This document shows positions 1 to 47,984 of a stretch of 47,984 nucleotides of DNA, piece by piece. Under the pieces are notes generated by a model. The model searched no databases and was not told the DNA's origin. It saw only the letters and a program-made list of their open reading frames with translations. The stretch's first letter is position 1. The number at the start of each line of letters is the position of its first letter. Source of the DNA: a virus. The stretch lies in IMG/VR virus record IMGVR_UViG_3300030329_005062, positions 1-47,984 of that record; one strand, 5' to 3'. The position numbers were made by a program, and so were the translations under genes.

Positions 1-1641
1 CATTCATCTAACGCACTAAGTGGTGTGAGTTATTGGTACGGTGCAGGATTTACTGGTACACCATCAAATAGTATTGTTAATGTGACGGAACCACCACTTG
101 CTACTGGAGAATATATAACTTTAACAGACACATCTACCGCTAATATAGAAAGTAATAAATCATGTGATTACTTTATAGATTGTGAAAGAACAGTTCCTAA
201 AATAAAACCTAAACCCCAATTAACAATACAAGATTTAGTAATGCCAGATGTTTCACTTTCTGGATTCTCACCAATATCCACAACTTTAGATAATAATGAA
301 ATTTATGATAAGGATAAGGATACAGGACGAGTGATTGGTGTGAATTTAAGTGGTAATACTACAGATTTAATAGAAGGTCAAGCATATTTTAAATTAGGGG
401 TATTTTCATACAACTATTTTAATAAAAGTTACAATGTACAACCAGACTTCAACTATATTTTTGATACACTTCAAGAAAGTTCAGGTAGGACAGGAATAAG
501 TTTATCAGGAACAGCTTATGTACCATTCTCAGCTTTACCAACATCTACCTCTTGGGAATACCTGGTTAAACCAAGTTTATTATATAAGGACAAAACTACG
601 ACTAACCCAGTATGGATTGATACATATGATAACTCACAAATTCCAACATACGAAGAAGGAAAAGATTCGTATTTTTCTATAATACAAAAACCAAATACAC
701 CAAATTTAGGTGCGGAAAATATTAATTATCCGTCTATGGGAAAAACTGTTTTAGTTACCGACCAATATACGGTAGGTCATGTACCCACTTTTTCAGGAGG
801 AGGTTCAGGATTCTCATATTCAGCAATTAGTGTTAGTTTTAATAGTGGAACTAAACCTATTGTCACAGTAAATGGTATAGTAATGAAAGCTGCAGTTAAT
901 AGTGGATTTACTGGGGGAGACTATTATATCGACCTATTTAGATTAAATTTTAGACCTAGAAGTGTTAGAAATGGTGACAATGTACAACTCATATATCCTT
1001 CCTCAACTAATTCAGGATGGCATTACCAATCATTCAGTGCTGGAACTATTGATAACGATACAACTAAAACTATATATAAGGAAGGAGGAAGTTATTATGT
1101 TAATTTAGAGTATGATGCAATAGGAAGTGTAGCATTAGCTATTAATGGTACAGTTTTGATGGAAAATAGAGGTTATAGAAAAACCAATATAAATACAATT
1201 CAGATTATTAAACCCGCGGTTTCCGACGGTTTAATATCTACCGATATTATATCACTTTATTATTTAACACCCTATAGTTTATTAGGTAAAATTATTACTA
1301 AAAATCCTACAGTAAGTGTTAAATTTAGTCCTACACCATATTTTAAAGAAACCTTAGAATTAGTAACCTATAATGAAAGTGGGACAACGGTACAAAGTCA
1401 CACCAAAACGTACAGTCCTGAAGATTTTGGTACAGATATGGTAAGTAAATTTAAGTTATATCTTTCCACAACAGGAAAGTATACATATAAAGCTATAACA
1501 AAAAGGTATTATCCTACTGCAAGTGGTAAAGAAATTGTAACAATGGCAACATCTTTACCAGTGTCATTTGAGTTGACACAAGCTATTTTAAACACTCCAG
1601 ATGATTTAAGAACGAGTGGAGCGGGCACAGGAGGATATTAA
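1..1641 (+). CDS. Virion structural protein, 5'-truncated by window edge
   Basis: The reading frame is open from base 1 without a stop, so the GTG at 25 is probably internal and the gene starts before the window. The 538+ residues are rich in Ser, Thr, Gly and Tyr with many short beta-type stretches and no enzyme motif, as in phage tail, fibre or baseplate proteins. It ends in a flexible SGAGTGGY tail; the protein at 4264 also ends in GGY. It heads a run of same-strand structural genes, with 61 bases to the next one. Structural role is inferred from composition and neighbours; no family is recognised. Confidence 0.75.
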   Translation, partial: HSSNALSGVSYWYGAGFTGTPSNSIVNVTEPPLATGEYITLTDTSTANIESNKSCDYFIDCERTVPKIKPKPQLTIQDLVMPDVSLSGFSPISTTLDNNEIYDKDKDTGRVIGVNLSGNTTDLIEGQAYFKLGVFSYNYFNKSYNVQPDFNYIFDTLQESSGRTGISLSGTAYVPFSALPTSTSWEYLVKPSLLYKDKTTTNPVWIDTYDNSQIPTYEEGKDSYFSIIQKPNTPNLGAENINYPSMGKTVLVTDQYTVGHVPTFSGGGSGFSYSAISVSFNSGTKPIVTVNGIVMKAAVNSGFTGGDYYIDLFRLNFRPRSVRNGDNVQLIYPSSTNSGWHYQSFSAGTIDNDTTKTIYKEGGSYYVNLEYDAIGSVALAINGTVLMENRGYRKTNINTIQIIKPAVSDGLISTDIISLYYLTPYSLLGKIITKNPTVSVKFSPTPYFKETLELVTYNESGTTVQSHTKTYSPEDFGTDMVSKFKLYLSTTGKYTYKAITKRYYPTASGKEIVTMATSLPVSFELTQAILNTPDDLRTSGAGTGGY

Positions 1642-1674
1642 TAAAAAAATGAAAGAGATAAAAAACAATAAAAT

Positions 1675-1683
1675 AATATTTAT
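1675..1683 (+). promoter_or_regulatory. Candidate late promoter box AATATTTAT
   Basis: AATATTTAT lies 19 bases before the ATG at 1703. The same box recurs before several virion-type genes in the window and has no TTTG element upstream here, much as T4 late promoters rely on a -10 box alone. Function is inferred. Confidence 0.5.
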
Positions 1684-1702
1684 TAAGTAAAATGATAAAA
1701 GT

Positions 1703-4258
1703 ATGAGCTATTTATTAAAATGCACAGGGTCTCAAGGAGTTGTTGGGGTAAAATTGACGGACGCTGGAAGAAAAAAATTATCCGAAGGGAGATTAAACAT
1801 AGAATTATTTCAGTTAGGCGACAGTGAATTTTGTTACGACTGTTACACAACACTACCAAATGACCCTGGTGGGAGTAACATAAGTATTATAAGTCCTATG
1901 AATAATGCACAGAACTTAAACCCTATTCCCGAAAAAAATAAAGCTCATGTAAAATACCCAATACCAAGGGGTAGAAAGGAGGATGGAAATGGTGATGAAA
2001 TAGACTCTTTTGGACCAGTTACTGCCGACCACACACTTGAAGAAATATTTAATAGAGCTAGACCTAGAGGATTTTTTACTGGCAATACTAGTGCTGATAC
2101 ATGTAGTTGTAGTTATTCAGCGTTTACAGGAACAGGTTATACTTTAAATTCTAACTGGACAGCACCATATACTGGTTTAACTGGTGGTACACAACTTATC
2201 ATCCAATCAGGAGTAACTTGTAATGAAGAAAAAGTACACGGTGTAGACTATTCACCTAAAGTAGGTGACCTGGTCGCTATTTACTATAACTTTACTAGTG
2301 GCTGCACCGCCCAATTTGTCGACTCCACGCCTGAGCGTGGCAGCTGCACAAATTGTAGTGAAATACCTTGTATATTACCAGCGGCTACACTATTCTATGA
2401 AGTTCAAGGAGGTAATCTAAATACAGGACAAACAAGTACTGAGTTAATATTAACAGTTGATAGAGATTTACCGAATATGACGGCATTTACAATGGGTGTT
2501 CAAGGAAATCAGGTTAACGCCGCACAAGATACAGTATATACAGCTTTTACAGGAACTTCTTTACAAGTTAAAATTTTCCCTAGTTTTACAGGGTGTACAC
2601 CTATGTTAGAGTACTATGGAATGGATACACCGATACCATATTGGTCAGAAGGTTCATTATCTTTTGATAATAATTGTGATGTTTCAGTGGCAGATGTTAA
2701 TATTTGGAATATGAATATTAATTGGACTGCCCAAGTTGCTGGTGTTAATAGTTTGACAGGTCCATATGAATCAGTAAACTTTTATGGTTCATCAGGATAT
2801 TGTGGAACAAAAGAATATCTAGGTTATAATAGTAATGATGGACAAACTGATACAGGAAGTGCTTTAGGAGTAGATTACTATAATGGTACCTCTAGTTCTT
2901 CTTTTTATACGGATTCTTTTAAACGTATTAGAGCCGTATTACCAGATGACCAAAAATGTATTTCAATACTACATTATACTAATGAAACCATATCTAATTT
3001 TTATGGTGAAAAATTAGCCATGAAAAAAGGAACAGGTAGTGAAATCGGTGACGCTAGAAACTTTAAACTAGTAATGCCTACATTAATGTGGCATAAAAAA
3101 TACGCTGGAGGAACAGGAAGAGGTAATGAAAATATGTATGGTCAATGCTTTTATGTAGACCCTCCTGGATATAGTGTATTCCCAGGTCAACCATATGTTA
3201 TGCAATCTACACCTAATAGTAATATGAATGATGATGGATTAAGGTATTATTTCCTTTATGACGATAATCAATCACCTAGTGTGGACCCATCAGGAAGTAC
3301 GTTAGTTGGACCTAATGTTGTTGGAAAAGTATTCCCAGATTTAAAAATGGTAGTAATTCACGATGAAGAATTAATTGCAGCCATGTCATATAAATCAAAT
3401 AGAAACTGGACACTACCAGCACCTAGAGTAACAAAAATTCAAGCGGGTAGTAATTGTATAGGTTCTGCATCTACTAATGGTGTATTTACCTTACCCAACC
3501 AAACATTATATCTTTCATACTTATTCACAAGTGCAAGTGGTTTGAGTACTAGTATGCATTGTAACTATTACATACCAGTTGACTCAGAAGAATACCCTGT
3601 AGATTTAGAAATAGAATTTGGACCAGAATTTCCATACTTAAGACCATACTATCAGGAATTAACACTTAAAGATGGTGTAGGAACTAATCTAAGTGGTGGT
3701 ACAGGATGGCATGCGGATAAACTACATTTAATTTGGCAAGTAGTAACTGGTGATAATGAATTACAACCACATCTGTGGAACAAAACAGAGGTCACAGAAC
3801 AAATAACTAATCATGCGGTAAATACACAACTACATGGTTCAGCTATAACTCAAACTACACAAAAATTCTATTTAACAGCGGCCAATGCAGATACGGGAAG
3901 TACATACAATTATACAGACTATGTTGCATTACCATCTGCTACAACACAGTCTAGTTTATTACAATTTGGTGATGAGTATTTTTACTATGGAGATTTACAA
4001 AGTGATATTATGGCTACCATTTATCAAATGAGATACCAAGTAAATTTACCGTCAACTCAATATGTTAAAACTTCAACAAACCCAACATACCAATCATATT
4101 TAAATGCCAATCCAGGAATGGATATAGATACTAGAATAACAGAAATAGGTCTGTTTGATAATAGTGACGGATTCCCTGATTTAATGGCAATAGCTAAATT
4201 TAAAGACCCAAAAATTAGAACAGGGCCACAAACCTTCACTTTAAGTTTAGATTTCTAA
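1703..4258 (+). CDS. Large virion structural protein with shared N- and C-terminal modules
   Basis: 851 residues. The N-terminus (about 1-50) has the pattern LTDAGRKKL..G....I..F.LGD, which recurs in the proteins at 4264 and 5269, so these are paralogues over that module. The C-terminus (about 810-851) has ITEIGLFD followed by AIAKF and FTLSLDF, matching the end of the protein at 7745. The middle is Thr/Ser/Gly/Tyr-rich with many Cys, typical of baseplate, fibre or decoration proteins. An AATATTTAT box lies upstream. The gene contains a GC-rich hairpin at 2312-2355. Exact virion location cannot be told from sequence. Confidence 0.85.
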   Translation: MSYLLKCTGSQGVVGVKLTDAGRKKLSEGRLNIELFQLGDSEFCYDCYTTLPNDPGGSNISIISPMNNAQNLNPIPEKNKAHVKYPIPRGRKEDGNGDEIDSFGPVTADHTLEEIFNRARPRGFFTGNTSADTCSCSYSAFTGTGYTLNSNWTAPYTGLTGGTQLIIQSGVTCNEEKVHGVDYSPKVGDLVAIYYNFTSGCTAQFVDSTPERGSCTNCSEIPCILPAATLFYEVQGGNLNTGQTSTELILTVDRDLPNMTAFTMGVQGNQVNAAQDTVYTAFTGTSLQVKIFPSFTGCTPMLEYYGMDTPIPYWSEGSLSFDNNCDVSVADVNIWNMNINWTAQVAGVNSLTGPYESVNFYGSSGYCGTKEYLGYNSNDGQTDTGSALGVDYYNGTSSSSFYTDSFKRIRAVLPDDQKCISILHYTNETISNFYGEKLAMKKGTGSEIGDARNFKLVMPTLMWHKKYAGGTGRGNENMYGQCFYVDPPGYSVFPGQPYVMQSTPNSNMNDDGLRYYFLYDDNQSPSVDPSGSTLVGPNVVGKVFPDLKMVVIHDEELIAAMSYKSNRNWTLPAPRVTKIQAGSNCIGSASTNGVFTLPNQTLYLSYLFTSASGLSTSMHCNYYIPVDSEEYPVDLEIEFGPEFPYLRPYYQELTLKDGVGTNLSGGTGWHADKLHLIWQVVTGDNELQPHLWNKTEVTEQITNHAVNTQLHGSAITQTTQKFYLTAANADTGSTYNYTDYVALPSATTQSSLLQFGDEYFYYGDLQSDIMATIYQMRYQVNLPSTQYVKTSTNPTYQSYLNANPGMDIDTRITEIGLFDNSDGFPDLMAIAKFKDPKIRTGPQTFTLSLDF
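2312..2355 (+). repeat. GC-rich compound hairpin inside the coding sequence
   Basis: Outer arms CAATTTGT and ACAAATTG (8 bp) enclose inner arms CCACGC and GCGTGG (6 bp) around a CTGA tetraloop, with a small asymmetric internal loop. The block is far richer in G+C than the surrounding gene. The reading frame runs straight through it. It could be a small inserted palindromic element or an mRNA structure acting on translation. Confidence 0.7.
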
Positions 4259-4263
4259 ATACT

Positions 4264-5208
4264 ATGGGTTTTGTTAATAGTGGGGATAGTTACACTCTAG
4301 ATTTTAGCCTTACAGATTATGGTAAAGCTCTTTTAACCGGGGGTCTTGGGCAAAATTTATTTGGTTCCATAAAACAGTTTGGTTTAAAAGATATGGACAT
4401 AGATTATCGTCGATTTTCTGCTGATACTGCTGCTTGTGGTCCTCAAAACACATATAACTCACCAACTAACGAACGTTTAAGTGGTTCCTGTTACTATAGT
4501 AATTATCCTGATATAAGAGGAAGAGCTTCAGCTGATACCATTTGTAATGAAGCTGTATTTGTAGGACCTAGAACTATAAACCCAGCTACTGTTGATGATA
4601 TACCATCAGACGCTACATTACATTGGAAAGGTGAACCAGTAATAGGTACTGGAGGTGGGTGTTTTGATAATGGATTTAACGCATTTAATGTTTTAGGTTA
4701 CCCAGCTGCTTGTGATTGTTATCCAGAAGAATGGATAGAGATTCCCACAAACACAACCCCACAGATTACTTGGAATAATTTATCGTTAGCATGGGCGGAA
4801 CAATATATAATTAAACCAGCTCAATATACTTATGACGGATTACTTCCACAAGCTGGTGTTACAAATGTTATGAGTGACTTTGATGGAAATGGTAGTGTTG
4901 ATTGTAACGAATTAATACATGGTATGTGTTGTTTTTATAAAAATTTAACAGCTTACGGGATGCATAATTATTATGTAGGTCTTTGGCCTGTAATAAGTGC
5001 TCAATATACTGTAATAGGAGCTTGTGGTGCACCATCACCAGGTGTAATCGCTAATGTGTGTGGGGATTTAACAGCTGTAATAGGACCACCTAACACTACT
5101 ACAACGACTACAACTCCAACACCAGTCGTCCCTACAGGACCTCAAACTCCAACTATACCATCTGGACCCACCCCAACAGCACCTGGGGGTCAACCCGGCG
5201 GGTATTAA
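4264..5208 (+). CDS. Virion structural protein with EF-hand-like loop and Pro/Thr-rich tail
   Basis: 314 residues starting 5 bases after the previous stop. The first 50 residues carry the paralogous module (LTDYGKALL..G, F.LKDMDIDYR) also seen at 1703 and 5269. Residues about 205-216 form a 12-residue EF-hand-type loop, DFDGNGSVDCNE, with acidic or Asn residues at ligand positions 1, 3, 5, 9 and 12, so calcium binding is plausible. The last 40 residues are a Thr/Pro/Gly-rich linker ending in GGY, like the end of the first protein in the window. Likely a surface-exposed tail or decoration component. Confidence 0.85.
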   Translation: MGFVNSGDSYTLDFSLTDYGKALLTGGLGQNLFGSIKQFGLKDMDIDYRRFSADTAACGPQNTYNSPTNERLSGSCYYSNYPDIRGRASADTICNEAVFVGPRTINPATVDDIPSDATLHWKGEPVIGTGGGCFDNGFNAFNVLGYPAACDCYPEEWIEIPTNTTPQITWNNLSLAWAEQYIIKPAQYTYDGLLPQAGVTNVMSDFDGNGSVDCNELIHGMCCFYKNLTAYGMHNYYVGLWPVISAQYTVIGACGAPSPGVIANVCGDLTAVIGPPNTTTTTTTPTPVVPTGPQTPTIPSGPTPTAPGGQPGGY

Positions 5209-5268
5209 GGTTTACAAATAAAAACTGAAAATTATAATAATTATAGTAAAGAAGAATAAGACAAAAAT

Positions 5269-7233
5269 ATGGGATTTATAAGTTCAGGTACTAGTACCAC
5301 AGATATAAAATTAGATATACACCTTACTAACTATGGGAGAGGATTAGTTATAACAGGAAATGTATATTCAGAAATAAGTAAATTTGGCTTATGTGATATA
5401 GATACAGACTATCGACAACCACAAACAGACCATACTTTGCCCGCTCCCTCTCAAGCTGGTATAATTCCAGATGTGACGGGTAAACACTCAACATGTCCTC
5501 CAGGCTCTATTAATGATGGGTATAAACAGTCTTCTTTTGTATGGCATGAACCTAGTGATGAGCCACCTACGATAGATAAACGTGTGTTGATAGGTATTAA
5601 TGACCACGATACTGGTATTATGAATTACTATAATGATGTAGAGGTTGAGATATATCTACATGATTATTTTGCTTTATGTAAATTAATAGCTAATCTATAT
5701 GCTGAAGACCATGTTTTACTTTATCAGTCACCACCAGCCACTCATGTAATATCAGATTTTACAAACGCGTTTTTAGCGTCTTTTCAGGCTAGTGGAGGTC
5801 TTAACGAAACACAAGTTTTTAACGCTTTCCAAACCCTAAGTAATATGGGAAGAGGTCAATATCTAGATTTTTGGGATGAAGTAGCTTTAGATGATTACGG
5901 TAATGGTACTTTAACTTATGGTAATATAGCACTTATGGGTGATTCACAATCTTATCATGACAATTTGGTTGCATTTATGACTGGATTGGTAAGATATAAC
6001 GAGGATTGTTCCATGTCTGCACCTCCACATCTACAAACAGAGTCTCATGAAGTTTTAGCTAAAAATAGAGGACCATATACAATAGCTTTTAGTTCTCGAA
6101 AATTTGGACAAAGTTATGCTGAGGGAGCGGGACGAGCTGGTCTTGCTTTCGCAACAGAGTTTGGTTACATAACTAGTAATATGCAAAGTGATTTTGATAA
6201 TGTTTCTTATTACCCTATTTTTGGGGTAGGTAGTTCACAATCTATTCCAGGAGGATATTCACAACAAGATGCATATACCAATCTAATTCAATCTAACTCT
6301 ATTACATGTTGGGGATTTGTATCACCTGTAATTTTTGAAGCGGGTCTTACTGACGGACAATACGGAAATCCAACCTTTATGGATGGAGACCAGAATACAT
6401 ATGATGTATTAAACTGGAATACCGGAAATAATGATTTTATGGGTCCAATAACAACTGTAGTACCTACATTAGTATATTATTTAACAAGACAACCAGAAAC
6501 AGATGGTTATTATTACCCTATAAAAAGTAGTAGAAACTCCAACTATGATAGGATAGGTGGTACAATGATAAATCCAGGAAATAAAGTTTTTAGTACCATT
6601 GGTGGTGAAGTTAATCAAATTACATGGAGTACCCACCCAACAGATACGTTTGCTTTATTAGGTTCCTCATTAGAATATTTTAGTCTGAAAAACGCGAACA
6701 CAGTACCATGGGGTTCTCAATTTTCTCCAAGCCCTGAAGGTAATACAGCACAACAAGTACAAAATGGTGGAATTTACTACAACTACTTTACTAGATGTAT
6801 GAAATCAAGTGACCACCAGTTAATATCAATTTATAATGACTATGGAGGACAATCATTCCCAACAACTTATGATAGTTTTAGTGCAGCTTCTTCTGCATCA
6901 GCAGATTATGTAGATGATTTTAACATTACCATACCTATTAATATGACCGTATACTCTAAAGACTACCCTGCTGATTATATTCCAGCACAATGTAGATTAA
7001 AAATTATTTTTAATAAGGGAGCAGCACTAGAAAGTGTAGCGTTTTCTTCGGATACATCAGGAGGTAATATTAAACACTATAGACTGTGGGATAAAGACGG
7101 TGCAAGATTTTATGGTGAGTATGGAGCAACTAAAGCAGGATATACGATAAACCCAACAGATACATCAACTAACGTTGGTAGTACGGGAGGTAAAATATTT
7201 AGAAAGGTAACAGGAACACCTATTTACCCATAA
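5269..7233 (+). CDS. Virion structural protein, paralogue of the two upstream genes
   Basis: 654 residues. It opens with MGFISSG and the module LTNYGRGLV..G....I..FGL.DIDTDYRQ, clearly related to the N-termini at 4264 and 1703. The remainder is long, aromatic and Gly/Ser/Thr-rich without catalytic motifs. It sits in the structural block, with the next gene 20 bases downstream. Likely a virion surface or tail protein that uses the shared N-terminal module for assembly; the module's role is inferred. Confidence 0.85.
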   Translation: MGFISSGTSTTDIKLDIHLTNYGRGLVITGNVYSEISKFGLCDIDTDYRQPQTDHTLPAPSQAGIIPDVTGKHSTCPPGSINDGYKQSSFVWHEPSDEPPTIDKRVLIGINDHDTGIMNYYNDVEVEIYLHDYFALCKLIANLYAEDHVLLYQSPPATHVISDFTNAFLASFQASGGLNETQVFNAFQTLSNMGRGQYLDFWDEVALDDYGNGTLTYGNIALMGDSQSYHDNLVAFMTGLVRYNEDCSMSAPPHLQTESHEVLAKNRGPYTIAFSSRKFGQSYAEGAGRAGLAFATEFGYITSNMQSDFDNVSYYPIFGVGSSQSIPGGYSQQDAYTNLIQSNSITCWGFVSPVIFEAGLTDGQYGNPTFMDGDQNTYDVLNWNTGNNDFMGPITTVVPTLVYYLTRQPETDGYYYPIKSSRNSNYDRIGGTMINPGNKVFSTIGGEVNQITWSTHPTDTFALLGSSLEYFSLKNANTVPWGSQFSPSPEGNTAQQVQNGGIYYNYFTRCMKSSDHQLISIYNDYGGQSFPTTYDSFSAASSASADYVDDFNITIPINMTVYSKDYPADYIPAQCRLKIIFNKGAALESVAFSSDTSGGNIKHYRLWDKDGARFYGEYGATKAGYTINPTDTSTNVGSTGGKIFRKVTGTPIYP

Positions 7234-7253
7234 TTTAAAAATATTAAAACATT

Positions 7254-7718
7254 ATGAATACAGGAGCATTTGAACATTTTAAAAAGAAAAAACCTTTCCA
7301 TCATTATTTAGATGGAAGTTATAGCTACGGTCAAGCACCGAGTTCAGGATATGAGTTAGCTTATAGACCAGGCAAACCTTATGACGATGGAAATCCTAGA
7401 CAAAAAGCTGGTATGACAGCAGTTGGTATTGGAGGACAACCTAATGTAGCTCACGCTTTTCAGGGATATACTATAGCTGAAACAAAAGATACCCAACACT
7501 ATGACAATGGTATCTCTTTAAGTTCACCTAGGGTATTTTTTCAAAATACTCCAAGTAATTTTGGTGAAGGACCTCAACAAGGTATTTCATCTAACGACCC
7601 TGACTATTACGATAAAAAGTTTTTTCCTGTACTATTTTTCCCAGCGAGAGACACTCTTTCAAGACAACGAGGAGGAATAGTATTAGGGGCACCAGTAATA
7701 TGGGCACAAATATGTTAA
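7254..7718 (+). CDS. Small structural-block protein, function unknown
   Basis: 154 residues, starting MNTGAFEHFKKKKPFHHY, rich in Gly, Tyr, Pro and Asp. No signal peptide, membrane segment or known motif is seen. It lies between two structural genes on the same strand with short gaps (20 and 26 bases), so a virion or assembly role is likely but unproven. Confidence 0.75.
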   Translation: MNTGAFEHFKKKKPFHHYLDGSYSYGQAPSSGYELAYRPGKPYDDGNPRQKAGMTAVGIGGQPNVAHAFQGYTIAETKDTQHYDNGISLSSPRVFFQNTPSNFGEGPQQGISSNDPDYYDKKFFPVLFFPARDTLSRQRGGIVLGAPVIWAQIC

Positions 7719-7744
7719 TAATTTATTAGAATAAAAAAGAAACT

Positions 7745-9013
7745 ATGGCAAAATTAAAACCACTACAAAATAATGATAAACAGATAACTAATAATTTATT
7801 AGCATTCAGTGGTAATGGTTACGTAAGAATATCTGGCTCTTCACTACAATTCTTTGCAATACAAAGAGACCCTAATAACGGAAGAGTATTTTCTAATTTT
7901 TATCCGACATTTAAGTTACCTACGATTACACACGATGTAAATAACTTTCAACTGTTAGGAACACACCTTAGTGGACTTACAGCATCCACAGCTATTATGG
8001 TTCCTATTCCAGAAAACAAATACGGACAATTAGTAGACGGAAGAACTATAAAATTAAAAATGCCTATTATTTCTGGTACAACTTACATGGAGTTAGACAT
8101 ATACAGTTCTTATTATAAACCAGAAAATTGGTCATCAGATAACAGTGGTTATGGAGAACTTTTTGGTCACCCACAATACACCTCAAGTGGACCTTCATCA
8201 CCTAATCCAGCACTACCATCTACTAATGTTGCTTTTCTTTACGCTGATAGAATAGATAGGCCACAAGACGATAGTACTCTTTCATGGGCTACAGGATACC
8301 CAACATGGACTACTAATAGTGGACCAGCTCAACCACCAGCTAATTACTTATATGGTAACGGAAATTACTATAATGTTTCAACAAATGCAGGCCCAACATA
8401 TACTAGAAAATTAACACCTAACCCATACCAAGATGAGCCTGTTGGGATAGCGTATTTAGATAAAGGATTTTTATTAATAACACAATCTGATATAGTTAAT
8501 ACTTTTTTTAATTGGTCAGCTGGTACATTAAATGGTACCATACCATATAAAAACGATAGTTCTTCAGGTTCCACAGAATTTACGGGAATATACTTTACTG
8601 GGGCAACTGCCGCAGGTGCGGGATGTCATGGTACAGCTGCTAGTAATAATAGTTGTGGTACAGCAAGTGGTGACACTTACATGGAATATTATTCTTTTGA
8701 AAAAGAGTGGTTATTGTCTGTAAATTGTATAGCTGGAGTAGATGAATTTTATTTAACAGAAAATAGAACAGCTTCTCCTAACCTATTAGGTGGTGCAGGA
8801 GGAGGTTCAGTCACATTACCTAATGGACAAATAGTATATAATTTAACAGGAGGTACTCAAAACTCTTCATTAAATTCACCAGCTTTTATTACGGAAGTAG
8901 GTATATACGATGGAGGAACTCCACCACGGTTACTAGGTGTGGCAAAACCTGATAGACCAGTAGATAAACAAGCTAATCAATCTAAAACATTTACTTTAAG
9001 ATTTAAATTTTAA
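7745..9013 (+). CDS. Virion structural protein with the shared C-terminal module
   Basis: 422 residues. The C-terminal 45 residues (ITEVGIYDGG, GVAKPDRP, FTLRFKF) align with the end of the 851-residue protein at 1703 (ITEIGLFD, AIAKF, FTLSLDF), while the N-termini differ. This is the last gene of the structural run. The body is Gly/Ser/Thr/Asn-rich and beta-like. Likely a tail, baseplate or fibre component; the shared end may be a docking or trimerising element. Confidence 0.85.
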   Translation: MAKLKPLQNNDKQITNNLLAFSGNGYVRISGSSLQFFAIQRDPNNGRVFSNFYPTFKLPTITHDVNNFQLLGTHLSGLTASTAIMVPIPENKYGQLVDGRTIKLKMPIISGTTYMELDIYSSYYKPENWSSDNSGYGELFGHPQYTSSGPSSPNPALPSTNVAFLYADRIDRPQDDSTLSWATGYPTWTTNSGPAQPPANYLYGNGNYYNVSTNAGPTYTRKLTPNPYQDEPVGIAYLDKGFLLITQSDIVNTFFNWSAGTLNGTIPYKNDSSSGSTEFTGIYFTGATAAGAGCHGTAASNNSCGTASGDTYMEYYSFEKEWLLSVNCIAGVDEFYLTENRTASPNLLGGAGGGSVTLPNGQIVYNLTGGTQNSSLNSPAFITEVGIYDGGTPPRLLGVAKPDRPVDKQANQSKTFTLRFKF

Positions 9014-9022
9014 TCTTTTAGT

Positions 9023-9613
9023 ATGATTAAAAATACACCAAAAGTACTAGGATTAGACATCTCTACTAAAACAATAGGATGGGCTTTATTTGATTATGTA
9101 AAAGGGGATTTATTGGAACTGACTCATTTTTCACCTAAATTAAAACCTACACCAGAAAATAAAATCGAAGCTTTACTAGTAAAAGCTAACGCATTTAAAG
9201 AAAAAATGCAGGACTATAATAATATTAGTATTAATAAAGTTATTATAGAAGAACCACTACTTAACTCTAACAACATATATACTGTAGGTACCTTACTTAG
9301 ATATAATTCGTTTATTATGAAGATTATATACGAACAATTAGGGATTGTACCTGATTTAATCTCTACATATAATGCTAGAAAATTTGCTTTCCCAAATCTA
9401 TATAAGGAAAATAAACAAGGAAGAAAAGTTTTGTTTGGTGGTTACGCTAAAGGTTGTGATAAAAAACATATTATCTGGCAACAAGTATCAGACCTAGAAC
9501 CACACTTAACCTGGAACTATACACGTAACAACACACTTAAAAAAGAAAATTACGATATGTGTGACGCATATACCTGTGTATTAGGTCACATGAAACAAAA
9601 CAAAATCTGGTAA
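9023..9613 (+). CDS. RuvC-like Holliday junction resolvase / RNase H-fold nuclease
   Basis: 196 residues. An RNase H-fold strand carries the first catalytic acid in VLGLDISTKTIGWA (D12); a second acidic site lies in VIIEEPL (E76/E77), and a C-terminal NYDMCDAYTCVLG segment holds the late aspartate (about D181). This order matches phage and poxvirus RuvC-type resolvases. It would resolve branched DNA during recombination or before packaging. It starts 9 bases after the structural block and is followed by primase. Family assignment rests on motif order. Confidence 0.85.
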   Translation: MIKNTPKVLGLDISTKTIGWALFDYVKGDLLELTHFSPKLKPTPENKIEALLVKANAFKEKMQDYNNISINKVIIEEPLLNSNNIYTVGTLLRYNSFIMKIIYEQLGIVPDLISTYNARKFAFPNLYKENKQGRKVLFGGYAKGCDKKHIIWQQVSDLEPHLTWNYTRNNTLKKENYDMCDAYTCVLGHMKQNKIW

Positions 9614-9644
9614 TTGATTTAACCCCCACATTTCGTTATATTTT
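9613..9644 (+). promoter_or_regulatory. Probable host-type promoter for primase
   Basis: ATTG at 9613-9616, 20 bases, then TATATTTT at 9637-9644: one mismatch to each half of the Bacteroidota consensus TTTG / TAnnTTTG. The ATG follows 6 bases later. Confidence 0.4.
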
Positions 9645-9650
9645 ATTATT

Positions 9651-10568
9651 ATGAATAACGACACACAATTATTAGTGGGATTATTGGAAGATTTTCTCGG
9701 TAGACCCAAAGCACATTACCCAAATAAAGGACAAATATCATTTGATTGTCCTACTTGTTCTCACGAAATAAAGGGTTTAGATGAGGGAGACGGTAAGGGA
9801 AATTTAGAAATAAATTATCATAAAGGTGTATTTAAATGTTGGGCTTGTTCAGAAACACATTCTACTCACGGACACATCAATAAAATATTTTACAAATGGG
9901 CAAAACCTTCTCATAGAAAAATGTGGGACGCGGTTTCTCCAGAAGAATTTAAATCTAAAACTAAAAAATACTCTAAAATTGAACTACCTTATGAGTATAT
10001 TTCATTTGAAAAAGCAAACAAACTAACAATTCCATATCGTGAAGCTATAAATTATCTTAAAAAAAGAAAAATCAATGATAATGTTATATCCAAATATTCT
10101 CTAGGATATACTACTGAAGGCTTATATAGAGGAAGAATAATTATTCCTTCTTTTGATGATGAAGGAAAGGTTAATTATTTTGTAGCACGCTCCTATATAA
10201 ATCACAGAAATAAGTATAAAAATCCAGAATTTCCTAAAGACGAAATAATATTTAATGAATCAAAAATAGATTGGTCTAAAGATGTTTATTTGGTTGAGGG
10301 GGTATTCGATATGTTTTTTATAGAAAACTCAATCCCTATACTAGGCAAAACTGTTTCAGATAAACTATGGGGAAAATTATATGATAACTGTGAAGGAAAT
10401 ATTATAATTTGTTTAGATGGTGATGCTTTAAAGGACGCAGAAAAACTTTATAGAAAATTAGATGGGGGTAAACTAAACCATAGGATTAGATTAATTAAAA
10501 TGCCTCAAAATAAAGATGTAGCTGAATTGGGTGGAATTCAGGAACTAGACCCCATTACTCTCCTTTAA
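9651..10568 (+). CDS. DNA primase, DnaG type (zinc finger plus TOPRIM)
   Basis: 305 residues. An N-terminal zinc ribbon has Cys pairs at 33/36 (CPTC) and 63/66 (CWAC). The TOPRIM core shows VYLVEGVFDMFF (catalytic Glu near 216) and IIICLDGDA (metal-binding Asp pair near 255-257). It is short for DnaG because no helicase-interaction domain follows, resembling T4 gp61-type phage primases. It would make RNA primers for lagging-strand synthesis. The 3' end overlaps the convergent nuclease gene by 24 bases. Confidence 0.92.
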   Translation: MNNDTQLLVGLLEDFLGRPKAHYPNKGQISFDCPTCSHEIKGLDEGDGKGNLEINYHKGVFKCWACSETHSTHGHINKIFYKWAKPSHRKMWDAVSPEEFKSKTKKYSKIELPYEYISFEKANKLTIPYREAINYLKKRKINDNVISKYSLGYTTEGLYRGRIIIPSFDDEGKVNYFVARSYINHRNKYKNPEFPKDEIIFNESKIDWSKDVYLVEGVFDMFFIENSIPILGKTVSDKLWGKLYDNCEGNIIICLDGDALKDAEKLYRKLDGGKLNHRIRLIKMPQNKDVAELGGIQELDPITLL

Positions 10569-11324
10569 AACATCAACAACTTCTTTTTGAAAATCGTGAC
10601 ATTTAAAAACCTTGTACTCTGTATTTTTTTCATTTAACCAAACGATATAAGAATCACCTAACTCTAGAGAAGTATTTTTTTCTATGATATGTTTATAAAG
10701 TGATAATTGTAAAGAATAGGTGTTGAGTTCACACACATCTAAATGAGATATTGGAGATTTAAATTGTTGCCATCGGTTATTTTCTTTGATAGCTTTATTT
10801 GTTTTCCAATCCCAAATTTCTAACTTACCACTTTTTTCATTCCAAAACAATTGGTCTACCATACCACATAAACCCAAATCTTCATCCCCAACAACCAATT
10901 CAGCTCTAATTGGAATTAGCTTTCCATACGAGTCGTTATAAAACTTTTTAAATAGTTTAATAATTGTTTTTACAGCTTCCTTACATTCTAACATATTCTC
11001 AACACTACCTAACACTTCCATCATTTCCTGTTCAGGAAATGGAAATACCTTATTAAAAAGATAATTCTCTGCAAAAGCATGGACCGCTGAACCCTTTTGT
11101 GTGGCAAAGTCTGCTTTATATTTCCACTCTTTAAGAATTTCTTCTTTTAGAATACCTCTTTCATTAGCTTTTTTTTCAGACCAGTAATCACTATCAAAAG
11201 GTTGTTTAAATTTACCTATAAGTTTAGTTACAGAACTCATTTGTTTACCATTGAGGTAATACTTATGTTCTTTATCATGAAATTTTATGTGATTAAATTT
11301 TGCTAGTTCTCTTGTAATTTCCAT
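10545..11324 (-). CDS. PD-(D/E)XK exonuclease, RecB/Cas4-like
   Basis: 259 residues on the minus strand. GSAVHAFAE (about 97-105) is the N-terminal helix typical of RecB-like nucleases. The active site is GMVDQLFW (Asp) followed by LEIWDWKTNK (Asp-x-Lys), and a C-terminal QLSLYKHII helix supplies the usual Gln-Tyr motif. Such phage enzymes degrade or process DNA ends in recombination. It is convergent with primase. A TATATTTA box (11329-11336) lies exactly four bases before its ATG, as at other leaderless genes here. Confidence 0.85.
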   Translation of the reverse strand: MEITRELAKFNHIKFHDKEHKYYLNGKQMSSVTKLIGKFKQPFDSDYWSEKKANERGILKEEILKEWKYKADFATQKGSAVHAFAENYLFNKVFPFPEQEMMEVLGSVENMLECKEAVKTIIKLFKKFYNDSYGKLIPIRAELVVGDEDLGLCGMVDQLFWNEKSGKLEIWDWKTNKAIKENNRWQQFKSPISHLDVCELNTYSLQLSLYKHIIEKNTSLELGDSYIVWLNEKNTEYKVFKCHDFQKEVVDVLKESNGV

Positions 11325-11328
11325 AGGT

Positions 11329-11336
11329 TAAATATA
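11329..11336 (-). promoter_or_regulatory. Weak TAnnTTTG-like -7 box, 4 bases before ATG
   Basis: Read on the minus strand the box is TATATTTA, one mismatch from TAnnTTTG, with TTTT 19 bases further upstream in place of TTTG. The four-base spacing to ATG matches the better boxes elsewhere in the window. Confidence 0.35.
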
Positions 11337-11362
11337 AGTAAAAATTTGGGTAAGGAAAAGAG

Positions 11363-13189
11363 TTAAATAATCCCCATTGCTTTTTTAACATAGTAAGCAG
11401 CTAAGGGTTTGTGTCCACCAATACTCCAGTAATCAATATCTTCGGTCGCTACATCATATTGTTTATAATCATATATCGTAGCTACAGTACCATCAGGAAA
11501 CTCTATAACCCATTCCATTTGTACTTTTCCATCTGGACTAGGTTCATCATAGACGGGTGGCCCAAATACTTTTTCTATATCGTCTCTATGGTAACCATCT
11601 AATTCACCCATTCTACTGGTACCACCAGTATTGCTATACCTTCCTGTTTTAAAAGGAAAAGGTGAAGGGATAATTAATTCACTAAAAACATGGTCTGGGT
11701 CGTTAGCCATATTTTCTATAAATAAAGTAAATATGAAGTCTTTTTCATCCTCCTCAAACCCGTACAGTCTATATACTGGTTCTATAATTTCCTCCATTAC
11801 TTCTCTGTTCCATTGGTATTTTGTTTTATCATGGTGAAGTAGCATAGCAGCACTCGATTGAGTAGGTTCAAAGAACTCCAATTCATAACCTTCATCTACT
11901 AACCAAGGAGCTCTACCCACCATATCTTTTAACATTGTTCTTATTCTCCTTTCTTTTTGTATTAACTTTTTTTCGTCATTTTGATGTTCCGCTAATAACT
12001 TAGATTGTTTAGATGTAATTTTTATATTTAATTTATTTTCGTTCATTGTAGACGGATTTAGTTGGTTAGGTGATGTGACGGGAGGTTCATTAAAACCTAT
12101 CTTACCATAATTTATTCCTTTCATGTGTTTTTGTCCTTCATTTTTAAAAACTATAAATTTAGGATTAGAAGAATTAGGACTACTTACAAATAAATAATTA
12201 ACATTTATAGGATAACCTCCTCTTGGGAGTGCGGCAGACTCTACTTCATAAGGAAATCTTTCCGTTTTGTATACACCTTTTTTTAGTGGTTTAATTTGAT
12301 AGTAATCCACACTACCATCACCCCTAAACACTCTCATATCTTGACCACAACTTCTATCCAAAGTATCTCCAGGACACCCAGATTCTATTTTAATTTCATT
12401 AAATCCGTTATCTCTATACCAACTACTCAACCACTCTTCCCCCATACGCTCTCTTCTTTCACCTATACACTGAGTTTCCCTATTTTCGTTAGACAATATT
12501 TTAACTATTTCTCCAGGACCGAATAACCTTTTTTTATTTTTTATAATCCACTCTAAAAAAGAATCTCTATTCCACTCAGTACTAATTTCTTTACTATAGA
12601 TAATTAAAAGTTGTCTTAGTACCCGAGTGTTACCTTCAAAATAGTTAAGGATAGACCAATCAGTAGTACCACAAGCAAGTTCAAAATTAATTACTCCAGG
12701 ATTTCTACTACTACCTTCTGGTACATCTCCCATACCCCAGTTATTAGTATTACTCCATACATCTTTTATAGCTTGCTTTACTGTTTTTCTAAAAGGACCA
12801 CCAGATTCAACCTGAGTATATAAAAAATTATTATTATATAAAAGTTGATTATTAATCATAACATTTGTCTCGGAATCTTCAGAGGTTGGTATGGATATGA
12901 TATTTTTCTTGGAAACACTGAGATTAGGCCAAAAGTTAAAAGACAATTGGTTAGTTTTTACAGTTATATCATCTTCACCTTCACCCCTAAAAGTAACATG
13001 TTCACTATTTTTTATTTCTTCCTGTGTTACATTAGTAATATCATTAAAAAAAATTCTCCAGTCATTACCACCTTTATTTCTGTAGTTAACGATTAAAGAA
13101 TCACTTACAACATTTTCTTCTTCATCTGGAGTTTGTTCAAATAGTTTGGACAAAATAGCGGTTTGTTTTTTATTTAAAATAATCTTCAT
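11363..13189 (-). CDS. Tagged virion-type protein: nuclease-like half fused to a second tagged half
   Basis: 608 residues on the minus strand. Residues 1-18 (MKIILNKKQTAILSKLFE) match the short leader of four other proteins in the window and end in L-F-E. Residues 246-300 resemble a PD-(D/E)XK fold: GEEWLSSWY helix, then GQDMRVF (D284) and YYQIK (Q298, K300), a Q-x-K variant. At residues 382-401 a second copy of the leader appears (NIKITSKQSKLLAE), starting at an internal ATG (12046), so two tagged proteins seem to be fused. The C-terminal half (IEFPDGTVATIYDYK, WSIGGH) is unassigned. Cargo nuclease role is inferred. Confidence 0.8.
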   Translation of the reverse strand: MKIILNKKQTAILSKLFEQTPDEEENVVSDSLIVNYRNKGGNDWRIFFNDITNVTQEEIKNSEHVTFRGEGEDDITVKTNQLSFNFWPNLSVSKKNIISIPTSEDSETNVMINNQLLYNNNFLYTQVESGGPFRKTVKQAIKDVWSNTNNWGMGDVPEGSSRNPGVINFELACGTTDWSILNYFEGNTRVLRQLLIIYSKEISTEWNRDSFLEWIIKNKKRLFGPGEIVKILSNENRETQCIGERRERMGEEWLSSWYRDNGFNEIKIESGCPGDTLDRSCGQDMRVFRGDGSVDYYQIKPLKKGVYKTERFPYEVESAALPRGGYPINVNYLFVSSPNSSNPKFIVFKNEGQKHMKGINYGKIGFNEPPVTSPNQLNPSTMNENKLNIKITSKQSKLLAEHQNDEKKLIQKERRIRTMLKDMVGRAPWLVDEGYELEFFEPTQSSAAMLLHHDKTKYQWNREVMEEIIEPVYRLYGFEEDEKDFIFTLFIENMANDPDHVFSELIIPSPFPFKTGRYSNTGGTSRMGELDGYHRDDIEKVFGPPVYDEPSPDGKVQMEWVIEFPDGTVATIYDYKQYDVATEDIDYWSIGGHKPLAAYYVKKAMGII

Positions 13190-13193
13190 AGTA

Positions 13194-13202
13194 ATAAATA
13201 TT
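13194..13202 (-). promoter_or_regulatory. Candidate late promoter box AATATTTAT
   Basis: On the minus strand AATATTTAT lies four bases before the ATG at 13189. It overlaps by two bases the TTTG (13201-13204) of the divergent promoter for the gp47-like gene. Confidence 0.5.
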
Positions 13203-13231
13203 TGAAAGATTAAACAATTTTATTATACTTA
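13201..13231 (+). promoter_or_regulatory. Host-type promoter, leaderless, for the gp47-like gene
   Basis: TTTG at 13201-13204, 19 bases, then TATACTTA at 13224-13231, an imperfect TAnnTTTG box. The ATG at 13236 follows after exactly four bases, so the transcript would begin at or next to the start codon. Confidence 0.5.
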
Positions 13232-13235
13232 TGAC

Positions 13236-14018
13236 ATGATAGACACAATTGTACATTATTCAGACCTCCATCTTAAATTATATAAGAATCACCAAAGAGA
13301 TAAAGGGATACTAGAAAACGCTTTAAAAGAATGGAAAAAAATCAATCCAGATAGAATTGTTTTTACAGGAGACCTAGTACATTCAAAAAACCAGATGACA
13401 CCAGAATTGATTAGATTGTTAAGTTGGTGGTTAGTAGAAACAGCAAAAATATGTAAATGTATTTACCTAATAGGTAATCATGATTTTTTAGAAAATAATT
13501 TGGATAGGTTAGACGCTCTTACACCTATTATTGAGAATATTAATAATGAAAATATAATTTACTATAGTAAAAAAAACACTCATATAGATGAAAATATTAA
13601 TTGGTGCATTTATTCATTAATGGATGAAAATGAAAGACCAGAAATAAAAAAAATACCAGGTAAAACAAATATAGGGTTATATCATGGTGTTATTAAAGGA
13701 TTAAGTACTGATGTTGGATTTACTTTTGAGGAGGGAGCAGATGAAAAAACTTTTGAAGGTTGTGATTTAGTTCTAGCGGGAGATATTCATAAAAGACAAA
13801 TTATAGACATAGGTGATAATAGAAAAGCTTATATGATAGGGTCAACAATTTGTCAAAATTTCGGAGAGAATATAAGTAACCATGGATATGGGGTTTATAA
13901 TTTAACAAAAAATGAGTATAATACTTATGAATTAGATAACCCACAACCATATTTAAATTTTAAAATAACAGACATAGAAGACATAGAAAATGAAACTGAA
14001 AGACTCATCAATAGATAA
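13236..14018 (+). CDS. gp47-like SbcD/Mre11-type nuclease subunit
   Basis: 260 residues with the calcineurin-like phosphoesterase motif series: SDLHLK (D-x-H, about 9-13), FTGDLVHSKN (GD), LIGNHDF (GNHD), YHGVI and AGDIHKRQ (GD-x-H). This matches the Mre11/SbcD/T4 gp47 nuclease subunit that pairs with the gp46-like ATPase encoded at 14813. Together they resect double-strand ends for recombination-dependent replication. It lies downstream of a divergent 46-base promoter region and overlaps the next gene by 29 bases. Confidence 0.93.
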   Translation: MIDTIVHYSDLHLKLYKNHQRDKGILENALKEWKKINPDRIVFTGDLVHSKNQMTPELIRLLSWWLVETAKICKCIYLIGNHDFLENNLDRLDALTPIIENINNENIIYYSKKNTHIDENINWCIYSLMDENERPEIKKIPGKTNIGLYHGVIKGLSTDVGFTFEEGADEKTFEGCDLVLAGDIHKRQIIDIGDNRKAYMIGSTICQNFGENISNHGYGVYNLTKNEYNTYELDNPQPYLNFKITDIEDIENETERLINR

Positions 14019-14460
14019 AATATTACCAAGAGATTTACAAAAAAACATAGAACAATATTGTTTATTAAATGAAATTGATAATGAAAGTGAATTTGCCTCT
14101 AAATGTGTTAAAGATGGTCTAACACTAGACAAATATGGCGTAGCACCATTTTTACCTAAATCACAAATTCAAGAAGTACCAGTAGAAAAAGAAATAGTAA
14201 AGGAGGTTATAAAAGAAATACCTGTAGAAAAAGAAGTAATAGTAGAAAAAATTATAACAAAAGAAGTTAAAGACACTCACCTCATAGAAGAACTAGAAAC
14301 TTTAAAAAAAGAATTAACACAAAAAAACTTGACAATAAAACAACAGTCAAATAAAATAGAAGAAATGGAAGACGTACTAGAGCACTTCAAAAAGGTTACA
14401 GTTAATCGAAGAGCAAAGTTTATGACGACTTCTAATTTAAATGACACTTATATAGAATAG
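13990..14460 (+). CDS. Coiled-coil protein between gp47- and gp46-like genes, unknown
   Basis: 156 residues. It starts 29 bases inside the end of the gp47-like gene. Residues 1-55 may be a small helical domain; about 60-95 is a Val/Glu/Lys repeat (EVPVEKEIVKEVIKEI, then similar copies), and 95-135 is a predicted coiled coil. No enzyme motif. The position suggests co-translation with the recombination nuclease; function is unknown. Confidence 0.8.
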   Translation: MKLKDSSIDKILPRDLQKNIEQYCLLNEIDNESEFASKCVKDGLTLDKYGVAPFLPKSQIQEVPVEKEIVKEVIKEIPVEKEVIVEKIITKEVKDTHLIEELETLKKELTQKNLTIKQQSNKIEEMEDVLEHFKKVTVNRRAKFMTTSNLNDTYIE

Positions 14461-14462
14461 AT

Positions 14463-14771
14463 ATGGAATTATTAATTTGGATTTTAGCAGCTTACGGAAT
14501 GTCTCAGATAATAGTATTTGGGAGTATTTTTGATAAACCACGCGCATGGATTACTAAAAAATCAAAATTTTTTGGTGACCTATTGTCATGTATGATGTGT
14601 ACATCAACTTGGGTTGGATTCTTCTTTTCCCTCGCATTTTTTTCACCCACAGAATTATTAATACAAATACCTTATACAAATATATTTTTTGATGGAATGT
14701 TAGCTAGCGGTTCGGTATGGGCATTAAACGCCTTTGTAGAGTGGTACGAAAAAAATGTACCACAATCTTAA
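14463..14771 (+). CDS. DUF1360-like small membrane protein
   Basis: 102 residues with hydrophobic segments near 1-18, 44-62 and 70-90. The central LLSCMMCTSTWVGFF, a Cys-x-x-Cys followed by TWVG at the edge of a membrane helix, resembles the DUF1360 family, found in phages and sporulating bacteria with unknown function. It begins two bases after the previous stop. Confidence 0.7.
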   Translation: MELLIWILAAYGMSQIIVFGSIFDKPRAWITKKSKFFGDLLSCMMCTSTWVGFFFSLAFFSPTELLIQIPYTNIFFDGMLASGSVWALNAFVEWYEKNVPQS

Positions 14772-14812
14772 ACCATCTTGATTTTATAGTATAAATTAGT
14801 GATATTTTTAAT

Positions 14813-17146
14813 ATGAATATTACAGACTTAGAAAACCCTTATATAAAAGTTACCTGGGAAGATGACCCAGAAAGTTTTACCCAAGAAAGAATTAAAAGAG
14901 TAAAACAATATTTCCAAAAGAAATATAAGTCTAGAAATGTGGTGTTAGTCACTAAAACACAGGAAAGAAGTGGAGACGTACTCCACATTAATCTTGAAGA
15001 CAATATTTTAGACACCAAAAATCAAAAAGAACTTATTAAACAATTTATAGATGTTAACGAAATTGATGTTGACGTGGAAAGAGTTTTCAGTCTAGATAAT
15101 AAAATTAATGAAAAATTAGCGTTAAAGGGTGAAAGAGGTAGATACCGAAAAATATTTTTAAGAAAAATAACTTTTTCTAACTTTTTATCATTTGGAGATA
15201 ATAATGTTATAAGATTTAATGATGATGGAAAAATAACAGTCATCGATTCTGACCCACCAAATTTTGGTGGTAAAACCGTACTAGCGGTAGACCTCATTTT
15301 ATTCCTATTTTTTAATACAACCACTAAAAGTACAAAAGCAGAACAAATATTTAATAAGTTTAGAAATGTTAATGAGGTATCTGTTCAAGGTGAAATAACC
15401 ATCGATGGTGACGACTTTATTATAGCTAGAAAAATAATTAGAAAACAAACTAAAAAGGGGGATTGGACTGTAAAAACAGAACTTAATTTTTTACAAAAAT
15501 TACCAGACGGGTCATTACGAAATTTTACTGGTGAACAAAGAAGAGAAACAGAAAAATTTATTAAAGAATCCATTGGGAACATGGACGACTTTTTATTAAC
15601 AGTGTTGTCTACAGGATATAATCTAGAACAACTATTAGAATCCAAACCCACTGAAAGAGGTAACATCTTAAGTAAGTTTATAGGTTTAGAGATACTAAAA
15701 GAAAAAGAAATACTATGTAAAGAAATTTTTTCTGAATGGGGTAAAAAAAGATTTAGTAACTTATACAACACCACCCAATTAAAAAGTGATATTAATGAAC
15801 ACAAAATTATAGTAAAAGAGACTTTTAATACAGAAACAGTATTAGAAGAAGAAAAAAATAACAATAAAACAGAAGAACAAACAGCAAGTGATAAAAAATT
15901 AGAGTTATTAAATAAAAGACATTCAGATGTGGATGACGAATTATTAAAAATAAATCCCACACTCTTTAAAGATGAAGTGAAAGATTTACAAACTAAACTA
16001 AATGTAATCTTAGAAAAAAATAAATTTTTAAACCTAACAAAACCAAAATCTAAATTTAAAGAAGAGGATTTAAAGAATAAAACTAATGAAATACTTGAAT
16101 TAAGACTAAAAATAGGTTTATCCGAACAAGAAATTAAAACCTTAAATACACAAGTTAAATCTTTAAAAGAGTCAACAACATGTCCTGTTTGTAAAAGAGC
16201 TTTTGATGATGTAAACCATGAAAAAGAAATAGAAGGTTTAGATAATAAAATTATAGAGTTAACCAAAACAACTAATAGTGAGAAGACACAATTGGAAACA
16301 TTAGAAAATAATGTAGAAGAACTAAATCAACTTAAAAACGAGTATCATGAATACGAAAAAAATAAATTGGTCGAGGAAAAAACTAAACTAGAAATTAAAA
16401 ATTTAGAAAACGAACTAGATAGTAAAAATAACAAATTAGAAAATTGGGAAAACAATAAGACTAAACTACAAGAAAATAGAACTATAGAAACCCAATTAAA
16501 ATCTATAGAATCACAAATTATTTCTATAAAAGCTATTTATGAAACTATCCTTCAAAAAATACAGAAAAATTTATTAACTAGGGAGGAATCAAATAATAAA
16601 ATAAAGGAAAAAGAAGAGATAGTTGAAAAAATTAAAAAAGAAGAAGAAGTAGAAAGGATATTTAAAATTTATTTAAGTATCTTTGGAAAAAATGGAATTA
16701 GTAAAGTAGTTTTACGTAGTGTAATTCCTAGATTAAATAATGAACTTAATAGGTTATTAGCAGATAGTTGTTACTTTATGATTGACTTAAGAATTAATGA
16801 TAGAAATGAGATAGAGTTTTGGATGATAGATAATGAATCTAGAGTTGAAAAACTACTTTCTGCTGGTAGTGGATATGAAAAGACTATCGCTGCACTCGCA
16901 TTAAGATGTGTTTTAGCAAGACTTTCATGTTTACCTAAACCAAATATAGTAGTGTTTGACGAAGTGTTTGGTAAAATAAGTAACGACAATTTAGAACTAG
17001 TGGGTAAATTTTTTATTAAAGTTAAAGAATACTTTGAAAATGTATTTTTAATATCCCACAACCCATTAGTAAAAGAATGGGCGGATGACACCATTACAGT
17101 CACAAAAAAAAGTAATATTTCATCAATTCAAAATAATTATAGATAA
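14813..17146 (+). CDS. gp46-like SbcC/Rad50-type ATPase subunit with divergent P-loop
   Basis: 777 residues. The ATPase head begins only near residue 112 (KIFLRKITFSNFLSFG), after an N-terminal extension absent from T4 gp46. The Walker A site reads DPPNFGGKT (147-155): the first Gly is replaced by Pro while GKT is kept. Long coiled coils flank a zinc hook, CPVC (C457, C460). The C-terminal head has the signature LSAGSGYEKT (about 682-691), Walker B NIVVFDEVFG and the switch His in FLISHNP. It partners the gp47-like nuclease at 13236. An imperfect promoter-like TATTTTTA lies just upstream. Confidence 0.92.
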   Translation: MNITDLENPYIKVTWEDDPESFTQERIKRVKQYFQKKYKSRNVVLVTKTQERSGDVLHINLEDNILDTKNQKELIKQFIDVNEIDVDVERVFSLDNKINEKLALKGERGRYRKIFLRKITFSNFLSFGDNNVIRFNDDGKITVIDSDPPNFGGKTVLAVDLILFLFFNTTTKSTKAEQIFNKFRNVNEVSVQGEITIDGDDFIIARKIIRKQTKKGDWTVKTELNFLQKLPDGSLRNFTGEQRRETEKFIKESIGNMDDFLLTVLSTGYNLEQLLESKPTERGNILSKFIGLEILKEKEILCKEIFSEWGKKRFSNLYNTTQLKSDINEHKIIVKETFNTETVLEEEKNNNKTEEQTASDKKLELLNKRHSDVDDELLKINPTLFKDEVKDLQTKLNVILEKNKFLNLTKPKSKFKEEDLKNKTNEILELRLKIGLSEQEIKTLNTQVKSLKESTTCPVCKRAFDDVNHEKEIEGLDNKIIELTKTTNSEKTQLETLENNVEELNQLKNEYHEYEKNKLVEEKTKLEIKNLENELDSKNNKLENWENNKTKLQENRTIETQLKSIESQIISIKAIYETILQKIQKNLLTREESNNKIKEKEEIVEKIKKEEEVERIFKIYLSIFGKNGISKVVLRSVIPRLNNELNRLLADSCYFMIDLRINDRNEIEFWMIDNESRVEKLLSAGSGYEKTIAALALRCVLARLSCLPKPNIVVFDEVFGKISNDNLELVGKFFIKVKEYFENVFLISHNPLVKEWADDTITVTKKSNISSIQNNYR

Positions 17147-17161
17147 AGTAATATATTAAAT

Positions 17162-17731
17162 ATGCCAGTAATTAGACAGTATCTTATCTTTATGTTCGGA
17201 AATTGGGAAGTTCTAGAATCAGAACAATTATTCACCAATATTAAAGACGTGTTAGAATCTTTTATAATTGACAAAGAAATAAGTTTTGTTACTGGAAATA
17301 ATATGTTGGTTGGGTGTTTAAGGTCACACAGTTCTTTTGAAGAAGTAAAAGGTATTTTAGATGAATTTTTAGCCCCTGAAGTAAGTGCATATTTTCTAAT
17401 GCCAAAACCACGTAAGTTATCCTATAGATTAAATCCATATTTAGAAGAACATTTGTTTAGTAAACCTGGAAAAATACAACCACCAAAACCACCAATTAAT
17501 CAAGGGTTAAAAGAAGAAGGTTCGAGATTGGGTAAAGAGTTTCAAGATATGATGGTTAGAAGTGTTAGAGAAAGTGTGGGTAGGTTTATGGAGGAAAAAA
17601 ATAGAGAGTTTGAGGAGAACTTTAAAAAAAACTTGACAATAGACAAAATTTTAGATAAAATTAAGGATAAAGGATTTAATAGCCTAAACAGATTAGAATT
17701 AGAATTTTTAGATAACCAATCAAAAAAATAA
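17162..17731 (+). CDS. Unknown protein downstream of the gp46-like gene
   Basis: 189 residues, 15 bases after the gp46-like gene. The N-terminal 80 residues look like a compact alpha/beta domain (IRQYLIFMFGNW, then FVTGNNMLVGCL); the C-terminal half is charged and helical (MEEKNREFEENFKKN). No known motif is recognised. The context suggests a role with the recombination or replication genes. Confidence 0.75.
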   Translation: MPVIRQYLIFMFGNWEVLESEQLFTNIKDVLESFIIDKEISFVTGNNMLVGCLRSHSSFEEVKGILDEFLAPEVSAYFLMPKPRKLSYRLNPYLEEHLFSKPGKIQPPKPPINQGLKEEGSRLGKEFQDMMVRSVRESVGRFMEEKNREFEENFKKNLTIDKILDKIKDKGFNSLNRLELEFLDNQSKK

Positions 17732-17735
17732 ACAA

Positions 17736-18092
17736 ATGGATTTAGAACTTATATTATACTCACAAAATGATTGTGATACATGCTCAGAACTGAAAGAAAA
17801 GTTAGTAGATAATAAAATTTATTTTGAAGAAAGAAATATACATGACACATCACAAGACAATATGTTAACAAAAGGAAAATTTTTATGGGAACATAAGGAT
17901 TTAGTGTCAGATTTAAATTTACCACCTTGGGTACCAAAAATTATTATTAAAAAAGTTGACGAAAAAACAGGAAATAATTTAACTGAGTATGTTTGTGTGA
18001 GTGATAGAAATGAGGTTAGAGGAAATGTATCTATTTTTGAAACACCAGATGACGGATTAAAAAGAGTAAAAGAAATTATTAACCAGAACTAA
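17736..18092 (+). CDS. Glutaredoxin/thioredoxin-like protein
   Basis: 118 residues. The first strand ends in the redox site CDTC (C13, C16) in YSQNDCDTCSELKEKL, followed by a helix and the beta strand YFEERNI as in glutaredoxins. A WVPKI segment fits the cis-Pro region. Phage glutaredoxins usually reduce ribonucleotide reductase; no reductase is in the window. Its stop overlaps the next ATG by one base (TAATG). Confidence 0.8.
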   Translation: MDLELILYSQNDCDTCSELKEKLVDNKIYFEERNIHDTSQDNMLTKGKFLWEHKDLVSDLNLPPWVPKIIIKKVDEKTGNNLTEYVCVSDRNEVRGNVSIFETPDDGLKRVKEIINQN

Positions 18093-18766
18093 TGAAAATT
18101 TATACCACACTTAAAGGACTACTTTTAGGGATTATTTTAACTATGTTCCTATCAGGTTGTTACGTATACACAGACGCTTATTATTCAGACCCTATTTATG
18201 AACCTTACTATGGTACGGTTAATCATAATTTATATTATTGGAACAATAATGTGTATTATGGGTATTATAGTGGATTTTATTATTATTATGGTATTCCACA
18301 TTACTATCCATGGTGGTACTATTACACACAACAACCAGCTTTTCATTACCACGTCCACACTCACGTACATATTCATTGTGATAAAGGAAATTATGTTTAT
18401 GGACATAGAGGTCGTAAATTTAATAACAAAGACTCACGTTCATACAAACCAAATAAAGTAAGGATTAACGACGGTAAGGTAACCTCTACAACAAATCCTA
18501 TTAGAACTAATGTAAATAAACCTAATAGAACTAACAATAATAAAGTTAATACTAATAGGAATAACAACAAAACTAATATTAATAGAACTAATAACAACAA
18601 AACCAACATTAATAGAAATAATATTAATAGAAGTAATAATAAACCTAACAATAAAACTAACATTAATAGAAGTAATAATAAATCTAATATTAATAACTCT
18701 AAGAGTAACAATTCCTCAAAACCAACGTATAATAAAAGGAACACAAATTCCCGAAAACCCAAATAG
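18092..18766 (+). CDS. Tyr-rich, Asn-repeat lipoprotein
   Basis: 224 residues. A signal peptide ends in the lipobox LSGC (Cys about 23), so the mature protein would be lipid-anchored in the host envelope. Residues 24-90 are extraordinarily Tyr-rich with a cluster of His (HYHVHTHVHIHCDKG); the last 90 residues are Asn/Lys/Arg/Ser repeats of the type NNNKTNINR. It is positively charged at the C-terminus. The layout suggests an envelope-surface or peptidoglycan/LPS-interacting protein. No family recognised; superinfection exclusion is one possibility. Followed by a strong terminator. Confidence 0.8.
   Translation: MKIYTTLKGLLLGIILTMFLSGCYVYTDAYYSDPIYEPYYGTVNHNLYYWNNNVYYGYYSGFYYYYGIPHYYPWWYYYTQQPAFHYHVHTHVHIHCDKGNYVYGHRGRKFNNKDSRSYKPNKVRINDGKVTSTTNPIRTNVNKPNRTNNNKVNTNRNNNKTNINRTNNNKTNINRNNINRSNNKPNNKTNINRSNNKSNINNSKSNNSSKPTYNKRNTNSRKPK
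18500..18710 (+). repeat. Degenerate short tandem repeats encoding Asn-rich tail
   Basis: Imperfect units such as AACAACAAAACTAATATTAATAG recur in this stretch in fragments, encoding (N)NKTNINR-like blocks. Slippage in such A/T repeats would change tail length without frameshift when whole units are gained or lost. Confidence 0.6.
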
Positions 18767-18792
18767 GACTGACAATTTGTCACTTAACTTAT

Positions 18793-18838
18793 AATGGTAT
18801 ACATTTTGTAGTAAAACTTTGTGTATACCATTTTTTTT
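18793..18838 (+). terminator. Rho-independent terminator after the lipoprotein gene
   Basis: Perfect 11-bp arms AATGGTATACA (18793-18803) and TGTATACCATT (18822-18832) with an 18-base loop, running into eight T residues. It ends the operon from 13236 onward. The loop and right arm overlap the promoter of the sigma-factor gene. Confidence 0.85.
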
Positions 18839-18849
18839 GTGTACTTTTG
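18818..18849 (+). promoter_or_regulatory. Host-type promoter of the sigma-factor gene
   Basis: TTTG at 18818-18821, 20 bases, then TACTTTTG at 18842-18849, a full match to the Bacteroidota consensus TTTG / TAnnTTTG. The TTTG sits at the 3' edge of the terminator loop. The ATG at 18873 follows a 23-base leader. Confidence 0.7.
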
Positions 18850-18872
18850 TAACTAAATTAAAACTATATATT

Positions 18873-19679
18873 ATGCGTAGAGACACTAAACAAGCTTTCA
18901 TCAATCAAGAAGAAATATCTCACTATTTAAAAGATATTCGTAAATTAACAGTATTAACCCCAAAACGAGAAAAACAATTAGCTGAAAAAATGCTTTCAAA
19001 AGAAGTTACTCAACAGGAGGTTGAGGATATACAACAAGAACTTATACAAGGAAATTTAAGATTTGTAATAACCGTGGCCAAAGAGTACCAAGGTCAAGGT
19101 ATAGATTTAGCAGATTTAATAGCAGAAGGTAATTACGGGTTAGTAAAAGCGATTAAAAACTTTGATTGGTCCAAAGGATTTCGATTTATTTCTTATGCTG
19201 TATGGTGGATAAAACAATCAATACTACAATGTCTAAATGAACACGCTAGAACAATAAGACTACCGGTCAATATAGTACAAGCGATTCAAAAACAGAAAAA
19301 AAGAATTGATAATGAAATTACTGAATTAGATGAAAAACTAGCATTACTACCAACAACAATTAAATACGATAGACCTATTAATGAAGAAGGGGATACACTT
19401 TTAGATTTAATAGAAAATAAAGACGCTTTATCTCCAGAACACATTTTTGAAAGTGAAAATCAAATCAAAGATGAATTAATTAAAATTATGAGTGTGTTAG
19501 ATGAAAGAGAGAAGTATATTGTAATATCTTATTTTGGTTTAAACGGCACACCTAAAAACTTACAAGAAATCGGAAATGAATACAGTTTAACCAAAGAAAG
19601 GGTTAGACAAATAAAGGAAAAAGCACTAAGAAAGTTAAGAAATGAGAGTTATTCTTTACTCGACCACCTAACTGATTGA
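18873..19679 (+). CDS. RpoD-like sigma-70 family sigma factor
   Basis: 268 residues from ATG 18873; the frame is open further upstream to a TTG, but that lies within the terminator. Region 1.2 (SHYLKDIRKLTVLTPKRE), region 2 (GNLRFVITVAKEY, DLIAEGNYGLVKAI, GFRFISYAVWWIKQSI), a short region 3 and region 4 (LQEIGNEYSLTKERVRQIKEKALRKLR) are all present. It resembles the primary sigma of Bacteroidota rather than T4 gp55. It probably redirects host polymerase to phage promoters. Its own promoter is host-type, suggesting early expression. Confidence 0.93.
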   Translation: MRRDTKQAFINQEEISHYLKDIRKLTVLTPKREKQLAEKMLSKEVTQQEVEDIQQELIQGNLRFVITVAKEYQGQGIDLADLIAEGNYGLVKAIKNFDWSKGFRFISYAVWWIKQSILQCLNEHARTIRLPVNIVQAIQKQKKRIDNEITELDEKLALLPTTIKYDRPINEEGDTLLDLIENKDALSPEHIFESENQIKDELIKIMSVLDEREKYIVISYFGLNGTPKNLQEIGNEYSLTKERVRQIKEKALRKLRNESYSLLDHLTD

Positions 19680-19686
19680 TATTTAT
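19678..19686 (+). promoter_or_regulatory. Candidate late promoter box GATATTTAT
   Basis: GATATTTAT overlaps the stop codon of the sigma gene and lies 13 bases before the ATG at 19700. No TTTG element is present upstream. Confidence 0.4.
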
Positions 19687-19699
19687 TTTAAAAAGATAA

Positions 19700-21031
19700 A
19701 TGAAAAAAAGGTTTTTTCCATTCTTAATTGGGTTGTCAGCACTACTGGTATCAGGCTCAGCTGCATTCTATTCTGTATTTGGATTAAGTAAACTATTTGC
19801 AGGAGCAGCCACACAAGTTCTCATTATGGCAGGTTCACTAGAATTCGCTAAACTTGTATGTGCATCACTACTGTACCAATACTGGGATACAATTAATAAA
19901 TGGTTACGATTTTATTTATCTATAGCAGTATTTGTTTTAATGGTAATCACTAGTGGTGGTATATATGGATTCCTGTCGGGAGCATACCAAGAAACAGCAA
20001 CTAAATCAGAATTCTTAGACAAATCATTAGCTGTATTAGAAACTAAACAAGGTAGATTCGAAGAACAGAAAAACGATTTAACAATTGAAAAGACTCAATT
20101 GAATACAACCATTTCTGATTTAAGAACTTCATTATCAAATCCAACATCAGTATCATATTGGGATGAAAATTCGCAATCGGTAATTACAACAACATCTAGT
20201 TCTACAAGAAGAGCATTACAGAAAGAATTAGAAACAACAATTGTTGATAGAAATAATGTAAATCTAAAATTAGAAGCTGTAATGGATTCCGTAATGAGAA
20301 TTGATACTGAATTATTAGATTTAGAAATTAACAATGAAGAACAGAGAGAATTAGGTCCATTAAAATATCTATCAGAAACAACTGGTAAAGATATGGGACA
20401 AGTTGTTAATTGGTTTTTACTATTAATTATATTTGTATTCGACCCATTAGCGATTGCTATGGTAGTAGCAGCTAACTTTGCTTTTGCACAGATAAGACCT
20501 AAAAAAGATAAAGTTCCTTCCCCCCATTATTCTCCACAACCAATTCTACCCAAAGAAGAACCAATATATACCGAAGAAGACGAAAAAAGAATGGATATAA
20601 TCGGTCAAAATGGTAACGACGGAATACATTATGAAGAAAAAAAAGAAATACAAGTAACTGAACCAATTCCACTAAAAAAATTGGATGATGAAAAAAAAGA
20701 TAAAGATTATCTAACCTCAATCGACACATACCCGTTAGAGTGGGATGAAAATAATGATACAAAAAAAACAGAACCTACACCAATAAAACCTACCACTGAT
20801 GAATTAAATAAATTGGAGGAAGTACTCACAAATTTGAGTAAAAAGACTAATATTGGAAAGACAAAAGAAGACTTAGCTACTTTAACAGATACCACTCAAA
20901 CTTTAATAGTAGCTAATGACGATAATAAAAATGACTCAGAAGATAAAACTCAAGACGAGTTATATATGGAAAGTTCAGATGATAGAAATGTTAAAAGAAA
21001 AAGAACATTACGATATAGAAAAAGAAAATAG
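19700..21031 (+). CDS. Four-helix membrane protein with periplasmic or cytoplasmic coiled coil
   Basis: 443 residues. Membrane segments lie near 7-27, 33-58, 72-93 and 235-262. Between the third and fourth is a 130-residue coiled coil (LDKSLAVLETKQGRFEEQKN onward). After the fourth helix is a 180-residue acidic, Lys/Glu-rich, probably disordered tail ending KRKRTLRYRKRK. No family is recognised. The 3' end overlaps the amidase gene by about 44 bases, which ties it to the lysis and envelope block. Confidence 0.82.
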   Translation: MKKRFFPFLIGLSALLVSGSAAFYSVFGLSKLFAGAATQVLIMAGSLEFAKLVCASLLYQYWDTINKWLRFYLSIAVFVLMVITSGGIYGFLSGAYQETATKSEFLDKSLAVLETKQGRFEEQKNDLTIEKTQLNTTISDLRTSLSNPTSVSYWDENSQSVITTTSSSTRRALQKELETTIVDRNNVNLKLEAVMDSVMRIDTELLDLEINNEEQRELGPLKYLSETTGKDMGQVVNWFLLLIIFVFDPLAIAMVVAANFAFAQIRPKKDKVPSPHYSPQPILPKEEPIYTEEDEKRMDIIGQNGNDGIHYEEKKEIQVTEPIPLKKLDDEKKDKDYLTSIDTYPLEWDENNDTKKTEPTPIKPTTDELNKLEEVLTNLSKKTNIGKTKEDLATLTDTTQTLIVANDDNKNDSEDKTQDELYMESSDDRNVKRKRTLRYRKRK

Positions 21032-21599
21032 CAAGGATTTATTCTATGTTAAAAAGAAAGGGCTTAAAAGACAAATAATTTTAGCTCATACTTCGAGAAA
21101 CCACACAGGCTACCAGCAATCCCTAAACCTTAGATATGGTGGAAAGTACACCAAAATACCTACTTTTATAGTTAAAAGAGATGGGGGTATAATTAAAAAT
21201 TTTCCACCTGAATATCACTCGGAATTTTTTGGTGATGAAAAAATAGACAAGTATTCTATAACCATCACTTTAGAAAATAGAGGGTGGCTCGTAAGAAATA
21301 CACAAAACGGTGAATATATAGACTGGTTAGGTGATATTTATAAGGGTGAAGTTATAACAAAAAAATGGAGAGGCAAACTTTTTTGGGAACCTTACACAAC
21401 TAAACAAACCGAAAGTGTTAAAAAATTGGTTGGTGATTTGTGTGAGAAATTTAGAATTCCTGAAAAATTTATAGGCCATAATGTAAAATTTGAAGGTGTT
21501 GAAAGATTTAAAGGAATTGTATGTAGAAGTAATTATAGTGAACATTGGACAGATTTAAGTCCAGCTTTTAATTTTGAATTATTAACTAAAGAAAAATGA
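20988..21599 (+). CDS. N-acetylmuramoyl-L-alanine amidase (Amidase_2/T7 lysozyme-like)
   Basis: About 203 residues from ATG 20988; the frame also opens at 20979 and 20916, but those starts run deeper into the preceding gene. Motifs follow Amidase_2: IILAHTSRN (zinc His), FIVKRDGGII, YSITITLENRG (Glu strand), FIGHNVKF (second zinc His) and a Cys in GIVCRSNY that may be the third ligand, then LSPAFNF. It would cleave the stem peptide from muramic acid at lysis. It ends in an ATGA overlap with the next gene. The metal-site residues are assigned by position only. Confidence 0.8.
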   Translation: MLKEKEHYDIEKENSKDLFYVKKKGLKRQIILAHTSRNHTGYQQSLNLRYGGKYTKIPTFIVKRDGGIIKNFPPEYHSEFFGDEKIDKYSITITLENRGWLVRNTQNGEYIDWLGDIYKGEVITKKWRGKLFWEPYTTKQTESVKKLVGDLCEKFRIPEKFIGHNVKFEGVERFKGIVCRSNYSEHWTDLSPAFNFELLTKEK

Positions 21600-22156
21600 A
21601 AAAACAAAGATTAAACAAAAATTATAAAGATTATCGAGATAACTGGTATGATGATATGAAAACTTATCTAGATAAATCTAGAAGATTAATGGAGCAAGTT
21701 ATGTCATCTCCAGAACCACAAGAGAGAATGACAGAAAGAGAGGAAGAAAAAAGTGAAGAGTATACCGTTTCTGGTGGTAAAATTATTATTCATGGGTATG
21801 ACATAAGTGATTTAGATTTAACAGATGACGAAAAAAATTCATATCAGGAGACAATGGATGATTTTATAGAACAAGTATCTGATTTAGTTGACTATGGTCC
21901 CCTTCAAATATACGCAAACGATGTGACATGGCAAGGAAATTTAATTAAGTATGATGTCGAATTTTTCTTTAGTATTGGAGAAACAAATGGAGCCTACATT
22001 AACTCACAAATGACAAAGGTAGATGCCGAGTTTATTGATATAGTAGAAAAATTAAAAAGCTTTTATGATTTATTTTCTGCAAAATGGGCTAAAGTAATTG
22101 CAAATAGAAAAAAGACAGAATCTCAGAAAAAAGAGGAACCTGGAGCTATAGAATAA
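21596..22156 (+). CDS. Unknown acidic protein in the envelope block
   Basis: 186 residues, overlapping the amidase stop (ATGA). The N-terminal 60 residues are charged and helical (DDMKTYLDKSRRLMEQVM); residues 60-160 form an alpha/beta domain with YTVSGGKIIIHGYDISDLDL and a repeated-strand section. No motif is recognised. Same-operon context with amidase suggests a virion or lysis-related role. Confidence 0.75.
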   Translation: MKKQRLNKNYKDYRDNWYDDMKTYLDKSRRLMEQVMSSPEPQERMTEREEEKSEEYTVSGGKIIIHGYDISDLDLTDDEKNSYQETMDDFIEQVSDLVDYGPLQIYANDVTWQGNLIKYDVEFFFSIGETNGAYINSQMTKVDAEFIDIVEKLKSFYDLFSAKWAKVIANRKKTESQKKEEPGAIE

Positions 22157-22175
22157 TATATTAAACAAATAAAAA

Positions 22176-22490
22176 ATGGAATTTTTAAAAAAATCTTGGA
22201 AATTTATTGCTGGAGCAGTGGGATTCCTAGTGGGATTGGTGTGGTTTATGAATGCCAATTCAAATAAAAAAGTTAAAGAATTAAAGAAAAACATCAAAAC
22301 TAATGAGAAAAAAACTAAAGAAGTTGATAAAAAAATAGATGATGTAAAGAAGAAGAAAACTGTGACTAAGAAAAAAATAGTGACAACAAACCAAGAAATA
22401 AAAAATGTTAGAAAGAAGAAACCTGTAGTAAAAAAGAAAACAGGAAATAACGCTGCAAAGTCAGTGAGAAACAGAATTAAGAAAAAATGA
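22176..22490 (+). CDS. Single-pass membrane protein with Lys-rich coiled coil
   Basis: 104 residues. One hydrophobic helix (about 9-27, FIAGAVGFLVGLVWFM) is followed by an extremely basic Lys/Thr/Val coiled coil to the end. The N-in topology would place the basic tail outside or, if reversed, on cytoplasmic nucleic acid. A holin or spanin-type role is possible given the neighbouring amidase, but nothing proves it. The stop overlaps a 28-codon ORF. Confidence 0.75.
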   Translation: MEFLKKSWKFIAGAVGFLVGLVWFMNANSNKKVKELKKNIKTNEKKTKEVDKKIDDVKKKKTVTKKKIVTTNQEIKNVRKKKPVVKKKTGNNAAKSVRNRIKKK

Positions 22491-22573
22491 AAAAAACAAT
22501 TTGTAAATTTATATGTGCAATAACCTTTAAAAAGATTTGTTTAGGTTTATGTGACACTAAATGTTGTAAATAA
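22487..22573 (+). CDS. 28-residue cysteine-rich microprotein
   Basis: ATG at 22487 overlaps the previous stop as ATGA, a coupling signal common in this genome. The peptide has six Cys in 28 residues (positions 6, 10, 18, 22, 26, 27) and is basic and partly hydrophobic (MKKTICKFICAITFKK). It might bind a metal or sit at the membrane. Too short for family assignment. Confidence 0.5.
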   Translation: MKKTICKFICAITFKKICLGLCDTKCCK

Positions 22574-22588
22574 AAACCTTAATATACT

Positions 22589-23263
22589 ATGAAACAATTT
22601 ATATTAATTTTAACTCTAATTTTAGGGATAGGAATGAATACCTATTCACAAACACAATTAACTACAGCTGTAGATTTTACACATACAGATTTGGATGGTA
22701 ACACACACAATTTATTTTCTATTTTAAATAGTGGAAAATGGGTAGCTATTGATTTTCACGCTTATTGGTGTGGAACATGTATGACATTAGCTGCAGATTT
22801 TGGACAATCCTTCCAAGACTATGGATGTAATACAAGTGATGTGTTTTTTATGACCATAGAACTTGAAGGCACAACCAATCAATGCCAAGATTTTGACAAT
22901 AACTACGGTGGTGGACACGACGTACCTTATTTGTGTAACGCCAGTAGCATACATAATGATTATGGAATACAAGCATTTCCTACAATCATTTTAATTAATC
23001 CTAACGGAATTATAGTAGAACAAGACATATGGCCTTTCGACACTAGTATAATGGCTTCTACATTATCCAGTCATGGATTAAACCCATCAACGTGTAGTGG
23101 TACAGTTTCTATTGGTGAAATAGAGGATGTGTCATACAATTTTAATAATAATAACAATAGAATGTACGACTTATTAGGGAGAGAATACGAAGATTATAAA
23201 TCGATTCCTACTGGGTCAATGTATATTCGTAATAACACTAAATACATAAAAACAAAACAATGA
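22589..23263 (+). CDS. Secreted thioredoxin-fold protein with type IX sorting-like tail
   Basis: 224 residues. A signal peptide ends near NTYSQ. The thioredoxin/TlpA-like domain has the redox site CGTC (C61, C64) in HAYWCGTCM and the cis-Pro segment AFPTIILINPNG. After an Asn-run linker the C-terminus reads MYDLLGREY, IPTGSMYIRN, KYIKT, strongly resembling the short C-terminal domains that route Bacteroidota proteins through the type IX system. The same ending occurs in the protein at 38646. Redox role in the periplasm or at the cell surface is inferred. It overlaps the next gene by four bases. Confidence 0.85.
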   Translation: MKQFILILTLILGIGMNTYSQTQLTTAVDFTHTDLDGNTHNLFSILNSGKWVAIDFHAYWCGTCMTLAADFGQSFQDYGCNTSDVFFMTIELEGTTNQCQDFDNNYGGGHDVPYLCNASSIHNDYGIQAFPTIILINPNGIIVEQDIWPFDTSIMASTLSSHGLNPSTCSGTVSIGEIEDVSYNFNNNNNRMYDLLGREYEDYKSIPTGSMYIRNNTKYIKTKQ

Positions 23264-23862
23264 AAAAAATTTTAGCATTATTAGTAATCGGATTAGTAGG
23301 ATATTTTGGTTACACATATTTAAACACAGAAAATAAAACCGAAACTATCCAAGTAGAGGATGCACCTGTAAAGGTTTCGATTATGTACATTAATTCTACT
23401 GACCAACCTCAAACAATTAGAGCAACTTGGGGTATTAATAAACCTGATACTACGGTTATTGCTCCTGGAGATTCAGTTAAGATTCAATCTAATTGTAGTC
23501 CTAATGGTAGAGTATTACCTACAGAATGTTCAGAATTCCACTGTCAATTACTACCACCAGCTTCTTTAAAACAACCGAACCCATCGACAGGAAACTTTTG
23601 GTTAAGTTACCAATTGGAACCAGGTGGCACTGTAAAGTGTATTCGTGACGGTTTATGGTATAGTAATCAAGATAATGAAGGAGCAGGACCTATGGACAAT
23701 TATATCTGGTCAGAATATACAAATTGGAAATATGAATTAGTGTGGAGTAATAATCCACATAACCAACAAGGAAATGAGATAGTTAATACATTAGAAATAA
23801 AAACAGTTGAGTGTACATCCGTTGCGGACCCTTCGAGCCCATCAAAATTTTCATGTAACTAG
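23260..23862 (+). CDS. Exported Cys-rich protein, unknown
   Basis: 200 residues. An N-terminal hydrophobic segment (MKKILALLVIGLVGYFGYTYL) is a membrane anchor or signal. The exterior part has eight or so Cys, a strand-rich segment (VKVSIMYINSTDQPQTI) and ends in SPSKFSCN. It is translationally coupled (ATGA) to the thioredoxin-fold gene upstream, so that enzyme may help form its disulfides. No family recognised. Confidence 0.75.
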   Translation: MKKILALLVIGLVGYFGYTYLNTENKTETIQVEDAPVKVSIMYINSTDQPQTIRATWGINKPDTTVIAPGDSVKIQSNCSPNGRVLPTECSEFHCQLLPPASLKQPNPSTGNFWLSYQLEPGGTVKCIRDGLWYSNQDNEGAGPMDNYIWSEYTNWKYELVWSNNPHNQQGNEIVNTLEIKTVECTSVADPSSPSKFSCN

Positions 23863-23887
23863 ACTAAATAAACTTAAATAATAAAAA

Positions 23888-24841
23888 ATGAAAAAACTAT
23901 TAACCTTTCTTCTTATCGGAACAATGTTCGGATGTGGAGTAATTAATTTAGATAAAACAGCTGAAAAAGATTGTACAACTAAAAAAGAATGTTGTAAAAA
24001 AGATAAAACTGCGGAGGATATAAAAACTTCCCAAACTTTTAAACCAAAATTCGATGTAGATGGGTCAACTTGTGGTGCATCACCAACCGTTAACGCTAAT
24101 TCAGTACAATTTGGTACGGCTGATTCAGACGGTGCAGGTAGAGTAGTTTCACAACAAGGATATAAAAGTATTACACAAATTAGAGCTAAAGCAGATTTTA
24201 GCCACTTAACTAGTAATTTTGTTGTTTCTACTTTTTATATGGTAAACAACCCTACTAACCCATCATTACAACCTAAAGGTGGTGATTATTGTGACGCTGG
24301 AGGTAATAACCCACAATGGAACTGTCAAGAAGTAGACTTCTTTGAAACAAATAAAAATGTAGTATTCCAACATACTATGCATATTGGAGATGGAAGTAGT
24401 TCCGCACCTCAAAACTATCAAATAAGTTATTCTACGACGCAAGATACGTGTTTTACAGACTTAACACCAAAACAAGGATTAGTATCATGGGGTGGCATTA
24501 AATTAAGTGACCCAGTAGATATTATTATTGATTTGGATTCTAATGGTATGACGGTTACTTTTTCACAAGACACTATTTCTACAGTAGTTTATAAAATGGG
24601 ACCAGGATTTGATGGTTCTACTTTTGATGATGACCAAATTAAACGTTGGGAACAAGGAAGACAACAAGGATATTGGTTAGTTTTAAGTCAATGGCAAGAT
24701 TTAAAAGGTCCATGGGCTCCAGGCTCTAAACAAAATTTATATAATTGGTCTTGTTCATTTGGTAACTTATGTGGAGCTTCTGAAGGAAACTACTTTAAAG
24801 TTTATGACATTGAAGTGGACGCAGAATCTATAATAAAATAA
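23888..24841 (+). CDS. Lipoprotein with glycoside-hydrolase clan-B-like jelly roll
   Basis: 317 residues. A lipobox (MFGC, Cys about 16) indicates envelope anchoring. The body looks like a concanavalin-type beta sandwich; E148-V-D150-F-F-E153 matches the E-[LIV]-D-x-x-E catalytic signature of clan GH-B (GH16/GH7), with the preceding Cys and following Asn and His (HTMHIGDG) also reminiscent of that clan. It might cleave or bind a host glycan. Assignment rests on one motif and fold impression, so an inactive lectin-like protein remains possible. Confidence 0.7.
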   Translation: MKKLLTFLLIGTMFGCGVINLDKTAEKDCTTKKECCKKDKTAEDIKTSQTFKPKFDVDGSTCGASPTVNANSVQFGTADSDGAGRVVSQQGYKSITQIRAKADFSHLTSNFVVSTFYMVNNPTNPSLQPKGGDYCDAGGNNPQWNCQEVDFFETNKNVVFQHTMHIGDGSSSAPQNYQISYSTTQDTCFTDLTPKQGLVSWGGIKLSDPVDIIIDLDSNGMTVTFSQDTISTVVYKMGPGFDGSTFDDDQIKRWEQGRQQGYWLVLSQWQDLKGPWAPGSKQNLYNWSCSFGNLCGASEGNYFKVYDIEVDAESIIK

Positions 24842-24861
24842 TAAAAAATACAATAAACAGT

Positions 24862-25560
24862 ATGAAAAAAATTAAATTAACAGAGGAAGATTTAACAGAT
24901 ATAATTTCACAGGTTATTTCTGAGCAATACTATGGTGGAGGAATTATAGAAAAAGGAGACGTACCTTGTGATATATGGTGTAAAAGAAAAGTAGCTATGA
25001 GACGTTCTAGAGGTGATGTAGTAAAAATGATACAACATCTGTTAGCACGAGGTTGTGGAGATTACGGACCATACGGAGGTGACTATTATGGCGGTGGTAT
25101 GAATAGAGGTTGTAGAGACAACTGGACATCTTGTGACGGTAAATTTGAAAAAGAAACAAAAAAAGCTGTAGAAGAGTTCCAAGGAAACTTTAGCGGATTA
25201 AAGGTAGATGGAAAAGTAGGAGCAAAAACTCTAGCAGCACTTTGTGGTGTATGTGTCTCTCCTGGACTTCCTGGACTTACAACAGGATTTAATTTATGTG
25301 TTGATTGTGATTGTACTGAAGAAATAGAAAAAATTGATGTAGAAGAAAATGGTATTGAGGATGTTTTAGAAATTATTGGAGATGTAGATATTGATGATTG
25401 GGATAAAGACGGAAGATTACAAATAGGAGACGGAGTAAAAAACTGTAATAGAATTAAAGCCTGTTTATATTATGCTAACTCTAAAAAAGGAGAAAAATGG
25501 TACTACTTTACCAGATGTATGCAAGGAAAATTTCCTAATCTAGATAGAAGATACCAATAA
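24862..25560 (+). CDS. Tagged peptidoglycan-binding protein
   Basis: 232 residues. Residues 1-21 (MKKIKLTEEDLTDIISQVIS then E) form the shared leader ending I-S-E. Residues about 49-115 are a PG_binding_1 domain (VVKMIQHLLAR, FEKETKKAVEEFQ, LKVDGKVGAKTLAAL) interrupted by a Gly/Tyr-rich loop. An EF-hand-like loop DWDKDGRLQIGD lies near 186-197. It is Cys-rich. Likely packaged in or attached to the virion for cell-wall contact; the packaging idea is inferred from the leader. Confidence 0.85.
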   Translation: MKKIKLTEEDLTDIISQVISEQYYGGGIIEKGDVPCDIWCKRKVAMRRSRGDVVKMIQHLLARGCGDYGPYGGDYYGGGMNRGCRDNWTSCDGKFEKETKKAVEEFQGNFSGLKVDGKVGAKTLAALCGVCVSPGLPGLTTGFNLCVDCDCTEEIEKIDVEENGIEDVLEIIGDVDIDDWDKDGRLQIGDGVKNCNRIKACLYYANSKKGEKWYYFTRCMQGKFPNLDRRYQ

Positions 25561-25569
25561 GATTAAATT

Positions 25570-25941
25570 ATGAAAAAACTAATACTAATATTATTATTAT
25601 GTGTACCAACACTAATTTTTTCCCAGAATAACTTTAGTGATGATGAGATGATTAAAATAGATTCCCTATTTCAAGTGTACGAACAAACTGATAGTTTACA
25701 AAAATTAGAAATTAAATTACTTAATACACAATTATTAAATTACAAAAAGTTACATGAACAAGATAGTTTACATATTGCTTTTCTAATGGAAAAAACAAAT
25801 CTATTAGACCAAAGAATAGAACTATACATGGATTTAACCAAAGAACTAGAACCAAAGTGGTTTAAAAGACCAGCAGTTCAGTTTTTTTTAGGGGCAGCGA
25901 CAATTGTTGGAGCTTCGTGGGTAGTATCTAATGTTCGATAA
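25570..25941 (+). CDS. Exported coiled-coil protein with C-terminal membrane helix (spanin-like)
   Basis: 123 residues. A signal peptide ends near LIFSQ; residues 30-95 form a coiled coil (LEIKLLNTQLLNYKKLHEQD); a C-terminal hydrophobic segment (VQFFLGAATIVGASWVV) closes the protein. Signal plus coiled coil plus terminal helix next to wall-active genes resembles phage spanin-type lysis proteins. No direct spanin homology can be claimed. Confidence 0.75.
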   Translation: MKKLILILLLCVPTLIFSQNNFSDDEMIKIDSLFQVYEQTDSLQKLEIKLLNTQLLNYKKLHEQDSLHIAFLMEKTNLLDQRIELYMDLTKELEPKWFKRPAVQFFLGAATIVGASWVVSNVR

Positions 25942-25948
25942 TATTTAT
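25940..25948 (+). promoter_or_regulatory. Candidate late promoter box AATATTTAT
   Basis: AATATTTAT overlaps the stop of the preceding gene and stands four bases before the ATG at 25953. No TTTG at the -33 distance. Confidence 0.5.
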
Positions 25949-25952
25949 AGAT

Positions 25953-26192
25953 ATGGCACTAACTAACACCGACAAAAAAGAAATAGAAAGAATAGCTAGA
26001 AAAGAAATCAAAGATTTTCTACAAAAAACCCAATTTCAAAATGAAGTAGAAAAAGCTTTAGTAAAATCAATGAAAGGTAGACCATTTAGAGATGGTACTA
26101 TTGATATAGTTTCTAAGGTGTTATTAGAACTATATAAAACATTTTGGTTTAGAAGAAGTTTTTGGCAAAGTGAAATTAAAAGAGTAAGATAA
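25953..26192 (+). CDS. Small basic helical protein, probably virion-related
   Basis: 79 residues, mostly helical and basic (KKEIERIARKEIKDFLQK, then FWFRRSFWQSEIKRVR). No known motif. It overlaps the next gene by one base (TAATG) and lies behind a candidate late box, so it is probably expressed with the structural genes that follow. Confidence 0.78.
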   Translation: MALTNTDKKEIERIARKEIKDFLQKTQFQNEVEKALVKSMKGRPFRDGTIDIVSKVLLELYKTFWFRRSFWQSEIKRVR

Positions 26193-26914
26193 TGGACATA
26201 TCAAGTAATTTTAAAGACAATTTAAAAAGGACAATTAAACAAAGTCCTGTAGGGCACAAACTAAAAGAGTTAATACCTTTAGAAGTTAGAGAAGAAGATA
26301 AAAATCCATGGGCTATTTGTACCTCTAAGTTAGGGTTAGTTGGGAGAAAAAAATCTAGTTATACAGAAGCGGAAGAAAAAAAGTTTGAAGCTTGTGTAAT
26401 GAGTGTCAAAGGAGAAACTAAAGAGGAGACAGATGAAGCTACGGGTGCAGGTTCTGCAGGAGCTTATGTAGGTCCGTTATTTTCACCTACTAAAAAAGAA
26501 GACATGGAAGAAGCAACAACGTCATCTTCATCAGGTGCTTATGTAGGACCACTAGGTCATGCTAAAAATAAAAAGAATTGGAGAGGTGCCGCAAAACCTA
26601 CATGGCCAGGAGGTAAATTTGTAGAAGTAAAGAAAAAATGTAGAACTTTCCCTTATTGTAATCAAGGAGATATTAATGCTTTAAAATTATGGGAAAACAC
26701 CAAAATTAAACAAGCTATAACAGAAGTGTCTAAAAAAACGGGAAAAACAAAAAAAGAATTAAAAAAGTTGATTAAAAAAGAAATTGAAGAATTAATTAGA
26801 AGGGGTTTTTACAAATCACCCATCACTTCATTAGTCGGTGACTATAAAATGGATAAACCTATAGGAAAAATATTTAGCATGGTTCCAAAAGGGGTGTCAA
26901 ATAAGTATGAATAG
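26192..26914 (+). CDS. Structural-type protein with duplicated EAT...GAYVGPL motif
   Basis: 240 residues. Two copies of an EAT-x-x-x-S-x-G-A-Y-V-G-P-L motif lie near residues 82-97 and 108-122, separated by a charged linker. Downstream, KKCRTFPYCNQGDINALKLWE precedes a helical C-terminal domain. No enzyme motif. Repeated linear motifs of this kind fit an assembly or packaged protein. One-base overlap with the preceding gene. Confidence 0.78.
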   Translation: MDISSNFKDNLKRTIKQSPVGHKLKELIPLEVREEDKNPWAICTSKLGLVGRKKSSYTEAEEKKFEACVMSVKGETKEETDEATGAGSAGAYVGPLFSPTKKEDMEEATTSSSSGAYVGPLGHAKNKKNWRGAAKPTWPGGKFVEVKKKCRTFPYCNQGDINALKLWENTKIKQAITEVSKKTGKTKKELKKLIKKEIEELIRRGFYKSPITSLVGDYKMDKPIGKIFSMVPKGVSNKYE

Positions 26915-26922
26915 ATATTTAT
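26914..26922 (+). promoter_or_regulatory. Candidate late promoter box GATATTTAT
   Basis: GATATTTAT stands 17 bases before the ATG at 26940 and overlaps the preceding stop codon region. No TTTG element upstream. Confidence 0.45.
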
Positions 26923-26939
26923 AAAAAAAGAGTATTATT

Positions 26940-28286
26940 ATGTCAGATATATTAGCAAAAAACTTAGACCCATCAACCATCATTAGAAATGCTGTTAAAG
27001 GAATGGGGGATAATCATTCATTAAAAAGAGACAATACTGGATTAGTTATGGATGCAAATGGTAACGAATTACCTTATACAGAATCAAAAGGTAAACACCC
27101 AGCTAAAATTGTTGAAGGTGACGGTATAAACCATGAAGGTAAAAGTTGTGTTGAAGCACACCCAAAAAGTAGTCATAAAGACTGGGAAAAAGGACAAATA
27201 GACCTTATAGAAAAATCAACTAAGCTAAAAGAATCAAAAAAAATAGCGTCTCACGTAAGACTAACTGAGAGTAAACAAAGTGGGGTTGTTGTAGGACATC
27301 AAGTAGATAAAAATGGTAAGATTAAATCTTATGATGTTGATATGGGTGATAGAATAGAAGAAAATGTAGATTTAAGAAATATAGAAATACTAAAAGAAAA
27401 AGAAATACAGAATACTTTAGTAGAGGAAGAAAGTAAAGAAGTAGGTGAAATATTAGAAAAAGTAATGAAAGAAGAAGTTAACAAAAAATTATTAGAAAAT
27501 AAAATAGAAGAATTTATAGATGAATATGATGCTACTTTAGGTTTTGAAGACGACGATTTAGGAGAAACCAAAGACGCTTATAATTTTATATCCCAAGGAC
27601 CATTTGATGGAAGAATGAAAGGACCAGGATATAACTTTAAATCTGGTGGACCTATTCAATATGAACATGAAATTAAAAAAAGTTTAGCTGAAAGAATTAA
27701 AAATCTTAAAGAGGACTATACTTCAGGAAAACTTAAATATGACAAACCAAAGAAATATACACCTAAAAAAGGAACCCCAGGAATAGAAGTTACTGAAAAA
27801 AGTTTAGCGGGTTCTAAAAAAGAAAATAACGAACACCTTAAAGCGGTTGAGAAAAAAATGAAAGATTATTTAGATATTCCTAACAATTCTCACCCTGAGT
27901 TCCCACACCAAAATAATTCTAAAACAGATTATAAATCACCTATGTATCGTAATGATTCGGAAGATGAAGAATTTATCGATGACTTTAGAGGTATGGGATT
28001 AGAGGACGCAAATGGTGTGGAAAATTTAGAAAGATTACAAGATTACTTAGTAGGGTCATCAGAAACTGGAAATTCACAAGAATACGCAAACGCAATTCCA
28101 GATAAAGCGGGCGAGAAGATGATTAAAAAAATGAAACGTAAAAAAGAAAAAATTGCTAAAAGAAAGGCAAAAATGACAAATCTTAGAGGTATAACCCCTG
28201 ACGTTCAAAAGGTAACTAATGTAAAAGAGTCCAAAGATATTAACCATATGAAGAAACTTTGGTCTTATAACAAGAAAACTCAGTAA
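26940..28286 (+). CDS. Large charged protein, probable virion or scaffold component
   Basis: 448 residues, rich in Lys, Glu, Asp and Asn, with long helices in the middle (about 120-190) and a Lys-rich C-terminus. A segment near 97-135 (ASHVRLTESKQSGVVVGHQV, YDVDMGD) may be a small beta domain. No known family. Its place after a candidate late box and the preceding structural-type genes suggests an internal head or scaffold-like role. Confidence 0.78.
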   Translation: MSDILAKNLDPSTIIRNAVKGMGDNHSLKRDNTGLVMDANGNELPYTESKGKHPAKIVEGDGINHEGKSCVEAHPKSSHKDWEKGQIDLIEKSTKLKESKKIASHVRLTESKQSGVVVGHQVDKNGKIKSYDVDMGDRIEENVDLRNIEILKEKEIQNTLVEEESKEVGEILEKVMKEEVNKKLLENKIEEFIDEYDATLGFEDDDLGETKDAYNFISQGPFDGRMKGPGYNFKSGGPIQYEHEIKKSLAERIKNLKEDYTSGKLKYDKPKKYTPKKGTPGIEVTEKSLAGSKKENNEHLKAVEKKMKDYLDIPNNSHPEFPHQNNSKTDYKSPMYRNDSEDEEFIDDFRGMGLEDANGVENLERLQDYLVGSSETGNSQEYANAIPDKAGEKMIKKMKRKKEKIAKRKAKMTNLRGITPDVQKVTNVKESKDINHMKKLWSYNKKTQ

Positions 28287-28292
28287 CCTAGA

Positions 28293-28340
28293 GTTTACGT
28301 CTCAAACTTATTTAATATATTTTTCTTGTGAGACGAAAAC
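28293..28340 (+). repeat. 12-base inverted repeat flanking a promoter and GTG start
   Basis: Left arm GTTTACGTCTCA (28293-28304) and right arm TGAGACGAAAAC (28329-28340) pair with one mismatch; the 24-base spacer holds a TATATTTT box and the right arm covers the GTG start at 28328. No T-run follows, so an operator or an RNA structure hiding the start is more likely than a terminator. Confidence 0.65.
28294..28323 (+). promoter_or_regulatory. Host-type leaderless promoter before GTG start
   Basis: TTTA at 28294-28297, 18 bases, TATATTTT at 28316-28323, then four bases to GTG at 28328. One mismatch in each element relative to TTTG / TAnnTTTG, but the four-base spacing is the same as at the other leaderless genes. 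Confidence 0.45.
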
Positions 28341-28816
28341 CATTTACACCAAATCAATTTTTTAACTACCTGACTAAACCAGTTAGCCAGGACCAAGTTG
28401 ATATATATATTAAAGTGCATAATATAGTATCAGAAAAAGCAAATTTATTTTTTGATTTTATATGCTCACTTTATTGTTTGGTGGAAAAAACTTATCTAGG
28501 GGATGATGTGGTTAAGGATACAGAAGACAAACGAGGACATTTTAATTGGTGTTGGAATAAGAATATGGACAATTTTATTTTAGAAGGAATTGTATTCGAA
28601 AGAGAAGGAGAACACTATGATTACTTTTGGTCATTTTTTTATGACTCATTCTACACCAACCCAAAAATAGAGGTATTACAAAAGGTAGACGCTTATATGA
28701 ATAGACTATTTAAGCTTCAAACCGCTAAAACTAAATCTGAATTAGACATACTAGTTGAGATATACAAGATGTTAGATAAAAAATTAAATGTTAACAACTT
28801 GACTGTTAAAAAATAA
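28328..28816 (+). CDS. Unknown protein with GTG start under a palindromic control region
   Basis: 162 residues, starting at GTG because no ATG lies before MRRKPFTPNQFF and the promoter spacing fits. It is aromatic-rich (GHFNWCWNKNMDNFILEGI, YDYFWSFFYDSFY) with helices in the C-terminal half. No motif recognised. It opens a run of small genes and may be early-expressed. Confidence 0.75.
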   Translation: MRRKPFTPNQFFNYLTKPVSQDQVDIYIKVHNIVSEKANLFFDFICSLYCLVEKTYLGDDVVKDTEDKRGHFNWCWNKNMDNFILEGIVFEREGEHYDYFWSFFYDSFYTNPKIEVLQKVDAYMNRLFKLQTAKTKSELDILVEIYKMLDKKLNVNNLTVKK

Positions 28817-28835
28817 TTTTATAAAATTAAGGACA

Positions 28836-29045
28836 ATGAGAATTATTAACATACTACAAAATAACTTGATTAATAAAAAAACCCAGTTAGAGGAAGAGTT
28901 AGAGCGCATTATTAATAAAAAAGACATTAGCGTTCAAAAACAATTAACACAAGCAACAGAAACACTAGATAAACTATCAAGTGTTACTAATCAGTTTGCT
29001 TTATTAGAAGGGTATTTACAAACTCAAGAACAAAACAAAAATTAA
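28836..29045 (+). CDS. Small helical protein, unknown
   Basis: 69 residues, almost entirely helical and charged (KKTQLEEELERIINKKD) with coiled-coil potential. It sits 19 bases after the previous gene and 6 bases before the Hc1-like gene. No function recognised. Confidence 0.65.
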   Translation: MRIINILQNNLINKKTQLEEELERIINKKDISVQKQLTQATETLDKLSSVTNQFALLEGYLQTQEQNKN

Positions 29046-29051
29046 AAAAAC

Positions 29052-29225
29052 ATGGAAATTCTAAACACAATAAATGAATTAGTAGAAACATTAAGAGAAG
29101 ATGCTCGTAAATTCTACGACAAAGCTAATAAGAGTGCAGGAACTAGAGCTAGAAAATCAGCACAAGACCTTAAAAAAGCACTACAAGACTTAAGAATGGA
29201 TATTTTAAATAAAAGTAAAAATTAA
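29052..29225 (+). CDS. Histone H1-like protein, Hc1 type (Bacteroidota form)
   Basis: 57 residues. The pattern LREDARKFYDKANKSAG followed by TRARKSAQDLKKALQDLR matches the short histone H1-like proteins of Bacteroidota, whose hallmark is AEKFYxKxNxAAGTRxRKxxQxLK. These bind DNA and are host chromatin-type proteins. The phage copy lacks the long Lys/Ala tail of chlamydial Hc1. It could coat phage DNA or alter the host nucleoid. The downstream gene begins immediately after its stop. Confidence 0.85.
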   Translation: MEILNTINELVETLREDARKFYDKANKSAGTRARKSAQDLKKALQDLRMDILNKSKN

Positions 29226-29411
29226 ATGATAGGTTGGCCTTATATATTAATATTTGTTTTTACTAATCTTGTAATTTTAAGGTATCTATACCTTTTATTT
29301 ATTAGATTATACGCAGCAACCCCAATACAACTAGATTTAAATAATAAGGAATTAATGTTTGTTGGTGTTAATATAGCATATTGGTTAACCTATATAATTG
29401 ATAAATTTTAA
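29226..29411 (+). CDS. Small two-helix membrane protein
   Basis: 61 residues, with ATG immediately after the preceding TAA. Hydrophobic stretches at about 3-27 (WPYILIFVFTNLVILRYLY) and 44-58. Function unknown; a holin-like or envelope role cannot be told from sequence. Confidence 0.65.
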   Translation: MIGWPYILIFVFTNLVILRYLYLLFIRLYAATPIQLDLNNKELMFVGVNIAYWLTYIIDKF

Positions 29412-29413
29412 AT

Positions 29414-29800
29414 ATGTTTGAAGAAATTAAAAAAATAGGGAAGTATTTTTATAGTCTAAGACAGTACAATGAACTTCTTATTTTAGATTTGAAATTACCT
29501 AAAGTTTGGGAAGCAGAAAAATTAGCACAATTTTATGGAGAAAAAGTCCAATTTAAATTAGGCGATTCCTCTGACACAGCACAACTTGTGTCCTTATACG
29601 CTGAATTTACAGGTGAAGGACTCAACAACTTACTAAAAACAAGTGAAAATATTATTAAATGGAATAGAGACAGAGAAGAAAAAAGAGAGTTGTTGGAACA
29701 AAAAAGGTTAGAACTAGAAAAGATTTTTGAATCTAATAAAGTAGAATCATTAAGAGACCTAGATTTCAATTTTAAACAAAATGAAGGACCAAAACTATAG
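29414..29800 (+). CDS. Unknown helical protein
   Basis: 128 residues, starting two bases after the previous stop. The N-terminus is mixed (FYSLRQYNELLILDLKLP), the C-terminal 50 residues a charged coiled coil (NRDREEKRELLEQKRLELEK). Ends 20 bases inside the next gene. No family recognised. Confidence 0.72.
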   Translation: MFEEIKKIGKYFYSLRQYNELLILDLKLPKVWEAEKLAQFYGEKVQFKLGDSSDTAQLVSLYAEFTGEGLNNLLKTSENIIKWNRDREEKRELLEQKRLELEKIFESNKVESLRDLDFNFKQNEGPKL

Positions 29801-29990
29801 TAAAGACAATCAAAGACTGAGATGGTTAGAGAGAGAGAAAAAAAAAGATGCTTTGGAGGTTAATAGACATAAAAAAAAGCTAATTAGAGAAATAAAAAAA
29901 GTTAATTTTTTACAACTAGATAGTAAAAAAAGTGAGACAAAAAAAGAAAGCTGGTGGACAAAAATGTTAAAAAAAATAAAGGGATTTTAG
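29781..29990 (+). CDS. Small very basic protein, unknown
   Basis: 69 residues with about one third Lys/Arg (RLRWLEREKKKDALEVNRHKK). It overlaps both neighbours (20 and 37 bases), the usual packing here. Nucleic-acid binding is plausible from charge alone. Confidence 0.65.
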   Translation: MKDQNYSKDNQRLRWLEREKKKDALEVNRHKKKLIREIKKVNFLQLDSKKSETKKESWWTKMLKKIKGF

Positions 29991-30196
29991 AGTTAGCTGC
30001 AGAAAGTACAACTTTTTTAAAAGAATTTACAAATATTTCTCCTAAGGTAGAAGTACACATAGAGTTAACCGTAAACCAGTTCAATAGAGTAATGGGTGAA
30101 ATACAAAGAACAACTAAAATGATTGATGAAAGTAATAACCCACAAGTCTCCGTTATGATTGACGGGATAAACTTTATTTTTAAGTTAGTAGATTAA
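29954..30196 (+). CDS. Small protein with GTG start, unknown
   Basis: 80 residues from a GTG at 29954, since the first in-frame ATG would remove more than half the protein. The core alternates strands and a helix (VEVHIELTVNQFNRVMGEI, VSVMIDGINFIFKLV). Ends one base before the stop of the convergent gene at 30197. Function unknown. Confidence 0.6.
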   Translation: MDKNVKKNKGILELAAESTTFLKEFTNISPKVEVHIELTVNQFNRVMGEIQRTTKMIDESNNPQVSVMIDGINFIFKLVD

Positions 30197-30820
30197 CTAA
30201 TAGGTAAAATGTTTATATAAAAATTTTCTATCAAAACCCTCTTTTTCCAACTTATTATATAACTGTTTTCTTTGGGTAGTACTATAGTCATTGACAAAAA
30301 TAGCATCTACTCGCCCCTTTTCAGAAAATTTTCGTGAAATTGCATCCATAAGACGTTTACTATCAGAAACATTTTTTAAACTAAATAAATAATATTTTTC
30401 ATTATTTTGAACTATAAGTTTGTTATTTAGTGTGAACACCTGTTTAAAGTCAGCACGAGGAATATAATTAGATAATAAAAAATCAAAAGTAATTCTTTTT
30501 TTGACTTGATGGTCATAGATTTTTTCTTCAACCCAATAAGGTTTAATATCTAAAAAAGAATAATCCCCATCTATGTTCACCGTAATGTTTCTTCCTAAAT
30601 TATCTTTTTTAAATACAGGTTTATTTGTTTCTCCATTAACCAATAAACCTAGTTCCATAACACATTCTTTCTTTTTTAAGAACTTACAAGTAAAATAAGG
30701 CTTTTTTTGTTTCAATAATTTATTATACTTAGCATTAATTAGACGGAAGTTGTTTAAGGTGTGAATCACCTTTTTCTTCTTTCCATTAACAAAAAGCAGT
30801 ATAAAATATTTTTTTTTCAT
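30197..30820 (-). CDS. Unknown minus-strand protein sharing a CATATG start junction with dnaJ
   Basis: 207 residues from the ATG at 30820; an upstream ATG at 30838 lies inside dnaJ and is less likely. The protein is basic and strand-rich at the N-terminus ([20 protein letters not shown]). There is no recognised domain. Its start codon abuts the dnaJ start with no bases between, so its promoter must lie inside dnaJ; an AATATTTG box occurs there on the minus strand 13 bases upstream. Confidence 0.75.
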
Positions 30821-31822
30821 ATGAATGATTATTACCAAATATTAGGTGTAGACCCAGGCGCAAGTCAAGAGGAAATAAAAAAAACTTATCGTAAATTATC
30901 TAAAGAACATCATCCCGATAGAGGTGGTGATGAAACTAAATTTAAACAAATAAGTGAAGCCTATGGAACTGTGGGTGACGCTAAAAAAAGAGCTGAATAC
31001 GATAATAAAAGAAATAATCCTTTTAGTAATATGGGAGGAAATCCCTTTGAATCACATGATGACCTATTCAACCAGTTTTTTAATAGAGCTAATCAACCTA
31101 GAACTAAAAAAGGAAAAGACCTATCACTAAAAATTGTTATTCCTTTAGAAGATTTATTTCACAAAAAAAAGAAAAAAATTAAGTATGAAAGACCCACCCC
31201 TTGTGTTAGTTGTGATGGTAAAGGTGGTGAAAGAATTACATGTGGTACATGCCAAGGGAAGGGACATATAGAGAGAGTTTCAGGTAATGCTTTTTTTAGG
31301 AATATACAAAGAGTACCATGTCATGTTTGTAATAGTAGAGGATTTCTTTTAGTACATGCTTGTGGTACCTGTAGTGGAAGTGGTACATTAGGTGAACAAA
31401 TTATATTTGAACTAGAAGTACCAGAAGATTTGGAAAATGGCCAAACAATGAGTTTTCCAGGATATGGTGAAAAAATAATTGATGGTGCACCTGGTTCTCT
31501 ATTAGTCAATGTAATTTTTGGCACTCATAGTGATTTTGAGTTAGAAGGGAAAAATCTTATACACCACATTAGTTTAAAACCATTAGATTTATTACTGGGT
31601 AAAAAAGTTAAAGTACCACATTTTGATGGTGAATTATTGTTAGATGTAGAAGGTTGTACACCTGTTGATAAAGTATTTAGATTAAGAGGAAAGGGTATGA
31701 AAAAATATAGAGACTATAGTGGGGATTTATTGATTAAGATAAAGGTTGAAGTGCCAAGTAGTATAACTAAACAACACAAAATAGAATTACAACGATTAAG
31801 GTCTGAAATAGAGCCTAATTAA
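30821..31822 (+). CDS. dnaJ: DnaJ-type chaperone
   Basis: 333 residues from ATG 30821 (the frame extends upstream but the J domain begins here). J domain 1-65 with H31-P-D33. A Gly/Phe-poor linker ([16 protein letters not shown]) follows, then four zinc-finger repeats [24 protein letters not shown] and CGTCSGSG, then the substrate-binding C-terminal domains. A full type I DnaJ in a phage probably recruits host DnaK for virion assembly or replication-complex remodelling. No dnaK or grpE is in the window. Confidence 0.93.
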
Positions 31823-31940
31823 TAAAACCTAATAATTTAGCGATACCTAAAATCCAAGGTACTACAATAACAATCATACAAACCCAAAACATTGGGTCCG
31901 TTATTAAACTTTTACTTTTTTCACAATCTTTACATCCCAT
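31815..31940 (-). CDS. 41-residue membrane protein with CxxC
   Basis: Minus-strand ORF from ATG 31940 to TAG 31815, overlapping the end of dnaJ by 8 bases. It starts [12 protein letters not shown], then a hydrophobic helix ([18 protein letters not shown]). It fills an otherwise empty 200-base gap. A Cys pair before a single membrane helix is typical of tiny phage membrane proteins. Function unknown. Confidence 0.6.
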
Positions 31941-31974
31941 GTTGAAAGTATAGTAAAAAAAATTACAATATAAA

Positions 31975-32005
31975 CTTGCTATTTAAAATTTTTTTCGTAT
32001 AATTG
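31975..32005 (+). promoter_or_regulatory. Probable host-type promoter
   Basis: CTTG at 31975-31978, 19 bases, then TATAATTG at 31998-32005; one mismatch in each element. A 24-base A-rich leader follows before the ATG at 32030. Confidence 0.5.
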
Positions 32006-32029
32006 TATTAGAATTAAAAAAAAAATAAA

Positions 32030-32242
32030 ATGGGATACAATATCATAAAAATAATGAAAGATAAGGAAGGCAAACCTATCCATATATTACTTACAGATGG
32101 ATTAAGTCAAATCCTAGAACTCAAAAATGAGAAAAAAGCAATAAAAATGGTTAAATTGTTTAATGAAAATTCAGATAGTGGATGGAAATATGCATTAAGA
32201 CCTTCTCCTTGTCCTAAAGAAACAGATTACGATTTAGAATAA
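32030..32242 (+). CDS. Small unknown protein
   Basis: 70 residues: a short beta hairpin (YNIIKIMKDKEGKPIHILLT) followed by a helix. It heads a transcription unit behind the promoter at 31975. The next gene starts 5 bases downstream. No family recognised. Confidence 0.7.
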   Translation: MGYNIIKIMKDKEGKPIHILLTDGLSQILELKNEKKAIKMVKLFNENSDSGWKYALRPSPCPKETDYDLE

Positions 32243-32247
32243 ATAAT

Positions 32248-32778
32248 ATGGAAAAGTTACAGTATAAAATAAAAAATGGTCCAAGGGTAGAATCACTAAA
32301 TCAATTTGAGTTAGATGACGGTACAACTGTCGCTATATTTCAAGGATTTAGAGGCGAAAATCCTGACTTAGATTTTATTGTGAAATATAAAGAACCAGGT
32401 AAAAGATTAAGAACTCCGTCACACACTCATTGGATTGTAGATTTAATAGTAAAAGGAGAGGTGGACAAAGCTAATACGTTATCGTTAGTAAACGAGTTAA
32501 TAGAAATTTATGACAATGTCAGCCCATTTAATAGTGCAGAAGAAAGAGACACGTACGAATTAATTTATGCACAAGAATTACCAATAGTTTACTCGAAACT
32601 TGATAGTGTGGGTTCACTATCATTAGAACTAATCGGAACACTAGTAGAATTATTTTCTAAATGTGAAAAACAAACAACAGGAGCATTTATGTTTAGAAAT
32701 ATGTTAACTTTAGTAAGAGATTACTTAATGGGTAAAAAGGATTATTATCAAATTATAGGAACATCTAAAAGAGTATAA
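32248..32778 (+). CDS. Unknown protein upstream of the DruA-like gene
   Basis: 176 residues. The N-terminal 60 residues are strand-rich (TTVAIFQGFRG, DFIVKYKEPGKRLRTPSHTH), the rest helical. The HTHW sequence does not form a recognisable metal site on its own. It is followed at once by a 35-codon ORF. Function unknown. Confidence 0.75.
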   Translation: MEKLQYKIKNGPRVESLNQFELDDGTTVAIFQGFRGENPDLDFIVKYKEPGKRLRTPSHTHWIVDLIVKGEVDKANTLSLVNELIEIYDNVSPFNSAEERDTYELIYAQELPIVYSKLDSVGSLSLELIGTLVELFSKCEKQTTGAFMFRNMLTLVRDYLMGKKDYYQIIGTSKRV

Positions 32779-32779
32779 A

Positions 32780-32887
32780 ATGGAATTAACAGCAAAAATA
32801 GTAATAATAGCATATGTAGTCGCATGTACAAGTGTGGTTATTTCAGTAATGATAGAATACATTAGGGAAAAAAATAAAAAATTATGA
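32780..32887 (+). CDS. 35-residue membrane microprotein
   Basis: ATG one base after the preceding stop; the stop overlaps the next ATG as ATGA. A single hydrophobic helix (IVIIAYVVACTSVVISVMI) is followed by a basic end (REKNKKL). The tight coupling on both sides supports it as a real gene. Confidence 0.6.
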   Translation: MELTAKIVIIAYVVACTSVVISVMIEYIREKNKKL

Positions 32888-34050
32888 ATGAGCAATTAAA
32901 TTTATTTCAAACCAAAGAAGAATTTAACTTTGATGAGATGAAACAAAAACTCATTGATAATCTTGATATGCTTAAAGAAATGTCTGTACAAGAACAAACC
33001 CTATATAAGAAGTGGCAAGAAATGAATAAAAAGGGTAAAATGTCCAAAATCAAGAAAAAACTATACACATATAAACAAAATCTTTGGGAACCTACAGACA
33101 TATATAATTTAGAAAAAACTATAAGTGAAATAGAGGATTTAGAACCTTATGTAGAATTAGCAACACCAGGAAAAGGGGTTACCGAGTGGGTAAATTATAG
33201 AAAACTTATTCATACAATGGAATGGGTTGCAAATCCAGGAAGAAATATGAAATTCTGGGTAAAGGATAGGAAAACACAGAAAGTCCTTGGATTGATTTGT
33301 TTAGGGTCTGATGTTACTAGTATTAAAGTAAGAGATGCCTACATCGGGTGGGACAAAACTAATAAGTTTGACCAACATAAATTAAATAACACCGCTATTG
33401 CTACCACAATTTGTTCTACTCAACCAGGAGGATATAATATGTTAATGGGTAAATTAGTAGCAGCCCTGACTACATGTAAAACTATTAGAGACGCTTGGGA
33501 GGAAAAGTATGGGGATAAATTAATTGCGGTAGGTACCACATCTTTATACGGTATAAATTCTATGTATAATGGAATGCCACATTTTAAAACTATGGGTGAA
33601 ACCACAGGCCAAGTGAGATTAAAACCAGATGATGAGGTCTACCTACCTTGGAACACTTGGTTAAAAAATACACATCCAGAAGAACACCACAAAGCTATTA
33701 ATGCTACAGGACCTAAACAAAATATATTAAATAAAGTTTTTAAACACTGTGGAATTAAAGCTTCTACCTACGACCACGGATTTAAAAGAGGGGTGTATCT
33801 TGCTATGATGTATGATAATGGTTGTGAATTTTTGAGGGGTGAAATAGAAGAAAGTGATTTAAATATGAAACAAAAATTTATTGATGACGTAGATTATACT
33901 TGTAAGTGGTGGAAAAAGAAAGCTATTCGTAGATATAAGAATATGAATGAACAAAAAAGAATTAAACCAGAATCATTATTTTATTGGGATGTGATTGACT
34001 TATCGTGGGAAGAAACACAAAACAATTATATTAAAGAGGTGGGTAGATGA
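32884..34050 (+). CDS. DUF4338 / DruA-like protein
   Basis: 388 residues. The segments NPGRNMKFWVKD, VLGLICLGSDV, RDAYIGWDK, KLNNTAIATTI, GKLVAALTTC, WEEKYGDKL and TSLYGINSMYN reproduce the order of the DUF4338 (DruA) family: a strand with LG, the IGW motif, an Asn-rich helix and the YG...TSLYG block. DruA is a component of the Druantia defence system, yet homologues occur in phages. Whether this copy attacks DNA, blocks host Druantia or excludes other phages cannot be judged from sequence. It is coupled to a membrane microprotein upstream. Confidence 0.75.
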   Translation: MNEQLNLFQTKEEFNFDEMKQKLIDNLDMLKEMSVQEQTLYKKWQEMNKKGKMSKIKKKLYTYKQNLWEPTDIYNLEKTISEIEDLEPYVELATPGKGVTEWVNYRKLIHTMEWVANPGRNMKFWVKDRKTQKVLGLICLGSDVTSIKVRDAYIGWDKTNKFDQHKLNNTAIATTICSTQPGGYNMLMGKLVAALTTCKTIRDAWEEKYGDKLIAVGTTSLYGINSMYNGMPHFKTMGETTGQVRLKPDDEVYLPWNTWLKNTHPEEHHKAINATGPKQNILNKVFKHCGIKASTYDHGFKRGVYLAMMYDNGCEFLRGEIEESDLNMKQKFIDDVDYTCKWWKKKAIRRYKNMNEQKRIKPESLFYWDVIDLSWEETQNNYIKEVGR

Positions 34051-34072
34051 GTAATTAAATAAAAGAATATAT

Positions 34073-34276
34073 ATGAAAAAAAATAAATTAATACATACCG
34101 AACATTACCAAAACAGTATAGTAGAGGTTTATATGGGTGAAGAAAATAATTATGTATATCAAGTTAAATGTCTTACACGTAATCGTTGTAAAACATATAA
34201 ATTTGAGGTAGAAAGTTACATCCAAAATAAAATGTTGGGTTATAAAATAGTAGAAACCAGAATTAAATTAAATTAA
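34073..34276 (+). CDS. Small unknown protein
   Basis: 67 residues, basic and strand-rich (SIVEVYMGEENNYVYQVK, CKTYKFEVESY). One base separates it from the next gene. No family recognised. Confidence 0.65.
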   Translation: MKKNKLIHTEHYQNSIVEVYMGEENNYVYQVKCLTRNRCKTYKFEVESYIQNKMLGYKIVETRIKLN

Positions 34277-34277
34277 A

Positions 34278-34475
34278 ATGCCTAAAAAAAGAAAACTAAA
34301 TAGTAAGAATCCTAAGTACATGACCGCAGAAAAAAAAGCGGAACCTAAAATTAAAGAGAGAAAGTTGTTATGTGAGGTTATACCAACTAACATAAGAACA
34401 GGTAAAAAAAGTGAAAACTCACGTATACCCGTTTATGGTGTGTGGTACGAGGATGATGAAAGTGTTAATAAGTAA
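34278..34475 (+). CDS. Small basic unknown protein
   Basis: 65 residues starting MPKKRKLNSKNPKYM, strongly basic N-terminus, acidic C-terminus (WYEDDESVNK). Possibly nucleic-acid binding. No family recognised. Confidence 0.65.
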   Translation: MPKKRKLNSKNPKYMTAEKKAEPKIKERKLLCEVIPTNIRTGKKSENSRIPVYGVWYEDDESVNK

Positions 34476-34481
34476 ATAAAG

Positions 34482-34829
34482 ATGTCAAATAAAAAAAATA
34501 AAGAAATGTATAGACCACTCCCTGAAGGACTTTACATTGGTATTTCTGAAATAGAAGGGAATGGTTTGTTCACCACTAAATTACTAGAAGTAAAAACCGA
34601 ATTAGGAATTAGTCATATTAATTACGAGGGAGGAGACTTTCACTCAAACTTTATTAGGACACCTTTAGGAGGATTTGTAAACCACTCAGAGAACCCAAAT
34701 TGTGAACTTTATGAATGTGGTAATTACTTAAAAATGAGAACCATTAAAGATATTATTCCGGGTCAAGAATTAACTTTAACCTATAGTCTATATGACCCTT
34801 GTAAAGATTACCTTGAGTGTGAAAAATAA
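34482..34829 (+). CDS. SET-domain protein, putative protein-lysine methyltransferase
   Basis: 115 residues, a minimal SET fold: GISEIEGNGLFTTKLL (first SAM-binding strand region), GGFVNHSENPNCEL (N67-H68-S69 pseudoknot motif) and IKDIIPGQELTLTYSLY with the catalytic-region Tyr. It lacks pre- and post-SET zinc domains. SET proteins in phages are uncommon and their substrates unknown; host histone-like or ribosomal proteins, or the phage Hc1-like protein, are candidates by speculation only. Confidence 0.85.
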   Translation: MSNKKNKEMYRPLPEGLYIGISEIEGNGLFTTKLLEVKTELGISHINYEGGDFHSNFIRTPLGGFVNHSENPNCELYECGNYLKMRTIKDIIPGQELTLTYSLYDPCKDYLECEK

Positions 34830-34838
34830 CACAAATAT

Positions 34839-34870
34839 TTTGGTGGGGTCATAAAAATTTCTTATCTTTG
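34839..34870 (+). promoter_or_regulatory. Consensus host-type leaderless promoter
   Basis: TTTG at 34839-34842, 20 bases, TATCTTTG at 34863-34870: perfect matches to TTTG / TAnnTTTG. The ATG at 34875 follows after four bases. Confidence 0.78.
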
Positions 34871-34874
34871 TACT

Positions 34875-35096
34875 ATGGAAACAAAAGATAATATAGACAG
34901 AGTTGAATTTACAAGATGGATTACCCAAAACATAAATCTTATTCTAAATAATAAAGAAACTAAACTCTTTAGAACTATGGAAATGTCTTTTGAAGATATA
35001 AAGTTATTTGGTAAAGATAATAAACTTAGAAACTATTATAATTTATATCAAAACAGGTTTCAAACCGCACAATTTAACTGGATAATGAATTATTAA
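34875..35096 (+). CDS. Small unknown protein, leaderless and probably early
   Basis: 73 residues, helical, with aromatic C-terminus (NYYNLYQNRFQTAQFNWIM). Start fixed by a perfect promoter four bases upstream. Small proteins under strong host-type promoters are often host take-over factors; that is inference only. Confidence 0.72.
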   Translation: METKDNIDRVEFTRWITQNINLILNNKETKLFRTMEMSFEDIKLFGKDNKLRNYYNLYQNRFQTAQFNWIMNY

Positions 35097-35115
35097 TTAA
35101 AAAAATAAAAATAAA

Positions 35116-35400
35116 ATGGGAGGAAGCACAACAATGGAAAAAAGAGGTCACCACATCTGTAAATTGGTGAATTATGAGGTAAGACAAAAAGTAACAAAAG
35201 AAACCTCAAAACGAGTGGGTGGTAAATTAGTTAAAACACCTGGAAGTGTGGAGGTTATGATTTACAAAAGTAAAAAGAAGATTGAAGGTGGTATGACTGA
35301 CATAAAACTCGCGGCTCAAAAGGTGTATAATATATTAAAAGAGAATAGTAAGACTCATTTAGTAGATAAAAAACTAATAAAAAGATATAACCTTAGTTAA
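35116..35400 (+). CDS. Small basic protein, unknown
   Basis: 94 residues, or 88 if it starts at the sixth-codon-downstream ATG (MEKRGHHICK). Basic with a central beta hairpin (YEVRQKVTKETSKRVGGKL). It ends just before a strong terminator. No family recognised. Confidence 0.7.
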   Translation: MGGSTTMEKRGHHICKLVNYEVRQKVTKETSKRVGGKLVKTPGSVEVMIYKSKKKIEGGMTDIKLAAQKVYNILKENSKTHLVDKKLIKRYNLS

Positions 35401-35404
35401 TTTT

Positions 35405-35430
35405 AACCCCGAGAAGTCGGGGTTTTATTT
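35405..35430 (+). terminator. Rho-independent terminator
   Basis: Perfect 8-bp arms AACCCCGA (35405-35412) and TCGGGGTT (35417-35424), GAAG loop, T-rich tail. It separates the small-gene operon from the tagged LRR gene. Confidence 0.9.
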
Positions 35431-35439
35431 TAGTTTTAT

Positions 35440-35448
35440 AATATTTAT
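35440..35448 (+). promoter_or_regulatory. Candidate late promoter box AATATTTAT
   Basis: AATATTTAT lies just after the terminator and 12 bases before the ATG at 35461. Since the terminator insulates it from upstream, this box is the only evident promoter for the gene. Confidence 0.6.
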
Positions 35449-35460
35449 AAAGAAAACCAA

Positions 35461-36726
35461 ATGAAGTTACAATTCACTGATATACTAACTAATATAATCT
35501 TAGAACAATCTAGGGAGGAGGTTCTATTAAACAAATTTACCAAACCTAAAAAGAAAGGTAAGAAACCTTTAATGTCTCAAGAAGAGTTTTACATGTTAGT
35601 TAAAGCAGACCCTACTACTAGAGTTGATACTGATGGTGAGGACGATAAGTCGGAAGTAAAAAAAGTAGGTGCATACACACAATGGTTAATTAAACAATAT
35701 ATGTCACTACAACAAAAGGCAGATAAGGAATCAAATGCTCCGTATGGTACTCCAGAGTGGAAGGCAACTTTAGACAGACTCAAAAACATGTTCCAAGAAG
35801 ACCTATATAAAGTAACAGAAGACTTACAAAAATTTCATAGGTTTAAATCTAGAGTAGCAAAGGAAAAAAGAGACATCAATAGAATCTCAAGTCCAGATGA
35901 ATTATATGAATTAACAAAAGATTTTTCATTAGAGGAGGCAACGAGTACTAAAGCAGAAAGAGTTTTAAAAGACGCTGAATTAGTTCATGACGGTCCTAAT
36001 TGGGAGGTCTTAATTCCTAAATCAAAGGAAGCTTCTTGTCATTACGGTGCAAATACTAGATGGTGTACAGCTGGTAGTACTTCTAACTATTATGACCATT
36101 ATTCTAAACAAGGTCCATTATATATTATGGTGAGTAAAAAAGACCCTAGTGACAAATACCAATTTCACTTTGAGTCGAATCAATATATGGACAAAGAGGA
36201 TAGACAAGTTAACTTACCTACTTTCTTAAATGAAAGACCAGAGTTAAAAGAGTTCTTTAAAGAAATGTTTAAAAGATTTTTAAATAAAGACCAAAAACAA
36301 GGTAAAAGGGTACAAGTTAGATATCCTAGTGACTCTGTGTCAAAATATATTGGGATTTATGGTTTTGATGAATTTATGGAAAGTTTACCTCAAGATATGG
36401 AAAGGTTTGATTTTGAACACGGAGGTGGGTATGGAAATCAAGAAAAGTTACCATCAAGACCTTTACCAGAAAAATTTACTACATTCCCTAATTTAAAAAT
36501 ACTACATATAGAAGGATTACTAAATGAGATTCCTGAAAGTATTGGTAATCTTAAGAATCTTAAATTTTTATCTTTAGCTAAAAATCCAGAATTAAAATCA
36601 CTCCCAGACTCATTAGCAGACCTGGAACAGTTAGAGGTCATTAACCTTAAGGACTCCCCAAATGTTAAAATAGGAGAAAGACTACAAGCGAAAGATGATT
36701 CGGAAGATTTGATAATTATTAGATAA
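35461..36726 (+). CDS. Tagged WCTA-motif protein with leucine-rich repeats
   Basis: 421 residues. Leader MKLQFTDILTNIILE (1-15) ends I-L-E as in the other tagged proteins. Residues about 180-235 hold ASCHYGANTRWCTAGS and YYDHYSKQGPLYIMV, a Cys/Trp motif recurrent in phage structural-context proteins. Residues about 335-410 are two to three leucine-rich repeats of bacterial type (LKILHIEGLLNEIPESIGNL, LKFLSLAKNPELKSLPDSL). LRRs suggest protein binding in the host after delivery, or an effector-like role. Packaging is inferred from the leader. Confidence 0.82.
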   Translation: MKLQFTDILTNIILEQSREEVLLNKFTKPKKKGKKPLMSQEEFYMLVKADPTTRVDTDGEDDKSEVKKVGAYTQWLIKQYMSLQQKADKESNAPYGTPEWKATLDRLKNMFQEDLYKVTEDLQKFHRFKSRVAKEKRDINRISSPDELYELTKDFSLEEATSTKAERVLKDAELVHDGPNWEVLIPKSKEASCHYGANTRWCTAGSTSNYYDHYSKQGPLYIMVSKKDPSDKYQFHFESNQYMDKEDRQVNLPTFLNERPELKEFFKEMFKRFLNKDQKQGKRVQVRYPSDSVSKYIGIYGFDEFMESLPQDMERFDFEHGGGYGNQEKLPSRPLPEKFTTFPNLKILHIEGLLNEIPESIGNLKNLKFLSLAKNPELKSLPDSLADLEQLEVINLKDSPNVKIGERLQAKDDSEDLIIIR

Positions 36727-36740
36727 TTTTTATATATTTG
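36708..36740 (+). promoter_or_regulatory. Consensus host-type leaderless promoter
   Basis: TTTG at 36708-36711, 21 bases, TATATTTG at 36733-36740, both perfect. The ATG at 36745 follows after four bases. The TTTG lies inside the end of the preceding gene. Confidence 0.78.
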
Positions 36741-36744
36741 TACT

Positions 36745-37077
36745 ATGGATGTAGATATTGAAATTTATATTAACAAATTAAAAACTTTTTTTAAAAACGA
36801 TAAAAAAGCCAAAGAAGAACTTTTTGGAACCAAGCTTTTAAATGAAGAAGAATTTTTTAAAAGAGTTAGAGCAAGAGCCATTATTAATTTTAAAGAAGAC
36901 GGTGAACCAACTTTATCACAACCACAAATGGCAGAGGTAATCCAAAATCTATTATTAGAAGGACTTGTGGATAAAGGAGTAATAGAAGAAGAACAACTTA
37001 TCCAGTCGATTAATCCAGAACCAAAAAACTCCTTATTCCAAAAAATTAAAGGTTTTCCCCCTATTTGTTTAAATTAA
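36745..37077 (+). CDS. Unknown helical protein, leaderless
   Basis: 110 residues, acidic and helical (IYINKLKTFFKNDKKAKEEL, LNEEEFFKRVRARAIINF). No motif recognised. The start is fixed by the promoter four bases upstream. Confidence 0.75.
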   Translation: MDVDIEIYINKLKTFFKNDKKAKEELFGTKLLNEEEFFKRVRARAIINFKEDGEPTLSQPQMAEVIQNLLLEGLVDKGVIEEEQLIQSINPEPKNSLFQKIKGFPPICLN

Positions 37078-37128
37078 TATTTAATTTTATTGACATAGTA
37101 GTATATTTTTAACAACTTTAATAAAAAT

Positions 37129-37476
37129 ATGCATATTATGAAAGAAGAAAGAAAAAATACCGAAAGAGTAGCAAACGAACTTTTATTGGAAAAATACGAA
37201 CCAATTTTAGTTATCAAATTAATGAGAATTCCTAGTATGGAAGAATTAAATCATTTCATTACTAAAATACAAGAAGATTTTGGATATAACACACTTGTAT
37301 TGCCAGGTGAGTTAGAAACTAGTGTTGAAGTGGTAAGTGTATGTAACGCTGAAATTAAAGATATTAACGAATTAAAAGAAAATGTTAATAATTTAATTAA
37401 AAGTCTAGAACAAGAATCAAAAGAACCTGTCACGTTTAAAACCGCAAAAGAAATAACAGATGGCGAAGAGAATTAA
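37129..37476 (+). CDS. Unknown protein upstream of the RmlA-like gene
   Basis: 115 residues from ATG 37129, or three fewer from ATG 37138. It has an alpha/beta pattern (EPILVIKLMRIPSMEELNHF, YNTLVLPGELE). Its end overlaps the next gene by 17 bases. A TATATTTT element (37102-37109) lies upstream without a convincing TTTG. Function unknown. Confidence 0.72.
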   Translation: MHIMKEERKNTERVANELLLEKYEPILVIKLMRIPSMEELNHFITKIQEDFGYNTLVLPGELETSVEVVSVCNAEIKDINELKENVNNLIKSLEQESKEPVTFKTAKEITDGEEN

Positions 37477-38266
37477 AGGAGTAGTATTAGCTGGGGGGAA
37501 CGGAACTAGATTAAGACCTTTAACAAGTGTTACTAATAAACACCTCCTACCAGTATATGATAAACCGATGATATTTTATCCCTTAGAAACCCTAAAATCA
37601 TTAGGATGTAAAGATATTTTAATAATTTCAGGAAGGGAACACTGCGGACATATATTAAGTTTATTAGGAAGTGGAAAAGATTTGGGTTTAAGATTATCCT
37701 ATGAAATACAAGAAGAAGCGGGTGGTATAGCTCACGCTTTGGGATTAGCGAAAAATTTTATAGGTACTTGTAACGCGGCAGTATGTCTTGGTGATAATAT
37801 TTTTGAAGGTCCTTTAGAAAAAGTAGACTTAGTTGAAGGAGCTAAAATATATTTAAAAAGAGTACATGACCCAGAAAGATTTGGAGTAGCGGAACTTGAT
37901 GAAAAAGATGAGTGTAAAGTTATGTCCATAGAGGAAAAACCCAATAATCCGAAATCAAACTACTGTGTAACAGGACTATACATTTATGATAATAATGTAT
38001 TTAAATATATAAGTTCTTTATCACCATCTGAAAGAGGGGAATTAGAAATAACCGACGTTAATAACATATACGTAAAAAAAGGTTTAATGTGTTGTGAAAA
38101 ATTAAAAGGGTTCTGGAGTGACGCTGGTACATTTGAGAGTTTATTAAAAGCATCCCAACTAGTAAAAGAAAAAAAATTATTGGAAAAAATACAACCGACA
38201 TCCAATCAACCACAAATTGGTTCTGATGGTGAATTTAACGCAAAAAAAATTCATAGTGAAAAATAA
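37460..38266 (+). CDS. RmlA-like sugar-1-phosphate nucleotidyltransferase
   Basis: 268 residues. The nucleotide-binding motif VLAGGNGTRLRPLT (about 9-22) is complete, followed by NKHLLPVYDKPMIFYPLETL, the AVCLGDNIF metal-site region, RFGVAEL, IEEKP and the sugar-site block YCVTGLYIYD, GELEITDVNNIY and FWSDAGTFESL. It matches glucose-1-phosphate thymidylyltransferase, slightly shorter than bacterial RmlA. It makes activated sugars, perhaps for glycosylating phage DNA or virions or altering host surface sugar; no other rml genes are in the window. Confidence 0.92.
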   Translation: MAKRIKGVVLAGGNGTRLRPLTSVTNKHLLPVYDKPMIFYPLETLKSLGCKDILIISGREHCGHILSLLGSGKDLGLRLSYEIQEEAGGIAHALGLAKNFIGTCNAAVCLGDNIFEGPLEKVDLVEGAKIYLKRVHDPERFGVAELDEKDECKVMSIEEKPNNPKSNYCVTGLYIYDNNVFKYISSLSPSERGELEITDVNNIYVKKGLMCCEKLKGFWSDAGTFESLLKASQLVKEKKLLEKIQPTSNQPQIGSDGEFNAKKIHSEK

Positions 38267-38275
38267 GTTTATAAA

Positions 38276-38641
38276 ATGAAAAGAAAATTTAACTATCGAG
38301 ATTATAAAGATTTGGACAAATCTAGACTTAGTCCTAATGTTAATTGGGATAAAAAAATAAATCCTAATACTAGATGGGACCGTCAACCAACCCCAGAAGA
38401 CATTATAGAATATAACAGAAAAAAAAATAGAGAAAATGAAATGGTTGACCACCCTAATCACTATGGTGGGGAAAAAAATCCATATGAAGCGATTAAAGTT
38501 ATAGAAGCTTGGGACTTAGGATTTAATTTAGGAAACGCTGTAAAATATATAGCGAGAGCGGATAAGAAAAAAAACCAGTTAGAAGATTTAGAAAAATCTA
38601 GTTGGTATATTAATAGAGAAATCGATAAATTAAAAAAATAA
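38276..38641 (+). CDS. DUF3310 protein
   Basis: 121 residues. The C-terminal 65 residues are the DUF3310 domain (DHPNHYGG, EAIKVIEAW, NLGNAVKYIARADKK, QLEDLEKSSWYINREI), common in phages and linked to nucleotide metabolism by context in other phages. The N-terminal half is charged and Asn/Lys-rich. The biochemical role is unproven. Confidence 0.9.
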   Translation: MKRKFNYRDYKDLDKSRLSPNVNWDKKINPNTRWDRQPTPEDIIEYNRKKNRENEMVDHPNHYGGEKNPYEAIKVIEAWDLGFNLGNAVKYIARADKKKNQLEDLEKSSWYINREIDKLKK

Positions 38642-38645
38642 AACA

Positions 38646-39185
38646 ATGAAAAAATTATTATTAGTTGTATTAGTACTGCTTGGACTAAACCAAACACAAG
38701 CACAGCAGGTAGCACCTTATTTCTGCTGTGATTCAATAACATATTGGATAGACCAAAGTCAAGGGTTTAACATAGGACTTGATACATCAAATATAGTACA
38801 CAATCCAGATTCTATGACAGTATATTGGGGAGTATGTACTGGATTTGCAACAGCTGGCATGTGTTATACAGGACAAGGTATGTATGATTATTTTCCTCAG
38901 ATTACAACATCAGATACAATTAAAGTAGCGTATGATGTGTATATTTACGAAAATGGTTCAGTAGAAGTATGTAGTATAGAAGATTGGTTAGTATTTGACC
39001 AAAACTCTTTTTCATGGGTATTACTCAATATGTTACCAACAGGTCTGCCTGGATTTGTAGTAGAAGAAGATGGTGTAAGATGGTGGAATAATAAAATATA
39101 TGATTTACAAGGTAGAGAATTAAACGAAATACCTACAGGGGTCATGTACATTAGAAATAAAAAACTTTATATTAAAACACAATAA
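38646..39185 (+). CDS. Secreted protein with type IX sorting-like tail
   Basis: 179 residues. A signal peptide ends near TQAQ. The middle domain is Cys- and Tyr-rich, unassigned. The C-terminal 32 residues (KIYDLQGREL, EIPTGVMYIRN, KLYIKTQ) are nearly the same as the tail of the thioredoxin-fold protein at 22589, in the style of Bacteroidota sorting domains. It would be exported to the host surface or medium if the host has a type IX system. The cargo's function is unknown. Confidence 0.82.
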   Translation: MKKLLLVVLVLLGLNQTQAQQVAPYFCCDSITYWIDQSQGFNIGLDTSNIVHNPDSMTVYWGVCTGFATAGMCYTGQGMYDYFPQITTSDTIKVAYDVYIYENGSVEVCSIEDWLVFDQNSFSWVLLNMLPTGLPGFVVEEDGVRWWNNKIYDLQGRELNEIPTGVMYIRNKKLYIKTQ

Positions 39186-39190
39186 AAATT

Positions 39191-39325
39191 ATGACAGAAT
39201 TTATTTATCACGCGTTAGGCATTTGTGGAGAACATTCACACCCAAACTTAATTAACCTAGGATGTATATTACTTTTGATGTATACAGGTTATAAAATTAT
39301 TAACAAAAAATTTAAAATATATTAA
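39191..39325 (+). CDS. 44-residue membrane protein
   Basis: Five bases after the preceding stop and one base before cyclophilin. The start (FIYHALGICGEHSHPNLINL) precedes one hydrophobic helix (GCILLLMYTGYKII) and a basic end. Small proteins of this HALG.CGE.HPN type look familiar from other Bacteroidota-infecting phages, from memory only. Function unknown. Confidence 0.65.
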   Translation: MTEFIYHALGICGEHSHPNLINLGCILLLMYTGYKIINKKFKIY

Positions 39326-39326
39326 A

Positions 39327-39755
39327 ATGAAAGGAAAAATTAATACTGATAATGGAACTATGGTAGTAGAGTTCTACGAAAAAGATGCACCAAAAACAGT
39401 TGGTAATTTTGTTAAATTAGCAAAAGAAGGTTTTTATAATGGATTAAAATTCCATAGAGTAATTCCAGGTTTTGTGGTACAAGGTGGATGTCCCAATGGT
39501 AATGGTATGGGTGGTCCAGGGTATAAAATTAATTGTGAATTAGAAGGTGAAAATCAATATCATGACGAGGGTGTTTTATCTATGGCACACGCTGGTAGAA
39601 ATACAGGAGGTTCACAATTTTTTATCTGCCATAATAGACCAGGTACACAACATTTAGATGGTAATCACACATGCTTTGGAAAAGTAGTTGAAGGAAAAGA
39701 CATTATACACAAAATCCAACAAGGAGACACTTTTAATATTGACATCATTGAGTAA
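39327..39755 (+). CDS. Cyclophilin-type peptidyl-prolyl isomerase
   Basis: 142 residues. All cyclophilin landmarks are present: VGNFVKLAKEGFYNGLKFHRVIPGFVVQGG split over the active Arg and Phe, GGPGYKI, GVLSMAHAG, NTGGSQFFI and HLDGNHTCFGKVVEG. It catalyses prolyl isomerisation, probably helping fold virion or lysis proteins. No signal peptide, so cytoplasmic. Its stop overlaps the next ATG by one base. Confidence 0.95.
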   Translation: MKGKINTDNGTMVVEFYEKDAPKTVGNFVKLAKEGFYNGLKFHRVIPGFVVQGGCPNGNGMGGPGYKINCELEGENQYHDEGVLSMAHAGRNTGGSQFFICHNRPGTQHLDGNHTCFGKVVEGKDIIHKIQQGDTFNIDIIE

Positions 39756-40651
39756 TGAACCCCCAATTATCCACTTATGTAGGTAAAACACCACTAATCC
39801 CAATTAGAATAGGGAGGTATACTGTATGGGGAAAAGCAGAGTTTATGAATCCTTCTGGTAGTGTTAAAGACCGAATGGCTACCTATATTATAAATGACGC
39901 TGAAGAAAGAGGATTAATAAAAAAAGGAGACACTCTGTGTGAAGCTACTTCAGGTAATTCAGGAATTGCTTTCGCGATGTTAGCAGCTGAAAGGGGATAT
40001 AAAATGGTTATCATTATGCCAGAAAATATGTCTCAAGAAAGAAAAGATATGTTTCAAAGATATGGAGCAGAACTTATAGAAGTGGATGAAGGAGACTTTG
40101 ACGGGGCTATTCTAAGAAGAGACATTCTATCAAACACCAACGGATGGTTTAACTGTAATCAATTTCACAACCCTTTAAATATAAAAGCACACTATAATAC
40201 TACTGGTCCAGAAATATGGAATGAGTACAAAACTATAAACGGAGAAACATCTAAACCAGACGCTCTAGTTCTTGGTACTGGTACTGGTGGTAGTTTAATG
40301 GGTACGGGTAAATTTTTAAAAGAGTATTGGGACGGAATTAAAATAGTTGCAGTAGAACCAGCTGAGTCACCAGTAATGTCTGGAGGAGACCCAGGACTAC
40401 ACGGAATACAAGGAATTGGTGATGGTAGTAAATTTATGGTTAATTTGGATTTCTTAGATGGAATCAGAACAATATCAACCCCGTGTGCCCAAGCTGTATC
40501 AAAACATTTAGCTTTAAGATATGGATTGTTTGTCGGTATTAGTGCAGGTGCAAATGTTATGGCCGCATTTCAGTGGTTAAGAGATAATGACAAAACAAAT
40601 GCTATAACCATTCTTTGTGATAGAGGTGAAAGATACCTAAGTTGTTCATGA
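39755..40651 (+). CDS. Cysteine synthase (PLP-dependent, CysK/CysM type)
   Basis: 298 residues. The PLP lysine lies in NPSGSVKDRMA (K about 38), the substrate loop is EATSGNSGIA, the phosphate-binding loop is GTGTGGSLMGTG, and the C-terminal GISAGAN block is complete. It forms cysteine from O-acetylserine (or a related acceptor) and sulfide. Full length and intact, so an active auxiliary metabolic gene is likely; cysteine may feed Fe-S or Cys-rich proteins made in infection. Confidence 0.92.
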   Translation: MNPQLSTYVGKTPLIPIRIGRYTVWGKAEFMNPSGSVKDRMATYIINDAEERGLIKKGDTLCEATSGNSGIAFAMLAAERGYKMVIIMPENMSQERKDMFQRYGAELIEVDEGDFDGAILRRDILSNTNGWFNCNQFHNPLNIKAHYNTTGPEIWNEYKTINGETSKPDALVLGTGTGGSLMGTGKFLKEYWDGIKIVAVEPAESPVMSGGDPGLHGIQGIGDGSKFMVNLDFLDGIRTISTPCAQAVSKHLALRYGLFVGISAGANVMAAFQWLRDNDKTNAITILCDRGERYLSCS

Positions 40652-40675
40652 CTAAATAATCTTACCCGATTCTAA

Positions 40676-40684
40676 AGTATTTAT
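40676..40684 (+). promoter_or_regulatory. Candidate late promoter box AGTATTTAT
   Basis: AGTATTTAT (one transition from AATATTTAT) lies 14 bases before the ATG of the tagged lysozyme. No TTTG at the -33 distance. Confidence 0.45.
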
Positions 40685-40698
40685 CATTAAAAGGCTTT

Positions 40699-41322
40699 AT
40701 GCAAATCATCATAACGGAATCACAGTTTCAAAAATTAGTAGAGGATAAAACTAAAAAAAGTAAGTTTATAGATTGGAACTACAATGCTGCAGGTCAACCA
40801 ATATTTGATTATATAAGACAGTGGGAGGGTGACATTAAAGGAAACCACATCCCTTACGTATATGATGACCAAGTAAAATGGGTATATAATTCCGACCTTA
40901 AAATGAAATTACCTCCAAGATATACAGGTGGAACCAAATACGGCACATTAACTGTGGGGTGGGGAACTACAGACCCTAATGTTATTAGTGAATACATGGA
41001 CAAAGATATGGACGTAAATACCGCAAAATCATTATCTAAACCTGATATACAAACAGCAGCAAATTGTATTAAAAGATGGCAAACTAGAGCTAAAGAAGGT
41101 GAAGTAAATGAAAGAAAACTAACATTAGGCATGTATACCGCGATGAGTGATATAGTTTATAACATGGGATGTAGTGGATTTAATAACACAAAAACAATAG
41201 GACACATAGAAAAAGGTAATTATAAGGTAGCTAAAAATTATATAAAAAATAAATTAGAATGGGGTCATGATAAGAGAAGAGAAAAAGCTTCGGAAGTATT
41301 CTGTAAAGAAGGTGTTTGTTAA
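40699..41322 (+). CDS. Tagged T4-type lysozyme (GH24)
   Basis: 207 residues. Leader MQIIITESQFQKLVE (1-15) ends L-V-E. The GH24 domain follows: catalytic Glu in IRQWEG (about 41), Asp in YVYDD, and Thr in LTVGWGTT. A tail near SDIVYNMGCSGFN matches the C-terminal lysozyme lobe. It cleaves the glycan strand of peptidoglycan. With the leader it may be carried in the particle for entry rather than made only for lysis. Confidence 0.9.
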   Translation: MQIIITESQFQKLVEDKTKKSKFIDWNYNAAGQPIFDYIRQWEGDIKGNHIPYVYDDQVKWVYNSDLKMKLPPRYTGGTKYGTLTVGWGTTDPNVISEYMDKDMDVNTAKSLSKPDIQTAANCIKRWQTRAKEGEVNERKLTLGMYTAMSDIVYNMGCSGFNNTKTIGHIEKGNYKVAKNYIKNKLEWGHDKRREKASEVFCKEGVC

Positions 41323-41329
41323 TATTTAT
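41321..41329 (+). promoter_or_regulatory. Candidate late promoter box AATATTTAT
   Basis: AATATTTAT overlaps the lysozyme stop codon and stands five bases before the ATG at 41335. Confidence 0.5.
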
Positions 41330-41334
41330 TTAAT

Positions 41335-42780
41335 ATGAAGTCATTACTAATAACTAAAAAACAATTTAAGAACATTTCAGAATCTCTATTATTAGAGTCA
41401 GGAATTCAGGATATTAAAAAACTTGCCGAAAGATATCCAAAAGCACAAATATATTTTCATTTAGATTTAGACGGAGTTGTTTCTGCTATAGCGATGAGAG
41501 AATACCTGAGTAAGTACGGTATAGAGACTATAGGGTATAAAACCATCCAATACGGAGATAAAGAATTTGCTTTGGTAAAACCAGACGCTAGAGAAGAAGT
41601 TATGCCTGTTTTAGTTGACTTTGCACATGGAAAACCAGAATTTAAAATACATACAGACCATCATGATACCCAGACAGGTGTTGAAGACGCTGCTACACAA
41701 TTTAAACCAGCTCGTTCTAATGTTGAAACAATATCTGGAATTATATCCCCTACAGACATTTTCCCAACAGGTGATATAGACCTTTTTAGAACAGTAGACT
41801 CTGCGGATTTTTATAGAAAAGGAATAAAACCTGAAGAAGTAATTAATTTTGTGTTTAAATTAGATAAAGAAAAAGATATAGAAAAAAACAGACAAGCCGC
41901 TGGTTTTGCTCTTAACAAATTAATTTTAGCTTATAAAAATAAACCAGGATTTTTAGAAAAATTAGCTATGTTTTCTAACCCTAGTATTGTGAGTATGTTT
42001 ATGAAGGGAAAAGAATTAGCTCAACAAATGGGTTTTGTTGGGGTAGAAGAGTTACAAACTAATTCAGAAGACTATAGAGAGAGATTAAAGAACTTTGATA
42101 AGGTAGAACAAAGAGGAAAAATACTAGTACAGTATGGTATACCTTCCGCTTTTAAACCAGGTTCTTATGATAGATATTCTTCTTTAGAAATGTATCCCGA
42201 TGTAGAATATTTTTTAATGATTTGGCCAATGGGATTAATACAAGCTAGTTGTAATCCGTTTAAAGAAAAATTTGATGAAAATGTTAATTTAGGAGCGATG
42301 GCTGGTGAAGTATTAGACGAATTTAAACCCATGTTAAGTGATATAGAAATTCCATTATCACAAATTAAAAGAATTAGTGAAAGAAGTGTAAGTGCGACAC
42401 TACAAAAGTTAATTAAACAAAGTGATGAGGATTTTGGTGATGTAAAATCAGAAAAAGATTTTTTCGGTTTCAGATTCAAAGATTTAATTGCGTTATACAA
42501 GGATAATATTAAAGGTATAAACCCAGATAAAAAATCTAGTTTTAATGATTTAATTATTGATATATCTAATAGACCATATTCTGATTTATCATACAAACAA
42601 AAAAAAGTATTAGATTATGTATCAGTAAACGCTTACGATATAATAACAGCTAATAGTGGTGGTCACCCCTGCATAACTAATATATCAGGAATCAATTATT
42701 TAGGAAAACAAGGAGGTGTAATCCTTAAAGACTTAGCAAAATCACTTTTTGAAAAATTAGAAACTAAGGTAGGTCAGTAA
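41335..42780 (+). CDS. Tagged DHH-family phosphoesterase
   Basis: 481 residues. Leader MKSLLITKKQFKNISESLLL then E21 has two [L/I]-x-E sites (14-16 and 19-21). The DHH domain shows HLDLDGVVSAIAM (D-x-D, about 43-50), VLVDFAHG and the name motif HTDHHDTQ. DHH enzymes cleave nanoRNA, single-stranded DNA ends or cyclic di-nucleotides. A packaged one could destroy a host signalling nucleotide on entry; that is inference. Convergent with DUF192, overlapping 17 bases. Confidence 0.85.
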   Translation: MKSLLITKKQFKNISESLLLESGIQDIKKLAERYPKAQIYFHLDLDGVVSAIAMREYLSKYGIETIGYKTIQYGDKEFALVKPDAREEVMPVLVDFAHGKPEFKIHTDHHDTQTGVEDAATQFKPARSNVETISGIISPTDIFPTGDIDLFRTVDSADFYRKGIKPEEVINFVFKLDKEKDIEKNRQAAGFALNKLILAYKNKPGFLEKLAMFSNPSIVSMFMKGKELAQQMGFVGVEELQTNSEDYRERLKNFDKVEQRGKILVQYGIPSAFKPGSYDRYSSLEMYPDVEYFLMIWPMGLIQASCNPFKEKFDENVNLGAMAGEVLDEFKPMLSDIEIPLSQIKRISERSVSATLQKLIKQSDEDFGDVKSEKDFFGFRFKDLIALYKDNIKGINPDKKSSFNDLIIDISNRPYSDLSYKQKKVLDYVSVNAYDIITANSGGHPCITNISGINYLGKQGGVILKDLAKSLFEKLETKVGQ

Positions 42781-43114
42781 AGTCTATCTTATCACCTATA
42801 CCTAACTTAAGGTTATTAGCCATTCCACCATTTAATTCAAGCACCTTATCACCTAAACCAATATATTTTTCACAATAATTTTTTTCACAAGGTGGACAAC
42901 TAGAATATATTTTTGTAATTTTATTACCAACTATGAATATAATGTCTAACTTAATTAAACAATTTTTCATCCAAAAAGATTTTTCGGATACATCTGGAAA
43001 AATAAACAGCATTCCACCATCTAAAGAATTACGTCCCATCATCCCTAATTCCCGAGAGTTAGGTGTGGACATTATTTCCAAAGGAAGGGTTTGATTTTTT
43101 ATCTTTATTTTCAT
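42764..43114 (-). CDS. DUF192 protein
   Basis: 116 residues on the minus strand. The DUF192 landmarks are all present: ELGMMGR, GGMLFIFPDV, FWMKNCLIKLDIIFI, and VLELNGGMANNL with GIGDKI. The family is often secreted but no signal peptide is seen here. Function of the family is unclear. Confidence 0.92.
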   Translation of the reverse strand: MKIKIKNQTLPLEIMSTPNSRELGMMGRNSLDGGMLFIFPDVSEKSFWMKNCLIKLDIIFIVGNKITKIYSSCPPCEKNYCEKYIGLGDKVLELNGGMANNLKLGIGDKIDFTDLP

Positions 43115-43124
43115 AGTATTTACT

Positions 43125-43133
43125 ATAAATATT
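43125..43133 (-). promoter_or_regulatory. AATATTTAT box with TTTG, minus strand (and TATAAATA on plus)
   Basis: Minus-strand AATATTTAT stands 10 bases before the DUF192 ATG, with TTTG (plus 43156-43153) 19 bases upstream of its 8-base core. On the plus strand the same bases read TATAAATA (43124-43131), six bases before the ATG at 43138, so one site may fire both ways. Confidence 0.45.
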
Positions 43134-43137
43134 TTTT

Positions 43138-43296
43138 ATGGAATACAACGACCAAAACAACAAAAAAGAATTAAAAGAACTTAATAAAAAGATATTAGAG
43201 TTGAAAGGGACTGTTGACCCTGTACAGATTCAAAAACTGCAACAAAAAATAGATATCTTAATCAAAAAACAAAACAAAAATGAAAATAAAACTTGA
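43138..43296 (+). CDS. 52-residue coiled-coil protein
   Basis: Starts divergently from DUF192 and overlaps glutamine synthetase by 17 bases. Charged helix pattern (KKELKELNKKILELKG, IQKLQQKIDILIKKQ). Filling the gap with coupled overlap supports it as real. Function unknown. Confidence 0.6.
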   Translation: MEYNDQNNKKELKELNKKILELKGTVDPVQIQKLQQKIDILIKKQNKNENKT

Positions 43297-44305
43297 ATAC
43301 GTTTGGTTAGACGGATATACACCCGAACCTAATCTGAGAAGTAAAACTAAGATTGTAAATGTTAATGATAATAGTGAGGATATTGCTTTACAACACTGTC
43401 CTGAATGGTCATTTGACGGAAGCTCTACAAAACAAGCTGAAGGTAATGATTCAGACTGCATTTTAAAACCTAGAAGACTTGTAAGAGACCCACAACGACC
43501 TAAAGGATATATTGTATTGTGTGAAACCTTAAACCCTAATGGTTCACCACACGAATCAAATTATCGTTCTAAAATTAAAAATGATTTAGAAGAGAATTGG
43601 TTTGGGTTTGAACAAGAATATGTAATCTTTAAAGACGGAAAACCAATAGGATGGCCTAAAGAAGGTTACCCAGACCCACAAGGAAGATATTATTGTGGTG
43701 TGGGTGGAAATATAGTAGACGGACGTAAAATCGCTGAAGAACATTTAGATGTATGTATGTTAGCTGGATTAGATATTACTGGTGTAAACGCTGAAGTAAT
43801 GTTAGGACAATGGGAGTATCAAATATTTGGTATGGGAGCAAAAAAAGCTTCAGACGATTTATGGATATCAAGATTTTTACTAAATAGAATTGCCGAAATC
43901 CATGATGTACAAATTAACATTCACCCAAAACCTATTGAAGGTGATTGGAATGGTTCTGGGATGCATGTAAACTTCTCTAATAGAGAAATGAGAGAGGTAG
44001 GTGGAGAAAAACTATTCAACGACATATGTGATACTTTTTCTTTTTATCATGATGAACACATTGAAGTTTATGGTTCAGAAAATGATAAAAGATTAACAGG
44101 GCTTCATGAAACTCAAGCTATAGATAAATTTAGTTATGGGGTCTCGGACAGAGGAGCTAGTATCAGAATTCCTGTAAACGTAACTAAAAACAATTGGAGA
44201 GGATATCTAGAAGATAGAAGACCGTCATCAAATGCAGACCCTTATAAGGTTACAGGAAAAATTTTAGAGACATTAACATATACAAATCAAAAACAACCAG
44301 TTTAA
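43280..44305 (+). CDS. Type II (eukaryote-like) glutamine synthetase
   Basis: 341 residues, full length for the short GSII form. Motifs: WSFDGSSTKQAEG, WFGFEQEY (metal Glu pair), NAEVMLGQWEYQI, GSGMHVNFSN, RLTGLHETQ, DRGASIRIP (Arg) and EDRRPSSNADPY. These are the GSII signatures rather than GSI or GSIII. It joins glutamate and ammonia to glutamine, a nitrogen donor for nucleotide synthesis. An intact copy in a phage next to other metabolic genes is a clear auxiliary metabolic gene, probably captured from a bacterial host. Confidence 0.95.
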   Translation: MKIKLEYVWLDGYTPEPNLRSKTKIVNVNDNSEDIALQHCPEWSFDGSSTKQAEGNDSDCILKPRRLVRDPQRPKGYIVLCETLNPNGSPHESNYRSKIKNDLEENWFGFEQEYVIFKDGKPIGWPKEGYPDPQGRYYCGVGGNIVDGRKIAEEHLDVCMLAGLDITGVNAEVMLGQWEYQIFGMGAKKASDDLWISRFLLNRIAEIHDVQINIHPKPIEGDWNGSGMHVNFSNREMREVGGEKLFNDICDTFSFYHDEHIEVYGSENDKRLTGLHETQAIDKFSYGVSDRGASIRIPVNVTKNNWRGYLEDRRPSSNADPYKVTGKILETLTYTNQKQPV

Positions 44306-44306
44306 A

Positions 44307-44540
44307 ATGAAAGATTTAAAATTAGAAGCATTAAAAAAACGATACGAAGCACAAATAGCTGAATCAAAAGCTACTTTAGAGGTTTATCTAACAAACGCTG
44401 CAGGTATAGGTGAACACCCACAAATTATAGATGAAATGGATAAATTAGTGGGAAAAATAGAAAGTGCAAATGGAAAGTTAAAGGTTTTAGAAACAATAGA
44501 CACTTCTTCAGAGGACTACAAGAGAAATAAAATTCTATAA
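44307..44540 (+). CDS. Small helical protein, unknown
   Basis: 77 residues, one base after glutamine synthetase. Helical and charged (LEALKKRYEAQIAESKATLE). No motif. Co-transcribed with the synthetase; tRNA-Arg follows. Confidence 0.7.
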   Translation: MKDLKLEALKKRYEAQIAESKATLEVYLTNAAGIGEHPQIIDEMDKLVGKIESANGKLKVLETIDTSSEDYKRNKIL

Positions 44541-44561
44541 ACGGATTAAACTTAACTTTAT

Positions 44562-44635
44562 GCACTCGTAGCTCAGCTGGATAGAGCATTAGCCTTCTAA
44601 GCTAACGGTCATAGGTTCGAATCCTATCGAGTGTA
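44562..44635 (+). tRNA. tRNA-Arg (anticodon TCT)
   Basis: Complete cloverleaf: 7-bp acceptor GCACTCG/CGAGTGT (first pair G-U), D stem GCTC/GAGC, anticodon stem TTAGC/GCTAA with loop CTTCTAA (anticodon TCT), and T arm ATAGG-TTCGAAT-CCTAT. No encoded CCA. It reads AGA, the dominant Arg codon in the phage genes here, so it likely supplements the host pool. Confidence 0.95.
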
Positions 44636-44672
44636 CTAGGATAAAGAATTATTAATTAAAAAATAAAAAATT

Positions 44673-44819
44673 GTGAAAAAACTTATAGAAAAAATTAAAA
44701 ATAGAATATGGGATGAGTACAAAACAGTTAGAGCATGTGATTTTCACGGATGGTATGAAGGTTTAAGTCCTGTAGAAAAAGCTGCTTGGGATATGGCTTT
44801 TGATGATTCACAATCCTAG
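44673..44819 (+). CDS. 48-residue protein with GTG start
   Basis: Begins at GTG (MKKLIEKIKNRIWDEY) since no ATG precedes; ends WDMAFDDSQS. Basic helix then acidic end. It overlaps no other call and has phage-like codon use. Function unknown. Confidence 0.5.
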   Translation: MKKLIEKIKNRIWDEYKTVRACDFHGWYEGLSPVEKAAWDMAFDDSQS

Positions 44820-44823
44820 AGTA

Positions 44824-45201
44824 ATGGAAAAATTAGATTACGTTTATGATAACGGTGAAACCTTGTTTCTCACCGATGGTAAAAGTTACTACGCTTTAGA
44901 TTATTTTTACATGGATAAAGAAGACCTTAGAGAATACGCTAATATTGAACCTGAGTATGTTTATTTAGATGAAGATGGAGACCAATGTTATGAATATGAT
45001 GATGATAGTTGGGAAGTTGATACAGATATATTATTAGAATATGTTGATGATTACATAAAAAAAGGTTTTAAAATTTATGAATCAGGAGAAGATGTTGGTG
45101 TGGTAGAAGGAGACATATTTAAAGTACATGAAAATGATAACGGGTGGTATGAAACATTAATAGAACATTTAAAAAATGACACTAGTAAAAAAAATTATTA
45201 A
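44824..45201 (+). CDS. Small acidic protein, unknown
   Basis: 125 residues from ATG 44824; an ATG at 44803 would overlap the preceding ORF. Very acidic and Tyr-rich (EDGDQCYEYDDDSWEVDTD), so strongly negative. DNA mimicry is a speculative possibility. Overlaps the next ORF by 26 bases. Confidence 0.7.
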   Translation: MEKLDYVYDNGETLFLTDGKSYYALDYFYMDKEDLREYANIEPEYVYLDEDGDQCYEYDDDSWEVDTDILLEYVDDYIKKGFKIYESGEDVGVVEGDIFKVHENDNGWYETLIEHLKNDTSKKNY

Positions 45202-45289
45202 AAGAATTAAAAAGTGGAATAAGTATTGGGCATTTATAGAACAAGAAAGAATAAATGCTATGAAATATACTCATAGAGCTAATTGGTAA
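45176..45289 (+). CDS. 37-residue basic protein
   Basis: Starts 26 bases inside the preceding gene. A basic amphipathic helix (LVKKIIKRIKKWNKYW) then ERINAMKYTHRANW. It resembles the short DUF1127-type basic helices only loosely. Function unknown. Confidence 0.5.
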   Translation: MTLVKKIIKRIKKWNKYWAFIEQERINAMKYTHRANW

Positions 45290-45306
45290 AATTATTCTTA
45301 AAATTA

Positions 45307-45337
45307 TTTGTAATTAGATATAAATTTATTATTTTTG
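45307..45337 (+). promoter_or_regulatory. Consensus host-type leaderless promoter
   Basis: TTTG at 45307-45310, 19 bases, TATTTTTG at 45330-45337; both perfect. The ATG at 45342 follows after four bases. Confidence 0.78.
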
Positions 45338-45341
45338 TCAT

Positions 45342-45815
45342 ATGAAAGACAAATGGTTTATTTTTGATTTAGATGGTACTATCGCAGATATTGAAGATAG
45401 AAGAAAATTGTGTACTAAAGACAATGGAAAGATGGACTGGGATAAATTTTTTGACCCAGTTAATATCAATATGGATTCACCTAACATAGGAGTTATCACT
45501 ATAATAAGAGCTTTTGTACAATGTGGATTTAAAATTGCTATATTTTCTGGTAGAAGTAAAAGAACTAAACAAGCAACAATGGATTGGTTAAAAAAATATG
45601 AAGTTCCATATAATGTATTAAAAATGAGACCCACGTCTCACCAATGGAATTTCATGCCAGACGATGAACTAAAACAATATTGGTTGGATGATTTATTCCC
45701 TGGAGAACTTAAACACTTAAATTTAATTGCTGTATTTGACGACAGAGATAAAGTAGTAAAAATGTGGAGGAATAATGGAATAAGATGTTGTCAAGTAGCT
45801 GAAGGTAATTTTTAA
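45342..45815 (+). CDS. Polynucleotide-kinase-type 3'-phosphatase (HAD fold), stand-alone
   Basis: 157 residues. HAD motif I FDLDGT (D9, D11), motif II IFSGRSKRTKQAT, the MRPTSHQ loop and motif III VFDDRDKVVKMWR, then CCQVAEGNF: the order and wording of the C-terminal phosphatase half of T4 polynucleotide kinase. The kinase domain is absent. It would remove 3' phosphates from cleaved RNA or DNA, so repair of nicked tRNA is a natural role beside the two tRNA genes. Leaderless promoter suggests early expression. Confidence 0.9.
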   Translation: MKDKWFIFDLDGTIADIEDRRKLCTKDNGKMDWDKFFDPVNINMDSPNIGVITIIRAFVQCGFKIAIFSGRSKRTKQATMDWLKKYEVPYNVLKMRPTSHQWNFMPDDELKQYWLDDLFPGELKHLNLIAVFDDRDKVVKMWRNNGIRCCQVAEGNF

Positions 45816-45825
45816 AATAAAATAT

Positions 45826-45899
45826 GCGGGTGTAGCTTAATAAGAAAAGCGACGTACATTCCAGTACGTAGATGGTGGCTCACACTCCACCCACCCGCT
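45826..45899 (+). tRNA. tRNA-Gly(TCC)-like gene with abnormal loops
   Basis: 7-bp acceptor GCGGGTG/CACCCGC and U discriminator fit glycine tRNA. D stem GCTT/AAGC closes loop AATAAGAA, with one G in place of the GG pair. The anticodon stem ACGTA/TACGT closes an 8-base loop CATTCCAG, one more than normal, in which T-TCC-A can be read. The T stem GGTGG/CCACC closes an 8-base loop CTCACACT that lacks the T54 and A58 of the usual TTCRANY. It may be a real odd tRNA, a decaying one, or a tRNA mimic. Confidence 0.65.
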
Positions 45900-45919
45900 C
45901 TAATACTTAAAAAATAATT

Positions 45920-46186
45920 ATGGGAAGAGTAAGAACAAATGGAAAAGCGGAGAGAAAAAAGGCCGCGGAATTAAGACAAAAAGAGTATGACTCTTTAAGT
46001 CCACAAGAAAAATTAGATAGACTACCTAAAGAGGGAGCAAAAAAACAAAGAAAAAAATTAGAATATTTAGTAAGATTCGGAAGAAATATGAATCAGTCGT
46101 CAACCCCATCAAAAACACAAAAAGGTAAACACACCAAACTTTCTAGAAAAGAAAGATGGGAAGAAAAACAAAAAAAGCAGTCTTAG
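45920..46186 (+). CDS. Small basic protein, unknown
   Basis: 88 residues, highly basic (GKAERKKAAELRQKEYDS, KEGAKKQRKKLEYLVRFG). Likely disordered or nucleic-acid binding. No family recognised. It lies between the aberrant tRNA and the Ro-like gene. Confidence 0.68.
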   Translation: MGRVRTNGKAERKKAAELRQKEYDSLSPQEKLDRLPKEGAKKQRKKLEYLVRFGRNMNQSSTPSKTQKGKHTKLSRKERWEEKQKKQS

Positions 46187-46221
46187 GGGCTTGATAACTG
46201 GATTTTTTTACCTATTATTAA

Positions 46222-46244
46222 ATATTGAATTAATTTTTCAATAT
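46222..46244 (+). repeat. Inverted repeat upstream of the Ro-like gene
   Basis: ATATTGAA (46222-46229) and TTCAATAT (46237-46244), 8-bp perfect arms around 7 bases. No T-run follows directly, so it may be an operator or mRNA structure rather than a terminator. Confidence 0.5.
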
Positions 46245-46286
46245 AAAACAAATACTTATAATACTAAACTTTTTTAAATTATAACC

Positions 46287-47720
46287 ATGAATTTAATTGA
46301 CGCTATACAACAAAGAGATACAAAGACTCAAAACGGGATGACAACAAATTCATCCTCATTGAATCATTGTGTAAATCTATTCTTTCAAATAGGAGCGATG
46401 CGAGGAATGGATAAAAAGAGACTTTTCGCCAAAGTTTCGAAAGCGTTTAATGAAGACCCTCTCACAACAATTAAAATTATTTTTTGGGCACGTGATGTCC
46501 GTGGTGGAGCTGGTGAGAGACAAATCTTCAGAGATTGTTTATCATGGTTATGTGATAACCGCAAGGAAGTTTTAAATAACAATATTCATTTGATAAGTGA
46601 ATATGGTAGGTGGGATGACGTACTGACACTAGTTGGAAGTCAAAACTGTTGGTATTCTGCATTAGATTTAATTAAAACAGCTTTAGAAAATAAAGATGGT
46701 TTATGTGCTAAATGGATGCCTAGAAAAGGTGATAAAGCGAATATCATTCGTAGATATCTTAAATTATCACCTAAGAAATACCGCAAGTTATTAGTAAAAC
46801 TTACAAATGTGGTTGAAACTAAGATGTGTGCAAAGGATTGGAAAAGTATCGAATATTCGAAACTACCATCCTTAGCCTCATCAAGGTACCAAAGAGCTTT
46901 CATGAAAAATGATGAAATAAGGTACGAAGAATATAAAGACTCATTATTAGACGGTAAAACTAAAATTAATGCTAGTGCTGTATATCCTTATGACATTATT
47001 AAATCTATTAAACATGGTGGGGAAAAAGTTGTTGCACAAGCACAATGGGAATCCCTTCCAAACTACATGGAGGGAATTAGTGAAAGAGTATTGCCAGTAG
47101 TTGATGTTTCAGGGTCAATGGAAACTCCAGCAGGAAATAACGGTAACGTTACCTGTATGGATGTTTCAACATCATTGGGCATGTACATATCGGAGAGAAA
47201 TGAAGGTGTCTTTAAAAACGCATTCATAACATTTTCTTCTAAACCACAACTACAACTACTTGAAGGTTCGTTAACTGATAAGTTAAATCAACTGGAAAGA
47301 GCAGATTGGGGAATGAATACTGATTTACAGTCAACGTTTAAGTTAATCTTAAACCAAGCGGTAAAACACAATGTTCCAGTATCAGAGATGCCAACCAAAG
47401 TTCTTATTCTTTCGGATATGGAGTTTGACCAGGCAATTAGTGAAAACTGGGATGATGTGTCAGAATGGAACCCAACTGCACAAGAAATGATTAAAGGGAT
47501 GTATGAGGAAGCTGGTTACGAAATGCCAGGGATTGTTTACTGGAACATTCAGAGTAGACAAGACAACGTACCAACTCGTTTCGACGAGATGGGAACAGCA
47601 TTAGTATCGGGTTTCTCTCCCTCAATCATGAAAACTATTTTAAGCTGTGAGGAACTTACTCCTTACAAAATGATGATAGAGACTATTGGGTCTACTCGAT
47701 ATGAATCTATCACGGTCTAA
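46287..47720 (+). CDS. Ro60/TROVE-like protein with vWA domain (DUF2828-like)
   Basis: 477 residues. The N-terminal 240 residues are a helical-repeat TROVE-like region (SSLNHCVNLFFQIGAMRG, FWARDVRGGAGERQIFRD, EYGRWDDVLTLVG). The C-terminal part is a von Willebrand A domain with MIDAS VVDVSGSM (D273-x-S275-x-S277), NTDLQSTF and ILSDMEFD. Ro proteins bind misfolded RNA and Y RNAs; the DUF2828 branch occurs in phages. RNA binding here is inferred. A structured non-coding stretch follows directly, and a tRNA-like gene and 3'-phosphatase lie upstream. Confidence 0.88.
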   Translation: MNLIDAIQQRDTKTQNGMTTNSSSLNHCVNLFFQIGAMRGMDKKRLFAKVSKAFNEDPLTTIKIIFWARDVRGGAGERQIFRDCLSWLCDNRKEVLNNNIHLISEYGRWDDVLTLVGSQNCWYSALDLIKTALENKDGLCAKWMPRKGDKANIIRRYLKLSPKKYRKLLVKLTNVVETKMCAKDWKSIEYSKLPSLASSRYQRAFMKNDEIRYEEYKDSLLDGKTKINASAVYPYDIIKSIKHGGEKVVAQAQWESLPNYMEGISERVLPVVDVSGSMETPAGNNGNVTCMDVSTSLGMYISERNEGVFKNAFITFSSKPQLQLLEGSLTDKLNQLERADWGMNTDLQSTFKLILNQAVKHNVPVSEMPTKVLILSDMEFDQAISENWDDVSEWNPTAQEMIKGMYEEAGYEMPGIVYWNIQSRQDNVPTRFDEMGTALVSGFSPSIMKTILSCEELTPYKMMIETIGSTRYESITV

Positions 47721-47875
47721 TGGGTAGTACAACTATCCATAAGATTCGAAACTATTACGCCGTATAAGGCGCTTTATATATGAAAGGAAGGCTACAGCAA
47801 TCTTTACTTTAACAAAAATCAAACAAAGACCCCCTTCCTGAGAAATTTCCCCATCATTTGATGGGGATTTTTTTT
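47721..47875 (+). ncRNA. Candidate structured RNA downstream of the Ro-like gene
   Basis: No supported ORF lies in this stretch. It opens with hairpin ATGGGTAGT/ACTATCCAT (47720-47740, one G-U), then a CGCC/GGCG hairpin, an AGGAAGG/CCTTCCT pairing across about 45 bases, and ends in a strong terminator. Ro proteins often have their partner Y RNA next to the gene, so a Y-like RNA is possible. It might equally be just the 3' untranslated region. Confidence 0.45.
47848..47875 (+). terminator. Rho-independent terminator
   Basis: TCCCCATC/GATGGGGA (8 bp) around ATTT, followed by eight T residues. It ends the Ro-like gene or the RNA behind it and insulates the UV endonuclease promoter. Confidence 0.9.
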
Positions 47876-47895
47876 ATATATAAAATAATTTTTAT

Positions 47896-47903
47896 TATAT
47901 TTG
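47896..47903 (+). promoter_or_regulatory. TAnnTTTG -7 box of the UV endonuclease gene
   Basis: TATATTTG, a perfect -7 box, lies four bases before the ATG at 47908. The -33 position has only T-rich sequence (TTTT). Confidence 0.6.
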
Positions 47904-47907
47904 TAGT

Positions 47908-47984
47908 ATGAATTTAGGATATGCATGTATTAATATGACTTTAGGTAATCAAAAACCAAAAATTACAACAAATAGGTCAATGAT
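47908..47984 (+). CDS. UV-damage endonuclease (UvsE/UVDE), cut by window end
   Basis: Only 25 codons are visible: MNLGYACINMTLG then KITTNRSM. LGYACIN-x-TL followed by TTNR is the N-terminal signature of the UVDE family, which nicks DNA 5' of pyrimidine dimers. The gene continues beyond the window. Confidence 0.8.
   Translation, partial: MNLGYACINMTLGNQKPKITTNRSM

Follow-up and report, generated by a model that had tools for sequence, protein, structure and literature searches.

A short candidate type IX sorting tail on a phage-encoded thioredoxin and on exported proteins of marine phages and bacteria

The DNA analyzed here (the window) is the 47,984-base IMG/VR record of a marine virus that probably infects Bacteroidota-type bacteria; it encodes a predicted secreted thioredoxin that ends in a short C-terminal tail. 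Judging from its sequence and by analogy with known cargo, this tail is probably a sorting signal of the type IX secretion system (T9SS) through which the thioredoxin would be exported. As far as the open-access literature shows, three things are new: a class of short tails that the curated models fail to recognize, the occurrence of this class across marine phages and in one family of bacteria, and the pairing of redox and Cys-rich proteins that carry it.

Two tailed proteins and their surroundings in the window

The earlier note on this DNA had described a signal peptide, a CGTC thioredoxin fold, an Asn linker and a sorting-like tail at 22589-23263. This layout is indeed present, and the coordinates are exact. 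The features of the gene and of its downstream neighbor are as follows:

22589..23263, + strand: secreted thioredoxin with a short T9SS-like tail, 224 aa (sequence, domain matches, relatives, tail HMM)
22589..22648, + strand: signal peptide, residues 1-20, cleavage between S and Q (Q-rule; read from sequence)
22664..23023, + strand: thioredoxin/AhpC-TSA-like domain, about residues 26-145 (Pfam; solved relatives including ResA 4nmu)
22769..22780, + strand: active-site motif CGTC, residues 61-64 (read from sequence)
23099..23260, + strand: linker with Asn run and short sorting-like tail, residues 171-224; core 190-224, from 23156
23260..23862, + strand: next gene, 200 aa, N-terminal hydrophobic segment, Cys-rich, without the tail (sequence)

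The signal peptide (residues 1-20) is followed by Gln, which is the Q-rule of Bacteroidota. The Asn run comprises residues 186-190, and the terminal 35 residues are MYDLLGREYEDYKSIPTGSMYIRNNTKYIKTKQ. The protein belongs to the Thioredoxin superfamily, with a CxxC motif (CGTC) and matches over cut-off to Pfam AhpC-TSA (1.2e-9) and Thioredoxin (5.8e-8), as well as an NCBIfam ResA-like match (3.3e-11). The curated ResA, TrxA and DsbE subfamily scores are not reached, the best being NF002854 with 43 bits versus a cut-off of 170. An AlphaFold model of the thioredoxin had a pLDDT of 42, too low for structural reading. The gene has 88% identity in three relatives, one of which is a 73.9-kb virus contig syntenic with most of the window. 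Between the window and this contig, dN/dS is 0.05 for the body of the thioredoxin and 0.16 for the tail; these low values indicate that both are maintained.

The stop codon of the thioredoxin gene overlaps the start of the next gene (ATGA), which is 98% conserved in the 73.9-kb relative and is possibly a co-transcribed partner. At 23888-24841 there is a lipoprotein-like exported protein with an MFGC lipobox, also 98% conserved in the relative; its CQEVDFFETN resembles the GH16 catalytic motif ExDxxE, and it has no Pfam match.

A profile of natural tails identified a second tailed protein in the window, absent from the earlier note:

38646..39185, + strand: exported protein of 179 aa, the second with a tail; its body is a Cys-rich beta sandwich of the "CDS" family (natural-tail profile)
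39087..39182, + strand: short tail of the second protein, residues 148-179, predicted strand pair 166-177 (tail HMM, model)

In the structural model of this protein (pLDDT 69.5), the body is rich in beta strands, the linker is disordered and the tail forms two paired strands; with modest confidence, the predicted strand pair fits the expectation for motifs D and E of the canonical T9SS sorting domain. Foldseek gave weak FN3/Ig-like matches, none at E <= 0.001. A chromosomal relative is 57% identical, and its gene adjoins thyA. The body was matched in 3 of 148 sampled genomes of the order, two of them from the tail-bearing family described below (that of genome G001). Just downstream, at 39755-40651, lies a cysteine synthase homolog, 61% identical to its counterpart in a 635-kb uncultured phage.

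The possibility that the window is a mis-binned bacterial contig was rejected. It is an IMG/VR virus record that encodes a phage-type primase, SbcCD, a sigma factor, an endolysin and members of phage families whose function is unknown, and it shares synteny with the 73.9-kb virus contig. No terminase or capsid genes were recognized among the proteins scanned. Other features of the window include a DruA (Druantia) domain protein at 32884-34050 (PF14236, E 9.7e-27) and, at 30761-31822, a DnaJ-like protein (phrog_14336, E 8e-73) with relatives in Prevotella phages and in uncultured megaphages. A tRNA-like gene at 45826-45900, with a two-base anticodon that is undetermined (ARAGORN tRNA-???), lies near a tRNA-Arg(tct) at 44562-44636.

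Carriers of the tail among bacteria and phages

The earlier note had proposed comparing the tail with the host's own proteins, and this comparison bore out: the tail occurs on chromosomal exported proteins of the probable host family. Matches to the natural-tail profile were found in 35/52 genomes of the family of G001, in 24/119 of its order and in 6/198 of the phylum. In bacteria, the exported proteins that carry it have M43 peptidase, BNR-like and other bodies. Among the 35 tail-bearing family genomes, the sortase PorU was found in 33 and the translocon component SprA in 29, with at least one of the two in all 35. PorU is also present in 19 of 22 other tail-bearing genomes tested, the three without it being small assemblies of 0.9-1.3 Mb. 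Since nearly all genomes of the family have a T9SS, this co-occurrence speaks for compatibility more than for correlation. Two of the bacterial genomes have 46 and 68 TIGR04183 matches, respectively.

According to gene names read from the sequences, the chromosomal gene for the tailed CDS protein lies next to thyA, folA and clpPX, and that for the tailed thioredoxin next to a lumazine-synthase-like gene. The chromosomal thioredoxin of locus L170, which has a related short tail, is 45% identical to that of the window and 71% identical to that of phage locus L196. The same bacterial family also has a secreted thioredoxin with a canonical PF18962 tail (L175). The simplest account of these sequence relationships is gene exchange between the phages and the family of G001, and the shared genes make this flavobacterial-type family the probable host. 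A second bacterial short-tail variant, ending like (I/V)DILGRET...LFYIY.DGTVEKKY(I), was seen at L162:7155-7754, L165:6805-7452 and L170; its genes adjoin genes with the first variant.

On the phage side, a scan of virus contigs for the second protein yielded 51 loci on contigs of up to 298 kb, and the tail search brought further virus loci and two bacterial loci. Tails were found on 46 of 2799 distinct viral ORFs (from the 51 loci and the earlier virus loci) and on 0 of 13,995 shuffled ORFs, and the matches end at most one residue from the C terminus in 46 of 49 matched stretches. The first alignment used for the tail search had two artificial rows; all later alignments, HMMs and counts are of natural sequences only. 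Three kinds of body carry the tail in these phages: the CDS Cys-rich protein, thioredoxin, and Omp28-like proteins with CxxC (PF11551). The CDS family most often has six Cys residues in the mature form, and some diverged forms lack the family motif. Neither tailed window protein had a relative among the named phage records.

A CxxC protein and a CDS protein recur together on the same virus contig. The CxxC protein is a thioredoxin in the window and its relatives and at L196, where the two genes are adjacent. It is Omp28 at L221 and L225, again adjacent to the CDS protein, and on contigs 3300017727_004934 and 3300017750_004387, where both are on the same contig.

These distributions bear on two other explanations of the tail. 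The tailed proteins might be virion components for decoration or adhesion, the tail being an assembly or attachment hairpin that resembles a T9SS tail; the beta sandwich of the second protein, with its weak FN3/Ig-like matches, is of a fold common on phage surfaces. However, [ASTNG]Q, as in the Q-rule (described in PMC10653852), follows the signal peptide in 41/41 tailed phage ORFs with a visible signal-peptide-like N terminus, which misfits cytoplasmic virion assembly, and the same tail is found on non-phage proteins encoded by chromosomes. We consider a virion role highly improbable. The tail could also be the leftover of a captured host gene, irrelevant to a protein that acts in the periplasm as a ResA/TlpA-like thioredoxin. 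In favor of this, ResA-type periplasmic proteins are the nearest to the thioredoxin body, and there are host relatives that carry tails of this kind (L170). Against it, purifying selection acts on the tail (dN/dS about 0.16), which is kept on several body types and is carried by every complete CDS-body ORF recognized in the virus loci. Moreover, the second window protein has kept its tail while its linker diverged. A functionless remnant is thus quite unlikely, and a sorting signal remains the preferred reading.

Relation of the short tail to the canonical type A domain

An HMM of bacterial short tails gives the thioredoxin tail 57.9 bits (E 4e-18), where the best of 3758 scored shuffles reaches 11.2, and scores the second protein's tail at 45.7 bits, with 2.4 for the next-best ORF of the window; this HMM consists of bacterial sequences alone, but these were found with a profile containing phage tails, and the two sets are not fully independent, even though the sequences from bacteria are independent in themselves. 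An HMM of 40 canonical bacterial TIGR04183 tails also ranks the thioredoxin tail first and the second protein second among the 147 window ORF C termini. Its scores are low, 8.8 bits for the thioredoxin (reached by 5 of about 2000 shuffles) and 5.2 bits for the second protein (reached by 13 of about 2000).

The earlier note had also called for a search against TIGR04183/TIGR04131-type profiles, and, read literally, that search fails: TIGR04183, PF18962 and NCBIfam gave no sorting-domain match in the window thioredoxin or in its tail, and none in the 16 virus records scanned. These profiles miss the phage tail because the YPNP motif and the first-strand half of the domain are absent. The tail, of only about 35 residues, has neither a YPNP-type motif B nor the full seven-strand Ig-like fold. 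Motifs D and E, with their G-x-Y strand and their basic end, are at the extreme C terminus, PTGSMYIRNNTKYIKTKQ being terminal, although phage and canonical tails, when aligned directly, match over only 12 columns, around YDLLGR.

The link to the canonical domain runs through the bacterial short tails. In profile comparisons, phage tails match bacterial short tails with an E value of 2e-20, and bacterial short tails match canonical TIGR04183 tails with 1.4e-7 over 26 columns; the direct match of phage to canonical tails is weaker, 9.6e-6 over 12 columns. The short-tail profile aligns to the C-terminal half, the last part, of the canonical tail. TIGR04183 touches 4 of 22 bacterial short tails (best E 0.0053) and is the only NCBIfam model with more than one such match. 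The same short tail, ERIYDLSGRLVTTPLQKGIYIRNGKKY, is also present at residues 647-681 of a solved endo-arabinanase, PDB 4kca_A (E 1.4e-6), and the tail therefore reaches past these marine genomes.

HBP35 of Porphyromonas gingivalis is a T9SS-exported thioredoxin, and its last 22 residues, which hold motifs D and E, are enough for GFP to be displayed on the surface in a PorT-dependent manner (PMC3120885, PMC2907840, PMC10202324). Because so short a segment suffices there, the short tail is plausible as an export signal. By its sequence and by this analogy, it is best read as a minimal type-A-derived signal, though it fails the formal membership test for the canonical domain. The claim of the earlier note that the thioredoxin is T9SS cargo thus stands in part. 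In its favor, the protein has a predicted Sec signal peptide, and its tail is common to unrelated bodies in T9SS-positive bacteria, being found on chromosomal exported proteins of a PorU/SprA family with many canonical TIGR04183 tails and aligning to the C-terminal half of the canonical domain; the match to a curated sorting model did not materialize.

Proposed export route, role and known systems

We propose that the thioredoxin-fold oxidoreductase gene, related to genes of the host clade, was probably taken from there. The protein would be made in the infected cell and exported by Sec, as its Q-rule signal peptide suggests, after which the host T9SS would carry it across the outer membrane by recognizing the minimal type-A-derived tail, which corresponds roughly to motifs D and E. 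Analogy and the common layout lend good support to this proposed route of Sec export followed by T9SS passage. The thioredoxin would end on the cell surface or in the medium, anchoring and release both being conjectural, and the tailed Cys-rich beta-sandwich protein of the same phage would be exported alongside it.

A redox role is suggested by the CxxC motif and by the recurrence of a tailed Cys-rich protein as its partner; the likely activity is thiol-disulfide chemistry, with exported proteins of the phage or surface proteins of the host as substrates. The simplest target would be the disulfides of the Cys-rich tailed partner, formed or reshuffled by the thioredoxin; we put this forward tentatively, as a guess, given that the two co-occur in a few phages. 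The main rival on this point has the export step in common with our proposal and differs in the target, which would be host surface receptors or competitors, for example in superinfection exclusion. The T9SS does deliver cargo to the surface, and the authors of the Cryophage study proposed inter-strain competition or superinfection roles for T9SS cargo (PMC7468147). However, the recurrent pairing of Cys-rich and CxxC proteins fits the handling of partner disulfides at least equally, and we hold a host-surface target to be rather unlikely.

It is quite conceivable, if short of an even chance, that marine phages infecting one family of flavobacterial type use the host T9SS to run a surface program of their own. 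Such a program would consist of a Cys-rich beta-sandwich protein and a CxxC partner (thioredoxin or Omp28-like), both with a minimal tail of about 35 residues that would form a distinct, unrecognized T9SS signal class common to phage and host. The results suggest that T9SS models now undercount cargo, missing the short tail class in bacteria and phages. They also provide many phage examples of candidate cargo for a host secretion system, together with a probable host clade. With these, direct tests can address which proteins phages send to the surface of infected Bacteroidota.

The earlier note had seen in this thioredoxin a new way to use the export machine of the host. This was too strong, as HBP35, phage-encoded T9SS cargo in Cryophage (PMC7468147) and T9SS domains in crAss-like phages (PMC6949934) precede it. 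HBP35 has a signal peptide, thioredoxin activity and a C-terminal type A sorting domain, all with predicted counterparts in the window protein. In contrast to the phage-borne window protein with its tail of about 35 residues, HBP35 is chromosomal, has a full-length sorting domain of about 80 residues and binds heme. ResA/TlpA-type oxidoreductases have in common with the window protein the fold, the CxxC motif and export (predicted for the window protein), but they are membrane-anchored or periplasmic and lack a C-terminal sorting tail. The Por_Secre_tail domain (PF18962/TIGR04183) aligns with the window tail in its C-terminal half (YDLLGR ... G.Y...) and occurs in these same genomes on exported proteins of the same kinds, whereas the window tail is without YPNP and the first-strand half and falls below every curated cut-off. 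Cryophage and crAss-like phages likewise have genes for proteins with T9SS sorting tails, for which use of the host system was proposed. Their cargo carries recognized sorting domains, on an endoglucanase, a GH39 protein, a PA14 protein and BACON repeats; the phage group of the window differs in its short tail missed by the models, its redox and Cys-rich cargo, and its many marine phages.
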